Assembly (NCBI GenBank): GCA_022823505.1
Contig: JAJEIA010000143.1
Location: 1-50,879, forward strand
DNA: 50,879 nucleotides
Reading direction: 5' to 3'
Source of the DNA: Dehalococcoidia bacterium
GTDB lineage: Bacteria; Chloroflexota; Dehalococcoidia; Lucifugimonadales; UBA3495
This document shows positions 1 to 50,879 of this stretch, in pieces. Position 1 is the stretch's first letter. Every line of letters begins with the position of its first letter. Both the position numbers and the translations under genes were made by a program. A model generated the notes under the pieces. The model had not been told where the DNA came from. It worked only from the letters and a program-made list of their open reading frames with translations, and ran no database searches.

Positions 1-723
1 GGCGAAAATCACCTTCATCTGCGGGAATATAGTCTGCCGATAGGGCTGGTGGAGGCGATCCTGGGTGGCTATATTGAGGTATTCCGGGTGTTCCGACTCC
101 ATGCTGGCCACCAGCAGGGCGGTGCGGCTCATATTGTACACGGCGTCGGCGACGGATATCTGGGACGGCAACACGCGTCGGGCGTCCGCGGTGGCAATTC
201 GCCGTTCCGGGATGAACAGCACGGCCTGCAAATCCTCCGGGACGCGTATGGGAGCGGTGTACAGCCGGTCCTCCTCCATCACCACCAGCCGCATGCCGCC
301 ATGTATCGCGGCCGCGACGTTGTCCGGGTGGCCTTCTATGGTTGCGGCCATCTCCAGCAGATCGTCCTGGCTGAACGCGTCGTCGAGCAATCGATTGGCG
401 GCCACCAAACCGCCTGAAATCGCAGCCGCACTGCTCCCCATTCCCCGGCTCAGGGGTATCGTATTTTCGCAGCGCAGCGACAGCGGCGGGACCGGGGCAT
501 CGGCCTCGTTGAACAGGAACTCGATGGCGCGGTAGGTCAGGTTCTGTGTGTCCGTGTCCAGCTCACCGGCGCCTTCTCCCGCGATGACCACCGCCGGTTC
601 CGAGGCCGCTGGGAGGACCTCAACCGTAAGCGTGTTCCACAGGTCCAGGGCCATGCCCAGGCAGTCGTAGCCGGGACCGAGATTAGCGGTCGTGGCCGGC
701 GCACGCACTTCCACCGTGGTCAA
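1..723 (-). CDS. thrB: Homoserine kinase, 5' part (3' end beyond window)
   Basis: The protein phosphorylates L-homoserine with ATP in threonine biosynthesis. It is a GHMP-family kinase: the N-terminus reads VRAPATTANLGPGYDCLGMA, and the ATP-binding GHMP motif SRGMGSSAAAISGG lies near residue 93. The segment DRLHQPYR near the window edge is typical of homoserine kinases. Only 241 codons are present; the family is about 300 residues, so roughly the last 60 lie outside. I chose the TTG at 723 because a GGAGGG ribosome site sits just upstream; a GTG three codons later is an alternative. It starts 28 bases after the phosphatase stop and is probably co-transcribed with it. Confidence 0.9.
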   Translation of the reverse strand, partial: MTTVEVRAPATTANLGPGYDCLGMALDLWNTLTVEVLPAASEPAVVIAGEGAGELDTDTQNLTYRAIEFLFNEADAPVPPLSLRCENTIPLSRGMGSSAAAISGGLVAANRLLDDAFSQDDLLEMAATIEGHPDNVAAAIHGGMRLVVMEEDRLYTAPIRVPEDLQAVLFIPERRIATADARRVLPSQISVADAVYNMSRTALLVASMESEHPEYLNIATQDRLHQPYRQTIFPQMKVIFA

Positions 724-751
724 ACTGCCCTCCAAAACGCCCCTGCTTCCG

Positions 752-1855
752 TCAGCCGAGCACCCGTTCGGATACGTAACGACCCAGGTCCCGGTTCTCG
801 CGGAACTCGAACCCGCCGAAATCGCCGCCGTAGCCGATTATCGGTACCTGCCTTTCGTGGGCCGAGCCGTGGGAACGCAGCCCAGCGGGGAGGGTAACCT
901 CGCGCGGGTCTCCGAAAACGACGTCCGGGGCGCCGGTCACCACTATGTCCCCGAGGCGCTCTTCCATCAGGCTGAAACGTTCGGCAGCCGCGGCCCGTGC
1001 CAGCGCTTCTTCGACGCCGTCGGTTTCGCGCAGGGCTCCCAAAGCGTCATCCAGGGAACCGGGGTCATCCAAGTGAACATAGATGCACCCGCCGAGGTTC
1101 GAATGATGGACCACATAGAGATCCTTGATGATCGGAATAGCCCGGGCCCCAATGCCGCGTTTGGCCAGGATGGAGGGCAGGTGGAGCATCCGACGCTTGT
1201 CTGACATTCCGTGATCGGCGGTGATCAGGATTTGAACGTCCGGAATGTCTTCCACCAATTGACCCACCGCTGCATCCAGGATTGCGATGTGCCGGCGGGA
1301 CTCGGGATGATCCGGCCCGTAAGTGTGCATCGCGTAGTCAGTCGTGGCTATGAACGCGAGATCGTAATGCCGTGCTGCCAATGCTGACCGCGCTGCATTA
1401 ATGGTCCACGCGTTGACCTCCAGCGAATAGATGTGAGGCGGCTCGCCGGCAGCGGCGACCGAATCGGATGTAGGGTTCTCCGACGAGAACGCCAAATCCG
1501 TGTCATCGCCCAACAGGCGCCGCAGCTTGTCCTTGGACGCCGCGAGCAACGATGTGCCTCCCTGCCGGCGACACTGGGCGAATATGGTATCGGCACAGAT
1601 GAACTCGCCGGACTCCACATACTCCTCGATGCCGGCCTGGCGGTCCAGCCAATAATTTGAGACGATGCCGTGCTGGGCGGGATAGTGTCCCGTGACCATC
1701 GTCGTGTTGTTGACGTTGGTCACGCTGGGCATCATGCCGCCGCCGGTGACGTGGAAACCATCCCGAGCGAACCGCTGAAGATTGGGAGCCGGACAGGCTG
1801 CCAGATATTCCGGGTCCAGCCCGTCGATCATTACAAGTACGGTGGTGCGTGGCAT
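752..1855 (-). CDS. Phosphonoacetate hydrolase-like alkaline phosphatase superfamily protein
   Basis: A 367-residue metallohydrolase of the alkaline phosphatase / nucleotide pyrophosphatase superfamily. The N-terminal MIDGLD supplies a metal-binding Asp (D11), and PSVTNVNN contains the expected nucleophile Thr46. Further matches to phosphonoacetate hydrolase (PhnA) are AKDKLRRLLG-like, TTDYAMHTYGPDHPES, ITADHGM, YVVHHSNLGG and LRSHGSAHERQVPII. PhnA splits the C-P bond of phosphonoacetate to acetate and phosphate using two zinc ions. The family call is strong; substrate specificity is inferred. The ATG at 1855 gives the usual short N-terminus; a frame extending 21 codons upstream has no family-like sequence. 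It lies between glmS and thrB with no other phosphonate genes nearby. Confidence 0.75.
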   Translation of the reverse strand: MPRTTVLVMIDGLDPEYLAACPAPNLQRFARDGFHVTGGGMMPSVTNVNNTTMVTGHYPAQHGIVSNYWLDRQAGIEEYVESGEFICADTIFAQCRRQGGTSLLAASKDKLRRLLGDDTDLAFSSENPTSDSVAAAGEPPHIYSLEVNAWTINAARSALAARHYDLAFIATTDYAMHTYGPDHPESRRHIAILDAAVGQLVEDIPDVQILITADHGMSDKRRMLHLPSILAKRGIGARAIPIIKDLYVVHHSNLGGCIYVHLDDPGSLDDALGALRETDGVEEALARAAAAERFSLMEERLGDIVVTGAPDVVFGDPREVTLPAGLRSHGSAHERQVPIIGYGGDFGGFEFRENRDLGRYVSERVLG

Positions 1856-2071
1856 TGCGTTTTGGGTTCCAGGCCAGTTTCGAATACATCTGCGGCTTGT
1901 GCAGTCGATCCGAGCCATATCGATTGCGGGGATCTAATCATACAGCAGCCCGACCATAATTCGTTCCCTGCCCGTTCCGGTCCCCGACTGCCCGTGTAAA
2001 TGGACGATTGCACTGGCCCTCGAGACGCCGGCGCCTGCACTGACGTACGGTAGGAAGACAGGCCCGAGAAA

Positions 2072-3931
2072 TTATTCTACGGTAACCGATTTCGCCAGGT
2101 TCCTGGGCTGATCGACGTCGCACCCGCGCCGTACGGCGATGTGGTACGCAAGCAACTGCAGTGGCACGGTGGCGAGCAACGGCGTCAGGTTTGGCGCTGT
2201 TTCCGGGATCAGGATCGAATGGTCCACCAGTTCGGACAGCATGTCGTCACTCCTCGTGAGGACCGCCACGACCTCGCCGTCCCGGGCTTTCACTTCCTGG
2301 ATATTGTTCGCCATCTTGTCGTACAAGCCGTCACGGGGCGCCAGGGCCAGCGTCGGCATCGCGTGGTCGATGAGCGCGATCGGGCCGTGCTTCATTTCCC
2401 CGGCCGCATAGGCCTCGGCGTGGATGTAACTCACCTCTTTGAGCTTGAGCGCTCCCTCGGTCGCGATCGGAGCGTTGATCCCCCGACCCAGGTACAAAAA
2501 GTTGTTGCGACCGTAGTAATGACGCGCCAGACGCTCAACCTCCCCGGCATCTTCCAGGGCCTGTGCCACGTTGCCCGGCAATCTCGCCAGCCCGTCAACC
2601 AAATCGCGTGACGTACCCGAACCCAGGTGGCCGCGGGCCATTCCCAAGCGCATCGCCAGCAGGTTCAGCAGCGTCAGCGACGCCAGGAAAGTCTTGGTGC
2701 TGGCGACGCCAACCTCGACTCCGCAGCCCATCAGCAACGTGTGGTCCGCCAGGCGGGCGGCCTGGCTGTTGCGGGCGTTGCAGATCGTCACCAGCCCGGC
2801 GCCGGTTTCGCGGACCGCTTCCATGGCGGCCACCGTGTCCGCAGTCTCGCCGGACTGGCCGACGGCCACCACGAGCGTAGACGCATCCAGGAACGGTTCA
2901 CGGTAACGAAATTCGGACGCCGATTCGGCCTCAGCCGGAACCCCCGCCAATCGCTCCACCAAATGCCGCCCGACGTGCGCCGCGTTCAGACTCGTGCCAC
3001 ACCCGATCAGAACAACCCGCCTTATCTGGGCCAGCTCGCGATCTGTGAGCGTTAGGTCGGGTAGGGTCACCAATCCCTGCGCGAAGTCCAAGCGATCCCG
3101 CAGGGCCGCGGTCACGGCCTGGGGTTGCTCCATGATTTCCTTCAGCATGAAATGGCGGTACCCACCGCGCTCCACCAGCACGTCATCCAGGTCGACGTGA
3201 AGCATGGGCTTATCTATGCGCTGACCATGGCGATCCAGGAAGGCGATTCCTTCCCGCGTCACAATCGCGACTTCGCCGTCTTCCAGGAACCCGACCGGCA
3301 GATGCCCTCGCCGACCGACAATGGGCAACAAAGCGGGCAGGTCGCTGGAAACGATGCCCTGCCCGTCATGGTGCGCGACGGCGACGCCACCGGCGTTACC
3401 CAGTTTCAAGGCGCACAGGCTGTCATTGTCGCCATCGTGCACCGCCACGATCGCCTGGGGGCCCTGAACCTGTGAGCTCATCTTCAGCATCGCCGATGGC
3501 AAAGCCAGGCCGCCGTTCATGGCATCTTCGATCAGGTGCGAAATTACCTCGGTGTCCGTTTCCGATTTGAAACTGTGGCCCTTGCGCCGCAGATCCGCCC
3601 TGAGTTCGGCATGATTTTCGACGATACCATTGTGGGCGATCGCGATCTGGCCGGTGCAATCGGTGTGCGGGTGGGCGTTCGCCTCCGACGGGCGACCATG
3701 GGTCGCCCACCGGGTGTGTCCGAGGCCGGCGGAACCGTGCGGAGCGGGGCAATCCGGGTCGTGGAGCAGCCCCAGGACCCGGCCTACCGTCTTCCTCAAT
3801 TGAAGTCCTGACTCCGCGCCCAGCACCGCTACGCCGGCGCTATCGTATCCTCTGTACTCCAGGCGGCGCAGCCCTTCAACCACGATGGGCCACGCGGGAC
3901 GGTCGCCGACGTATCCGACGATGCCGCACAT
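2072..3931 (-). CDS. glmS: Glutamine-fructose-6-phosphate aminotransferase (isomerizing)
   Basis: GlmS makes glucosamine-6-phosphate from fructose-6-phosphate and glutamine, the first committed step to UDP-GlcNAc and peptidoglycan. At 619 residues it is full length. The N-terminus MCGIVGYVG gives the catalytic Cys2 of the class II glutaminase domain (about 1-240). Two SIS sugar-isomerase domains follow (GCGTSLNAAHVGRHL and GQSGETADT in the first; LKLKEVSYIHAEAY with GEMKHGP in the second), and the protein ends in the conserved PRNLAKSVTVE tail. It starts 18 bases after the yvcK/glmR stop, so the two form an operon. There is no room for a glmS ribozyme in front of it. Confidence 0.97.
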   Translation of the reverse strand: MCGIVGYVGDRPAWPIVVEGLRRLEYRGYDSAGVAVLGAESGLQLRKTVGRVLGLLHDPDCPAPHGSAGLGHTRWATHGRPSEANAHPHTDCTGQIAIAHNGIVENHAELRADLRRKGHSFKSETDTEVISHLIEDAMNGGLALPSAMLKMSSQVQGPQAIVAVHDGDNDSLCALKLGNAGGVAVAHHDGQGIVSSDLPALLPIVGRRGHLPVGFLEDGEVAIVTREGIAFLDRHGQRIDKPMLHVDLDDVLVERGGYRHFMLKEIMEQPQAVTAALRDRLDFAQGLVTLPDLTLTDRELAQIRRVVLIGCGTSLNAAHVGRHLVERLAGVPAEAESASEFRYREPFLDASTLVVAVGQSGETADTVAAMEAVRETGAGLVTICNARNSQAARLADHTLLMGCGVEVGVASTKTFLASLTLLNLLAMRLGMARGHLGSGTSRDLVDGLARLPGNVAQALEDAGEVERLARHYYGRNNFLYLGRGINAPIATEGALKLKEVSYIHAEAYAAGEMKHGPIALIDHAMPTLALAPRDGLYDKMANNIQEVKARDGEVVAVLTRSDDMLSELVDHSILIPETAPNLTPLLATVPLQLLAYHIAVRRGCDVDQPRNLAKSVTVE

Positions 3932-3949
3932 ATCTACAACCCCGAAGTC

Positions 3950-5044
3950 TCAGTCGCCGTCGGCGTTCGCGCTGCCGACGGTCATGGTTTCTTCGGGCAC
4001 CAGCGGGTCACCGAGGTCGTCGCAGTCGAACACCATCGGTCCAGGCGACGCATTCCGGTCGTGCCGGCTCACAGCGTCGACGAGTTCCATGATCGCGTCC
4101 GCCAAAGCGGCCGGGCTGTGGCGGATGAACACTCCGGGCGCCAGCAATGGCCGGTCGATTATGCGCCCGACCATCGTCAACGAGGCGTCCTCATCGACGG
4201 CTACCGGGTGCTGTCCATCCGCGGCGTAGCGTTCCAGCAACCGAGGGGGAACCGGAGTGTTGTTGACCAACAGGAAATCCAGCGGCTGACTCGTGCCCAA
4301 ATATTCCATAAGGAGCGCCAGAAAGTCCGAAGTGCGAAAGCCGGAGCTCTCGTTGGGCTTGGTCATCAGGTTGCAAACGTGCACCTTGATGGCGTCGGAC
4401 TCGTTGATCGCCTGCGCCACGTCCTCGACCAACAGATTTGGCAACACGCTGGTGTAGATGTCGCCCGGACCCAGGATGATGGCGTCGGCTGACGCAATCG
4501 CGTCCAGCACCGGCGGGTAAACGTAGGCCTTGGGGTCCAGGTAAATGTAGTCGATTGCAACTTCCAGGTTGTCGTTTCTCAGGTCGATGGCGGATTCCCC
4601 GGCCAGTTCGGAACCGTCGACCAGGCGGGCGCACAAGGTTGACCGTGTCAATGTGACCGGATGCACCGTGCCCCGAATGCCGAGGATCCGAGCCGCTTCA
4701 TCGATCGCGGTGATCGTGTCTCCGGTCACCTCGGTGAGTGCGGCCAGGAGCAGGTTGCCAAAACTGTGGCCGTTGAGCCCGTCACCGGTGGAGAACCGGT
4801 AGTCAAACAGGCGGCGCATCAAGTTGGACTCGGCGGAGTCGCAGGCCAGGGCCATCAGGCAGCGCCGGAGATCCCCGGGTGGCAAGTGACCCATCTCTTC
4901 CCGCAAACGGCCACTGCTGCCGCCGCTATCGGTCATCGCCACCACCGCGGTGACGTCGCAATCACGGGATCGGAGGCCGGTCAGGGTGGTGTGGTTGCCA
5001 GTCCCGCCGCCGACTACGACGATTTTCTTATTGCTCATCGGCAT
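3950..5044 (-). CDS. yvcK: YvcK/GlmR family UDP-GlcNAc-binding regulator (CofD-like fold)
   Basis: A 364-residue protein of the YvcK/GlmR group in the CofD superfamily. The N-terminus KKIVVVGGGTGNHTTLTGLR is a nucleotide-binding glycine loop, followed by AMTDSGGSSGRLREEMG and PPGDLRRCLMALA, both YvcK signatures, and ILGPGDIYTSVLPNLLV in the middle. In Bacillus subtilis, GlmR binds UDP-GlcNAc and stimulates GlmS. Its position directly upstream of glmS in one operon fits that role (inference). It is a distant relative of the true CofD at 45753-46715 but is a regulator rather than an F420 enzyme. A second Met two codons in (5038) is an equally good start; no strong ribosome site is seen. Confidence 0.88.
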   Translation of the reverse strand: MPMSNKKIVVVGGGTGNHTTLTGLRSRDCDVTAVVAMTDSGGSSGRLREEMGHLPPGDLRRCLMALACDSAESNLMRRLFDYRFSTGDGLNGHSFGNLLLAALTEVTGDTITAIDEAARILGIRGTVHPVTLTRSTLCARLVDGSELAGESAIDLRNDNLEVAIDYIYLDPKAYVYPPVLDAIASADAIILGPGDIYTSVLPNLLVEDVAQAINESDAIKVHVCNLMTKPNESSGFRTSDFLALLMEYLGTSQPLDFLLVNNTPVPPRLLERYAADGQHPVAVDEDASLTMVGRIIDRPLLAPGVFIRHSPAALADAIMELVDAVSRHDRNASPGPMVFDCDDLGDPLVPEETMTVGSANADGD

Positions 5045-5108
5045 ACGGCCGGGACCCGTCGAGACATGAATGATAGTGCAGGCTTCTCGCCGAGTCTGGG
5101 CCCGTAGC

Positions 5109-5138
5109 AGTATATGGACGGCGTGTTGGCGCAGTCAA
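5109..5138 (-). promoter_or_regulatory. Sigma-70-type promoter of the yvcK-glmS operon
   Basis: Reading the minus strand, -35 TTGACT (5133-5138) and -10 TATACT (5109-5114) are separated by 18 bases. The predicted start point is near 5102, giving a leader of about 58 bases before yvcK. Confidence 0.65.
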
Positions 5139-5147
5139 CCGGAAGCG

Positions 5148-6173
5148 TCAGTTTTCGGCGCCGTAGCGGCTCTCGAAATACGGTATGACACTGTCGCCCA
5201 TCTGTTCCACCACGCGCATCGCCATTCGGGCGTCCATCCCCGGATACCAGATGCGGAACATGAAATGGTTCGCGCCCACACGCTGGTGGTGGTCTTCGAT
5301 CTGTTGGATCACCTCTTCCCCGCTTCCGAGGATGAAACGGTCCCGCGCCAATTCTTCAAAGGGAATGCGGAAATCCTCATCACCGGGCAACGCCTTGTCC
5401 TGGCCCCAATCGGCGTACGCCTGGTACTTGGCCTCCATGTAGGGTTGCGCGTTGCGCACCGCCTCCTCATGGGTAGGCGCGATGTGCATCTCCTTGATTA
5501 TGGGCATGTCGGCCGGCATCTCCCGCCCGCCGGCGTCGAGACCCTCCTTGTAGATGGCCGTTTGCCTTTCCAGCGTTTCCAGGGTGGCGTGCGGGTTGAC
5601 GAACCAGGGCAGGCCGAGTTCGCCGGCCCGCCGGACCACGGTGTCGAAATTGGCGGCCACCCAAATCGGCGGGTGCGGCTGCTGCACCGGTCGTATGGCG
5701 CAGGTCGCGTTGTCCAAGTTGAAGTGGCGACCGTGGAAGGTGACCTCGTCCTCAGTCCACAATCTGCGGACCAGTTCCAGGCTCTCCAGGAAACGCCCGA
5801 CCCGATGCCGGCGTTCCACGTTGAACGCCTGGTACTCGATGTCGCGGTATCCCAGGCCCACGCCCAGCACGATGCGTCCGTCGCTGATCACGTCCAGCGT
5901 CGCCACCGTTTCCGCCACATCGGCCGGGGAGTACAGCGGCAACAGCAATATGGACAGGACCAACTGCATGTCGCCCGAATCGGCGGCGAGCCGGGCCAGC
6001 AATGGAATGCTCTGGAGGTTTTGGTACGGCGGCGAAAGGAAGTGCTGGCCGCAGGCAATCGAACCGAACCCCGCGTCCCGCGCCAACCGCGTCAACTCCA
6101 CCGTTTCCTTGAATCGTTGCGTGGCGGAATCGGTCGACGGATGTTGGGGCATCGCCATAATGCCGAATTTCAT
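5148..6173 (-). CDS. LLM-class flavin-dependent oxidoreductase (luciferase-like)
   Basis: A 341-residue TIM-barrel oxidoreductase of the bacterial luciferase-like family, using FMN or F420. MKFGIMAMPQHP is the first strand; ARDAGFGSIACGQHF, PLYSPADVAETVATLDVISD and RIVLGVGLGYRDIEYQAF are characteristic, with HPPIWVAANF in the cofactor region. The ATG at 6173 is preceded by a GGAG ribosome site; the frame stays open upstream but reads non-family sequence. The substrate cannot be read from sequence. An F420 operon elsewhere in the window makes either cofactor possible. It diverges from the hydantoinase gene. Confidence 0.88.
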   Translation of the reverse strand: MKFGIMAMPQHPSTDSATQRFKETVELTRLARDAGFGSIACGQHFLSPPYQNLQSIPLLARLAADSGDMQLVLSILLLPLYSPADVAETVATLDVISDGRIVLGVGLGYRDIEYQAFNVERRHRVGRFLESLELVRRLWTEDEVTFHGRHFNLDNATCAIRPVQQPHPPIWVAANFDTVVRRAGELGLPWFVNPHATLETLERQTAIYKEGLDAGGREMPADMPIIKEMHIAPTHEEAVRNAQPYMEAKYQAYADWGQDKALPGDEDFRIPFEELARDRFILGSGEEVIQQIEDHHQRVGANHFMFRIWYPGMDARMAMRVVEQMGDSVIPYFESRYGAEN

Positions 6174-6287
6174 AGATGACACTCCAAAGGGCTGTTCGCC
6201 CGTCGATTTGAACTGGCCGACGCGTGTGAACGCATCGCGACTGATTGCTACGTAATAATCGGGCGATACCCGGCCTGGAACGCAAGG

Positions 6288-6316
6288 ATTATAAGGGCGG
6301 GCAGAAACCCTCGCAA
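6288..6316 (-). promoter_or_regulatory. Putative promoter of the LLM oxidoreductase gene
   Basis: On the minus strand, -35 TTGCGA (6311-6316), 17-base spacer, -10 TATAAT (6288-6293). This predicts a leader of about 108 bases before the ATG at 6173. The -10 is perfect, the -35 weaker. Confidence 0.45.
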
Positions 6317-6459
6317 ACGGTCTGGATTGTCCCAGCAGCGCCGCGACGCGCTGGCCGGGCCGGCAATCATTCTCCGATTTCACCGGAACCGACGGGCGGC
6401 ATGGCGTATCATGCTGCAGTTCGGACACAATTGCCGCCAGCAGTACCAGGAGGTCGCAG

Positions 6460-9400
6460 GTGTACAAAATCGGCATCGACGTGGGAGGAACCTTCACGGA
6501 TTTCGTGGTGGCCGGAGAAGCCGGGCAGCCGCGGTTTTTCAAAACGCAGACCACGCCCGACGACCCTTCATTGGGAGTCATGGCTGGGCTGGAGGAAGCC
6601 GCCGACGCGTACGGCCTGCCCCTGGAGGAGTTTCTGGGTGACACCGACCTGGTAATTCACGGGTCGACGGTTGCGACCAACACGCTGGTGGAACGGAAGG
6701 GGGCCACGGTCGGGCTGATCACCACCGACGGCTTCCGCGACCTCCTGGAAATGCGCGAGGGGCTGAAGGAAGACCGCTACAACCTGCGCATGACGCCCGT
6801 GGAACCACTGGCTGCCCGCTACCTGCGGGTGGGGATCCCGGAGCGGATCCGGGCCAGCGGGGTCGTGCAGCATCCGTTGGACACGGCGGCGCTGGAGGAA
6901 CAACTGGAATATCTCGTCCAGCAGGGAGCCGAGGCGCTGGCGGTCTGTTTCCTGTTTTCGTACCTGAATCCGGCCCACGAGCAGCAGGCGGGCGCAATCA
7001 TACGGCGCCACTTCCCGGACACGTACACCTCGCTGTCCCATGAGGTGATTCCCCAGATCAAGGAATTCGACCGCCTGAGCACCACCGTTATCAACTCCTA
7101 CGTCGGCCCGGTTTTCAGCCGCTACCTGTCGCACCTGGGGGAGCGGTTCGATGCATATCCACAACTCGATGACGTCCTGATCATGCAGTCCAACGGCGGC
7201 GTGGCCCCCATCGACGACTCCCGCCGCATGGCCGTGCGGGCGATCCTGTCCGGGCCGGCGGGAGGCGTCAGCGCCGCCGCGTACCTGGGGCAATTGTTGG
7301 ATGAGCCGAAGGTGATCGCCTTCGACATGGGGGGTACCAGCACCGACATTTCGCTCATCGAGAACGGGGTTCCCCACATCACCAACGAAAAATTTGAGGC
7401 CGGATGGAAGATCGCCGCCCCGATGATCGACATTCACACCCTCGGCGCCGGGGGCGGCAGCATCGCCCGCGTTGATGAAGGCGGCATCCTCCACGTCGGT
7501 CCCCAAAGCGCCGGCGCGGACCCCGGCCCGGCGTGCTACGGTCGGGGCGGGCTCGACCCCACCGTGACCGATGCCAGCCTTGCCCTGGGTTACCTGGACC
7601 CCGGCAACTTCCTCGGCGGTCGTGCCAGGCTCGACCACGCGGCGGCCATGCGGGCCTTGAACGACAGTGTCGGCTCGCCCCTCAGTCTCTCCGATGCGGA
7701 GGCCGCGTTCGGAGTGTACAAGGTCGTGTGCACCACCATCGCCGAGGGGATCCGGCTCATGTCAGTGCAGCGCGGGGTCGACCCGCGGGAATTCACGATG
7801 ATGGGATTCGGGGGCGCGTCCGGTCTACACGCGTCGGAGGTGGCCCGCCAGTTGCAGGTCGAAAAGGTGTACATACCGGCGTCCGCGCCCGTGCTGTCGG
7901 CATACGGGATGCTGAACACCGACATCAAGTACGACTTTTTCCGGTCGTATCCGGTCAGCCTGGACCGGCTGGACCTCCGCGAGTTGCGCGCGATCTTGGC
8001 CGAACTGGGGGCCCAGGGACGCGAAAAACTGCTCTCCCAGGGTGCTGCCGAAGACGCGGTGGAGATCCAGTACTCCGCCGACATGCGATACCTGGACCAA
8101 ATCTACGAAGTCACCGTGCCCGCTCCGAACCTGGATTTGGAGGATGCGGAATTCATCGCTGAGCTAACGGCCAACTTCCACCGGAGGTACGAGGAACTTT
8201 TCTCGTACAACCAGCAAAGCCAGGAGGTGCGGCTGGTGACGCTGCGTTCGGTGGCCCTGGGCCGGCTGCCCCGAATTGCACAGCTGGACCGGATCGAAAG
8301 TGCCGGCGAGGCGGAGCCATCCGGACGTCGGCGGGTCTATCTCGGCGAGTGGCGTGAGGCTCCGGCCTATGCGGCGGATGCGCTGCCGGCGGGCACGGTG
8401 ATTGACGGACCGGCCATCCTGGAGTCGGATTTCACCACCATCCTGGTTTGGCCGGGCGATCACGCTACGGTGGACGCCATGGGCGGGGTTGAGTTACGGG
8501 TGGGCCAGCCGGCCGGAACGCGCCCGGAGGCACAAACACCGGGCTCCGCCGCCGCAGACGCTGGGCAGCGCGCCGCGCATGATGACCCAATCACTCTGGC
8601 CGTCGTGGAGCATCGCTTGGAGTCCATCGCCCAGGAGATGACCGAGGCGATGCTGCGCACGGCTATGTCCCAGATCCTCAACTCCAGCCGGGATTTTTCG
8701 ACCGCGATCCTGGACCGCGATTGCCAACTGGTAGCCCAGGGCGAGGGCATACCGGTGCACATCAGCGCGCTTCCCGTCGCCGGGGCCGCCGTCCGGGACT
8801 ACTTTGGCGATGACATCCACGACGGCGACCTGTTCATCCTGAACGATCCCTATTTCGGCGGCAGCCACCTGCCCGACATCACGATCATCCGGCCGGTGTT
8901 TCACGACGGGCAACTGCTGTTCTACGGCGTGAACCGCGCCCACCACAGCGACGTTGGCGGCGGCACCCACGGCGGCTACAACCCCGGCGCCAACGAGATC
9001 TTCCAGGAGGGCCTGCGCATCCCTCCGCTACGCATTTATGACCGGGGCGTGCCCCGGAACGACCTGCTCCAGATGATGTCGGCCAACGTCCGGCAACCGG
9101 AGAACTTCCTCGGCGACCTCAACGCGCAGATCGGTTCGGTCATGCTGGCCGCCCGGCGGATTGGCGACCTGTTGTCCGAGTACGGCGCCGACCGCCTGAT
9201 GTCCGTTGTGGCCGAGATCCTGAACGCCACCGAGCGCCAGGTGCGCCAGTTCGTCGCCGGCTGGCCCGACGGCGTCTACCACGGCGAGTCATTCGTGGAC
9301 GACGACGGTTTCGACAGCAAGCTCGTGCCGATCCGCGCCACGGTCACCATCGCCGGCGACTCCATGACCATCGACCTGAGCGAGTCCAGCCCGCAGGTAG

Positions 9401-10215
9401 AAGGTTTCATCAACAGCGCCTACGCCAACACCCGTTCCCTGGCCCACGCCGCCATCATGTACCTTGCGCCGATGGATGTGGCCCGCAACGAGGGTTCCAT
9501 GCGGCCCGTCCAGATCGTCGCTCCTCGTGGCCTGGTGGTCAACGCCAACCCGCCGGCGCCGGTCTGCATGAGCACGAACCACTGCGCCGAGGAGGTTGTG
9601 GAAGCGGTGTTCAAGGCGCTGGCTCCGGCCATTCCGGCCGCGGTGTCCGCCGGGTTCTCCCGCCGCCTGCGCTACGCCATCACCGGCAAGGACCCTAGGA
9701 CTGGGCGCCAGTTCATCTGGCACTTCTTCCTGGCCCGGGGCGGCGGTGGAGCCTCAGAAGGGTTCGACGGCTGGCCCAACGTCGGCGAGATCAACGTGGC
9801 CGGCGGGATACGGTCGCCCAGCATCGAGGTTACCGAGGAGCGGTTCCCGTTCTTCATCAAACGCCACGAGCTGCGCCCCGATTCGGGCGGCGTCGGTCAA
9901 TGGCGCGGGGGCCTGGGCGCAGTGTGCGACCTGGTCTACGAGGGCGAAGGCCCCGCCCTGCTCAACACCGCCGGCGACGGCATCGTCGTGCCCCCGTTCG
10001 GCCTCTTCGGCGGCGACGACGGCCTGCCGCACCACTACAAGATCGTCGCCAACGGCACCGACCGCGTCCTGGGCTCCAAGGAGGTGGGAGTGCTGGTGAA
10101 CCCCGGCGACCACATCGTCTGCCTGTCCTCCGGCGGAGGCGGGTATGGGTCGCAAGAGGATCGGGACAAGGGTGCGGTAGCTTGGGATGTGCAGAACGGA
10201 TATGTCACCCGGTAA
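6460..10215 (+). CDS. Fused hydantoinase/5-oxoprolinase (HyuA-HyuB)
   Basis: A 1251-residue protein carrying both subunits of the ATP-dependent hydantoinase/oxoprolinase family in one chain. HyuA occupies about residues 1-680: IGIDVGGTFTDFV at the N-terminus, STVATNTLVERKGA, FDMGGTSTDISLIE and HTLGAGGGSIARV are nucleotide-binding and family motifs. A low-complexity linker (about 680-706) leads to HyuB (about 707-1251) with NDPYFGGSHLPDIT, DVGGGTHGGYNPGA and the RPDSGGVGQWRGGLG block. Members cleave 5-oxoproline, hydantoins or related cyclic amides with ATP; the substrate here is unknown. The GTG start is preceded by a strong AGGAGG. The fused form resembles 5-oxoprolinases (about 1250-1290 residues) rather than split N-methylhydantoinases. 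Confidence 0.92.
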   Translation: MYKIGIDVGGTFTDFVVAGEAGQPRFFKTQTTPDDPSLGVMAGLEEAADAYGLPLEEFLGDTDLVIHGSTVATNTLVERKGATVGLITTDGFRDLLEMREGLKEDRYNLRMTPVEPLAARYLRVGIPERIRASGVVQHPLDTAALEEQLEYLVQQGAEALAVCFLFSYLNPAHEQQAGAIIRRHFPDTYTSLSHEVIPQIKEFDRLSTTVINSYVGPVFSRYLSHLGERFDAYPQLDDVLIMQSNGGVAPIDDSRRMAVRAILSGPAGGVSAAAYLGQLLDEPKVIAFDMGGTSTDISLIENGVPHITNEKFEAGWKIAAPMIDIHTLGAGGGSIARVDEGGILHVGPQSAGADPGPACYGRGGLDPTVTDASLALGYLDPGNFLGGRARLDHAAAMRALNDSVGSPLSLSDAEAAFGVYKVVCTTIAEGIRLMSVQRGVDPREFTMMGFGGASGLHASEVARQLQVEKVYIPASAPVLSAYGMLNTDIKYDFFRSYPVSLDRLDLRELRAILAELGAQGREKLLSQGAAEDAVEIQYSADMRYLDQIYEVTVPAPNLDLEDAEFIAELTANFHRRYEELFSYNQQSQEVRLVTLRSVALGRLPRIAQLDRIESAGEAEPSGRRRVYLGEWREAPAYAADALPAGTVIDGPAILESDFTTILVWPGDHATVDAMGGVELRVGQPAGTRPEAQTPGSAAADAGQRAAHDDPITLAVVEHRLESIAQEMTEAMLRTAMSQILNSSRDFSTAILDRDCQLVAQGEGIPVHISALPVAGAAVRDYFGDDIHDGDLFILNDPYFGGSHLPDITIIRPVFHDGQLLFYGVNRAHHSDVGGGTHGGYNPGANEIFQEGLRIPPLRIYDRGVPRNDLLQMMSANVRQPENFLGDLNAQIGSVMLAARRIGDLLSEYGADRLMSVVAEILNATERQVRQFVAGWPDGVYHGESFVDDDGFDSKLVPIRATVTIAGDSMTIDLSESSPQVEGFINSAYANTRSLAHAAIMYLAPMDVARNEGSMRPVQIVAPRGLVVNANPPAPVCMSTNHCAEEVVEAVFKALAPAIPAAVSAGFSRRLRYAITGKDPRTGRQFIWHFFLARGGGGASEGFDGWPNVGEINVAGGIRSPSIEVTEERFPFFIKRHELRPDSGGVGQWRGGLGAVCDLVYEGEGPALLNTAGDGIVVPPFGLFGGDDGLPHHYKIVANGTDRVLGSKEVGVLVNPGDHIVCLSSGGGGYGSQEDRDKGAVAWDVQNGYVTR

Positions 10216-10273
10216 AGAATCAGAATATACTTGGGCCGTCCGAATCTACTTAACGGTTGCCGGAGGCTGTCCC

Positions 10274-11056
10274 ATGGCCGCCACCCGAATCATCACCAAC
10301 GCTTGGAAAGTGCGCACCCTGCCCGACATCTTCTATGAAGAGCCGGAGCCGGCTGAGGACAGTATGCAGCAAGATCTGCCCATACGCCGCATCGCGCATC
10401 TTCTTGACGAGCGCTACGAACACCGCCCGGACGTGTTCATATCGGGCCGGATATTCGTTTCCTACGACATCACCAACGGGAACCGGCGTGTAGAGCCGGA
10501 CCTATTCATCGCCTTTGACGTGGACAGCGCGGGGATAAGGACGAACCTGCCGAACTTCTGGATTTGGGAAATCGGGAAGGCGCCCGATTTCGTGATGGAG
10601 GTGGCGTCGCCGAGCACGGCGTCGAACGATTTAGGCTGGAAGCGGGAACTGTACCAGCAGCTTGAGATACAGGAGTACTGGCGGTTTGACCCCACGGGCG
10701 GCGATCTATACGGCAAACCGATTGCTGGGGAACGATTGGTGGCCGGCAGGTATGAGGAATATTCATTGCAGTATGGTGGCGACGGTTCGGTACGGGGACA
10801 CAGCGAGTTGCTGGACGTGGTGTTTTACTGGGACGGAGAGGAGTCATTTGACGTGCTGGACCCGGCGACGGGCTTGACCATAGACAAGCGCGTTGCCGCC
10901 GAAGCCCGGGCTGACCGGGAGCAGGAAGCGCGCGTCGTCGCCGAAGCCGCACTCAGCCTGGAGCAGGCCGCCCGCGGTCAGGCCGAAACCCGCGCCAACG
11001 CCGCGGAAGCCGAACTCTCCCGCATCAGGGGACAACTGCGCCGTGAGGAAACGTAG
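10274..11056 (+). CDS. Uma2 family endonuclease-fold protein with C-terminal coiled coil
   Basis: A 260-residue protein with a Uma2 (DUF820) PD-(D/E)XK nuclease fold: EPDLFIAFDV, then APDFVMEVASPSTASNDLGW, then KRELYQQLEIQEYW, in family order. The last ~55 residues are rich in Ala/Glu/Arg/Gln without Pro and are predicted coiled coil. Uma2 proteins are multicopy in Cyanobacteria and Chloroflexota; their function is unsettled. The ATG at 10274 was chosen for the GGAGG at 10262-10266. It lies 58 bases after the hydantoinase and is followed by another nuclease-fold gene; the pair looks accessory. Confidence 0.82.
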   Translation: MAATRIITNAWKVRTLPDIFYEEPEPAEDSMQQDLPIRRIAHLLDERYEHRPDVFISGRIFVSYDITNGNRRVEPDLFIAFDVDSAGIRTNLPNFWIWEIGKAPDFVMEVASPSTASNDLGWKRELYQQLEIQEYWRFDPTGGDLYGKPIAGERLVAGRYEEYSLQYGGDGSVRGHSELLDVVFYWDGEESFDVLDPATGLTIDKRVAAEARADREQEARVVAEAALSLEQAARGQAETRANAAEAELSRIRGQLRREET

Positions 11057-11097
11057 CCAAGCAAGAGATAAACGGGGGCAACCGAAGGAGTCGACCG

Positions 11098-11880
11098 ATG
11101 ATGATGCTGGATTCCTTCCCACCAGACGCGGCCGCCGTGCTCCAATGCTATGTATACAGACTGGTTGACCCACGTAACGGCGAAACTTTCTACGTCGGAC
11201 GAGGCCGTAACGACCGGGTTTTTGACCATGTGAAGGGGGTCCTCGCCTACAACGAGTTCGATCCGGATGGAGCCCATCCAAAGTTGCAACGCATCCACGA
11301 GATCCACGCTCTGGGCATGGAGGTGCAACACATCATTCACCGACACGGCATGGACGATAGTACAGCCAAAGAGGTAGAGGCTGCGTTGATAGATGCCTAC
11401 CCGGGCCTGGAAAATCAAATGACTGGTGAAGGGTCCAACGACCGAGGAGTACGCCACGTCCAAGAAATTTTGATTGAACACAATACCCGGGAATTGGTGA
11501 TTGACCGACCGTTGATATTAATCTCCGTGGGTAAAACTTACCAAGAGCGCGGGGTGTATGACGCAGTTCGGAGTGTTTGGCGAATGAGCTTTGACCGCGC
11601 CAGCCAATACAACTTCGTACTGGCCAGACACGGCGGCTTAGTCTCGGGCGCATACCACGTTGACCGATGGCTCCGATGGGAACCGGGGATATTCGAATGG
11701 GACGACGATCCGGTTCTCCAAAAAAACCGTATCGGCTTCGAAGGGAAGCCGGCCGAACCGGAAGTTTGGGAGCGATACGTCCACACTCGCGTTCCTCAAC
11801 AACTTATGCCGAAGGGTGCGCAAACTCCGTTCCGATACTGCGATCCACAAGGCGGAGACGTCCAGCATTCTGAAGAATGA
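11098..11880 (+). CDS. GIY-YIG nuclease-fold protein (LEM-3-like / COG3680-like)
   Basis: A 260-residue protein. The N-terminal ~110 residues form a GIY-YIG-like domain: YVYRLVDP (strand 1), TFYVGRGRNDRVFDHV (YIG strand and catalytic-type Arg) and a later helix AKEVEAALIDAYPGLENQ carrying a Glu at the metal site. This layout matches the LEM-3/COG3680 subgroup. The C-terminal half (about 130-260) has WRMSFDRASQYNFVLARHGG and RIGFEGKPAEPEVWERYVH, which I do not recognise as a named domain. Three Met codons in a row start the gene, with AAGGAG upstream. Base composition looks less GC-rich than the neighbours, consistent with acquisition (inference). Confidence 0.72.
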   Translation: MMMLDSFPPDAAAVLQCYVYRLVDPRNGETFYVGRGRNDRVFDHVKGVLAYNEFDPDGAHPKLQRIHEIHALGMEVQHIIHRHGMDDSTAKEVEAALIDAYPGLENQMTGEGSNDRGVRHVQEILIEHNTRELVIDRPLILISVGKTYQERGVYDAVRSVWRMSFDRASQYNFVLARHGGLVSGAYHVDRWLRWEPGIFEWDDDPVLQKNRIGFEGKPAEPEVWERYVHTRVPQQLMPKGAQTPFRYCDPQGGDVQHSEE

Positions 11881-11910
11881 ACGAGCCACCGGATTGGCCG
11901 TGACCAACTG

Positions 11911-11966
11911 TTCTATAGAACGGAGACTACAATCTCCATCAACTGCATTATGGTGTTCCATAATGC
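11911..11966. repeat. Three adjacent inverted repeats between convergent genes
   Basis: Within 56 bases are a palindrome TTCTATAGAA (11911-11920), a 5-bp stem GGAGA/TCTCC with a 6-base loop (11922-11937), and a perfect 9-bp stem GCATTATGG/CCATAATGC with a TGTT loop (11945-11966). No run of T follows on either strand. They lie between the GIY-YIG gene and the convergent hydrolase gene, so a terminator or RNA-end role is possible. Confidence 0.55.
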
Positions 11967-11987
11967 GGTCGTGAGCGCCACCCACCT

Positions 11988-12770
11988 TTACCCTTCCGCC
12001 ACCACGTAGTTCCGTAGCGTGCCGATCCCGCTGATCTCCACCTCAATGGTGTCGCCGGGGATCATATCGCCGTCGGCGCCTTTGGTGCCCATCCAGAGGA
12101 CGTCGCCGGGGTACAGGGTCGCGTAGTTGCTCAGCTCGTGGATCCAGGTGGCGGTGTCCCAGATCTGGTCGGCCGACGAGAAGTCCTCCCACGCCTCGCC
12201 GTTGTGGCGCACGACGATGCGAAAACCCTTGGGATCAAGGTCGGTGACGATCCACGGGCCCATGGGCTTCCAGGTGTCGCAGTTCTTGCCCCGGAACATG
12301 GTGCGGTCGGCCTGTTGCCAGGGCCGCTGGCTAATGTCGTTGCCGATGGTGTAGCCGAAAACGTGGTCCAGGGCCTGGCTGACCGGCACCTTGCGCGCTT
12401 TCTTGCCGATCACCACTGCCAACTGACCCTCCGGCTGCACAGCCCCGGAGCAGTCGGCGGGGACCACGATGTTTTCCTCGGTGCCGATGATGGCATGGAC
12501 CGACCGGTAGTTGGGCGACGGCCGGTCCGGGTACGCCGGCGCCGCCCCACGGCGCGCCGCCATGCCTTCCACGTGTCCCCGGTAGTTGGGCCCGGCGGCG
12601 TACAGCATCCCGGGCTTGATCGGGGCCAGCAGCTTCACCTCTTCCAGTGAGTGCCTGTGGTTGGTGACCGCGTAGTCATCCAGCGGGTCGCCCCAAACCT
12701 CGGTCACGCTCCCGTCCTCGACGATGCCAAAACTGATCTTCTCGCCTATCTGAAATCGGCACCAGATCAT
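11988..12770 (-). CDS. Fumarylacetoacetate hydrolase (FAH) fold family protein
   Basis: A 260-residue protein of the FAH superfamily, which includes hydrolases, decarboxylases and isomerases of 2-keto acids in aromatic and sugar acid catabolism. Signatures are LYAAGPNYRGHVEGM, ILI-type core LAVVIGKKARKVP, GYTIGNDISQR and GDVLWMGTKGADG. The family binds divalent metal through an E-x-E pair and a later Asp; here the pair reads E114-G-Q116, with D145 present, so one metal ligand appears replaced. The ATG at 12770 follows AGGAGGATCCCC. The dehydrogenase gene upstream is on the same strand; the reaction is unknown. Confidence 0.85.
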   Translation of the reverse strand: MIWCRFQIGEKISFGIVEDGSVTEVWGDPLDDYAVTNHRHSLEEVKLLAPIKPGMLYAAGPNYRGHVEGMAARRGAAPAYPDRPSPNYRSVHAIIGTEENIVVPADCSGAVQPEGQLAVVIGKKARKVPVSQALDHVFGYTIGNDISQRPWQQADRTMFRGKNCDTWKPMGPWIVTDLDPKGFRIVVRHNGEAWEDFSSADQIWDTATWIHELSNYATLYPGDVLWMGTKGADGDMIPGDTIEVEISGIGTLRNYVVAEG

Positions 12771-12950
12771 GGGGATCCTCCTTGTTCCGCATTACCCATT
12801 TTTCCCGGTCAACGCGCGGAGTATAGCGACGCGGCGATCCCGTTATCGTCCGGACGCCCGCCGCGCCGGCGAGATCGCCGCGCTCCGCTCGCAACTGCCG
12901 CGGGTGATACCCGTGGCGATGGACCGGACCGACGCCCCCGAGGCGGACAG

Positions 12951-13916
12951 CTATTCCGGCGTCACCAGGGACTCCGCTTCCCCGCCTGATAACACCCGCA
13001 GGATGTTGCCGTAGGCGAAATGCGCGGCACGCAGAGCGGTTTCCTGACTCTGACCCGCCATGTGTGGGGTTATGATCACGTTGTCCAGGTCGAACAGCGG
13101 GTTTTCTGCCGGGGTGGGTTCCACCTCCAGAACGTCCAGCCCGGCCCCGGCGATCTGGCCTTCCGTGAGGGCTCGATACAGCGCCGCCTCGTCCACCACC
13201 GGGCCCCGGCAGAGGTTGATCAGGAAGGCGGACGACTTCATCATGCCGAACTCGCGGTCGGACATCATGCCCCGCGTGCGCCGGGTTAGAGGGACGTGCA
13301 GGGTGACGATATCGGAGGTTTCCAAAAGCTCGTCGAACCCGACGGGCTCAGCCTTCACTTCTCGCTGCACGTCTTCCGGTATGTCCTCGATGTCGTAATA
13401 AATGGTGTGGGTATCGAAACCGGTCAGCCGCTTGGCGACCTGCCGTCCGATCCGTCCGAGTCCGATGATGCCCACCGTCTTGTCGGTCACTTCCGACAGG
13501 TCGGTCTGATAGAGGTTGCTCCGCCAGGCTCGCTGCCGGGTGGTGCTGTCCCACTGGGCCATGAGGTTCCTGCTGATGCCGATCATCAACGCCAGCGTCT
13601 GCTCGGAAACCGAGATGGCGTTGGCCCCGCCATTGTTGGCGACCGGTATGCCCATTTCCAGGATGGCCTCGAGATCGAGCCGGTCATAGCCGGCGCTCAG
13701 CGTCTGGATCATTTTGACGTTGGGGCACTCCCGCAGGACATCAACTGAGAGGTCGCTGGTGATGAGGGCATCGGCGTCGCGGCACAGCTCGATCTTTTCC
13801 GCATCCGACAACGCGGGGTTCACCACCGTGATGTCGAGATCGTCCGGGGCGTTGTCCAGCATGATCTGTGGGCGTCCACCGACGCCGCTGAAGTACGCAA
13901 TTTTCCATGTGGGCAT
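12951..13916 (-). CDS. D-2-hydroxyacid dehydrogenase (NAD-dependent)
   Basis: A 321-residue dehydrogenase of the phosphoglycerate/glyoxylate/D-lactate group. The Rossmann loop is GIIGLGRIGRQVAKRL. The catalytic Arg lies in the usual stretch (NLCRGPVVDEAAL), the Glu in GLDVLEVEPTP and the His in ITPHMAGQ. The N-terminal substrate domain shows LITSDLSVDVLRECPNVKMI. It lacks the C-terminal ACT domain of long SerA forms. The exact 2-keto acid is unknown. The start follows AAGGAGA, and a nearly ideal promoter lies upstream. Confidence 0.87.
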   Translation of the reverse strand: MPTWKIAYFSGVGGRPQIMLDNAPDDLDITVVNPALSDAEKIELCRDADALITSDLSVDVLRECPNVKMIQTLSAGYDRLDLEAILEMGIPVANNGGANAISVSEQTLALMIGISRNLMAQWDSTTRQRAWRSNLYQTDLSEVTDKTVGIIGLGRIGRQVAKRLTGFDTHTIYYDIEDIPEDVQREVKAEPVGFDELLETSDIVTLHVPLTRRTRGMMSDREFGMMKSSAFLINLCRGPVVDEAALYRALTEGQIAGAGLDVLEVEPTPAENPLFDLDNVIITPHMAGQSQETALRAAHFAYGNILRVLSGGEAESLVTPE

Positions 13917-13965
13917 ATCACAATCTCCTTCGCCTGTAGCCGGGAACAGTGGGAACTATGGCGCA

Positions 13966-13993
13966 ATTATAGGTGCAGCGCCGGGTGTGTCAA
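13966..13993 (-). promoter_or_regulatory. Consensus promoter of the D-2-hydroxyacid dehydrogenase
   Basis: On the minus strand, -35 TTGACA (13988-13993) and -10 TATAAT (13966-13971) both match the consensus perfectly with a 16-base spacer. Predicted leader about 43 bases. This is the best promoter in the window. Confidence 0.75.
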
Positions 13994-14063
13994 AAACCCC
14001 GCGACCCCCGCCAACGCATTGGCGTCCGCGCACTGCGGCCGGTGCTGACGGCTGTCAAAACGC

Positions 14064-14089
14064 AAAAAATCTCTGCCCTGAGCAGAGAT
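14064..14089 (-). terminator. Rho-independent terminator of tRNA-Arg(TCT)
   Basis: On the minus strand an 8-bp perfect stem ATCTCTGC/GCAGAGAT with a 5-base loop is followed directly by six T (14069-14064, the first shared with the stem). It starts 5 bases after the tRNA CCA end. Confidence 0.85.
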
Positions 14090-14093
14090 GAAT

Positions 14094-14169
14094 TGGCGTC
14101 CCAGGCAGGATTCGAACCCGCGGCCAGCTGCTTAGAAGGCAGCCGCTCTATCCACTGAGCTACTGGGAC
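14094..14169 (-). tRNA. tRNA-Arg (anticodon TCT)
   Basis: All arms fold: acceptor GTCCCAG/CTGGGAC, D stem GCTC/GAGC, anticodon stem GCTGC/GCAGC around the loop CTTCTAA (anticodon TCT), and T arm GCGGG-TTCGAAT-CCTGC. Discriminator G and an encoded CCA are present. It reads AGA and AGG codons. The gene is a complete unit with its own promoter and terminator. Confidence 0.97.
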
Positions 14170-14180
14170 GCGTTGAGATT

Positions 14181-14210
14181 AGGATAGTAAGAGCGGCGGC
14201 GGGCTGTCAA
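14181..14210 (-). promoter_or_regulatory. Promoter of tRNA-Arg(TCT)
   Basis: Minus strand: -35 TTGACA (14205-14210), 18-base spacer, -10 TATCCT (14181-14186). The start point would be about 5 bases before the mature 5' end of the tRNA. Confidence 0.7.
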
Positions 14211-14497
14211 CGCTCCTGCGGCCGATCCGGGGCCGGCATACGGCAACCCAAAACCCCTCCAAACCTAAGGCCGACCTTTTGGCACAATCGCGGGGTACCG
14301 TGTGAGCCGCCGTCCGCCTGACGTGTCGTCCATCTTACCTGCCTGATCGGCAACTCACCCCAATGTCGTTTCCGCTCAGCGCGGGCGAATTGCAGAATAT
14401 GTAGTAAACTAACCGGAAAGATTGGCGCCCCGCACGCCGCGCCCGGGAGTGACGTTCCGGCCGCTCGGGGCACCGCCTCGACATCGGGTACTTTCGC
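14211..14497. other. Intergenic region with no recognised gene
   Basis: About 290 bases between the tRNA-Arg promoter and the B12-binding protein. I see no conserved reading frame, no RNA fold I recognise and no clear promoter for the downstream gene. An AT-richer patch near 14390-14412 is the likeliest place for one. Confidence 0.4.
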
Positions 14498-14905
14498 ATG
14501 ACCACTCAACGCGCCAACCCAATCCGAGTCCTCGTGGCAAAACCAGGATTGGACGGCCACGACCGTGGGGCGAAAGTGATCGCCCGGGCATTGCGCGACG
14601 CCGGCATGGAGGTCATTTATACCGGCATCCGGCAGACGCCGAGGATGGTCGTGCAGGCCGCCGCACAAGAGGACGTTTCGGTGCTGGGATTGAGCATATT
14701 GTCGGGCGCTCACATGGAGTTGCTCCCGGAAATCATGCGGCTTTTGGGGGAGCAGGGAATGGACGACGTGTTGGTGGTTCTGGGCGGCATCGTACCGGAA
14801 GAAGACCGCACAGCATTGTCCCAGATGGGCGTTTCGGCGGTTTTCGGGCCCGGCACCTCCACCAACGATATCATCGAATACATCAATCACAATGCATCCG
14901 GCTGA
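14498..14905 (+). CDS. Methylmalonyl-CoA mutase small chain, B12-binding domain
   Basis: A 135-residue stand-alone cobalamin-binding domain. It carries the base-off/His-on motif D19-x-H21-x-x-G24 ([10 protein letters not shown]), then SILSGAHM (the S-x-L element) and [10 protein letters not shown] (the GG element). Closest in kind to the C-terminal domain of methylmalonyl-CoA mutase or the small chain of archaeal-type split enzymes. Its partner is most likely the large chain at 27186-28847, 12 kb away on the other strand, which lacks a B12 domain. ATG chosen at the start of the conserved region; no strong ribosome site is visible. Confidence 0.88.
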
Positions 14906-14995
14906 ATTGCCCATGTGAGTTCCTTCTGTGCCACCGAAGACTTGCGGTCCGGGTTTGAAAATTCCAAAAATTGACAAAACTGGCCCAATAATCTG

Positions 14996-15024
14996 TTGAT
15001 GGCCTCATCAGGCATACCTATAAT
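14996..15024 (+). promoter_or_regulatory. Promoter of the DUF177-rpmF-fabD cluster
   Basis: -35 TTGATG (14996-15001), 17-base spacer, perfect -10 TATAAT (15019-15024). Leader of about 40 bases before the DUF177 gene. Confidence 0.65.
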
Positions 15025-15071
15025 CTGGCGTCAATTCGCGAACCGCGTGCGTTTTCAGGTCGCAAACAGCC

Positions 15072-15593
15072 ATGAAGTACAACGTCGCGCAATTACTTAA
15101 AGAAGCCATCGGTTCACGTCGCAATTTCGAAATTGAGGAGGATATCTGCGACGCCGACCATCCCGTGGAACACGTGCAGGGCTCGGTGGAAATGGTTCGG
15201 ACGCACCAGGGAATCTGGCTCCGGGCGCAACTCACCGTCCGCGTACCCCAGGACTGTTCACGCTGCCTTGACGCATTTTCGCGAACGCACGGCATCGAAT
15301 TGGACGAAGAGTTTTTCCCGGAGATCGACGTCAATACAGGAGCGAAGGTTTTGCTTCCCGACGATTGGGAAGCGTTATACATCGGATCGGACCACAACCT
15401 CGATCTGACGGAGGCCACCCGACAGGCAACACTTGCCGCGCTGCCGCTAAAACCATTGTGTCGGCCAGAGTGCGTTGGCATCTGTGATCGTTGCGGTCTC
15501 AATCGCAATCACGGATCGTGTGACTGTTATAATCTCCAGATCGACCCCAGGTGGGCGGCTCTGCGCTCACTTATGGACGATCAACAACCATGA
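15072..15593 (+). CDS. DUF177 (YceD-like) domain protein
   Basis: A 173-residue member of DUF177, the family commonly encoded just before rpmF and linked to ribosomal large-subunit or 23S rRNA maturation. It shows the first conserved Cys segment VPQDCSRCLDAF and the C-terminal Cys cluster CRPECVGICDRCGLN followed by GSCDCYN, which may bind metal. The position in front of rpmF supports the call. The precise role is not established. Confidence 0.85.
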   Translation: MKYNVAQLLKEAIGSRRNFEIEEDICDADHPVEHVQGSVEMVRTHQGIWLRAQLTVRVPQDCSRCLDAFSRTHGIELDEEFFPEIDVNTGAKVLLPDDWEALYIGSDHNLDLTEATRQATLAALPLKPLCRPECVGICDRCGLNRNHGSCDCYNLQIDPRWAALRSLMDDQQP

Positions 15594-15670
15594 ACCTCAC
15601 CGCTTGAAGCCTGCATTGGCCCGGAACAGCGCCATTTAGCAGGCTTCGGCTCCAAAGATGGATTTGAAAA

Positions 15671-15850
15671 ATGGGAGCACTACCGAACAAGAAACTGACG
15701 AGAGCTCGCAAGGGACGCCGATTGTCCTCTCCGGCATACCGCCTCAGGACCATGCATCCGGCCCGCTGTCCCAGGTGCCGAGCGGCCAAGCGCCCGCACG
15801 CAGCCTGTCCCGGATGCGGTTACTACCGAGGCCGGCAGGTTGGAGTCTGA
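15671..15850 (+). CDS. rpmF: 50S ribosomal protein L32
   Basis: A 59-residue protein. The N-terminus MGALPNKKLTRARKGRRL is the standard L32 start (usually ALPKRKTSK-R-RRR), and the C-terminal half has two Cys pairs, CPRC and CPGC, followed by GYYRGRQV, the zinc-ribbon type of L32. It lies 77 bases after the DUF177 gene, the conserved order in bacteria. It is short and easily missed, because an overlapping frame runs through it. Confidence 0.95.
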   Translation: MGALPNKKLTRARKGRRLSSPAYRLRTMHPARCPRCRAAKRPHAACPGCGYYRGRQVGV

Positions 15851-15926
15851 TGGACGGCAGAGTCCCACAATAACGACGAGATCGATGGGGCGCGATTGTG
15901 CATCGCTAATTTGGAGAGCGGTCATC

Positions 15927-16877
15927 ATGGCAGACATCGCCCGAACTCCGGTTTACTCATATATTTTCCCCGGTCAGGGCACACAGAAAGTTGGCATGGG
16001 ACGTTCCTTGTACGAACGATCACCTGCCGCACGGGAAGTTTTCGGCGAGGCAGACGACAGCCTCGGCATACAACTATCGAAGCTCATGTTCGAGGGTCCC
16101 GCGGAGGACCTCCAGGACACTGCGCACGCTCAGCCGGCCATAATGACCGTGTGCATTGCCATCTGGCGAGCGTGGCAGGAGTTCCTGGGCCCGCAGGCTC
16201 CCGACCCGGTCGCAGTCGCCGGCCACAGCCTTGGCGAGTACACGTCCATGGTGGTGGGCGGGGTCATGGAGTTCAGCGACGGCGTTCGCCTGGTCCGTGA
16301 ACGGGGCCGGCTCATGCATGAAGCGTCGGCGTCACATCCCGGATCCATGGCGGCCATCATCGGGCTGGATGAGTACGACGTGGCCCAGGTTGCCCTCGAC
16401 GCGGGCGTCGAGATGGCCAACATCAACTCGGACGATCAGATCGTCGTGAGCGGAGACAAGATGGCCCTGGCGCGCGCCATGGATCTGGCGTCCGCGCGGG
16501 GAGCCAAAAAAGTCGTCCCCCTCGCGGTCAGCGGAGCTTTCCATTCACGCCTCATGGCCGAGGCGCAGGAGGGGCTGACCGACGCCATCGACCATGTTCG
16601 GCTGCACGACCCGCAATTCCCCGTGATCGCGAATTCAACCGGAACCGCAATCGTCAGCTCGGAGCAGGCTCGACAGGAGTTGCTCACCGGACTGTGCCAT
16701 TGCGTGATGTGGAAACACTCAGTGCAATACATGGTCGGCGCCGGGGTCAACCGCTTTGTCGAGTTCGGGCCGTCAAGAGTGCTGTCCAGCCTGGTGCGGC
16801 GCATCGACCCCGATGTTGAAGCATTGACCCTTTCGGACCCGGACTCGATCAGCAAGATAGGTTCGACCGCGCCGTAA
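15927..16877 (+). CDS. fabD: Malonyl-CoA:ACP transacylase
   Basis: FabD moves malonyl from CoA to acyl carrier protein for fatty acid synthesis. The protein has 316 residues. It begins with IFPGQGTQKVGMG, carries the nucleophile elbow AGHSLGEYT with the catalytic Ser, and has GAFHSRLM with the catalytic His and FVEFGPSRVLSSLV near the end. The ATG at 15927 has GGAGA about ten bases upstream; the frame is open further upstream but the extension is not family-like. plsX and fabH, often between rpmF and fabD, are absent here. Confidence 0.95.
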   Translation: MADIARTPVYSYIFPGQGTQKVGMGRSLYERSPAAREVFGEADDSLGIQLSKLMFEGPAEDLQDTAHAQPAIMTVCIAIWRAWQEFLGPQAPDPVAVAGHSLGEYTSMVVGGVMEFSDGVRLVRERGRLMHEASASHPGSMAAIIGLDEYDVAQVALDAGVEMANINSDDQIVVSGDKMALARAMDLASARGAKKVVPLAVSGAFHSRLMAEAQEGLTDAIDHVRLHDPQFPVIANSTGTAIVSSEQARQELLTGLCHCVMWKHSVQYMVGAGVNRFVEFGPSRVLSSLVRRIDPDVEALTLSDPDSISKIGSTAP

Positions 16878-16938
16878 CCTCCCGAGCGCGCCCATTACTG
16901 GAGCCAGCCGTAATATAGCGTTGCGGCTGGACCGGATC

Positions 16939-17403
16939 ATGTCGGATAGTCCCTTCACTCCAGGCGTCCGCCAGGGTCCGGTGGGCCGCCAGGCCAGGGT
17001 GCTGGCGTTGCTGTCACTCTACGCGCGGGATGTTCGTCCCGACGCCGCGCCTGACACAATAGACTGGTTATGCGCTCAGCACTCGGCCACCACTAGTATC
17101 CGACGGGCTGCCGAATCCATGGTCGCCGGGATCACCGAGGAAGGTTCGGGCGTAGATGAAATCATCGGGCGTTATGCGCCGGCCCTGCCGGTGCGTTTAT
17201 TGTCCATCGTTGACCGCAACATATTGCGTGTGGCAATCTATGAACTGTTCAATCGAGATAACATCCCGAGGAACGTCGTCATCAATGAGGCTGTCGAACT
17301 GGCATCCATGTTTGGCAGCGAGAGCAGCGCTCGTTTCGTCAACGGAGTTTTGGGCTCGGTTGCCCACGATCTGCAGGCGACCGTTGACAGTGCGGTGAAT
17401 TAG
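16939..17403 (+). CDS. nusB: Transcription antitermination factor NusB
   Basis: A 154-residue all-helical NusB, which binds boxA RNA with S10 during rRNA antitermination. Family features are RQARVLALLSLYARDV at the N-terminus, LLSIVDRNILRVAIYEL in the middle and VVINEAVELASMFGSESSARFVNGVLG at the end. The ATG at 16939 is preferred; a TTG six codons upstream (16921) is possible. It lies between fabD and acpP, an unusual insertion into a fatty-acid cluster. Confidence 0.93.
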   Translation: MSDSPFTPGVRQGPVGRQARVLALLSLYARDVRPDAAPDTIDWLCAQHSATTSIRRAAESMVAGITEEGSGVDEIIGRYAPALPVRLLSIVDRNILRVAIYELFNRDNIPRNVVINEAVELASMFGSESSARFVNGVLGSVAHDLQATVDSAVN

Positions 17404-17411
17404 TTTAGACT
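17384..17411 (+). promoter_or_regulatory. Promoter of acpP, inside the end of nusB
   Basis: -35 TTGACA (17384-17389), 16-base spacer, -10 TAGACT (17406-17411). The -35 overlaps the last nusB codons. This would give acpP extra transcription independent of the upstream genes, with a leader of about 55 bases. Confidence 0.6.
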
Positions 17412-17472
17412 CCGCACCCCTCAGACCCTACCACGTGGCTATTCCCACGACTATTTTCACGGAGATGAACCT

Positions 17473-17733
17473 GTGAGTACCGTGCTCGAACGGATTACCG
17501 ACATCGTTGTTGACAAGCTCGGCGTAGATGCCGGAGATGTCAGCGAGAGCTCATCCTTCCAGGATGATCTTGGGGCCGATTCCCTGGATCTGGTCGAACT
17601 TATCATGGCGTTCGAAGAGGAATTCAGCTCCAGCGACAACACCATCGAAATCCCCGACGAGGACGCCGGCGAGATCCATACCATCGCCGACGCGGTGAAT
17701 TACCTGAAGGGTAAGGGCGTGACGGACGAATAG
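17473..17733 (+). CDS. acpP: Acyl carrier protein
   Basis: An 86-residue acidic acyl carrier protein. The phosphopantetheine attachment site is the Ser in [18 protein letters not shown], the invariant DSL motif. The four-helix pattern and high Asp/Glu content are typical. The GTG start has GGAG at the right distance. It is the carrier for fabD (upstream) and fabI (43250-44023). Confidence 0.96.
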
Positions 17734-17780
17734 GCGCCCCTCACCGGTCGGGATGACGTTGGATATGGGTAACTTGAGCA

Positions 17781-18536
17781 ATGGACACGCTGGCCGAGAT
17801 AGCTCGGGTTGTCAATGCGTGCACGGATTGCCAGTTGCATGCTGGCCGGACCAATGCCGTACCTGGCGAAGGTCCCGACGCAGCTGAGTTGCTGTTCATC
17901 GGCGAGGGACCGGGGTTCCACGAAGATCGGCAGGGCCGTCCGTTCGTCGGGCCGGCGGGTAACTTTCTCGAGGACTTGCTCCAATCCATCGGCATGACCA
18001 GGGATCAGGTATACATAGCCAACATGGTGAAATGCCGTCCTCCCGACAACCGCGATCCCGTGCCCTCTGAAATCGCCGCGTGTAGCAAATATCTTGACCG
18101 ACAGATCGAATTGCTGGACCCCCTCCTCATAGTCACATTAGGGCGATTCTCCACCGCCCGGTTCATTCCCGGGCAAAGCATCAGCAGGGTGAGGGGACGA
18201 TTGCGCCGGGTCAACGGGCGCCATGTCTTTCCGATCATGCACCCCGCCGCCGGTTTGCGTCGCCAGGAAATGAGGGCCGCCATTGAGGAGGACTTCGCCA
18301 AGATCCCCGGCCTGCTGGACGTATTGCGCATCCAATCCGAGCCGGCTTCCGAGAATGCTCAGGTCCGCGAACCCATGGCCCCCTTCGACGCCGTGCCCGC
18401 CGATCGACCGCATTCCCTCTGGGATATGCTGGAGGCCCCGGAACCGCCCGCTGCGCCACCGCCCCCAGACCCTCCGGCCGCGGAGGAACCCGAAGAACCG
18501 AACGAACCATTGCCCGGTCAGCAGAGGCTCTTCTGA
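17781..18536 (+). CDS. Family 4 uracil-DNA glycosylase (4Fe-4S)
   Basis: A 251-residue DNA repair enzyme that removes uracil. Four Cys (C14, C17, C85, C101) sit in the family 4 pattern for a 4Fe-4S cluster. Active-site motifs are GEGPGFHEDRQGRPFVGPAG (water-activating loop and DNA contacts) and PIMHPAA near the end. The last ~45 residues form a Pro/Glu-rich tail beyond the usual domain, probably disordered. It ends 11 bases before RNase J, suggesting co-transcription. Confidence 0.93.
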   Translation: MDTLAEIARVVNACTDCQLHAGRTNAVPGEGPDAAELLFIGEGPGFHEDRQGRPFVGPAGNFLEDLLQSIGMTRDQVYIANMVKCRPPDNRDPVPSEIAACSKYLDRQIELLDPLLIVTLGRFSTARFIPGQSISRVRGRLRRVNGRHVFPIMHPAAGLRRQEMRAAIEEDFAKIPGLLDVLRIQSEPASENAQVREPMAPFDAVPADRPHSLWDMLEAPEPPAAPPPPDPPAAEEPEEPNEPLPGQQRLF

Positions 18537-18547
18537 CCCGGACCAAT

Positions 18548-20230
18548 GTGACCGCATTGACTGCATCCCGCCCCTTACCCGAAGAACCGCTCCGTATCCT
18601 GCCTCTGGGCGGGCTCGGCGAGATCGGCAAGAACATGATGGTGTTGGAATGCGGCGACGACATCATCATCATTGACTGTGGGGTGCAGTTCCCGACCGAG
18701 GACATGCCGGGCGTTGACCTGATCATCCCGGACGTTTCTTATCTGGTCGCCCAATCTCACCGCGTGCGAGGCATTCTGATCACCCACGGGCATGAGGACC
18801 ATATCGGAGCCCTCCCGCACGTGCTCCCGGATCTTGACGCACCGGTGTACGCACCGCGCCTGGCGCACGGGCTGATCACCGTCAAGCTGAACGAACGACG
18901 CCGGACACGCGATGCCGTGGTGCACGCCGTGGACCCGGAGCAGCCGATCCAATTCGGCGACAACTTCCGCGCCACCTGGTTTCGCGTGTGCCACAGCATC
19001 CCGGACGCAATGGGCATCTGCATCGAGACTCCGTGGGGCAGCGTGATACACACCGGCGATTTCAAGATCGACCACACGCCGGTCGACGGCCACACCATCG
19101 ATCTGCCGGCCCTTGCCGAACGCGGCAAGAATGGCGTGCTGTTGCTGTTCTCTGACTCGACCTACGCCGAATTGCCCGGATACACGCCATCCGAGCAAAT
19201 CATGACCGACGCGCTGAACCGGGCAGTTGGTGACGCGCCGGGCCGCGTGATAATCGCCACCTTCGCCTCATTGATCAGCCGGATACAGCAGGTCATCACC
19301 GCGGCGGAAAATCACGACCGTCACGTGGCGTTCGTGGGCCGGAGCATGCTTGCCAACGTACAGATGGCCACCGAGATGGGATACCTGGACGCATTGCCGG
19401 GCACCATCATCCCGGTGCGCGACGTGGCGAGCCTATCCCCGGAAGCGGTGGTGCTGATGACCACGGGCAGTCAGGGTGAACCCACGTCAGCGCTGGTGCG
19501 CATCGCCAACGGCGACAGCCGGGACGTCGAACTGATGGAAGGCGATACGGTCGTGATCTCCGCCACGCCGATCCCCGGTAATGAGCGTGCGGTCAGCCAG
19601 ACCATCGACAATCTCCTGCGACAGGGGGCGCGCGTGCTCTATGATCGCATCGCCCCGGTTCACGTCCACGGACACGCCAGCCAGGAGGAGTTGAAACTCA
19701 TGCTCAACCTCACCCGGCCGCGTTATTTCGTGCCGGTGCATGGCGAATACCGACACCTGCGGGCCCACGCGCAACTGGCTTGGGAACTGGGCGCGGCGCC
19801 GGATGGGATATTCGTGCTGGAGGACGGTGAGATCCTCGAAATTGACGAGGATGGGGCCCGGATCACCGGTTCCATTCCCGCCGGACCGATCTACCTGGAC
19901 GGTCTCACGGTGATGGATACGGACAGCGTGGTGTTGCGGGAAAGGCGATCCCTGGCGCGCGACGGTGTGGTCGTGGTTTGCGCCGGAGTGGATCAGGACG
20001 GCGAGCTGACCGGCCCCGTCCAGGTGGCTGGCAGCGGTTTCATGGACCCCGTGGACGCGAGGCACACCTTCAATCGGCTCGCGGAGGCGGTGGAGATGGG
20101 CGTTGCCGGTGACCTTCCCGCCGACGACCCGGACAAAGCCCGTGCAAATATTAGAAAAGTTGCCAGACAGTTCCTACGCAATGACCTGAACAAACGGCCT
20201 ATGATTATTCCGGTAATCCTGGATACGTGA
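18548..20230 (+). CDS. rnj: Ribonuclease J
   Basis: A 560-residue metallo-beta-lactamase/beta-CASP ribonuclease with 5'-exo and endonuclease activity in mRNA decay and rRNA maturation. It begins RILPLGGLGEIGKNM; the metal motif THGHEDHIG gives H80, H82, D84 and H85. FSDSTYAE-type and HVHGHASQEELKLML elements of the beta-CASP region and the C-terminal domain are present. The GTG start follows the UDG stop by 11 bases. A strong hairpin lies 37 bases after its stop. Confidence 0.95.
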   Translation: MTALTASRPLPEEPLRILPLGGLGEIGKNMMVLECGDDIIIIDCGVQFPTEDMPGVDLIIPDVSYLVAQSHRVRGILITHGHEDHIGALPHVLPDLDAPVYAPRLAHGLITVKLNERRRTRDAVVHAVDPEQPIQFGDNFRATWFRVCHSIPDAMGICIETPWGSVIHTGDFKIDHTPVDGHTIDLPALAERGKNGVLLLFSDSTYAELPGYTPSEQIMTDALNRAVGDAPGRVIIATFASLISRIQQVITAAENHDRHVAFVGRSMLANVQMATEMGYLDALPGTIIPVRDVASLSPEAVVLMTTGSQGEPTSALVRIANGDSRDVELMEGDTVVISATPIPGNERAVSQTIDNLLRQGARVLYDRIAPVHVHGHASQEELKLMLNLTRPRYFVPVHGEYRHLRAHAQLAWELGAAPDGIFVLEDGEILEIDEDGARITGSIPAGPIYLDGLTVMDTDSVVLRERRSLARDGVVVVCAGVDQDGELTGPVQVAGSGFMDPVDARHTFNRLAEAVEMGVAGDLPADDPDKARANIRKVARQFLRNDLNKRPMIIPVILDT

Positions 20231-20267
20231 CGGGCCGCCGGCAAGTCGAACCAGCGTGACAGATATT

Positions 20268-20300
20268 CCGCCGCCCCTGCCAGGAGCGGCGGTGTTGTTT
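20268..20300 (+). terminator. Putative terminator or processing hairpin after RNase J
   Basis: CCGCCGC (20268-20274) pairs with GCGGCGG (20286-20292); inside it CCT and AGG can pair further. TGTTGTTT follows, a weak U-rich tail. It lies between rnj and the preferred ftsK start, and would be inside the coding region if the earlier GTG (20256) were used. Confidence 0.5.
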
Positions 20301-20336
20301 GTCAGCGACCGGTGGCGCCAGTTTAGGAGACGGGAC

Positions 20337-22460
20337 ATGTCAGCGGCCACCGCAGCCTTCACCGGCGGATTCAACTGGTTCAAGACGGGCATCACCGCCG
20401 GGGTGCTGGTGGTTTCCACGATGCTGTTTGCGGTGGCATACCTGGCAGTACCCGACTTCCCGGAATGGTTGACGGCCTCGCTGGGAGTGGGCTGGGCAGT
20501 GGCCGCGGGGTACGGACTGGCCGTATTGCTCGCCATGGTTTACCGGCCAAAATCGTTGGCGCAAGGGTGGAAATGGTGGGCGGCGTTGGCGGTGGTCGCC
20601 TTCGTCGCGGTGGGCGGGTTGACCCTCTGGCAAGGCGACAGCGGCGCATCCTACGCCTACGGCATGGCCGGTCAGTGGGGATACTCCCTGACCGGCTCCC
20701 ACCTTTGGATGTGGCTGATCCATTTGGTCGGTGCGCTGGTGATCGTCAGCCTCTTGTTGGTTCCGCAGGCATGGAAAGGATACCTGGTCGCCGGCCGGTT
20801 CATCGGCGTCGCTGCCTGGACCGCCCTGGTTTTCACTGCCATCGGGATCAAATACGTCGCCATTGGTCTGGCCATGGCATCCGTGGCGGTCGTCAACGGA
20901 GCGCGGCGCCTGGTCAGGGTGCGCCGCCGCCCGCTGGCTACCCCGAAACCCGTGTTCGCTCCGGAATTGAAGCAGGAGCCGAAAGAACCGGACCAGCCGG
21001 AACCTTCAATCCCGGCGCAAAAAGCGAATGTGTCCCGATCCGGTGGTTGGCAACTGCCGCCCCTGGACACGTTGGCTCCGCCCGAACCACACCAGATGAA
21101 CGGCGCAGCCATCGCGGACATGGCCGAAGAGATCAAGGATGCCCTCTCCGAACATGGCGTGTACGTGGACATCGAGGACGTCAAAGCGGGCCCGCGGGTG
21201 ATCAAGTTCGGACTGGTTCCGGGATACATGCCCCAGAGGCCCGGTAAGGATGGCGATACGTCCCGGCAACGGCCCAGCCGCGTTCGCGTCGGCGATATTG
21301 CCAAACGCCAAAAGGACCTGGCGCTGGCGTTGAAGAGCCCGTACATCCGCATCATAGAGACGCCGGAACCCGGGGAAGGACTCGTAGGGCTCGAGGTGCC
21401 CAATCCCACTCCGGGTAAGGTGCTGATGCGCTCCATCGTCGAAGGTCCGGAGTTCAACAAGATAGTGGACAAGGGCGGCCTGGCGTTTGCGTTGGGCGAA
21501 GACGCCGGCGGACAGTCGCTGGCCCTGGACCTGGCGGCGATGCCGCACCTCCTGATCGCCGGAGCCACGGGGTCCGGCAAGAGCGTGTGCATCAATTCGC
21601 TGGTCGCTTCGCTGCTCATGACGCGACCACCCGACGAGTTGCGCATGGTCATGGTCGACCCAAAGCGCGTGGAGCTTACGCCGTTCAACGGAATACCCCA
21701 CCTGGTGATGCCGGTGATCGTGGAACCGGACGAAGTGCAGCCGGCGCTGCGGGGCCTGATCAACGAGATGTCTCGGCGTTACAAGTTGATGGAAGAAATG
21801 GGCGTGCGCAACATCGCCGGATACAACGCCAAGTCCGGCGAACCGATGTGTTTCCTCGTGTTGATCGTGGACGAATTGGCGGACCTGATGATGACGGGCG
21901 GGCTGGAAGTGGAACAGCAGTTGGTCCGGTTGGCGCAACTGGGCCGGGCCGCCGGCATCCACATGGTGCTCGCCACTCAAAGGCCGTCGGTCAAGGTGGT
22001 CACCGGTCTGCTGAAGGCCAACGTGCCCGCCCGCGTGGCCTTTGCGGTCGCCTCCCAGGTCGACTCGCGGGTCATCCTGGACGGCGCTGGAGCGGAGGCG
22101 TTGATGGGCAAGGGCGACCTGCTACTGCTCAACAACGATTTCCCCAAAGCGCGACGCGGCCAGGGCACGCTGGTGTACGACGATGAAATGGACCGCCTCA
22201 TCGACTTTTGGCGCAATCAGCAAGGGCCGCCGCTCCCGCCGATTGACCTGACCGAAGAGGACGACGTGTCCGACGATCCCGATCCCGAAAACATCGACGA
22301 CATCTACCAAGGTAACGTGTTGGATCAGGCGCGGGACTTGGCGCTGAGGAATCCGAGGCTCACCTCCGCGATGCTGGAGCGGCGGTTCAAGGTCCGCAAG
22401 TCCATCGCCGATGAGTTGATCGAGGAGTTGCGCGGTGAGGGGTTGGTGATCGGCGGTTGA
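20337..22460 (+). CDS. ftsK: FtsK/SpoIIIE-type DNA translocase
   Basis: A membrane-anchored DNA pump for chromosome segregation at division, about 707 residues. Four hydrophobic segments lie in the N-terminal ~180 residues, followed by a Pro-rich linker. The motor has Walker A GATGSGKSVCINSL and Walker B LIVDELADLMM, with LATQRPSVKVVTGLLKANVPARVAF. The C-terminal winged-helix gamma domain (MLERRFKVRKSIADELIEEL) reads KOPS-like DNA sequences in the family. The ATG at 20337 is chosen for AGGAG eight bases upstream; a GTG at 20256 is the alternative. Confidence 0.94.
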   Translation: MSAATAAFTGGFNWFKTGITAGVLVVSTMLFAVAYLAVPDFPEWLTASLGVGWAVAAGYGLAVLLAMVYRPKSLAQGWKWWAALAVVAFVAVGGLTLWQGDSGASYAYGMAGQWGYSLTGSHLWMWLIHLVGALVIVSLLLVPQAWKGYLVAGRFIGVAAWTALVFTAIGIKYVAIGLAMASVAVVNGARRLVRVRRRPLATPKPVFAPELKQEPKEPDQPEPSIPAQKANVSRSGGWQLPPLDTLAPPEPHQMNGAAIADMAEEIKDALSEHGVYVDIEDVKAGPRVIKFGLVPGYMPQRPGKDGDTSRQRPSRVRVGDIAKRQKDLALALKSPYIRIIETPEPGEGLVGLEVPNPTPGKVLMRSIVEGPEFNKIVDKGGLAFALGEDAGGQSLALDLAAMPHLLIAGATGSGKSVCINSLVASLLMTRPPDELRMVMVDPKRVELTPFNGIPHLVMPVIVEPDEVQPALRGLINEMSRRYKLMEEMGVRNIAGYNAKSGEPMCFLVLIVDELADLMMTGGLEVEQQLVRLAQLGRAAGIHMVLATQRPSVKVVTGLLKANVPARVAFAVASQVDSRVILDGAGAEALMGKGDLLLLNNDFPKARRGQGTLVYDDEMDRLIDFWRNQQGPPLPPIDLTEEDDVSDDPDPENIDDIYQGNVLDQARDLALRNPRLTSAMLERRFKVRKSIADELIEELRGEGLVIGG

Positions 22461-22792
22461 AACCGCGGTTCGAGTTTCCGCTCTGGCCAGTGGTGAACCG
22501 AAAGGGTGGTCAACGCCATTCTCGACATTCGATGTCATGGCGGTTACGCACTTGAAATTACAAACCCGTCTTTCCTGCGCAAGCAGTAATCCATTGACTT
22601 TATGGCGAACGAACCTGGAACGGTGCCAGAGAATTCGGCCACTGGGATTCCCGCGAAAGCGGGAATGATGAGCGTAAAGGCTTCCAACTGCGCAAGTCCT
22701 ATGTCAGTTGCGGCGCACGGCGCCCAGTGCTCAGTGCTGACACCAATGCAGCAATCGGTGGTATGATTTTCGGCCGAGGGGCCCGAAAAACA
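22461..22792. other. Intergenic region between ftsK and the PHP gene
   Basis: About 330 bases. It holds the inverted repeat at 22647-22666 and a possible promoter: -35 CTGACA (22737-22742), 19-base spacer, -10 TATGAT (22762-22767). No conserved reading frame is seen. Confidence 0.4.
22647..22666. repeat. Short inverted repeat, ATTCCCGC/GCGGGAAT with GAAA loop
   Basis: A perfect 8-bp stem with a GAAA tetraloop. Its sequence resembles a widespread bacterial intergenic repeat (ATTCCCGCxxxxGCGGGAAT type, often in many copies per genome). Only one copy is in this window. Confidence 0.6.
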
Positions 22793-23461
22793 TTGCTCAT
22801 TGACCTGCACACTCACACCTATCCCAAATCGGATGACAGTTTCGTTTCCGCGGACGAGTTGGTGGACGCCGCTCGCCTGTGTGGTCTGGACGGCATCTGC
22901 CTGACGGAACACGACGATTTCTGGCCCCCGGACGCGGCCCGGGAATTGACACGCCGGCACGGCATCCTGGTCTTGCCCGGGGCGGAAATTAACACTGACG
23001 CCGGGCATGTGCTGGTCTTTGGGTTGGACCAGTACAAGTTCGGAATGCACAAGCCGGCTTTCCTGCGGGAGGAGGCCAACCGCCACGGGGCGGTTCTGGT
23101 CGCGGCCCATCCCTACCGGCGACGCTTCCTGGCCGACCCCGGACAGGACCGGGCGGCACGATCGGAGATGTTACACCGGGCGCTGGACGACGAGATGCTG
23201 CGCCTGTTCGACGCGGTGGAAACGCGCAATGGCCGCGGCAAAGAGTCGGAGAACCTCTTTTCAGAAGACCTGCGCGAGGGCCTCTGCCTGCCGGGTACCG
23301 GCGGGAGCGACACCCATTACCGGCATCAGATGGGTACGGCGGCAACGTTGTTCGAGCGGCGCATCGCATCGTTGGATGATCTTGTCGCCGAGCTGAAGGC
23401 GGGTCGAATGCGAGCGGTTGACCGGCCGGTTCCAGCGGCAACCTCGGGTCGCGGCGGTTAG
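22793..23461 (+). CDS. PHP domain metal-dependent phosphoesterase
   Basis: A polymerase-and-histidinol-phosphatase (PHP) domain protein of about 222 residues. The N-terminal IDLHTHTYPKSDDS gives the first metal-binding His pair, LTEHDDFWPP the next, PGAEINTDAGHVLVFG and AAHPYRR further ligands, and GGSDTHYRHQMG the last. Such proteins hydrolyse phosphoesters; the substrate is unknown. The TTG at 22793 gives the short N-terminus usual for the family. ATG at 22763 or earlier would also be in frame, but overlaps a possible -10 TATGAT. It ends two bases before the ABC ATPase start. Confidence 0.8.
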   Translation: MLIDLHTHTYPKSDDSFVSADELVDAARLCGLDGICLTEHDDFWPPDAARELTRRHGILVLPGAEINTDAGHVLVFGLDQYKFGMHKPAFLREEANRHGAVLVAAHPYRRRFLADPGQDRAARSEMLHRALDDEMLRLFDAVETRNGRGKESENLFSEDLREGLCLPGTGGSDTHYRHQMGTAATLFERRIASLDDLVAELKAGRMRAVDRPVPAATSGRGG

Positions 23462-23462
23462 C

Positions 23463-24446
23463 ATGAGCTCGGTGCTGCAAATCGAGGACCTGAAGGTTGA
23501 ATTCCGCGTACCCAACGGAGTGGTGCATGCCGTCAACGGTGTGTCATTTTCGCAGGAAGAGGAAGAGGTCTTCTGCATTGTCGGAGAGAGTGGCGCGGGT
23601 AAGAGCGCGCTGGCGCTGGCCGTGATGGGACTGCTGCCGGACAATGGGGAGGTGACCGGCGGCAGGATACTCTTCGACGGCGTCGACCTCGTCTCCGCTC
23701 CCGAGGATTACGTGCGAGACCTCCGCGGCAAGGCGATGTCCCTGGTGTTCCAGGACGCGCAATCGGCGCTGAACCCCGTCCAGACCATCGGGAACCAGTT
23801 GACGGAAGTGATCGTCACGCATTCCCACCTGAACCGCCGGGCCGCGGGGTCGGTGTGTCAGGAGATGCTGCGCGAACTGGGTGTGCCCGACCCGCGGCGA
23901 ATGATGTCCGCCTACCCGTTCACGCTGAGCGGCGGCCAATGCCAACGCGTAATGCTGGCCATGGCCATGGTGATGCGGCCCCGGCTGCTGATTGCTGACG
24001 AGGTCACATCGAGCGTCGACGTGACGCTGCAGGCGGAGATACTGGAGCGGTTGAAGGAACTCAGCCGCGACTCCAAGTCGGCGATTCTGCTGATCACCCA
24101 TGACATGGGCGTGGTCGCCAACATGGCGCGCCGGGTAGGGGTGATGTACGCCGGGCACCTGGTGGAAACGGCGGGACTGCTGCCGCTTTTCAAGCAACCT
24201 CGGCACCCCTATACGTGGTCTCTGCTGCAGAGCCTGCCCCGTCTGGACGCCGCCGGGCGGCGGTTGCAGGCGTTGAGAGGAGCCCCACCGGATTTGATCA
24301 ACCTGTCCGAGGAATGTCCATTCGTGCCGCGTTGCCCCAAGGCGATGGCACGATGCCGGGCGGAAAGAACTCCCGGACTGACTGAGTTGGTGAGTGGGCA
24401 CTGGGCAGCCTGCTATAACCCGATGGACTACTCGAACGGAGAGTGA
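23463..24446 (+). CDS. Oligopeptide/dipeptide ABC transporter ATP-binding protein (DppD/OppD-like)
   Basis: A 327-residue ATPase for peptide-type uptake. Walker A is GESGAGKSALA, the signature LSGGQCQRV, and Walker B LLIADEVTSSVDVT; a Val takes the place of the usual Pro after the catalytic Glu. The C-terminal oligopeptide extension (RHPYTWSLLQSLPRLD, then CPFVPRCPKAMARC) marks the Dpp/Opp group. The cognate permease genes are not adjacent; a matching binding protein and two permeases lie at 31814-35676. The start overlaps the 3' end of the PHP region closely (one-base gap). Confidence 0.9.
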   Translation: MSSVLQIEDLKVEFRVPNGVVHAVNGVSFSQEEEEVFCIVGESGAGKSALALAVMGLLPDNGEVTGGRILFDGVDLVSAPEDYVRDLRGKAMSLVFQDAQSALNPVQTIGNQLTEVIVTHSHLNRRAAGSVCQEMLRELGVPDPRRMMSAYPFTLSGGQCQRVMLAMAMVMRPRLLIADEVTSSVDVTLQAEILERLKELSRDSKSAILLITHDMGVVANMARRVGVMYAGHLVETAGLLPLFKQPRHPYTWSLLQSLPRLDAAGRRLQALRGAPPDLINLSEECPFVPRCPKAMARCRAERTPGLTELVSGHWAACYNPMDYSNGE

Positions 24447-24463
24447 CGCCACCGGGGGCTGGG

Positions 24464-25459
24464 CTAGGGGTCGGTTGCCAGATCGGCTACCAATAATTGC
24501 AGCGACAGCGCCGGTTCAAGGCGCCCCTGCTTGATGGCGAGGTCGCTCTCCAGCACGCGTCGGTATTTGGTGCGGATCTGAGGCAGAGTCAGCCGGCGGG
24601 CCTGGGTCTGGGTCTTGCGGACCACGAAATCGGAATTCGTTCCCATGCGTCGCCCCAGGTCGGGTTGCGAAACGCTGCGGTCGGTCAGGTCGCGCGCGAG
24701 GGCAATCAGGCGGAGCTGACGCTCGATCATTGCAATGATATAAAGCGGCTCCTGGCCGTCATCCATGAGTTGCATCAAGGAACGCAAGGCCGGCCCCGGC
24801 CGGCCATCCATGATGGCGTCCACGGCGTTGAAGATGTTGGCTTCTTGGGCATACGGAACCATCGCGCGCACGTCGGCGTCCGTAATGCTACGACCCGCGG
24901 CGTAGAGGGACAGCTTTTCGAGTTCACGGTCGATGGTCCACAAATCGCCGCCCACCAGTTCGGCTAATACCTGCATGGCCGGCGGCGTGATGCTGGACCC
25001 CTTGTCCTCAGCCCGCCCCTTGATCCACTGCAACAAAGCCTGCCCATTTGGGGTGGCCTCGCGGTGGACGGTACAGTGCTCGGACAACGAACGGAGCAGC
25101 GTGTTGCTTTGCTGGACTTCTCCGTCGACCAGGATCAGGAGCGTGGTATTGGGCAGCGTTGGAACGGCATCGGCCAGTTGTGCCCAGCCATCGGCGTTTG
25201 ATGTGGCACGACGCCCGGACCGGCGGTTTCCGCCCGTTCCCTGCTGCGTGGCCAAAACTCCCTCGACTTCGACCAGGCGCATGGTGTCGAGGAACGGCAG
25301 AGAATTGCACATCGCCAGGACTTCGTCGGGTCGCGTCCTCGCCGCCGTAACGACGTGACGGTTGGAGTCCATGAGATCCGCGGCGCCGGCTTCGGTCTTG
25401 ACGCGGCGGAGACGCTCGGCGACCAGGAATGAATCACCGTAAATGACGTGTGCGGGCAT
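24464..25459 (-). CDS. holA: DNA polymerase III delta subunit
   Basis: A 331-residue clamp-loader delta subunit. It starts VIYGDSFLVAERLRRVK (the usual Y-G-x-D/E-x-F/Y-L-x-x-E/R beginning) and has the three-domain pattern, with ALLQWIKGRAEDKGSSITPPAMQVLAELVG split by the family's helical region and MIERQLRLIALARDL in the C-terminal domain. It lies at the end of the methylmalonyl-CoA run, 52 bases after the epimerase gene, and converges on the ABC ATPase. Confidence 0.9.
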   Translation of the reverse strand: MPAHVIYGDSFLVAERLRRVKTEAGAADLMDSNRHVVTAARTRPDEVLAMCNSLPFLDTMRLVEVEGVLATQQGTGGNRRSGRRATSNADGWAQLADAVPTLPNTTLLILVDGEVQQSNTLLRSLSEHCTVHREATPNGQALLQWIKGRAEDKGSSITPPAMQVLAELVGGDLWTIDRELEKLSLYAAGRSITDADVRAMVPYAQEANIFNAVDAIMDGRPGPALRSLMQLMDDGQEPLYIIAMIERQLRLIALARDLTDRSVSQPDLGRRMGTNSDFVVRKTQTQARRLTLPQIRTKYRRVLESDLAIKQGRLEPALSLQLLVADLATDP

Positions 25460-25511
25460 GTTGCGCCCGGATGCTCGGCGCCCTGCTACGCCAGCGCCGG
25501 TCTTCCGGAGG

Positions 25512-25922
25512 TCAGTTCTCGACCAGCTCGGTCAAAACGCCGAACACCGATCGGGGGTGGACGAAGCCAATGGTTCCGGACAAGCCGTGGCGCGGTTCCG
25601 AGTCTATGAGGGACAGGCCGTTGGCCGACAGGATTTTGAGCTTGCCGGCGATGTCGTCGACGTTCAGGGCCAGATGATGCAGGCCTTCGCCGCGGCGTTC
25701 GATGAAACGGCCGACCGCACTTTCGGGAGTCAGAGGTTCGAGGAGTTCCAGGCGGGTCTGGCCGATTTCGATGAGGCAAGCGCGCACCGCTTGATCGTCC
25801 AGTTCCACCACCTCAGCGTCCGGTGCTCCGAAATTCTGGGCGAAGAAATCAAGCGCGCCCCGTATGTCATTCACGGCGACGCCGACGTGGTCAATGTAGT
25901 TGACGGCGCAGATTTCTGGCAT
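25512..25922 (-). CDS. mce: Methylmalonyl-CoA epimerase (VOC/glyoxalase fold)
   Basis: A 136-residue enzyme that interconverts (S)- and (R)-methylmalonyl-CoA. The N-terminal IDHVGVAVNDIRGALDFF provides the first metal His; ELLEPLTPESAVGRFIERRGEGLHHLALNVDDI provides the Glu/His set across two motifs, and GTIGFVHPRSVFGVLTEL closes the fold. All are typical of the epimerase. GGGAGG precedes the ATG at 25922. It lies with the mutase large chain and an acyl-CoA dehydrogenase on the same strand. Confidence 0.93.
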   Translation of the reverse strand: MPEICAVNYIDHVGVAVNDIRGALDFFAQNFGAPDAEVVELDDQAVRACLIEIGQTRLELLEPLTPESAVGRFIERRGEGLHHLALNVDDIAGKLKILSANGLSLIDSEPRHGLSGTIGFVHPRSVFGVLTELVEN

Positions 25923-25954
25923 CGTCGGTTCGCCTCCCAGCAGTTGAGGTGGGA

Positions 25955-27109
25955 TCAGACGGGATATTGAGCGAGCACCTGCCGCGCGATGATCATGCGC
26001 TGCACTTCGGAGGTTCCCTCGTAGATCGTGGTGACCCGGGCGTCGCGGAAAATGCGCTCGATGCGGGATTCCTTGAAGACGCCAATGCCGCCGTGGATCT
26101 GCATGGCCTCGTAGGCCGCCATGTTGCACATCTCGGAGGCCTGCAGCTTGGCCATGGAAGCCTCGTTGATGAAGGGCTGTCCGGTGTCGCGCAGCGTGGC
26201 GGCGTGCATCGTGGCGATTCGGGCCGAGTGGACGCCCGTGGCGATGTCGGCGAGCTTGAACTGGATGGCCTGGTGATGGGCCAGCGGGCGGCCGAAGGTC
26301 TGGCGGAGCTGCGCGTAGCGCACGGCCTCTTCAAGCGCTGCCTGGCCGATCCCGACGCACTGGGCGGCGATGGAAATGCGGCTAGAGTCGAGGATGTCCA
26401 TCGCGTAGCGGAAGCCCATGCCCTCCTCGCCGATGATGTTCTCCGCCGGTATCTCGGCGTCCTCGAAGACGATCTCGCACGTGCTGGAGGCGCGGATGCC
26501 CATCTTGTTGTGCTGCGGATTGATCTGCATGCCCTTGGTGCCGGCGGGAACGATGAACGCGCAGACGCCGCGATACCCGATCGACCGGTCCTGGTTGGCA
26601 AAGATGACCAGTGTTTCCGCGACCTCAGCGTTGGTGATGAACTGCTTGGAGCCGTTGAGCACCCACGACCCGTTGCGTCGGGTGGCGGTGGTGGCCATCG
26701 CGGCGGCGTCTGAGCCGCTCCCGGGCTCGGTCAGGGCCCAGGCGGCGATGCCCTGCCCCGAGGCCAGCGACGGGACATAGCGCTGCTTCTGTTCCTCGTT
26801 GCCGAATCGCGCGATGGTCTCCAGGCCCAGGCCCAGGTGCGCGGCGAGGGTCACGCTGGCCGCCACGTCGGCCCGGGCCAGCTCCTCGATTGCAATTGAG
26901 GACTTGCGGAATCCGCCGCCACTGCCGCCGTAGGCCGGATCGACCCCGATGCCCGTGAGACCCAGCTGGGCCATCCCGCGCCAGTTTTCGTGGGAGAATT
27001 CAGCCTTTTCGTCCAACTCAGCGGAGCGAGGCATGATTTCCCGCTCGGCGTAATCGCGGACGAGGTTTTGGAGCATCTTTTCTTCTTCGTTGAGGGTCAC
27101 GTCGGTCAC
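25955..27109 (-). CDS. Acyl-CoA dehydrogenase
   Basis: A 384-residue FAD enzyme, normal for the family, that introduces the alpha-beta double bond in acyl-CoAs. Motifs: AWALTEPGSGSDAAAM (FAD and substrate loop), FITNAEVAETLVIFAN, FGRPLAHHQAIQFKLAD, and MQIHGGIGVFKE. The catalytic Glu lies in IYEGTSEVQRMI, the short-chain position. Preferred start is the GTG at 27109 with GGAGG six bases upstream. Context beside mutase and epimerase suggests branched-chain or propionyl-type acyl-CoA substrates (inference). Confidence 0.93.
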   Translation of the reverse strand: MTDVTLNEEEKMLQNLVRDYAEREIMPRSAELDEKAEFSHENWRGMAQLGLTGIGVDPAYGGSGGGFRKSSIAIEELARADVAASVTLAAHLGLGLETIARFGNEEQKQRYVPSLASGQGIAAWALTEPGSGSDAAAMATTATRRNGSWVLNGSKQFITNAEVAETLVIFANQDRSIGYRGVCAFIVPAGTKGMQINPQHNKMGIRASSTCEIVFEDAEIPAENIIGEEGMGFRYAMDILDSSRISIAAQCVGIGQAALEEAVRYAQLRQTFGRPLAHHQAIQFKLADIATGVHSARIATMHAATLRDTGQPFINEASMAKLQASEMCNMAAYEAMQIHGGIGVFKESRIERIFRDARVTTIYEGTSEVQRMIIARQVLAQYPV

Positions 27110-27185
27110 GGGGAGCCTCCAGGTGGCAGCGGCGCGACTGCCGCCGGGCCGCCGTTCAATGCGTCGGGAAGTGGCGAAAATTCTA

Positions 27186-28847
27186 TCACAGGCCCCCGGC
27201 GGGCTCGTACTCGCCGAAAACCTGGCGCAGCACGTCACAGATCTCGCCGAGCGTGGCGTAGCGCTCCACGCACTCCATCATGAGCGGGATGGTGTTGGTG
27301 CCCTCGGATCGTGCGGCGTCGGCCAGACGGGCCAGGCTGATCTGGACGGCCATGTTGTCCCGCTCCCGGCGCAGGGTGCGCAGGCGTTCCACCTGCTCGG
27401 CAGCTGCAGTGGCGTCAACGCGTAGGAGCCCGGCGATGGGCGGCGCCTCGGAGACATACTGGTTCACCCCGACCACGACGCGGTCGTTTTCATCGACCTC
27501 CCGCTGGTGGCGGAAGGCGGCGTCGCCAATCTCCTGAACCTGGAATCCGTTCTCGATTGCCGCCACCGCGCCGCCCATCTGGTCAATGCGTTGGATGTAT
27601 TCCAGGGCCGAAGATTCCAGGCGATCTGTGAGATTTTCGATGTACCACGAACCGCCGAGAGGGTCCACCACGTCCGCGGCGCCGCTCTCGTGGGCCAGGA
27701 TCTGCTGCGTGCGCAACGAGAGCTGCGCCGACTCCTCGGTGGGCAGGCTCAGCGCCTCGTCCCGCGAATTGACGTGCAGTGACTGCGTGCCGCCCAGGAC
27801 GGCCGCCAGCGCCTGCACGGTGCTGCGGATCACGTTGTTGTCCGGTTGCTGGGCCGTCAGGGTGACCCCGGCAGTCTGCGTGTGGAAGCGCAGCATCATC
27901 GATCGCGGGTCTTTGGCGCCGAACCGGTCCCGCATGATGTTGGCCCAAAGACGCCGGGCGGCCCGGAACTTGGCCACCTCTTCGAACAGGTTGTTCTGGG
28001 CCACGAAGAAGAAGGAAAGACGCGGGGCAAAGTCGTCCACCGGCAACCCGGCGTCAACCGCGGCCTGCACGTAGGCTATGGCGTTGGCGAAGGTGAACGC
28101 AAGCTCCTGGGTCGCGGTGGCGCCGGCCTCACGCATGTGGTATCCGCTGATGCTGATGGTGTTCCAGCGCGGCACATTCTCCGCGCAGTAGCGGAACACG
28201 TCGACCACCAGGCGCATGGACGGTCGCGGCGGATAGGCGTAGGTGCCCCGGGCGATGTACTCCTTCAGGATGTCATTCTGGAGCGTGCCGCTCAGCTGAT
28301 CCGGCGTGACGCCCTGCTTCTTGCCGGCCGCGATGTAGAGGCACAGCAGAACGGCGGCCGTCGCGTTGATGGTCATTGAGGTGCTGACCTTGTCCAACGG
28401 TATGCCGTCGAACAGCGTCTCCATGTCGGCCAGTGAACAGATGGGCACGCCCACCTTGCCGACCTCGCCTTCGGCCAACGCGTGGTCGCTGTCGTATCCG
28501 ATCTGAGTCGGCAGGTCGAAGGCCACGGACAGACCGGTCTGGCCGTTCTCCAGCAGGTACCGATAACGCTCGTTGGTGGCGGCGGCGGTGGCGTATCCGG
28601 CGTACTGCCGCATGGTCCAGATGCGCCCCCGGTACATGTTGGGTTGCACGCCGCGGGTGTAAGGGAACTCCCCCGGGTATCCGATGGAGTCAACATAGGA
28701 GCCATCGCCGGATGTCCCGTCCTCCGGGGTATAGACCGTGTCGAGTCCCAGGCCGGAATCGGTTGCGAAGGACTCGCGCCTTTCGGGAAAACGCTGGGTC
28801 ACGCGGGAAAGCGTGGATTCCTGCCATTCCTGCTTGTTTGTGGACAT
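27186..28847 (-). CDS. Methylmalonyl-CoA mutase large chain (catalytic domain only)
   Basis: A 553-residue TIM-barrel chain that, with a B12-binding subunit, converts (R)-methylmalonyl-CoA to succinyl-CoA. Motifs: [23 protein letters not shown] (substrate binding), [65 protein letters not shown] and [18 protein letters not shown]. The cobalamin domain is missing, so it needs the separate small chain, most likely that at 14498-14905. First gene of the minus-strand run mcmA-acd-mce-holA. ATG with GGAAAGAG upstream. Confidence 0.95.
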
Positions 28848-28894
28848 GATGCTCTTTCCGAACCGGGTTCGAGGGATTTGAAGGTTGTGGCGTC

Positions 28895-28903
28895 ATTCTA
28901 TCA
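28895..28903 (-). promoter_or_regulatory. Possible extended -10 promoter of the mutase run
   Basis: On the minus strand, TGATAGAAT has the TGn extended element and a good -10 (TAGAAT). There is no recognisable -35 at the right distance. Predicted leader about 40 bases. Confidence 0.35.
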
Positions 28904-28944
28904 TCGGCCGACAGCGAGCCCCGTCGGCTCCTGATGGAACGGCC

Positions 28945-28979
28945 AAAAACAGCAGGGCGCCGGCAAAACCGACGCCCTG
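28945..28979 (-). terminator. Rho-independent terminator after the NIPSNAP gene
   Basis: On the minus strand, CAGGGCG-x-CGG pairs with CCG-x-CGCCCTG around a short T-rich loop, followed by CTGTTTTT. It lies 25 bases after the NIPSNAP stop. Confidence 0.7.
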
Positions 28980-29004
28980 TGGCTCAGCCAGAAAAAGGCC
29001 CGGA

Positions 29005-29664
29005 TTAGTCGCTGGTGAAGGCGTAATCCGTTGGGCGCATGATGGAGTGTCGGGATACCCGCACGATGGGCCCGTCAACCTCGCTGGCGGCGCGCGCCTT
29101 GTTCCACTCCGGATCGGCCTGGAAAGATCGCCAGCTCTTTTCCCGATCCCCGAGGCTGGGGTAGCCCAGCATGTAGACCAGGACGTTGTTCACGCCGACG
29201 TCCTCGGACCAGTACCCAACATTCTCGATCCCGTGCTTTTCAAACAGCCCGATGGTGTGGTTGGCGAAGCGATTGTGCACGTCGGGCAGACGGCCGGGCA
29301 TGGCCTCGTAGATCCGCAGCTCATGCACCGCGGTGGAAATCTTCGGTTCGGGGGAATAGGGGGTCAGGCGCAGGAACCGGTTGGTCACGGCGTCGACCAG
29401 CGGGCCGTTGGCCTCCGTCTGCTTGCGTACTTCCAGCCAGTCGGGGTCGGTGCCGAACTTGGCCCAGCGGGACTCCCGGTCGGCCATGCTGTCGAAAACG
29501 TTGATGTAGGTCAGCCGGTTGCTGCGGCCGATCTCATCGGTCCAGAAACCGAGATATTTCACGCCATGCTTGCGGAACAGGGCGCAGGTATGATTGGCGA
29601 ACCGACCGCTGATATCGGGCAAGCGGCCAGCGACGGCGTCGTAAATGCGGAGTTCGTAAAGCAT
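29005..29664 (-). CDS. NIPSNAP family protein, tandem two-domain
   Basis: A 219-residue protein made of two NIPSNAP-type ferredoxin-like (dimeric alpha-beta barrel) domains in tandem. The repeat is obvious: YELRIYDAVAGRLPDISGRF and HELRIYEAMPGRLPDVHNRF, then FANHTCALFRKHGVKYLGFW and FANHTIGLFEKHGIENVGYW. Function of bacterial NIPSNAP proteins is poorly known. AGGAG sits before the ATG at 29664; an upstream in-frame ATG is not supported. It has its own terminator and a possible extended -10. Confidence 0.87.
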   Translation of the reverse strand: MLYELRIYDAVAGRLPDISGRFANHTCALFRKHGVKYLGFWTDEIGRSNRLTYINVFDSMADRESRWAKFGTDPDWLEVRKQTEANGPLVDAVTNRFLRLTPYSPEPKISTAVHELRIYEAMPGRLPDVHNRFANHTIGLFEKHGIENVGYWSEDVGVNNVLVYMLGYPSLGDREKSWRSFQADPEWNKARAASEVDGPIVRVSRHSIMRPTDYAFTSD

Positions 29665-30032
29665 CGCTTCTCTCCTTCCGGGTGTTGGGGTGGTCAACTT
29701 GAACGGAGCGGCGGCACCCATCTGGCGACCTGCCACTGCTGCCGGTAGTATAGCACCGGGCCGCCAGTATGCGGGTCAATCCGAGGGGCGAAGCTCTCCG
29801 TAGAATCACCGAGGCAGACAAGTCGCGCGGAATTGTGTCGACCCATCGCTGGCACCGCACCGGAGGCGCGGCGGGTGAGACGCACGTTCACAATCCCTTA
29901 ACAATCATTGGTTTAGACTCAGCGCAAGCGGCGAATGTGCAACGCAGCATCATTGAACCACGCGGCGGCCGGACCGGAGTTCACCCTGTGTTCCGGTTGG
30001 GCAACCGATCAGACCGGGAGGCGAGGAGTAAA
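29665..30032. other. Divergent intergenic region, NIPSNAP / HtrA-like protease
   Basis: About 370 bases. On the minus strand an extended -10 TGCTATACT lies at 29747-29755, serving the NIPSNAP gene. The frame of the protease stays open through most of this region, but the residues before the GTG at 30033 are not family-like. No other feature seen. Confidence 0.4.
29747..29755 (-). promoter_or_regulatory. Extended -10 promoter of the NIPSNAP gene
   Basis: Minus strand TGC-TATACT, an extended -10. A TTGACC lies 21 bases upstream, too far for an ideal -35. Predicted leader about 75 bases. Confidence 0.4.
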
Positions 30033-31343
30033 GTGAGTATTGGGATAAATCCTTTCGTCAAACGACGACGTTTTGCACCCCTGTTGATCGTGGTCGCCCT
30101 GGCTGTTGCAGTTGCTACCGCTTTGGCCTGCGGGCAGCCTGGCCGAGCGCCGCTCCCGACCGTTGAGCTGACTCCTCCGGCGGTCAACACGGCATCCCCT
30201 TCCGCTGACGCGGCAACCCTGACTACGCCGCAAGCCGTAGAGTCGCAGGCCGAACCCGCGGTCGAACAACCGGCCCAGGGCGGCACGCCAGTGACCGGGA
30301 CCCAGCCGTCTTCCCTGGCGGTGGTGGCCGCGCACGACGAGGTGATGGCCGGGATCTACGAGCGAACCATCCCGTCGGTGGTCGGCCTGAGGGTGATTAA
30401 ATCCATTGCGATAGGGCGCCCGGCTCCGGGCATGCCCCCGGGAGATTTCCTGTCCCGGGCCTCGGGCTCAGGTTTTGTCTGGGATGACGAGGGTCACGTC
30501 GTCACCAACAAGCACGTGATCGACGAGGCCGAAAGGATCATCGTCGTCCTGAGCGACGGCATCCAGGTCGATGCCGAGTTGGTGGGGGACGATCCCGATT
30601 CGGACCTCGCGGTGATCAAGATCACCGACGACACGGTGCGTCCTCCGGCAATTTCGCTGGGGGACAGCGACACCATCAAGCCGGGGCAACTGGCGGTGGC
30701 GATCGGCGACCCGTTCTCCCGGGGTTTCTCGATGACGTCGGGCATCATCAGCGCGGTGGGCCGGACCATCAATCCATCGGACAGCAATTTCTCCGTGCCG
30801 CGGGTCGTGCAGCACGACGCCGCCACAAACCCGGGCAATTCGGGCGGTCCCCTCCTCAACCGCAAAGGCGAGGTCGTCGGCATCAACACACAGATCATCA
30901 GCGAAACCGGAGGTTTTTCCGGCGTGGGCCTGGCGATACCGGTGAACCTCGCCAAGCTGGTGGCGCCGTCGTTAATCGCCCAGGGGCGCTACGAGTATCC
31001 GTTCATTGGGATTCGCGGTGTGTCGGTGAGCCCGGACATTGCTCGCGCAATGGACCTGCCAGCGGACACCCGCGGCGCCCTGGTACTTGCCGTGGGCACC
31101 GGAACGGCGGCGGAAGAAGCCGGTCTCCGGGCATCGGACCGGCTCACCGTGATCAATGGAGCCGAATTGCCCGTCGGCGGCGATATCATCGTCGCGATGA
31201 ACGGCACTCCCATGACGGGGATGGATGACGTGGTCGCCTACACCGTCGAGCACACCCAACCCGGGGACACCGTCGAGTTCACCGTAATGCGAGACGGGAA
31301 AGAACTGCAGATGGCGATCACCATGGGTGCGCGGCCGGATTAA
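30033..31343 (+). CDS. HtrA/DegP-type trypsin-like serine protease, lipoprotein, with PDZ domain
   Basis: A 436-residue envelope protease. After basic residues and a hydrophobic segment (17-32), the ALAC motif at Cys33 suggests lipidation. A Thr/Pro/Ala-rich linker (about 40-100) leads to the protease domain with triad His161 (TNKHVID), Asp191 (DSDLAVIKI) and Ser270 (NPGNSGGPLL). One PDZ domain follows from about 330, with GDTVEFTVMRDGKE at the end. It is probably outward-facing and handles misfolded or stress-damaged proteins. The GTG at 30033 has GAGGAG upstream. Confidence 0.93.
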   Translation: MSIGINPFVKRRRFAPLLIVVALAVAVATALACGQPGRAPLPTVELTPPAVNTASPSADAATLTTPQAVESQAEPAVEQPAQGGTPVTGTQPSSLAVVAAHDEVMAGIYERTIPSVVGLRVIKSIAIGRPAPGMPPGDFLSRASGSGFVWDDEGHVVTNKHVIDEAERIIVVLSDGIQVDAELVGDDPDSDLAVIKITDDTVRPPAISLGDSDTIKPGQLAVAIGDPFSRGFSMTSGIISAVGRTINPSDSNFSVPRVVQHDAATNPGNSGGPLLNRKGEVVGINTQIISETGGFSGVGLAIPVNLAKLVAPSLIAQGRYEYPFIGIRGVSVSPDIARAMDLPADTRGALVLAVGTGTAAEEAGLRASDRLTVINGAELPVGGDIIVAMNGTPMTGMDDVVAYTVEHTQPGDTVEFTVMRDGKELQMAITMGARPD

Positions 31344-31360
31344 GCGCCAATTTGATCGCC

Positions 31361-31406
31361 AAAAAGTAACCGACGGCAGCGAGGGTACTGCCGTCGGTAT
31401 TTTCTT
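31361..31406. terminator. Bidirectional terminator between the protease and tRNA-Arg
   Basis: An 11-bp perfect stem ACCGACGGCAG/CTGCCGTCGGT (31369-31398) with an 8-base loop. ATTTTCTT follows on the plus strand, and TACTTTTT on the minus strand, so it can end both the protease transcript and the tRNA-His/tRNA-Arg transcript. Confidence 0.85.
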
Positions 31407-31411
31407 GCGAA

Positions 31412-31487
31412 TGGCGCGCCTGGCAGGACTCGAACCCGCAACCCCTGGGTCCGAAGCCCAGTGCTCTGTCCATTGAGCTACAGGCGC
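31412..31487 (-). tRNA. tRNA-Arg (anticodon TCG)
   Basis: Acceptor GCGCCTG/CAGGCGC, D stem GCTC/GAGC, anticodon stem CTGGG/CCCAG around the loop CTTCGGA (anticodon TCG), T arm GCGGG-TTCGAGT-CCTGC, discriminator G, encoded CCA. It reads CGA/CGG codons. Transcribed after tRNA-His, 29 bases apart. Confidence 0.97.
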
Positions 31488-31516
31488 AATTCCCTGGTGG
31501 TTCTGAGCGTGATTGG

Positions 31517-31594
31517 TGGGGCGAGCAACGGGATTCGAACCCGTGATCTCCTGTGCCACAGACAGGCGCCTTAGGCCACTTGGCTATGCTCGCC
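31517..31594 (-). tRNA. tRNA-His (anticodon GTG)
   Basis: Encodes the extra 5' G (G-1) opposite C73 that is specific to tRNA-His. Acceptor GCGAGCA/TGCTCGC, anticodon stem CCTGT/ACAGG around CTGTGGC (anticodon GTG), T arm ACGGG-TTCGAAT-CCCGT, CCA encoded. First tRNA of a two-tRNA transcript. Confidence 0.97.
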
Positions 31595-31602
31595 GCATCG
31601 GG

Positions 31603-31620
31603 CCCGGTCCAGTGACCGGG
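31603..31620 (-). other. Leader hairpin in front of tRNA-His
   Basis: CCCGGTC/GACCGGG with a 4-base loop, between the tRNA promoter and the tRNA-His 5' end. It probably forms in the precursor 5' leader that RNase P removes. Confidence 0.5.
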
Positions 31621-31630
31621 CTGCCCTTTG

Positions 31631-31659
31631 AGATTAGCATACATCATCAAATCGGACAA
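31631..31659 (-). promoter_or_regulatory. Promoter of tRNA-His/tRNA-Arg
   Basis: Minus strand: -35 TTGTCC (31654-31659), 17-base spacer, -10 TAATCT (31631-31636). Predicted leader about 30 bases before tRNA-His. Confidence 0.55.
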
Positions 31660-31678
31660 TACACCGCGCCGCGCACAA

Positions 31679-31707
31679 TTGAATGGCGTCGGGGGATTGG
31701 ATAAAAT
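31679..31707 (+). promoter_or_regulatory. Promoter of the oligopeptide ABC importer
   Basis: -35 TTGAAT (31679-31684), 17-base spacer, -10 TAAAAT (31702-31707). It is divergent from, and only 20 bases from, the tRNA promoter. The leader to the ATG at 31814 would be about 100 bases. Confidence 0.55.
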
Positions 31708-31813
31708 CGCAGCGTGCAGAGCCGGTGATATCTCGGCAATAGAAATTGGGGCAAACTGATTCCGGTCGGTGTCTCGTAATCCCCTTGATCCTGAGAACTG
31801 ATTCGGAGGACTT

Positions 31814-33595
31814 ATGAAACGCAAGATGTTCAGAATAATGTTGATGGTAGCCGTATCGGCCGCACTGGTCGGGATGCTGGCGTGCGGCGGAAGCGACGAA
31901 CCGGAAGCCGCCGCCCCCGAGCCGACGGCTCCTCCAACAGCAACTTCCGCTCCGGAAACCCCGCCCACGGCCCCCAGCGAGGCGCCAACGCCGACCACCG
32001 AGACGATGGCGGCGGCCATGCAAGGAACACCGGCGGGAGAGAGTTGCGCCCCCTCCGCAGACCTGACCTTCGACGACCGGCCGCCCCAGGGCGGAACGCT
32101 CGTGAGGCTGTTCGCGGATCCTCCGACCCTCGATCCCCACCTCATGGGCGACGTCACTTCCAGCGTGATCGGCGGCGAGGTTTTTGGCGGCCTCGTGACG
32201 CTGAGCCTGGACTACCAGCCGGTGCTGGACCTGGCAGAAACCTGCTCCATCAGCGAGGACGGGCTCGTCTACACCTTCGTCCTGCGCGAGAACGCCAAGT
32301 TCCACGACGGCAAGCCCGTCACGGCGCAGGACGTCAAATGGTCCATTGAACGGGCGGCCGATCCAAACACGCTTTCCCCCACGGCCGACACCTACCTGGG
32401 CGACATCGTCGGCGCGAAAGACAAGCTGGAAGGGACCGCCACCGAGGTGAGCGGCGTTCGGGTCGTGGACGACCGCACCGTCGAGTTCACCATCGACGCC
32501 CCCAAGTCGTACTTCCTGGCCAAGCTAACGTATCCGACGGCCTACGTGGTGGACCGGGAACAGGTGAATGACGACGCAACCTGGCTGGAAGAACCCAACG
32601 GTACGGGCCCGTTCAAACTGGCGACATACGAGATCGGCGAGTTGATCGTGCTGGAGCGCAACGAAAACTACCACCTGGGTCCGCCACACGTCGAGAGCGT
32701 TCGAATGATCCTGAGCGGCGGCTCGGCCATGATCATGTACGAGAATGACGAGATCCACCTGACGGGCGTGGGTCTGGATGACCTGCCGCGCCTGCTGGAT
32801 CCCAACGACGCGCTGCACCCACAACTGCACCGTTCTCCCCAGGACTTCGACGTGTTCTACATCGGTCTCAACGTGGCCGAACCGCCTTTTGACGACGTCA
32901 AAGTGCGTCAGGCGCTGAACTACGCCATCGACCTGCAGAGCATCGCCGAAAACGTGCTCGACGGCCGCGTGTCGCCGGCCACCGGTGTGATCCCTCCCGG
33001 GTTCCCGTCGTACACGGAGGGCCTCCGCAGCTACCATTTCAACCCGGACCTGGCGCGGGAACTAATGCAGGACTCCACCTACGCTGACGCGCTGGCCTCC
33101 GGCGACTTCCCTCGCATCACCCTGACCATTTCCGGCAGCTTCGGCGCTGCCATTCCGACTTATCTCGAAGTCATCCTGGAACAGTGGCGACAGGAGCTGG
33201 GAATCGAGGTCGAAATCCAGCAGACGGAATGGGCGACGTTCCTGCAGGACGTGAACGACAAGAAGTACCAGATGTTCTCACTGGGGTGGATCGCGGACTA
33301 CCCCGACCCACAGAACTTCCTCGACGTGCTCCTGCATTCCGAGAGCCACAGCAACCACACCAACTACCACAACCCGGAAGTCGACCGCCTGCTGGAAGAA
33401 GCCCGGACCGAACGCGACCGGGCCCGTAGATTCGAGCTGTATAACCAGATCGAGCAGATGATCCTGGACGATGCTCCATGGGTCTGGACCTGGTTCAGCG
33501 GCGAGGGCTACGCCCTCATCAAGCCGGAAGTTTCGGACTACTTCCTGCTCCAGATGAGCATCCCCAAGTACCGGTACGTGTACTTCAACCAGTAG
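31814..33595 (+). CDS. Oligopeptide ABC transporter substrate-binding lipoprotein (family 5)
   Basis: A 593-residue extracellular binding protein. The signal ends in GMLACGG with lipidated Cys24, followed by a Pro/Thr/Ala/Glu linker to about residue 70. The SBP family 5 body shows GGTLVRLFADPPTLDPHLM, FVLRENAKFHDGKPVTAQDV, VRQALNYAIDLQSIAENVLD and SLGWIADYPDPQNFLD. The ligand is probably a peptide or other small organic nutrient. First of a three-gene importer; ATG preceded by GGAGG. A stable hairpin follows it. Confidence 0.95.
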   Translation: MKRKMFRIMLMVAVSAALVGMLACGGSDEPEAAAPEPTAPPTATSAPETPPTAPSEAPTPTTETMAAAMQGTPAGESCAPSADLTFDDRPPQGGTLVRLFADPPTLDPHLMGDVTSSVIGGEVFGGLVTLSLDYQPVLDLAETCSISEDGLVYTFVLRENAKFHDGKPVTAQDVKWSIERAADPNTLSPTADTYLGDIVGAKDKLEGTATEVSGVRVVDDRTVEFTIDAPKSYFLAKLTYPTAYVVDREQVNDDATWLEEPNGTGPFKLATYEIGELIVLERNENYHLGPPHVESVRMILSGGSAMIMYENDEIHLTGVGLDDLPRLLDPNDALHPQLHRSPQDFDVFYIGLNVAEPPFDDVKVRQALNYAIDLQSIAENVLDGRVSPATGVIPPGFPSYTEGLRSYHFNPDLARELMQDSTYADALASGDFPRITLTISGSFGAAIPTYLEVILEQWRQELGIEVEIQQTEWATFLQDVNDKKYQMFSLGWIADYPDPQNFLDVLLHSESHSNHTNYHNPEVDRLLEEARTERDRARRFELYNQIEQMILDDAPWVWTWFSGEGYALIKPEVSDYFLLQMSIPKYRYVYFNQ

Positions 33596-33615
33596 GATCA
33601 ACCCGTAATCAAAGC

Positions 33616-33643
33616 GCGGGGGCGGATGACCGTTCGCCCCCGC
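33616..33643 (+). other. Intercistronic hairpin between binding protein and permeases
   Basis: Perfect 9-bp GCGGGGGCG/CGCCCCCGC stem with a 10-base loop, followed by TATTCT. With no T run it is more likely to protect the upstream mRNA or reduce read-through than to terminate fully, which would let the binding protein be made in excess of the permeases. Confidence 0.55.
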
Positions 33644-33674
33644 TATTCTGAGACCACGGAACGGGCGGTTACAA

Positions 33675-34625
33675 ATGGGAACTTACGCGGCGCGGCGGCT
33701 ATTGTGGCTGCCCTTTCTGCTGCTCATCGTAACGTTCGTGACCTTCGCACTGCTCCGAGTGGGCCCCGGGGACCCAGTGCAGGTGTGGCTGGGAACTCAG
33801 CACCAGAACGACGAGGTCCGCGCCCGGTTGCGGGCGCAACTGGGATTGGACGACCCCCTGGTGGTTCAGTACGTGCGGTATATCGAGGGGGTGGTCACGC
33901 GCCTCGATTTCGGCGAAAGTTTCCAATTCAGGGGGAAGTCGGTAGGCGAACTGCTGGCCAAGCGGATCCCGGTGTCGTTGCAGCTGAACTTGGCGGCCAT
34001 AATTGTCACGCTGGGGATGGGCATACCGGTGGGCCTGTTCGCAGCCTTACGACAGGGTACCGGTGTTGACAACGTGGTGGTGGCAATCGCCCTTGCCTTT
34101 CAATCGTTGCCCGTATTCATCACGGCGCCGGTCTTGCTCCTCGTATTCGCGCTGTACCTGGACCTGTTGCCTACGCAGGGATGGGGCGGCTTCTTTTCCC
34201 CGAAAATCGTGATGCCGGCGCTGGTTATGGGTGTGCCGGGGATCGCGTTCGTGGTTCGCCTGGTGCGGGCCAGCGTGCTCGACGTTCTTGGGCAAGATTA
34301 CATCCGCACCGCTCGGGCCAAGGGGTTGTCGGAAACGTCGGTCAGGTGGAGACACATCCTGCGGAACGCCATGATCCCCGTGGTGACCAGTTTCGGGTTC
34401 ACCATCGCCGGTCTGGCGGGCGGCACGTTCATCGTTGAGATTTATTTCGGTATACCGGGTGTGGGCTTCTTTACAATCAATTCCCTGTTCGCGCGGGACT
34501 ACCCGGTGCTGATGGCCTTCGCCATCATCTCGACGACTCTGTTCGTGTTCGCCAATTTGATCGTCGACCTGATGTACCCGTTGCTGGATCCGAGGATCCG
34601 ATTGGGGGCCGGCAATGTTGCCTGA
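33675..34625 (+). CDS. Peptide ABC transporter permease (DppB-like)
   Basis: A 316-residue inner-membrane permease with about six hydrophobic segments. RLLWLPFLLLIVTFVTFALL is the first; RVGPGDPVQVWLG follows, the usual DppB N-terminal pattern. The EAA coupling loop reads DYIRTARAKGLSETSVRWRH, and GGTFIVEIYFGIPGVG is the typical C-terminal end. It pairs with the next gene, which overlaps it by 11 bases. Confidence 0.93.
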   Translation: MGTYAARRLLWLPFLLLIVTFVTFALLRVGPGDPVQVWLGTQHQNDEVRARLRAQLGLDDPLVVQYVRYIEGVVTRLDFGESFQFRGKSVGELLAKRIPVSLQLNLAAIIVTLGMGIPVGLFAALRQGTGVDNVVVAIALAFQSLPVFITAPVLLLVFALYLDLLPTQGWGGFFSPKIVMPALVMGVPGIAFVVRLVRASVLDVLGQDYIRTARAKGLSETSVRWRHILRNAMIPVVTSFGFTIAGLAGGTFIVEIYFGIPGVGFFTINSLFARDYPVLMAFAIISTTLFVFANLIVDLMYPLLDPRIRLGAGNVA

Positions 34626-35676
34626 CCGCTCCGGGCCGCGGGCCCACGACCATGGCCACGCCCAGCATCGAGACGACGAGCTCGGCGCCATTGATTGGTC
34701 CCAGAACGAACTGGCCGTCGGGCAACGCCTGGAACTGGAGGAAACGCCGACCCGCGGGCACAGCTACTGGAGTTTGTCGGTACATCGGCTCTTTCGGAAG
34801 AAGTTGGCGGTGGTGTGTCTCTCGATCATCGTGTTCATGTACGGGGCATCGCTCGTGTCGCCGTTGATCACTCCCTACGAGTACACCGCGCAGGACCTCT
34901 CGCAGAGCAGGGCCGGGCCCACGCTGGCGCATCCCTTCGGCGCCGACCGGCTGGGCCGCGACATGATGACCCGGGTGATTTACGGGCTCAGGACGACGGT
35001 AATCATCACGATAATCTCCCTGTTGGGCGGTACGCTGGTGTTGGGAATCGTCTTGGGGCTGTTGAGCGGGTACATGGGCCGCTGGGTCGACGCCGTGATC
35101 ATGCGCACCGGCGAGGTGACCTCGTCGTTCCCGGACATCATCCTGATCCTGATATTCGTCGCTGCGTTGAAACCCCGGTTGCTCGTCTGGGTCCGCGCCT
35201 TCGAAGACTCGACAGGTATCGACTGGATCATCCGGCTGGGCGTGCTGGACTACGCCATCATATCGGTGGCGCTATCGATTTTCGGTTGGTTCGGCATGGC
35301 GAGGCTGGTGCGCGGCCAGGTTCTGCAGGCGCGCGAGAGCCAATATACCGAGGCAGCGCTGGTTGCCGGGTCTTCTACGGCGAGAATCCTGCGGGTCCAC
35401 GTTCTGCCCAACATCCTCAGCCCACTGATCGTGTCGATATCCGCGGGCCTGGCGGGCGTCGCCGGTACCGAGTTGGTGCTGAGCTGGATCGGGATCGGAG
35501 TTCAACCGCCCGTGCCCAGCCTGGGACGGATGATGTTCGAAAACGGCAGCATCCAGGTGCTGCGCAACGAACCGCACCTGATCTTGTTCCCCATCGGGAC
35601 GGTCACGCTGCTCTTCTTCTGCTTCAACATCCTGGGCGACGCAGTCAACGACGCTTTCAACCCGCGCGCCAGATGA
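34615..35676 (+). CDS. Peptide ABC transporter permease (DppC-like)
   Basis: A 353-residue permease. The first ~55 residues are a hydrophilic His/Asp-rich extension, then FRKKLAVVCLSIIVFMYG starts the membrane part. HPFGADRLGRDMMTRVIYG is the DppC signature; SQYTEAALVAGSSTARILRVH is the EAA loop for the ATPase. No ATPase gene follows; DppD-like ATPase is at 23463-24446. The ATG lies within the last codons of the DppB-like gene, indicating translational coupling. Confidence 0.93.
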   Translation: MLPDRSGPRAHDHGHAQHRDDELGAIDWSQNELAVGQRLELEETPTRGHSYWSLSVHRLFRKKLAVVCLSIIVFMYGASLVSPLITPYEYTAQDLSQSRAGPTLAHPFGADRLGRDMMTRVIYGLRTTVIITIISLLGGTLVLGIVLGLLSGYMGRWVDAVIMRTGEVTSSFPDIILILIFVAALKPRLLVWVRAFEDSTGIDWIIRLGVLDYAIISVALSIFGWFGMARLVRGQVLQARESQYTEAALVAGSSTARILRVHVLPNILSPLIVSISAGLAGVAGTELVLSWIGIGVQPPVPSLGRMMFENGSIQVLRNEPHLILFPIGTVTLLFFCFNILGDAVNDAFNPRAR

Positions 35677-35887
35677 CCGAACCGTCAGCCGTTCCGCGAC
35701 AATGCCGCAACCCGCGCGGGAGGCCCTCCCGCTCATGTGGAGCACGCTGTCGTTTCCTAATCTTCCGATGACGGTCGGCTTGACTGGCCCCGCTGCCAAA
35801 TTGCCAATGCATAACCCCTGTGCTAACGTTTATGATGTTGCGTGGTATGGGTAATCATTCGGCCAATCGGAAGCGAGGAAAGGGGCG

Positions 35888-37684
35888 TTGAGCACTATAT
35901 CCGGTGAACCTGCGGCGGCCGTCCCGGCGGAGGCCGTAGCGTGGCGCCCGTGGGGTCGTGAAGCGTTCGAGTTTGCACAGGCCAACGACCGACCCATCCT
36001 GCTTTCAATCAACGCGGTGTGGTGCTACTGGTGCCATGAAATGGATGCCGGCGCCTACGCAGACCAAGACGTAATCCGGTTCGTCAACGCCCATTTCACC
36101 CCCGTGCGGGTTGATACCGACCACCGCCCCGACATCAACGCCCGCTACAACGTGGGCGGTTGGCCTACCACTTCCTTCCTGACACCGCACGGCGGGTTCG
36201 TCGCCGGCGCGACCTACCTGCCCGCCGATCAGTTCCTGGCGATGCTGGACGAGGTGCGGCGGGCGTACGCCGAGCGCAAACTCGAGCTGTACGAGCAGGG
36301 CAACGACATCCTGCGGCAACGTCGGGAGCACGCGGGACGTGTGTCCGCCGGTCGTGAACCCGATCTCGGCGTGGTTGATGCGATCTCGCGCCGAGTGGCC
36401 GGAACCTATGATGCCATCAACGGCGGCTTCGGGCAGGAACCCAAATTCCCGTCTACGCCGATGCTGCGGTTGCTGCTGCACCGGTACCGCACCACGGGAG
36501 AGCCGTTCTTTCGCGTGATGCTGGAGAAAAGCCTGGACGCGATCATCGCCGGCGAGTTGCGCGATCGGATCGACGGCGGGTTTTTCCGGTTCACCATGGC
36601 CTGGGACTGGAAACAGGCCCAACACGAAAAAATGGCCGAGGACAACATCGCGCTCGCCGGGATCCTGATGGACGCTGGCATCATCCTTGAGCGGCCGGAC
36701 TATCTCAACGTTGCCCGCGAGACGGTCGATTACATCTGCGGCACACTCTGCGATCCGGCCGCAAAGGGAATTCGCGGGAGCCAGGGCGCCCATTCGGAAT
36801 ACTACTTGGGATCTCCCCAGGCCCGGTCCCAGTCCGAAACGCCGCCGGTGGACCCCTACTGTTACGCATCGGTAACCGCCCAGGCGGTTTCCCTGTTGCT
36901 CGCCGCAGCGTGGAAGTTGGGTCGGCCGGAACTGACCGAGACGGCCACAACCCTGTTGGACGGGCTGGTGGCCGCTTCCGAAGGCGGTTCCTTGGCGCAT
37001 ACTTTTTCGGCGTCGGGCACATTGCCGCAGGAAGAGGGTGACCTGCTGGTGGACTGGGCAAATTTGCTGGTAGCCGCTTTGGACGGCCACGACTGCCTCC
37101 CCGGCACATCTGAACGATATCTGCAGGCGGCGGGGCGGGCGGCCGGAGTGCTGTTGGACAGGTTCCTGGACGGCCCGAACGGCGGTTTCTGGGACGTGGA
37201 ATCGCAACAGGAGCGGCTTGGTTACCTGCACGCTCGCGAAAAACCCCTTGCAGAGAACGCCCGCGCCGCCGTCGGTATGATGCGACTGCAACACGCGACC
37301 ATGAACGACCGGTACCGGCAGACGGCGCGGCACACCCTGAGCGCCTATATGGACGCCAACCGCGATTACGGAGAGCTGGCGGCGGACTATGCGGTGGCGG
37401 TGGACCGGTATCTCCATCCGGTGGTGGAAGTTACGGTGGAAGGCGTACCGGGAGTGGCCAGCACCGACGCCATGCTGGCCGCCGCCATGCAGCTGGACGA
37501 CCCGCATCTGCTGATCAAGCTCGCGCCCACCGATGATCAGGAAGCCCCGGCGCAGGCGCACGTTTGCCTGGACACCGTTTGCTATCCGCCAGTCACGGAT
37601 CCGGCGGCCCTGGCCACGGCAATCGCCGAAGGCGGTGTGGTCACCGCAAGCCCTTTCCAGAACGTTCTCGACCTGTTGGGCTGA
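35888..37684 (+). CDS. Thioredoxin-fold DUF255 protein (YyaL/SSP411-like)
   Basis: A 598-residue protein. The N-terminal thioredoxin-like domain (about 15-150) has the redox motif C46-Y-W-C49 in INAVWCYWCHEMD and NVGGWPTTSFLTPHGG with the cis-Pro. The long C-terminal part has the alpha/alpha-barrel pattern of the YyaL/spermatogenesis-associated protein 20 family: GGFGQEPKFPSTPMLRLLLH, DGGFFRFTMAWDW, HEKMAEDNIALAG. Function is unknown. The TTG start has GAGGAAAGGGG upstream. It ends 43 bases before aspS. Confidence 0.9.
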   Translation: MSTISGEPAAAVPAEAVAWRPWGREAFEFAQANDRPILLSINAVWCYWCHEMDAGAYADQDVIRFVNAHFTPVRVDTDHRPDINARYNVGGWPTTSFLTPHGGFVAGATYLPADQFLAMLDEVRRAYAERKLELYEQGNDILRQRREHAGRVSAGREPDLGVVDAISRRVAGTYDAINGGFGQEPKFPSTPMLRLLLHRYRTTGEPFFRVMLEKSLDAIIAGELRDRIDGGFFRFTMAWDWKQAQHEKMAEDNIALAGILMDAGIILERPDYLNVARETVDYICGTLCDPAAKGIRGSQGAHSEYYLGSPQARSQSETPPVDPYCYASVTAQAVSLLLAAAWKLGRPELTETATTLLDGLVAASEGGSLAHTFSASGTLPQEEGDLLVDWANLLVAALDGHDCLPGTSERYLQAAGRAAGVLLDRFLDGPNGGFWDVESQQERLGYLHAREKPLAENARAAVGMMRLQHATMNDRYRQTARHTLSAYMDANRDYGELAADYAVAVDRYLHPVVEVTVEGVPGVASTDAMLAAAMQLDDPHLLIKLAPTDDQEAPAQAHVCLDTVCYPPVTDPAALATAIAEGGVVTASPFQNVLDLLG

Positions 37685-37727
37685 ACCGGCCCGACAGGCA
37701 TCATCAATCCCACCAGGAGTTGACGCC

Positions 37728-39518
37728 CTGAAGACCCAAGACTGCGGCGAGTTGCGCGCCGCCCACGACGGTACCGTCACGACCCTGTCCGGCTGGGTAA
37801 GTCGGCGGCGAGATCACGGCGGGATCATATTCATCGACCTGCGCGACCGTTCCGGATACGTGCAAGTGGTCCTGAATCCGGAGAATCTGCCGGCGAACGA
37901 CTACGAAACCGCCGAGCGCCTGCGCTCAGAATGGTGCATTGAGGTCACTGGATCGGTCCGCCTTCGTCCGGAGGGATCGGAAAATCCCGCGCTGCCCACC
38001 GGCGAGGTTGAGGTGATGGTGGAAGGTCTCACGGTGTTGAACCAGTCGCTCACGCCACCCTTCTACATCACGGACGACGTCGACGCTGACGAAAGCCTGC
38101 GTCTGCGGTACCGATACCTGGACCTGAGGCGTCCCAAGATGCAGGACAACCTCCGATTGCGCCACAGGGCGGTGAAGTACATCCGGGACTACCTGGACGA
38201 ACATGGATTTTTGGAAATAGAGACACCGATCCTGATCAAAAGTACGCCCGAGGGAGCGCGCGACTACCTGGTCCCCAGCAGGACGCACCCGGGCAATTTC
38301 TACGCGCTGCCGCAATCGCCCCAGCAACTGAAGCAACTTTTGATGGTCAGCGGCGTGGAACGGTATTTCCAAATCGCCCGTTGCTTCCGGGACGAGGACC
38401 TTCGCGCCGACCGGCAGCCCGAATTCACGCAACTCGACCTGGAAATGAGCTTCGTCCAGGAAGAGGACGTGCTGGGATTGATTGAAGGGTTGTATGCGGG
38501 ATTGGTCCGGGAATTGACGCCGCAGTTCAGGGTCAAAACCCCCTTCCAACGCCTGACCTACGGCGACGCCATGGCGCGATTTGGCAGCGACAAACCGGAC
38601 CTGCGTTACGGTCTGGAGATGGCGGACGCAAGCGACCTGGCCGCCGAAACGGAGTTCCGGGTTTTTCACGGGATCCTGGACCGCGGCGGCATCATCAAGG
38701 CGATGGCAGTGCCCGGTATGGGCCGGCTCACCGGTTCGGACATGCGCCGCATGGAAGAGACGGCAAAGGAGTTCGGCGCCGCGGGTATGAGCCACGTGCG
38801 GCTCACCGGCGACGGTCCGTTGGATTCAATGGCCGACGATGACGCCCTGTTGTCGCCCGGCCTCCGCATGCCTGTCGAATGGGTCCGCCGCCTGGCCGAG
38901 CGCTCCGGAGCAAACCGGGGTGACCTGATATTGCTGATGGCCGGCCCAGCCCGGCTGGCCAACCAATGGCTCGCGGCGATGCGCAGCCATCTGGCGACAC
39001 AGATGGAACTCGCGGACCCGGACACGCTGTCCTTCGCATTCGTGACGGATTTCCCGCTGTTCGAGTGGGATGACGACGCCGGCCGTTGGGACTCGGCACA
39101 CCATCCATTCACCGCGCCCGCGCCCGGCTGCGAAGGAATGCTGGACGGCGATGACCTGACGTCGATCCCGTCGCGGGCTTACGACCTGGTATGCAACGGC
39201 TCGGAATTGGCCAGCGGAAGCATCCGCATACACCGCCGCGACCTGCAGGAAAAGGTGTTCAGCATCCTGGGGTACTCCGACGAGCAGATCACCGAGCGGT
39301 TCGGGCACATCCTGGAAGCATTCGACTACGGCGCTCCTCCGCACGGGGGCATCGCGCCCGGGATCGACCGGCTGGTTGCGATCCTCGCCGGCGCCGACTC
39401 GCTGCGCGAGGTGATCGCGTTTCCCAAGACCCAGAGCGGATCCGACCTGCTGTTCGGCGCCCCCTCGGAGGTTGACGCCGGCCAGCTGCGCGATCTGGCC
39501 ATTCGTATCGCCGAATAG
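37728..39518 (+). CDS. aspS: Aspartyl-tRNA synthetase (apparent CTG start)
   Basis: A class II synthetase charging tRNA-Asp, 596 residues, of the bacterial type. An OB-fold anticodon domain (LSGWVSRRRDHGGIIFIDLRD) is followed by motif 1 near FLEIETPILIKSTPEGARDY, motif 2 ARCFRDEDLRADRQPEFTQLD, the bacterial GAD insertion and motif 3 GIAPGIDRLVAILAG. Homology places the start at KTQDCGELRAAH, and the only codon there is CTG, with AGGAG eight bases upstream. No ATG, GTG or TTG lies in frame between it and the previous gene's stop. It may charge both Asp and Asn; this cannot be read from sequence alone. Confidence 0.95.
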   Translation: MKTQDCGELRAAHDGTVTTLSGWVSRRRDHGGIIFIDLRDRSGYVQVVLNPENLPANDYETAERLRSEWCIEVTGSVRLRPEGSENPALPTGEVEVMVEGLTVLNQSLTPPFYITDDVDADESLRLRYRYLDLRRPKMQDNLRLRHRAVKYIRDYLDEHGFLEIETPILIKSTPEGARDYLVPSRTHPGNFYALPQSPQQLKQLLMVSGVERYFQIARCFRDEDLRADRQPEFTQLDLEMSFVQEEDVLGLIEGLYAGLVRELTPQFRVKTPFQRLTYGDAMARFGSDKPDLRYGLEMADASDLAAETEFRVFHGILDRGGIIKAMAVPGMGRLTGSDMRRMEETAKEFGAAGMSHVRLTGDGPLDSMADDDALLSPGLRMPVEWVRRLAERSGANRGDLILLMAGPARLANQWLAAMRSHLATQMELADPDTLSFAFVTDFPLFEWDDDAGRWDSAHHPFTAPAPGCEGMLDGDDLTSIPSRAYDLVCNGSELASGSIRIHRRDLQEKVFSILGYSDEQITERFGHILEAFDYGAPPHGGIAPGIDRLVAILAGADSLREVIAFPKTQSGSDLLFGAPSEVDAGQLRDLAIRIAE

Positions 39519-39590
39519 CATTCGCAACGGTTCCGCTAACCCACGCATTTCCGCGTGGCCGACCCCGCCGTCCGGAAGGGAGGACAACCA

Positions 39591-40778
39591 ATGAGCGAAT
39601 TCAACTATCAAGGACTGTTCGCTGAACGGGCTCCGATCACCACCCGTGGCGCGAACCGGCACGCCAGGTACGACTTCGCGGTCGCCTACCCGGATCCGGA
39701 TACGTTGCCGCTGACCGGCCTGGTCGAGGCGTTGGGCACGGCCCTGGAACGGGAAGGGCGCGACCTGGCGTACTATCCGGTGGCGGCCGGCTATCCGCCG
39801 CTCCGCGAATTGGTCGCGGAAAAACTGCGGCGGGACCGGCAGATGGACGTAACGGCCGACGACATCGTGCTGACGTCAGGTTCCGGCGAAGCCATCAACA
39901 TGCTCATTCAAGCGATGACCGACCCGGGCGACGTGCTCCTGACCGAGGAGTATGTGTACCTCGGCACCATGCGCCAGATGCGGTTGTGGAGCGCCAATGT
40001 GGTCGGAGTCAAGTGTGACGACGACGGCATCATTCCGGAGGCATTGGATGAGACCATCCGGGCGCAGCAGGCGGCGGGTCGTCGCGTGAAGTTCCTGTAC
40101 ACCATTCCCACTTTCCAGAACCCGCTGGGATGGACGACCACGCTGGAACGGCGCCAACGCATGCTGGAAGTCTGTCAGAGCCACGGAGTGCCCATCCTGG
40201 AAGATGACTGCTACGTTGACCTGCGGTTCGAGGGCGAGGACGTAACGTCGATCAGCAGCATGGACGACAGCGGCGGCGTCCTGTACGTCGGTTCGATGTC
40301 CAAGATCATCGCGCCGGGCGTCCGCATGGGATACCTGGTGGCTCCGGAGGTGGTGCGGGAACGGGCGCTGAGTTTCAAGTCGGGCGGCGCGAACCAGTTC
40401 GCGGCGCTGGCCATCGAAGAATACCTGCGCAATCACATGTACGACCACATTGATGAGGAGAACCAGGCCCTGCGGGCCAAGCGCGACGCGATGCTGGCCG
40501 CCCTTGGCGAACACTTTGGGAACCGCGCCACCTGGTCGAGGCCGGAGGGCGGCCTCTACCTGTGGCTGACCATGCCCGAGGGAACCGACCTGGCCGGGTT
40601 CCAGGAGCAGTCGTTCAACGAGGGCGTGGGATATTACAACGGAACCATGTTCTCACCGGAGGGGAACGGCGCCCACATGGCCCGGCTCTGTTTCGGCCAT
40701 CCCACCGCGCAAACCGTGTCCGATGGGATTGCCGAACTCGCGGCGATCTTTGAGCGCAACGGAATATTCTCCGGGTGA
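39591..40778 (+). CDS. PLP-dependent aminotransferase, class I/II (LysN/2-aminoadipate type)
   Basis: A 395-residue fold-type I aminotransferase. ILTSGSGEAIN-like phosphate loop (VLTSGSGEAINML), then FLYTIPTFQNPLGWTT with the conserved NP, PILEDDCYVDLRF with the Asp that contacts PLP nitrogen, and the Schiff-base Lys in YVGSMSKIIAPGVRMGY, followed by the Arg that binds the carboxylate. This arrangement fits the 2-aminoadipate/aromatic/valine-pyruvate subgroup. The ATG at 39591 has GGGAGG upstream. Amino acid specificity is unknown. Confidence 0.88.
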   Translation: MSEFNYQGLFAERAPITTRGANRHARYDFAVAYPDPDTLPLTGLVEALGTALEREGRDLAYYPVAAGYPPLRELVAEKLRRDRQMDVTADDIVLTSGSGEAINMLIQAMTDPGDVLLTEEYVYLGTMRQMRLWSANVVGVKCDDDGIIPEALDETIRAQQAAGRRVKFLYTIPTFQNPLGWTTTLERRQRMLEVCQSHGVPILEDDCYVDLRFEGEDVTSISSMDDSGGVLYVGSMSKIIAPGVRMGYLVAPEVVRERALSFKSGGANQFAALAIEEYLRNHMYDHIDEENQALRAKRDAMLAALGEHFGNRATWSRPEGGLYLWLTMPEGTDLAGFQEQSFNEGVGYYNGTMFSPEGNGAHMARLCFGHPTAQTVSDGIAELAAIFERNGIFSG

Positions 40779-40823
40779 CTTCAAGCGTCACCTCGGCATT
40801 CCCGAACGCGATTAAACAGATGA

Positions 40824-40846
40824 GGGGCGGGCCAAAAACCCGCCCC
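40824..40846. terminator. GC-rich hairpin between convergent genes
   Basis: Perfect 8-bp GGGGCGGG/CCCGCCCC with a CCAAAAA loop, midway between the aminotransferase stop and the stop of the opposite gene. No good T run on either side, so a bidirectional terminator is likely but weak. Confidence 0.55.
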
Positions 40847-40870
40847 CTGGCATTTGGCCGTGTTGGCCGG

Positions 40871-42049
40871 CTAATCGTCGTCGCCGGTAGTCACGGGCTG
40901 GGCAGCGGGCTGGTGTCCGTTGGTGCGGATGGCGAACCGGGCCACGAGATCGCCGATGCTCTGGCGGAAACCGGAGTACTCCAACTCTCCGTAAGGAAGC
41001 ATGGCTGCGCCGGACCATCCCTGGGAGCGCATCGCAACACCCTTTTCCTGGGCCAGCTGGCGGGTGTAGTCCCATGCCGGGTTGTCGAAGAAGTCCGTGG
41101 AGGATTCGGCGAATTTGCCCTCACCGTTGATGCTGAATCCCACACAGGAGACCAGCGGCAGGCAGTACATGCCGGTCACCGCAGTATTGATGGGCACGGG
41201 CATCAGGGGCATGACGTGGGAGCCGCGAGCGTCGCCGCCGATGTAATGAGCCTTGGTGTACGGCGAGATGAGCTCCTCAGGAGCCGGGAAGATGCCCTGG
41301 TTGCGCACCACGGCTACCGGGTCGTCCTTGCCGGTATAACTGCCAGCGATGTTGTGGAGGCGGGTCGCCGAAATGGCGGCCGCAGTCTGGCCGGAGTACC
41401 GGGAGGTGACGCTTTCAATGGCGAACCGCTCGTTGTCCCGGAGCAGCACCGTAATGCGGTAGTAGTCCTCGGGCGCGTTCAGCGAGATGATACTGTCGCC
41501 GTCGGTGTTGTCCATGTCGATGATGTTGAAAGTGAAGCCCTCACCCAGGCGGGGCAGCATCAGCCCGGCACAGTACATGGGATCGGCAAAACCGAGGAAC
41601 GTCGGGAGGTTGTACGCGCCGGGGCCGCACTTGTCGGCGGCGAGCACAAAGAAGGACTCGGCGGGCCGGATGGGGTTGGTCTTGACCGGGTCGTGGTCGA
41701 AGGTGATCTCGGCCACCGCCGGGCCTGCGCCGCGAATGTTCCCCGATGGAGCATCGACCAGGAGGTCCTGTCCTGCGCCATACAGGCCGTACTGGCGGGC
41801 AATTTCGGTGGCCTCCAAAAACGAATTCCACGCAAACTGGTGAACCGCCTCGTCGTTGTCACCGCGAGTGTGCGTGGTGGTGATGCAGATGTCGTCACCG
41901 GTGTGCCCGATGTAGGCATCAATGAGCAGACCGTCGCGGATGGCTCGATCCGTGGCCGCGCGCACGGCGTCCATCATGCGATCCGACGGCTTGGTGTGGC
42001 CACCGATGGAACCCACGTCCGCCTTGAGCACAGATATGGTCAAATCCAT
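40871..42049 (-). CDS. Fructose-1,6-bisphosphate aldolase/phosphatase (bifunctional, archaeal type)
   Basis: A 392-residue class V FBPase that in its family condenses triose phosphates and then dephosphorylates FBP, a unidirectional step to gluconeogenesis. It begins ISVLKADVGSIGGHTKPSD and has GHTGDDICITTTHTRG, FLEATEIARQYGLYGAGQDL, DKCGPGAYNLPTF and YIGGDARGSHVMPLMPVP, all family signatures. GGGAGGGAAG precedes the ATG at 42049. In Archaea and some deep-branching or thermophilic bacteria it replaces the classical phosphatase. No aldolase gene is nearby. Confidence 0.93.
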   Translation of the reverse strand: MDLTISVLKADVGSIGGHTKPSDRMMDAVRAATDRAIRDGLLIDAYIGHTGDDICITTTHTRGDNDEAVHQFAWNSFLEATEIARQYGLYGAGQDLLVDAPSGNIRGAGPAVAEITFDHDPVKTNPIRPAESFFVLAADKCGPGAYNLPTFLGFADPMYCAGLMLPRLGEGFTFNIIDMDNTDGDSIISLNAPEDYYRITVLLRDNERFAIESVTSRYSGQTAAAISATRLHNIAGSYTGKDDPVAVVRNQGIFPAPEELISPYTKAHYIGGDARGSHVMPLMPVPINTAVTGMYCLPLVSCVGFSINGEGKFAESSTDFFDNPAWDYTRQLAQEKGVAMRSQGWSGAAMLPYGELEYSGFRQSIGDLVARFAIRTNGHQPAAQPVTTGDDD

Positions 42050-42135
42050 GTGAGTCTTCCCTCCCACGCGAGAACGGCCGGGGGCTTGAATCCGGCGCCA
42101 ATTATTACCGTTTCGATGCGAAAAAATGCGTTTGC

Positions 42136-42165
42136 ACGATAGCATCGCGCTGCCGAAACTGTCAA
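42136..42165 (-). promoter_or_regulatory. Promoter of the FBP aldolase/phosphatase
   Basis: Minus strand: perfect -35 TTGACA (42160-42165), 18-base spacer, -10 TATCGT (42136-42141). Leader about 80 bases. Confidence 0.6.
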
Positions 42166-42391
42166 TTTGAAACAACCTGCCCAACTCACCGGTTAGCCGG
42201 GGCGAGGCGCGTGAGGGCTGCGCCAGGAACCGGTTGCAACGTGCCGGCCCCGAAGTTCTTCGGCAAGCGAAACATGCCAGCAGCCGCGCGCACGTGAAAT
42301 TGTCGTCGCCCACCGAGCCAGGGTGCGCCTGCGATCACCGATACAATTCGCTCCGAACGGGCGGGATTCCGGCATACGTGCGGCGATCCGT

Positions 42392-42421
42392 TTGCCGCTG
42401 ACGCAGCAATCCCGTTATAAT
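42392..42421 (+). promoter_or_regulatory. Promoter of the zinc-ribbon/TPR protein
   Basis: -35 TTGCCG (42392-42397), 18-base spacer, perfect -10 TATAAT (42416-42421). Leader about 24 bases. Confidence 0.6.
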
Positions 42422-42451
42422 ACGAACAACGCCAGCAGTTTACGGGTGCCA

Positions 42452-43237
42452 ATGAGTATAATCCTTCAAATCCTGTCCCTGCTATTTGTCGTGCTGTGGA
42501 CCGCGAAGCTCGCGCGTAACAAAGGGCGCAACGCCCTGGTCTGGGGTGGTGTCGCGGCGATTCCGGCGGTCGGCTTGCTTGACATCTTCCCCGAGTGGAT
42601 AACGGTGCTTTGCATGCTGCCGATGCTCGCCTTGGTGTTCATGCCGGCACGGCGGCCCATCGCCACCGATGGCGGGCAGGACGGCATGACCCCATGCCCG
42701 CGATGTCAGCACTCTCATGAGGCTGGCCCCACCTTTTGCACCAACTGCGGGTGGGAGTTGACTCGCCCGTACGTGACAACCGACGCCGCCGCCACGGCAA
42801 CCGAAGGGACCGAGCCCTCCACCGGGCCAACCGTCGCGACGGGAACCGGCGTGACCGAAGGCGCCGAGCAGCGCACGCCTCCTGCTGATGCAACTACGAC
42901 GCAACCGGTGGCCGAACCGGCGTTGGCGTCGCAGCAAACCGACGAATCTGAACACGCGGCCACGGCGCACCCGGACCCCGCCGATCCTGAGCCGGCGCCG
43001 GCTTTTTCCATGGCCCCGTTGACCATCACGCGACCTCTCACGGCGGCCGGCATGACCGAATTGGGGCTTTCGCTGTTCAACCAGGGACGCGTCCGCGAGG
43101 CGGTGGACCAATTCACCAAGGCCATTGCCCTGGACCCCAGGTATCGTGAAGCGTGGGCCAACCGCGCCAAGGCCTACTCCGAGCTTGGACTGAGCGAAAA
43201 GGCCGCCGCTGACCGCCAGCAACTGGAAGCGATTTAA
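42452..43237 (+). CDS. Membrane protein with zinc ribbon and C-terminal TPR
   Basis: A 261-residue protein I do not recognise by name. Two or three hydrophobic segments (about 3-18, 28-46, 48-64) anchor it. A zinc ribbon follows: CPRC (near 80), then CTNCGW about 14 residues on. A Thr/Ala/Pro/Glu-rich disordered stretch (about 105-195) leads to a TPR-like pair of helices, GLSLFNQGRVREAVDQFTKA and YREAWANRAKAYSELG. The TPR end suggests protein binding; the topology suggests a soluble cytoplasmic part. It ends 12 bases from the convergent fabI. Confidence 0.75.
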   Translation: MSIILQILSLLFVVLWTAKLARNKGRNALVWGGVAAIPAVGLLDIFPEWITVLCMLPMLALVFMPARRPIATDGGQDGMTPCPRCQHSHEAGPTFCTNCGWELTRPYVTTDAAATATEGTEPSTGPTVATGTGVTEGAEQRTPPADATTTQPVAEPALASQQTDESEHAATAHPDPADPEPAPAFSMAPLTITRPLTAAGMTELGLSLFNQGRVREAVDQFTKAIALDPRYREAWANRAKAYSELGLSEKAAADRQQLEAI

Positions 43238-43249
43238 AACCGTGGCGGT

Positions 43250-44023
43250 TCACACCGCCATGATGTGGTAACCCGCGTCTACCGGGAGCACCGTCCCGGT
43301 CACGCCGCTCGACAGATCGCTGCACAGAAAGAGGGCGGTCTGCGCCACCTCGTCCGCCGTGATATTGCGCCCCAGGGGAGCCTTCTCGGCGTGGGCGCGC
43401 CTCATGTCCAAAAAGCCGCTGATCCCTCTGGCCGCCAGGGTGTCCACCGGGCCGGCTGAAATGGCGTTGACGCGGATATTGTCGCCCCCGTATTCGTAGG
43501 CCAACTGCCGGACTTCGTGCTCGAGCGCCGCCTTTGCCGTCCCCATGACGTTGTAGCCGGGGTAGACTCGGCTGGACGCATGAAAGGTCATCGCGATGAC
43601 GCTGCCCCCGGCGGTCATCAGCGGGGCCGAGTAACGGACCATCGGCAGCAGGGTAAAGGCGCTGATCTCCAGGGCCATGCGGAACCCGTCCCTTCCGGTT
43701 TCCGCAAGCCGGCCGGCCAGGTCCTCTCGGCTGGCGAAGGCGATGCTGTGGACGAGGATGGACAACGACCCCATCTGGTCGCCCACGGCGTCGAACACCG
43801 CGCGGATCTGGTCGTCGTCCGAGGCGTCACACTGGATCAACAGCGGATCGTCCAGGGTCTCGGCCAGCCGGGCGACACGGCTCTGCAGTCGCTCGTTCTG
43901 GTAGGTCAAGGCGATGCGGGCGCCCGCGTCGGCCAGGGTACGGGTGATGGCCCACGCGATGCTGCGGTCGTTGGCGACACCAAAAATGACCGCATTGCGG
44001 CCAGTCAAATCTATGGGGAACAC
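43250..44023 (-). CDS. fabI: Enoyl-ACP reductase (NADH), FabI type
   Basis: A 257-residue short-chain dehydrogenase-type FabI for the last reduction of fatty acid elongation. The N-terminal loop VIFGVANDRSIAWAI is FabI-specific; SILVHSIAFASRE precedes the active site. Catalytic Tyr157 and Lys164 sit in YNVMGTAKAALE (Y-x6-K). The Tyr usually ten residues before the catalytic Tyr (Tyr146 in E. coli) is Phe147 here. GTVLPVDAGYHIMA closes the protein. Same strand as the F420 operon and 50 bases behind it, so read-through is possible. Confidence 0.93.
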   Translation of the reverse strand: MFPIDLTGRNAVIFGVANDRSIAWAITRTLADAGARIALTYQNERLQSRVARLAETLDDPLLIQCDASDDDQIRAVFDAVGDQMGSLSILVHSIAFASREDLAGRLAETGRDGFRMALEISAFTLLPMVRYSAPLMTAGGSVIAMTFHASSRVYPGYNVMGTAKAALEHEVRQLAYEYGGDNIRVNAISAGPVDTLAARGISGFLDMRRAHAEKAPLGRNITADEVAQTALFLCSDLSSGVTGTVLPVDAGYHIMAV

Positions 44024-44073
44024 GGAGTTACCTCGTCACATGGCTGCCGGAGTTGTGCGCAAGTCCCGGGTAT

Positions 44074-45060
44074 TCAGCGTCGGAAGTCCGGAGCGACCTG
44101 CTCCAGGAACACCTGCATCTGTTCTTCCTGGCGGTAGGTGGCGAAGCGCACTATCACCTGGTCCGCGCCCGCCTCCGCGTAGGCGTGAATGCTCTCCCGC
44201 ACGCGCTCCGCATCGCCGAAGGGACCCCAGCGGTCGCCCCAGATGTTTGCGCCGTAGTAACCCATGAGCCAGTCCTCGGCCTCCGCTTCGGCCCTGGCGA
44301 CGTCCTCGTCCAGGTTGACCGTGAGATACATCACCGTCGACAACGCATCGGGGTCACGTTCGTATTCCGCGCAATAACCGCGCACGGTGTCCCTGAGGTC
44401 GACGAGTTCCTCGGGGGTTGCGGAAATCGAGATGGCGCCATCGGCGAGACGGGCGGCGCGCCGGGCCTGGCGCTCGCGCTGGGCTCCCTGTCCATCGCCG
44501 CGACCGTGCCAGTGGACGCCAAGGTACACGGGAACGCCGCCGGGCTGGACCGGTGTGGGCTCCATGATGACGTCGTCCATCTGGAAGTGGCGCCCCTCGT
44601 AGGAGAAGGGCTTGCCGGTTCCAAGCCCCTTGACCACCTCGAGCATTTCCTCAAGGCGGCGGGCCCGAGTACGCTGGGGCACATCGGCGTTGCGCCATTC
44701 CGCCTGCTGCATCCCGTTGAACGCCCCGCCTACCCCGACTCCAAGCTGCAGCCGGCCCGAGGAGATGAGATCGACCGTGCCCATCATCTGGGCCAGGAGA
44801 ACCGGGTGGCGCAGGGCCATGAGCATGACCGCGGTACCCAGCCGCACCCGGCTGGTGCGCGCCGCGATGGCGGCGAGGGTGGTCATCGCTTCCAGGCGCG
44901 GCTTTGCGGTGAGGCTGTCCCCGACCCACACGGAGTCCATGCCAGCCTCCTCAGCCCACGTCGCCAAGCGGAGGACGGTTTCAGCATCCGTTGGCTTGCG
45001 GTCGGCCAGCAACAGGCCACGGGTGGGCAGGAGGCAACCCAACTGAACGTTCGATGACAT
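44074..45060 (-). CDS. LLM-class oxidoreductase, possibly F420-dependent
   Basis: A 328-residue luciferase-like TIM barrel. LGCLLPTRGLLLADRKPTDA starts it; ATWAEEAGMDSVWVGDSL, TLAAIAARTSRVRLGTAVML and GTVDLISSGRLQLGVGVGG are family motifs. Its start lies 3 bases from the cofC stop, at the tail of the cofG-cofH-cofD-cofC operon. That makes F420 its likely cofactor (inference); FMN cannot be excluded. Substrate unknown. Confidence 0.88.
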   Translation of the reverse strand: MSSNVQLGCLLPTRGLLLADRKPTDAETVLRLATWAEEAGMDSVWVGDSLTAKPRLEAMTTLAAIAARTSRVRLGTAVMLMALRHPVLLAQMMGTVDLISSGRLQLGVGVGGAFNGMQQAEWRNADVPQRTRARRLEEMLEVVKGLGTGKPFSYEGRHFQMDDVIMEPTPVQPGGVPVYLGVHWHGRGDGQGAQRERQARRAARLADGAISISATPEELVDLRDTVRGYCAEYERDPDALSTVMYLTVNLDEDVARAEAEAEDWLMGYYGANIWGDRWGPFGDAERVRESIHAYAEAGADQVIVRFATYRQEEQMQVFLEQVAPDFRR

Positions 45061-45063
45061 AGG

Positions 45064-45756
45064 CTACCGGATCTCCAGGGTGGTGAGGTTGAGGGATCTG
45101 GGTTCGCGACCAAGCAGGCGTTTCAGCAGGCCCGGCTCCATGTGTTCGTATTCTTCCAGGTCGGAGCCATCATCGAGGTCGAATCCCATACCCTGGCTGT
45201 AATAGAACGCCACGGACACGCCCATTCGCGCCGCTGTACCCACGTGCTTGCGGAAGCTGTTGTTGCCCAGTTCGGGACGGAAATAGGGAATCAGGTCGTA
45301 GGGAACCAATATGGCGTTGGTGCCGCCGTCCCGGCGGGCGGGCGACAGCGTTATGTTGTGCTGGTGCTCAGCGCTGCGGATGAGCTGATGAATGTCGCTG
45401 GGCTTGATGAAAGGCAGATCCCCGGGGAGGTACAACGCCGACACCCCGCGCAGCCGAGCGCTTTCAAATGATTTGGTAATGGTGTCGTTGAGGTTGCGGC
45501 CCAGGTCCTCCATCCAGTTGGCGCCCAGGGTACGGGCCATGTTGCGGACGCGGTCGTCCCCGCCCACAACCCAGAATGGGTCCACGCCCGCGCCGCGAAT
45601 GGCCAGCAGAGCGCGACGGAACATGCCCATCGTAAGGTCGGCGCGGTCATCGGGTCCCATGACACGTGATAGCCGCGTCTTGCACTCCGAAAGCGGCTTC
45701 ATTGGGATCACGGGGACCACGGTGGGGTTGGCCTGATCGGGCGAATCGGTCATCAT
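45064..45756 (-). CDS. cofC: 2-phospho-L-lactate guanylyltransferase (CofC)
   Basis: A 230-residue nucleotidyltransferase that activates 2-phospholactate (or phosphoenolpyruvate in actinobacterial-type routes) with GTP for F420 assembly. VVPVIPMKPLSECKTRLSRV is the nucleotide-binding start, LYLPGDLPFIKPSDI a CofC hallmark, SPARRDGGTNAILVPYD and FYYSQGMGFDLDDGSDLEEY the acceptor side. Its ATG overlaps the cofD stop (ATGA at 45756-45753), indicating coupling. Confidence 0.93.
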   Translation of the reverse strand: MMTDSPDQANPTVVPVIPMKPLSECKTRLSRVMGPDDRADLTMGMFRRALLAIRGAGVDPFWVVGGDDRVRNMARTLGANWMEDLGRNLNDTITKSFESARLRGVSALYLPGDLPFIKPSDIHQLIRSAEHQHNITLSPARRDGGTNAILVPYDLIPYFRPELGNNSFRKHVGTAARMGVSVAFYYSQGMGFDLDDGSDLEEYEHMEPGLLKRLLGREPRSLNLTTLEIR

Positions 45757-46715
45757 TTTCGGTTCTCCAGGTCGGCGACCAGCGCGAGCACCCGTTCCGC
45801 GAGCTGAATCTTGTCCTCGTCGGTCTGCATGATGGTGGGCATCACGGCCGCCCCGACCCCTTCGGTGCGGACGGCTTCTTCCAAGTCCGCGTCCTGCGAG
45901 TCCAGCACCAGCACGTCGCAGATCTCGCGGTATTCCCGGGCCACACCGACCGCAGATACGTCGGCGCCCAATTCCTGCATGATCTTGCCTGCGGGCCCGC
46001 GTACTGCCGCACCTCCGACGATGGGGCTGACGGCCACCCGGGGCACGTGATGCTCGGCCATGGCGTCGCGTATTCCGGGCACGGCCAGGATAGGCGCCAC
46101 GCTCAGAAACGGGTTGGAAGGGCAGACGATGATCGCCGACGCGGATTCCAGTGCAGACACGAATCCGGGGGATGGTTGGGCGTCCTGTGCACCGACGTAA
46201 CTGATGGCCCGCACCGCCGGTTCGGCACGCCGCTTGACGAAATACTCCTGCATCGAAAGGGTGCCTTCGTCGGTATCCAGAACCGTCCGCACCGGCTGAT
46301 CGCTCATCGGGATTATCGGGTGATCGATGCCCAGATGCGCGGTCAATTGCGAGGTGACCTGGCTCAAGGACAACCCCTGGGCGAGTAGTTCGGTGCGTCG
46401 GATGTGCATGGCAAAATCGCGGCTGCCCAGATTGAACCAGGTATCAGCGCCGAGCCGATTCAACATCTGGAGGGTTTCAAACGAATCGCCGTCGATGCCC
46501 CAGCCGGTTTCGGGATTATACAGGCCCGACAGCGTGTAGGTCATTGTGTCCAGGTCGGGGGACACGTGCAACCCGTGGAACTGCTCGTCGTCGCCGGTGT
46601 TGACGACTATCGCCAACCGGTCGGGCAGCAGGACCCGCGACAGGCCCAGGGCAAGCTTGGCCCCACCGACGCCGCCGGCAAGGGCCAGCACCAGTCCGTT
46701 GGTCGACGCCGTCAC
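45753..46715 (-). CDS. cofD: 2-phospho-L-lactate transferase (CofD/FbiA)
   Basis: A 320-residue enzyme that joins FO to the activated phospho-acid to give (dehydro)F420-0. The glycine loop ALAGGVGGAKLALGLSRVL, VVNTGDDEQFHGLHVSPDLD, and IIVCPSNPFLSVAPILAVPG are CofD signatures. It starts 3 bases after cofH and overlaps cofC by 4 bases. A CofD-fold paralogue, YvcK/GlmR, lies at 3950-5044. Confidence 0.95.
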   Translation of the reverse strand: MTASTNGLVLALAGGVGGAKLALGLSRVLLPDRLAIVVNTGDDEQFHGLHVSPDLDTMTYTLSGLYNPETGWGIDGDSFETLQMLNRLGADTWFNLGSRDFAMHIRRTELLAQGLSLSQVTSQLTAHLGIDHPIIPMSDQPVRTVLDTDEGTLSMQEYFVKRRAEPAVRAISYVGAQDAQPSPGFVSALESASAIIVCPSNPFLSVAPILAVPGIRDAMAEHHVPRVAVSPIVGGAAVRGPAGKIMQELGADVSAVGVAREYREICDVLVLDSQDADLEEAVRTEGVGAAVMPTIMQTDEDKIQLAERVLALVADLENRK

Positions 46716-46718
46716 TGG

Positions 46719-48038
46719 TCAGGCCGGCTGTTGTACAGCGTTCCGTTCGCGTTGCGTGCGAGGATGCTCGAACCGGTAGGAGTCCATCTGTACCAACTGG
46801 TTGTAGGAGCCGAAGATCTCCTCAACGTTGTCGCCCACCAGGTCCAGCGGATCCAGCGCCTCGTCGGAATCGCTGTACACCCGGCGAATGCCGTAGGTGG
46901 TATATCGCTCGGCCGGAGTGCGGCCGGCCTCCCGGATCATGGCGCGGAACTCCGATGGGCGCATGAGCTGACCGTGCATGGCTCCGGCGGAGGTGGAGAT
47001 GCTCTCGTTGATCAGGGTGCCGCCCAGGTCGTTGACGCCCGCGGTGAGCAGCAGTTGGGACATCCGGCTGCCCTCCTTGACCCAGGAGGCCTGGATGTTG
47101 GGGATCCAGTTGTTGAGCATGATACGGGCGATGGCGTGGACCTTTATCACGTCCATTCCGGTCGGGCCGGAGCGGACGTTCTCGACGGTGCCCTTCAGGT
47201 ACATCGGTGCTTCGGAGGCCACGAAGCTGAGCGGCACGAACTCGGTGAATCCGCCGGTTTGCTGCTGGATGTCACGCAGCAGGGCGATGTGGCGCACGAT
47301 CTGGGCGTTGGTCTCCCGGTGGCCGAACATCACCGTCGACGTCGTCGGGATGCCCAGGTCGTGGGCGTTGGTGATCACCTCGATCCACTGGTCAACGGTG
47401 ATCCGGCCCGGGGATATGACGTCGCGCAGTTCCTGGTCCAGCACTTCCGCGGAGGTCCCGGGCAGGCTGCCCACACCGGCGTCTTTGAGTCCCTGCAGGT
47501 ACTCCCGAATGGTGCACTTCGACCTGACGGAGCCGTAGAGCACCTCCTCCGGGGAGAAGCCGTGGACGTGCATGTCCGGCAGTTCTTCCGTGATGGCTTC
47601 GCACAGGCGAATGTAGAGATCGCCCTCCATCTGGGGAGGCAGACCGGCCTGGACACAGACCTCGGTGGCTCCGTAGTCCTGGGCCTCCTTGGCACGGCGG
47701 ATAATCTCGTTCACCGGCAGGAAGTAGCCTTCCTCCTCGCGGAAATCGCGGCTGAAGGCGCAGAACCCGCAGCGCTTGATGCAAACGTTGGTAAAGTTGA
47801 TGTTCCGGTTGACCACGTAGGTAACGAGGTCGCCGACCACACGTCGCCGCAGCTCGTCGGCCACCATGGTCATCGCCGTAAATTCGGGGCCGGAGGTCCC
47901 GAACAGGATGTCGGCTTCGTCGACGGATATGTCGCCGCCCGCCAGAGCGTGTTCCAGCACCGACGCCACCTCCGGGCGCAGTGAGTTGATCAGGGCAACC
48001 AGAGTTGCCGGAGCATCGCGGTCAGTTGCTGTGGACAT
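46719..48038 (-). CDS. cofH: FO synthase subunit 2 (CofH), radical SAM
   Basis: A 439-residue radical SAM enzyme that, with CofG, makes the deazaflavin chromophore FO. The Fe-S motif is CIKRCGFC (C-x3-C-x2-C) in FTNVCIKRCGFCAFSRD; VCVQAGLPPQMEGD, VHGFSPEEVLYG and GGTLINESISTSAGAMHGQ are CofH-specific. The ATG at 48038 lies within the last codons of cofG (17-base overlap) with GGGGGAA upstream. In Actinobacteria the two halves are fused as FbiC; here they are separate. Confidence 0.95.
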   Translation of the reverse strand: MSTATDRDAPATLVALINSLRPEVASVLEHALAGGDISVDEADILFGTSGPEFTAMTMVADELRRRVVGDLVTYVVNRNINFTNVCIKRCGFCAFSRDFREEEGYFLPVNEIIRRAKEAQDYGATEVCVQAGLPPQMEGDLYIRLCEAITEELPDMHVHGFSPEEVLYGSVRSKCTIREYLQGLKDAGVGSLPGTSAEVLDQELRDVISPGRITVDQWIEVITNAHDLGIPTTSTVMFGHRETNAQIVRHIALLRDIQQQTGGFTEFVPLSFVASEAPMYLKGTVENVRSGPTGMDVIKVHAIARIMLNNWIPNIQASWVKEGSRMSQLLLTAGVNDLGGTLINESISTSAGAMHGQLMRPSEFRAMIREAGRTPAERYTTYGIRRVYSDSDEALDPLDLVGDNVEEIFGSYNQLVQMDSYRFEHPRTQRERNAVQQPA

Positions 48039-49242
48039 AGCGTCGGATTCCCCCTTTGACGTAACCCGACTCGTCGGTGAGTCGGAGCAGTTTTTCCTTG
48101 AGAGACGGCGGCAAGGGCCATGCGGAACCGCCGGCGAAGTACTCCGGATAGACCGGCAGGCGCGGGCGCAGTTCGTAGCCGGCCTCGCGGGTGCGGCGTT
48201 CCAGTTCGGTGAGCTGAGGCCAGGGGGCCTCCGGGTTGACGTAGTCGATGGTGAGCGGCGACACGCCGCCCCAATCGTTGATGCCGGCGGCAATGTAGCG
48301 CTCGTAGTTCTCGCTGAGGTTGGGCGGCACCTGGATGTTGACCCGCTCCCCGAGAATGATGCGAGCCACGGCGGTGGTCCACATGAGTTCGTCGGGAGCG
48401 GCGTCGGGCGTGTCCGCCATTGGAGTGTCCGCCTTGGCCCGGAAGTTCTGAATGATGACTTCCTGTATGTGGCCGTACCGTTGGTGCAGGCGTCGAATGT
48501 CCAACAGGGATTCCACGCGTTCCTGGCGGGTCTCGCCGATCCCGATCAGAATGCCGGTGGTGAATGGGATTCCCAATTCCCCGGCCAATTCCATGGTCCG
48601 CAGGCGCACACGGGGACGCTTGCTGGGAGCGAATTCGTGGGGCCCCCCGGACTCGTAGAGCCGCACGCTCGAACTCTCAAGCATGATCCCGATGGAAGGA
48701 TTGGTCGGTTGCAACGCCTCCAGTTCCCGGCGGCTCATGGTGCCGGGATTGCCGTGAGGCAGCAATTCTGTTTCCTCGAAGACGGCGCGGCACATTTGGG
48801 ACAGGTAATCGTGCGTAGTGCGGTATCCTCTGACCGAAAGCCAGTCCGCTGCCTCCGGATACCGCTGCTCGGGGCGCTCCCCCAGGGTGAACAAAGCCTC
48901 GGTGCAGCCTAGACGCTGCCCGGCGCGTGCAACGTACAGCACCTGGTCCGTGGTGAGATACAGGTCGTCGGTCTCTGCGGGTGACTGGCGGAAAGTGCAA
49001 TAGCCACAGAAATCGCGGCACAGACGGGTCAGCGGGATGAACACCTTCGGTGAGAAGGTGACGACCCGGCCGCGGCCCCGGTCGCGCAACCCTGAAGCGA
49101 CTGCGCACAGGCCGGCCTCAAAGCTGCCGTCCCCCTCGACGAGCGCCATGGCGTCATCATCGGACAACTCGGCCCCGCCCGCCAACCGATCCAGCGAGGG
49201 CAGATCTGAAATGTTTATGTGGACAGCTGAACCGTTAGGCAC
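48022..49242 (-). CDS. cofG: FO synthase subunit 1 (CofG), radical SAM
   Basis: A 406-residue radical SAM enzyme. The Fe-S motif is CRDFCGYC in PLTRLCRDFCGYCTFRQ; FTLGERPEQRYPEA, PHGNPGTMSRRELEAL and FTTGILIGIGETRQERVESL are CofG features. It starts with GTG, weak ribosome site, right behind a promoter with a 35-base leader. It heads the operon cofG-cofH-cofD-cofC-LLM. cofE (glutamyl ligase) is not in the window. Confidence 0.95.
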   Translation of the reverse strand: MPNGSAVHINISDLPSLDRLAGGAELSDDDAMALVEGDGSFEAGLCAVASGLRDRGRGRVVTFSPKVFIPLTRLCRDFCGYCTFRQSPAETDDLYLTTDQVLYVARAGQRLGCTEALFTLGERPEQRYPEAADWLSVRGYRTTHDYLSQMCRAVFEETELLPHGNPGTMSRRELEALQPTNPSIGIMLESSSVRLYESGGPHEFAPSKRPRVRLRTMELAGELGIPFTTGILIGIGETRQERVESLLDIRRLHQRYGHIQEVIIQNFRAKADTPMADTPDAAPDELMWTTAVARIILGERVNIQVPPNLSENYERYIAAGINDWGGVSPLTIDYVNPEAPWPQLTELERRTREAGYELRPRLPVYPEYFAGGSAWPLPPSLKEKLLRLTDESGYVKGGIRRYVHSN

Positions 49243-49260
49243 GTGGGGCGTCCGTGGGGT

Positions 49261-49283
49261 CGATCAATGGGAGTGCGATCAAT
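49261..49283. repeat. Direct repeat CGATCAAT, possible operator of the cof operon
   Basis: CGATCAAT occurs at 49261-49268 and 49276-49283, 15 bases apart. It spans the predicted -10 edge and first transcribed bases of the cof promoter, where a regulator could act. No regulator gene is adjacent. Confidence 0.4.
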
Positions 49284-49310
49284 TGTATGCAGGGGGTATC
49301 GGCGATTCAA
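49282..49310 (-). promoter_or_regulatory. Promoter of the F420 (cof) operon
   Basis: Minus strand: -35 TTGAAT (49305-49310), 17-base spacer, -10 TACAAT (49282-49287). Predicted start near 49275. The direct repeat at 49261-49283 overlaps the start region. Confidence 0.6.
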
Positions 49311-49414
49311 GGCGACGCGGATGTAATTCTCGGCGCGCTTGGACGTTATGTAAATTACGTTCGCAAACGAGAGGCACGTACCCCACCGCTGCCGTAAGCC
49401 GTGGCGTTGTTATG

Positions 49415-50491
49415 TCAATCACCGAACAGTTGACCCTGACGTGACGGATCCACGCCAGACCCGGACCACGGCCATCCGAGGTATTCATAGGCCAGACGCG
49501 TTGCAACCCGACCTCTCGGTGTCCGCTCCAGCAAACCCTGCTGGAGGAGGAATGGTTCGAGAACTTCCATCACCGTGCTGGCGTCCTCGCTCATGGAGGC
49601 AGACAAAGTGTCCAGGCCTACCGGACCGCCATTGAATTTTTCGATGATGCTGGACAGAAGGCGGTGGTCAGTTTCGTCCAGCCCGCGCGCATCGACGCCC
49701 AGGCGGTCCAGGGACTCGCGAGCCACCGGCCCCGTAACCCGGTTGTCCGCGCGGACCAGCGCGTAGTCACGGGCGCGGCGCAGCAGACGGTTGGCGATGC
49801 GGGGCGTACCGCGGGAGCGTACCGCCACCTCGCGCAATCCCTCGTCTTCGGACTCTATGCCCAGGATCCGGGAGGAGCGGCGCACGACGGTTTCCATGTC
49901 GTCGTCCGCATAGTAATCAAGGCGGAAAACGGAGCCGAACCGGTCGCGCAGCGGGGCGCTCACCAGAGAGTACCGGGTTGTGGCACCCACCAGCGTGAAG
50001 GGGTTGATCCGCAGGTTGATGCTGCGGGCCGAAAGTCCTTTGCCCACGACCCATGAAAGGAAGAAATCCTCCATCGCCGAGTACATCACCTCTTCGACGG
50101 CACGGTTCAGACGGTGTATCTCGTCGATGAACAGGACGTCGTTGGGCTGCAGCCCGGTCAGGATGGAGGCGATGTCGCTGGCGCGCTCGATGGCCGGACC
50201 CGAAGTCACCTTGATGGTGGAACCCATCTCGTGGGCGATTATGTTAGCCAGAGTGGTTTTGCCGAGGCCGGGCGGGCCGTAGATCACGACGTGATCCAGG
50301 GCTTCGCCACGCATCCGCGCGGCCTCCATGGCGATGCTGAGGTTTTCTCGCACCTGCGGCTGGCCGACGAAGTCGTCGAGGCGCGCCGGCCGCAGGCGCA
50401 CGTCCTGCTCGCCGTCATCGCCCTGGGTGGCTGGTGAGATCGGTCGCGCTCCCGACTCGGCCGCGCCATCTGGTCTCTGCGTGGTCGTCAT
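49415..50491 (-). CDS. ruvB: Holliday junction branch migration helicase RuvB
   Basis: A 358-residue AAA+ hexameric motor that drives branch migration with Ruv[19 protein letters not shown] begins the conserved part; Walker A is [14 protein letters not shown], Walker [16 protein letters not shown], with [20 protein letters not shown] (sensor 1/Arg finger) and the C-terminal winged helix [18 protein letters not shown]. About 35 N-terminal residues are extra and Glu/Asp/Pro rich. The promoter lies so close that the mRNA may start at the ATG. Confidence 0.96.
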
Positions 50492-50497
50492 AACCGC

Positions 50498-50527
50498 ATT
50501 CTAGGGGCCGCGTCGCCGGGGGGTCAA
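50498..50527 (-). promoter_or_regulatory. Promoter of ruvB, predicting a leaderless mRNA
   Basis: Minus strand: -35 TTGACC (50522-50527), 18-base spacer, -10 TAGAAT (50498-50503). Only GCGGTT separates the -10 from the ATG at 50491, so transcription would begin at or within a base of the start codon. No Shine-Dalgarno sequence is present. Confidence 0.6.
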
Positions 50528-50626
50528 CCGTGACGGCGACACGGTTGTGCCGCAACAGAGGCTAAAAGACGGCCCCGACCAGGCGCCGACCCCGCCCGGT
50601 TGGCAGCCCGACACAAATCGTTCCGG

Positions 50627-50656
50627 TTGACGATGCGGAGCGCCGCTTGCTACACT
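50627..50656 (+). promoter_or_regulatory. Promoter of tRNA-Val(GAC)
   Basis: -35 TTGACG (50627-50632), 18-base spacer, -10 TACACT (50651-50656). The predicted start lies about 5 bases before the mature tRNA. Confidence 0.7.
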
Positions 50657-50667
50657 TCAACTGCAGT

Positions 50668-50744
50668 GGGCGGTTAGCTCAGTTGGTTAGAGTACTTGCT
50701 CGACACGCAAGAGGTCAGTGGTTCGAGTCCACTACCGCCCACCA
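50668..50744 (+). tRNA. tRNA-Val (anticodon GAC), with C33
   Basis: Acceptor GGGCGGT/ACCGCCC, D stem GCTC/GAGT, anticodon stem CTTGC/GCAAG around the loop TCGACAC (anticodon GAC), T arm AGTGG-TTCGAGT-CCACT, discriminator A, CCA encoded. Position 33, almost always U, is C here. The 3' end overlaps the stop and last codons of the reading frame on the other strand. Confidence 0.93.
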
Positions 50745-50879
50745 ACCTGCACGGTAGATAGAACTGCATCGGGAAGGGCCACCTTGTCGGTGGCCTTTCC
50801 CGATGCCAGGCTGTCGCTGGGCATGGGCACGGTGTAGCGCATCAGGGCGTCGCCGGGCACCACGAGAATCTCCTTGACG
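50732..50879 (-). CDS. Serine recombinase-like protein, C-terminal end only
   Basis: A minus-strand frame enters from the right edge, runs 48 codons and stops with TAG at 50734-50732 inside the tRNA-Val gene. It reads ILVVPGDALMRYTVPMP, a SD/KVALPDAVLSTVQ stretch and ends VGGR. The beta-rich R-Y-T-V-P-M-P element followed by a short tail ending near GG resembles the C-terminal end of large serine recombinases encoded on Chloroflexota mobile elements (from memory of the family; not searched). The catalytic domain would lie beyond the window. A chance open frame is possible but the codon usage and motif argue against it. Confidence 0.5.
   Translation of the reverse strand, partial: VKEILVVPGDALMRYTVPMPSDSLASGKATDKVALPDAVLSTVQVGGR
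50766..50806. repeat. Long inverted repeat beside tRNA-Val
   Basis: An 18-bp stem, GCATCGGGAA-x-GGCCACC against its complement with one mismatch (a G/T pair in RNA), around a TTGTC loop. It lies 22 bases after the tRNA and inside the recombinase-like frame. No T run follows on either strand. Confidence 0.65.

Follow-up and report, generated by a model that had tools for sequence, protein, structure and literature searches.

The right edge of the window, the entire 50,879-base contig G000:C115 of a Dehalococcoidia bacterium, raises the question of what kind of gene enters from the contig end and stops inside a tRNA gene. The original prediction took this frame for the end of a serine recombinase gene belonging to an element integrated at the 3′ end of tRNA-Val(GAC). 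tRNA genes are classic landing sites of genomic islands, a role attributed to tyrosine integrases; the family described here is one of serine integrases. The following features of the window bear on the question.

49415..50491, minus strand: ruvB, the host gene flanking the insertion site (NCBIfam)
50668..50744, plus strand: tRNA-Val(GAC), the attachment gene and left half of attL (ARAGORN; the same tRNA has ruvB upstream in four congeners)
50721..50724, plus strand: T-loop box GTTC, tRNA positions 53–56, 22 nt from the middle of the CC of CCA (sequence, half-site logo)
50732..50878, minus strand: large serine recombinase (LSR) of type A, C-terminal 48 codons, with its stop inside the tRNA (ORF and homology)
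50742..50744, plus strand: tRNA CCA end, the point at which the window and the empty sites diverge and the putative place of strand exchange (tRNA positions 71–76)
50745..50764, minus strand: near half-site of the element within the LSR gene, GTTCTATCTACCGTGCAGGT read towards the core (sequence; codon test on relatives)
50761–50764, minus strand: inverted GTTC box of the near half-site, 22 nt from the middle of CC

The recombinase gene at the contig end

The minus-strand frame (50878..50732) is open at the contig edge and reaches its TAG stop in the 3′ part of tRNA-Val(GAC), with the translation VKEILVVPGDALMRYTVPMPSDSLASGKATDKVALPDAVLSTVQVGGR before the stop. Since the window is the entire contig, which ends 135 bases beyond tRNA-Val, the gene is cut by the end of the assembly (genome G000; 3.7 Mb, 87% complete). 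As many as 47 of the 48 residues align with the C-terminus of a 554-amino-acid LSR from another genus of the same family (G028:C4:12269-13930), with an identity of 97.9% (tblastn, 2.4e-21), and this relative carries PF00239 (Resolvase), PF07508 (Recombinase) and PF13408 (zinc ribbon) in one protein, exactly the Pfam families that the original prediction had named. Because such a near-identical relative contains these three domains, the gene in the window is assigned to the LSRs (type A); on this homology, the frame is not a chance one but the real C-terminus of a large serine recombinase. The 48-residue piece alone gave no Pfam match, as expected for a region that lies behind the domains. Profile A1 matched chains of the SPbeta integrase in the PDB at 6e-20, with SPbeta and other serine integrases as the nearest structures, and Foldseek matched solved serine integrases with an E value of 1.6e-21, yet with a TM-score of only 0.26 over the whole chain.

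Empty sites and the split host locus

Among 25 tRNA-Val(GAC) loci from relatives that were compared with the window, four (G001, G004, G011 and G013, all of the same genus) have ruvB directly upstream of the tRNA, 91.6–94.7% identical to that of the window. All four diverge from the window at the first base after CCA, which means that the site is empty in these congeners. Downstream of tRNA-Val in G004 lies an amidohydrolase gene whose DNA shares 82% identity with C61:11225-12662 in the window's own genome, where the gene has the Pfam domain Amidohydro_2. Upstream of this gene, C61:10518-10548 reads GGTACTGCCTACCGTCAAGTCAGGCCCACCA, an element-type end of a kind that recurs at other elements. 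Because the displaced downstream gene sits on C61 behind an element-type end, the host locus is, by this comparison, divided over C115 and C61. The insert that separates the two parts comprises the LSR gene and at least another 10.5 kb, its middle being absent from the assembly. The far end on C61 finishes GGCCCACCA, and GCCCACCA is thus present on both sides of the insert, so that a direct repeat does exist, and it comprises about 8 nt rather than a long tRNA fragment. The identity of the LSR, the empty sites and the far end on C61 together support the proposed integration of an element at the tRNA 3′ end.

Since 7 of 20 positions differ between the far end on C61 and the near half-site of the window, this far end may be that of an earlier element within a stack. 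The remainder of the window's LSR was sought in its own genome by DNA and protein, which returned paralogues only, and a scan of viral contigs with the 48-amino-acid window peptide gave 49 pattern matches, none of which was confirmed. The cargo on C61 includes a Replication-relaxation-like protein (below the Pfam cut-off) and a 1284-amino-acid protein with a subtilase domain; no Pfam match was obtained for the six other frames lying before the far end.

A recombinase family at many tRNA genes

tRNA-Val is not a special target, as the type A family uses many tRNAs. Three further type A genes in the window's own genome run into tRNA-Met(CAT), tRNA-Ile(GAT) and tRNA-Arg(CCG). Type A matches were present at E values of 1e-60 or better in 20 of 60 genomes and at 1e-100 in 38 of 148 genomes drawn from the class, the own genome being included in both counts. 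A scan of GTDB contigs gave 203 confirmed relatives, and among the best 80 of these 203, which were kept, 78 came from records titled Chloroflexota, Chloroflexi or Dehalococcoidia (several per assembly) and two from records titled Bryobacterales. Bryobacterales belong to another phylum, and the two LSRs concerned (L200 and L238) would reflect either transfer or mis-binning.

The first set comprised 84 loci, 80 from genomes and four out of ten from viral contigs. In 46 of them the LSR 3′ end coincides with the end of a tRNA encoded on the opposite strand, and 42 of these 46 have one offset from the protein alignment in common. In two further sets, which have some genomes in common with the others, the LSR 3′ end lies at a tRNA in 23 of 29 and 17 of 20 loci. 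The 38 loci of the first set that lack a tRNA, classified by reading, comprise 18 joined to an N-type far end, six joined to other far ends, two with degenerate tRNAs, two at contig edges, six unexplained and four without a recognisable core. Once duplicates had been removed, 180 distinct LSR 3′ ends remained: 125 with a near half-site, three at contig edges and 52 without a near half-site, the last an unsorted group with type B ends and decayed copies among them. The near half-site was picked by a GT 20 bases before TGG, so that this distance is set by choice; the tRNA was no part of the choice. Of the 125 ends, 86 abut a tRNA, and in all 86 the closing TGG is the antisense of the tRNA CCA. 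These 86 ends cover 18 isoacceptors, or 20 with Tyr and Arg(TCG) from the 84-locus set, corresponding to twelve amino acids and including Leu, Ser and Tyr tRNAs. In the three sets of 84, 29 and 20 loci, ARAGORN reported no tmRNA at any end; all three sets, cut at high similarity to type A, contain no ssrA-directed member. On an IMG/VR contig (L245), an LSR at 8001-9572 that is 41% identical ends in tRNA-Ser(TGA) at the usual offset.

The same joint between LSR and tRNA is found in family members of genomes of 1.4–1.9 Mb, and the three copies of the type A family examined in a genome of 1,469,720 bases run into tRNA-Val and tRNA-Ala genes. For Dehalococcoides mccartyi 195, the available part of the 2009 Dehalococcoides genome report describes islands at tRNA-Ala and tRNA-Val (PMC2764846), and we infer that the same LSR family may move such Dehalococcoides islands.

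Attachment half-sites and a proposed mechanism

Measured from the middle of CC in the CCA end, the T-loop GTTC of the tRNA starts at a distance of 22 nt. The near half-site within the LSR gene carries GT(T/A)C or GTTA in inverted orientation at the same distance. A motif of this kind is also found at the far ends, which place the box 28 nt from CC and as a rule finish with GGCCCACC. In G032:C49 the near and far motifs have 18 of 20 positions in common. In G063:C1 they have 17 of 20, but this pair is less sure, as another LSR gene stands between its ends. What both half-sites have in common with the tRNAs is chiefly the GTTC box, together with the CC(A) end. No motif was apparent by eye in the right half of attB. 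The near box coincides with a codon for Val, and in 68 of the 69 genes with Val at this place the codon used is GTT or GTA; among the remaining Val codons of these genes, the share is 254 of 2864, or 9% (Fisher p = 4e-67, without correction for relatedness; 78 loci, of which four out of frame and five with another residue there were left out). This bias indicates that the near box is kept as DNA and not only as protein, and an attachment half-site would thus be written into the last codons of the very enzyme that reads it.

We propose that the type A LSR gene forms the tRNA-proximal end of the element, with its last codons doubling as one attachment half-site, and that the enzyme would bind the part of the tRNA gene that is common to all tRNAs, namely the T-loop GTTC box, a fixed 22 nt and the CC of CCA. 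The element would bring its own copies of the box, 22 nt from CC at the near end and 28 nt from CC at the far end. Exchange near CCA would leave the tRNA intact and place the far end before the old downstream DNA, so that newer elements could insert at the same tRNA, older ones being pushed outward. The LSR would then read into the antisense of its landing tRNA and so acquire an arbitrary tail. Recombination of attP with attB is seen here solely through its products in the sequence: attL, the far ends and the empty sites.

The right edge of the window is very likely the attL of an integrated mobile element, the LSR of which would bind the invariant T-arm and the CCA of tRNA genes; the parts of this explanation read from sequence are the LSR family, the empty sites, the CCA joint, the many targets, the GTTC spacing and the tandem array. 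We consider it probable, if by no means assured, that a Dehalococcoidia-wide serine integrase family reads a fixed stretch of tRNA genes (GTTC box, 22 nt, CCA) and therefore lands at nearly any CCA-encoding tRNA gene, carries a mimic of the T-loop in its last codons and builds last-in-first island stacks. If this is true, a serine integrase reading the common part of tRNA genes would explain the spread over many tRNA loci without harm to the tRNAs and would amount to a simple enzyme for which many bacteria have a landing site. Dehalococcoidia islands, perhaps including some with reductive dehalogenases, would then fall under one mechanism.

Target choice among related enzymes

The spread over many tRNAs could also come from ordinary site-specific LSRs, with each lineage reading the sequence of one tRNA, the target often being switched and no general reader existing. 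We regard this as unlikely, as LSRs that are 86–92% identical are found at different tRNAs: enzymes with 92% identity over 226 amino acids lie at tRNA-Met and tRNA-Ala, others with 87% identity lie at Ile and Ala tRNAs and likewise at Ala and Arg tRNAs, and two with 91% identity over 367 amino acids lie at two Arg tRNAs. Conversely, two LSRs that are both at tRNA-Met are 58% identical. On a quick tree of 78 LSRs with 45 labelled tips, 30 changes of isoacceptor were counted, compared with 32.7 ± 1.5 for shuffled labels. Because the number of label changes is near the shuffled count, the tree carries little target signal, and target identity is almost random on it. The count is slightly lower than for shuffled labels, as the idea of ordinary LSRs would have it, and 24 of 300 shuffles gave 30 or fewer changes; the tree test thus leaves room for weak fidelity. 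The clearest sign of fidelity that we noticed is a group of like near half-sites found repeatedly, in several genomes, at tRNA-Glu(CTC) (L232, L235, L280, L282, L283, L315 and L318), and one clade seems faithful to tRNA-Glu. Against lineage-specific reading stand the single fixed spacing over 18 isoacceptors, including Leu and Ser tRNAs with their long variable arms, and the restriction of what half-sites and tRNAs share mainly to the GTTC box and the CC(A) end.

Point of strand exchange

The targeted tRNA-Glu and tRNA-Arg(CCT) carry TACCA. An insertion that alters tRNA positions 72–73 was considered and dropped, as sites of both tRNAs without an A near half-site also show TACCA. For tRNA-Arg(CCT), the 12 sites comprise two occupied, eight free with TACCA and two without an encoded CCA. 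The ten sites of tRNA-Glu comprise two occupied, one without CCA and seven that have TACCA without an A near half-site, one of these seven being at a contig end and two being followed by B-type-like sequence. For Arg(TCG) and Leu(TAA), the comparison covered distant free sites, which read CGCCA and CACCA. Because TACCA is also found in eight of 12 and seven of ten sites without an A near half-site, positions 72–73 appear unaltered in the targeted tRNA-Glu and tRNA-Arg(CCT), which favours exchange at the CC of CCA. The palindrome formed by the far and near half-sites (attP) is centred on tRNA positions 71|72, with 25 + 25 in attP and 19 in the tRNA half. Two readings of the exchange point therefore remain, the CC of CCA or tRNA positions 71|72. 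A search for the far ends of elements at the Gln, Glu, Tyr and Arg(TCG) tRNAs gave none in the stretches covered.

There is seemingly no encoded CCA in tRNA-Arg(CCT) of the window's genome (L313, G000:C92) and of G005 (L312), or in tRNA-Glu of G215 (L319); the other compared genomes encode CCA in the same tRNA.

The C-terminal tail

The original prediction held that the host tRNA completes the C-terminus of the LSR, so that integration would alter the protein. This is true in sequence, as the tails differ with the joint: the window has VGGR, the joint at tRNA-Ile has GGPGWTRTNDLGLIRTAL, and N-type and B-type ends give a long run-through. A functional effect of integration, conceivable from the sequence, found no support, the host-completed part being variable. 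Such a swap could act as a switch, in which the tail of the circular form is needed for, or blocks, recombination and integration brings in residues encoded by the tRNA antisense; McMurdie 2011 raised the same possibility for DsiB, as far as the text is available (PMC3146451), and the dependence of the tails on the joint is consistent with it. We consider a switch decidedly unlikely, as the tails look unconserved between elements and targets. A predicted model of a type A LSR points weakly in the same direction, with pLDDT values below 50 at residues 520–543, where the half-site codons begin; six other stretches of this model are low too, including residues 115–141 in the catalytic domain, the pTM is 0.37 and few rows of the underlying alignment (A2) reach into the tail. 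The C-terminal swap is thus real in sequence and probably without function, and the tail would be a tolerated by-product.

Type B recombinases and tandem elements

A second LSR, type B, is about 53% identical to type A in the joints and often faces an A gene, the two being convergent and a few bases apart. These many convergent B|A joints would fit an arrangement in which one element carries A at one end and B at the other, with the two recombinases working together and the joints being circular forms. The contig G032:C49 argues otherwise. It has a tRNA-Ile|A joint at 17.9 kb and an A-type far end at 39.6 kb, behind which lies a putative B-type near end. Next come a B gene and its far end at 68.9 kb, with another A behind it (a B|A joint), and then, at 86.8 kb, an A-type far end with the putative B near-end sequence behind it once more. 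Because these far ends lie between A and B, the single-element idea was dropped: an A far end separates the tRNA-proximal A from B, and an A element restarts behind B, all on this one contig. No B gene was found at other A-type far ends such as those on C61 and at 39.6 kb in G032:C49. A paired action of A and B is accordingly very improbable. The order on this one contig suggests separate A- and B-type elements in tandem, with the type B LSR at the far end of its own element, and the newest element would be nearest to the tRNA if every insertion uses the tRNA. That the contig end, 135 bases past the tRNA, joins unrelated DNA to it by an assembly artefact is scarcely credible, since joints of this type are seen across many genomes of different assemblies, and the host gene displaced from downstream of the tRNA was located behind an element end.

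The B-type near-end sequence (AAACTGGATAAAATCAAGAACC or similar) was seen at L072 377-398 (G000:C90, tRNA-Lys), L135 529-550 (G000:C109, no tRNA seen), L029 and L324; in three of these four it lies right behind a tRNA CCA, which suggests B-type elements or their remains. A search of the own genome for a B-type far end with up to three mismatches gave two matches, both of them near-end-like sequences.

Relation to known systems

Dehalococcoides belongs to the same class as the source organism of the window. In the available part of McMurdie 2011, the DsiB gene of the Dehalococcoides ssrA islands always overlaps attL and takes its stop codon from ssrA or from the neighbouring island, and the meaning of this overlap is left open (PMC3146451). 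The likeness to type A is close, DsiB being a serine recombinase of about 540 amino acids at attL, with a gene overlapping attL and with islands in tandem. The differences lie in the target and, as far as scanned, in the neighbourhood: the target described for DsiB is a single tmRNA gene with a 20-bp repeat, whereas type A uses many tRNAs with about 8 nt in common and the target in the window is tRNA-Val and not ssrA (tmRNA), and the six-gene module of DsiB (DsiA, RecF-, ParB- and Mom-like) was not seen beside the two A genes scanned (own C119 and G032:C49).

The islands of tyrosine integrases at tRNA genes, as described in the accessible part of the Islander report (PMC4383910), resemble the present ones in their insertion at the tRNA 3′ end with the tRNA left whole, and differ in using a tyrosine recombinase with a tRNA fragment in attP, whereas serine recombinase domains are found here. 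The multi-targeting LSRs of Durrant 2022 (PMC10083194) likewise have LSR domains and close relatives at many sites. In the part of the text available, however, an example has a relaxed site with a TT core, whereas one structured class of targets is used here, and most members of the multi-targeting clade have DUF4368, which Pfam did not find in the one type A protein tested; the word tRNA is absent from the main text. Serine integrases have their zinc-ribbon motif 5 bp further from the core in attP than in attB according to the accessible part of Rutherford 2013 (PMC3783163). The far half and the tRNA half are similarly shifted here by 6 nt, with the difference that the halves of attP are unequal (28 and 22) with a CC core and equal (25 and 25) at 71|72.

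A 2023 survey of mycobacterial prophages lists 29 attB sites, 23 for tyrosine and six for serine integrases. An overlap with tRNA or tmRNA genes is given for sixteen of the tyrosine sites and, in the part available, for no serine site (PMC10654092). The available part of a 2026 integrase paper, which covers both families and many tRNA sites, makes no tie between serine integrases and tRNAs, and among the matches listed from the open-licence literature no serine integrase family using many tRNAs was described. DsiB would thus be the precedent for the overlap and for an RNA gene as target, and a serine integrase family for many tRNAs seems to be undescribed.

Cargo and neighbouring genes

The first element of G032:C49 (at tRNA-Ile, with both ends present; L136 = G032:C49:28001-48000, and L083) encodes a type I restriction-modification system (HsdM, HsdS and HsdR-like), AbiEii, a PD-(D/E)XK nuclease and an AAA protein, and its cargo is, judged from these annotations, one of defence genes. 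Beside the A gene in G032:C49 lie a PD-(D/E)XK nuclease and a Replic_Relax protein, and beside that on C119 of the own genome lie a ribbon-helix-helix protein and one protein without a Pfam match. The ribbon-helix-helix gene (L071 11847-12152, G000:C119) is directly upstream of the type A LSR gene and is a candidate regulator or directionality factor. In the window itself, a coenzyme F420 cluster occupies 44074-49242 on the minus strand, with CofG, CofH, CofD and CofC above the NCBIfam cut-off and, beside them, an F420-type LLM oxidoreductase with a score below the cut-off.
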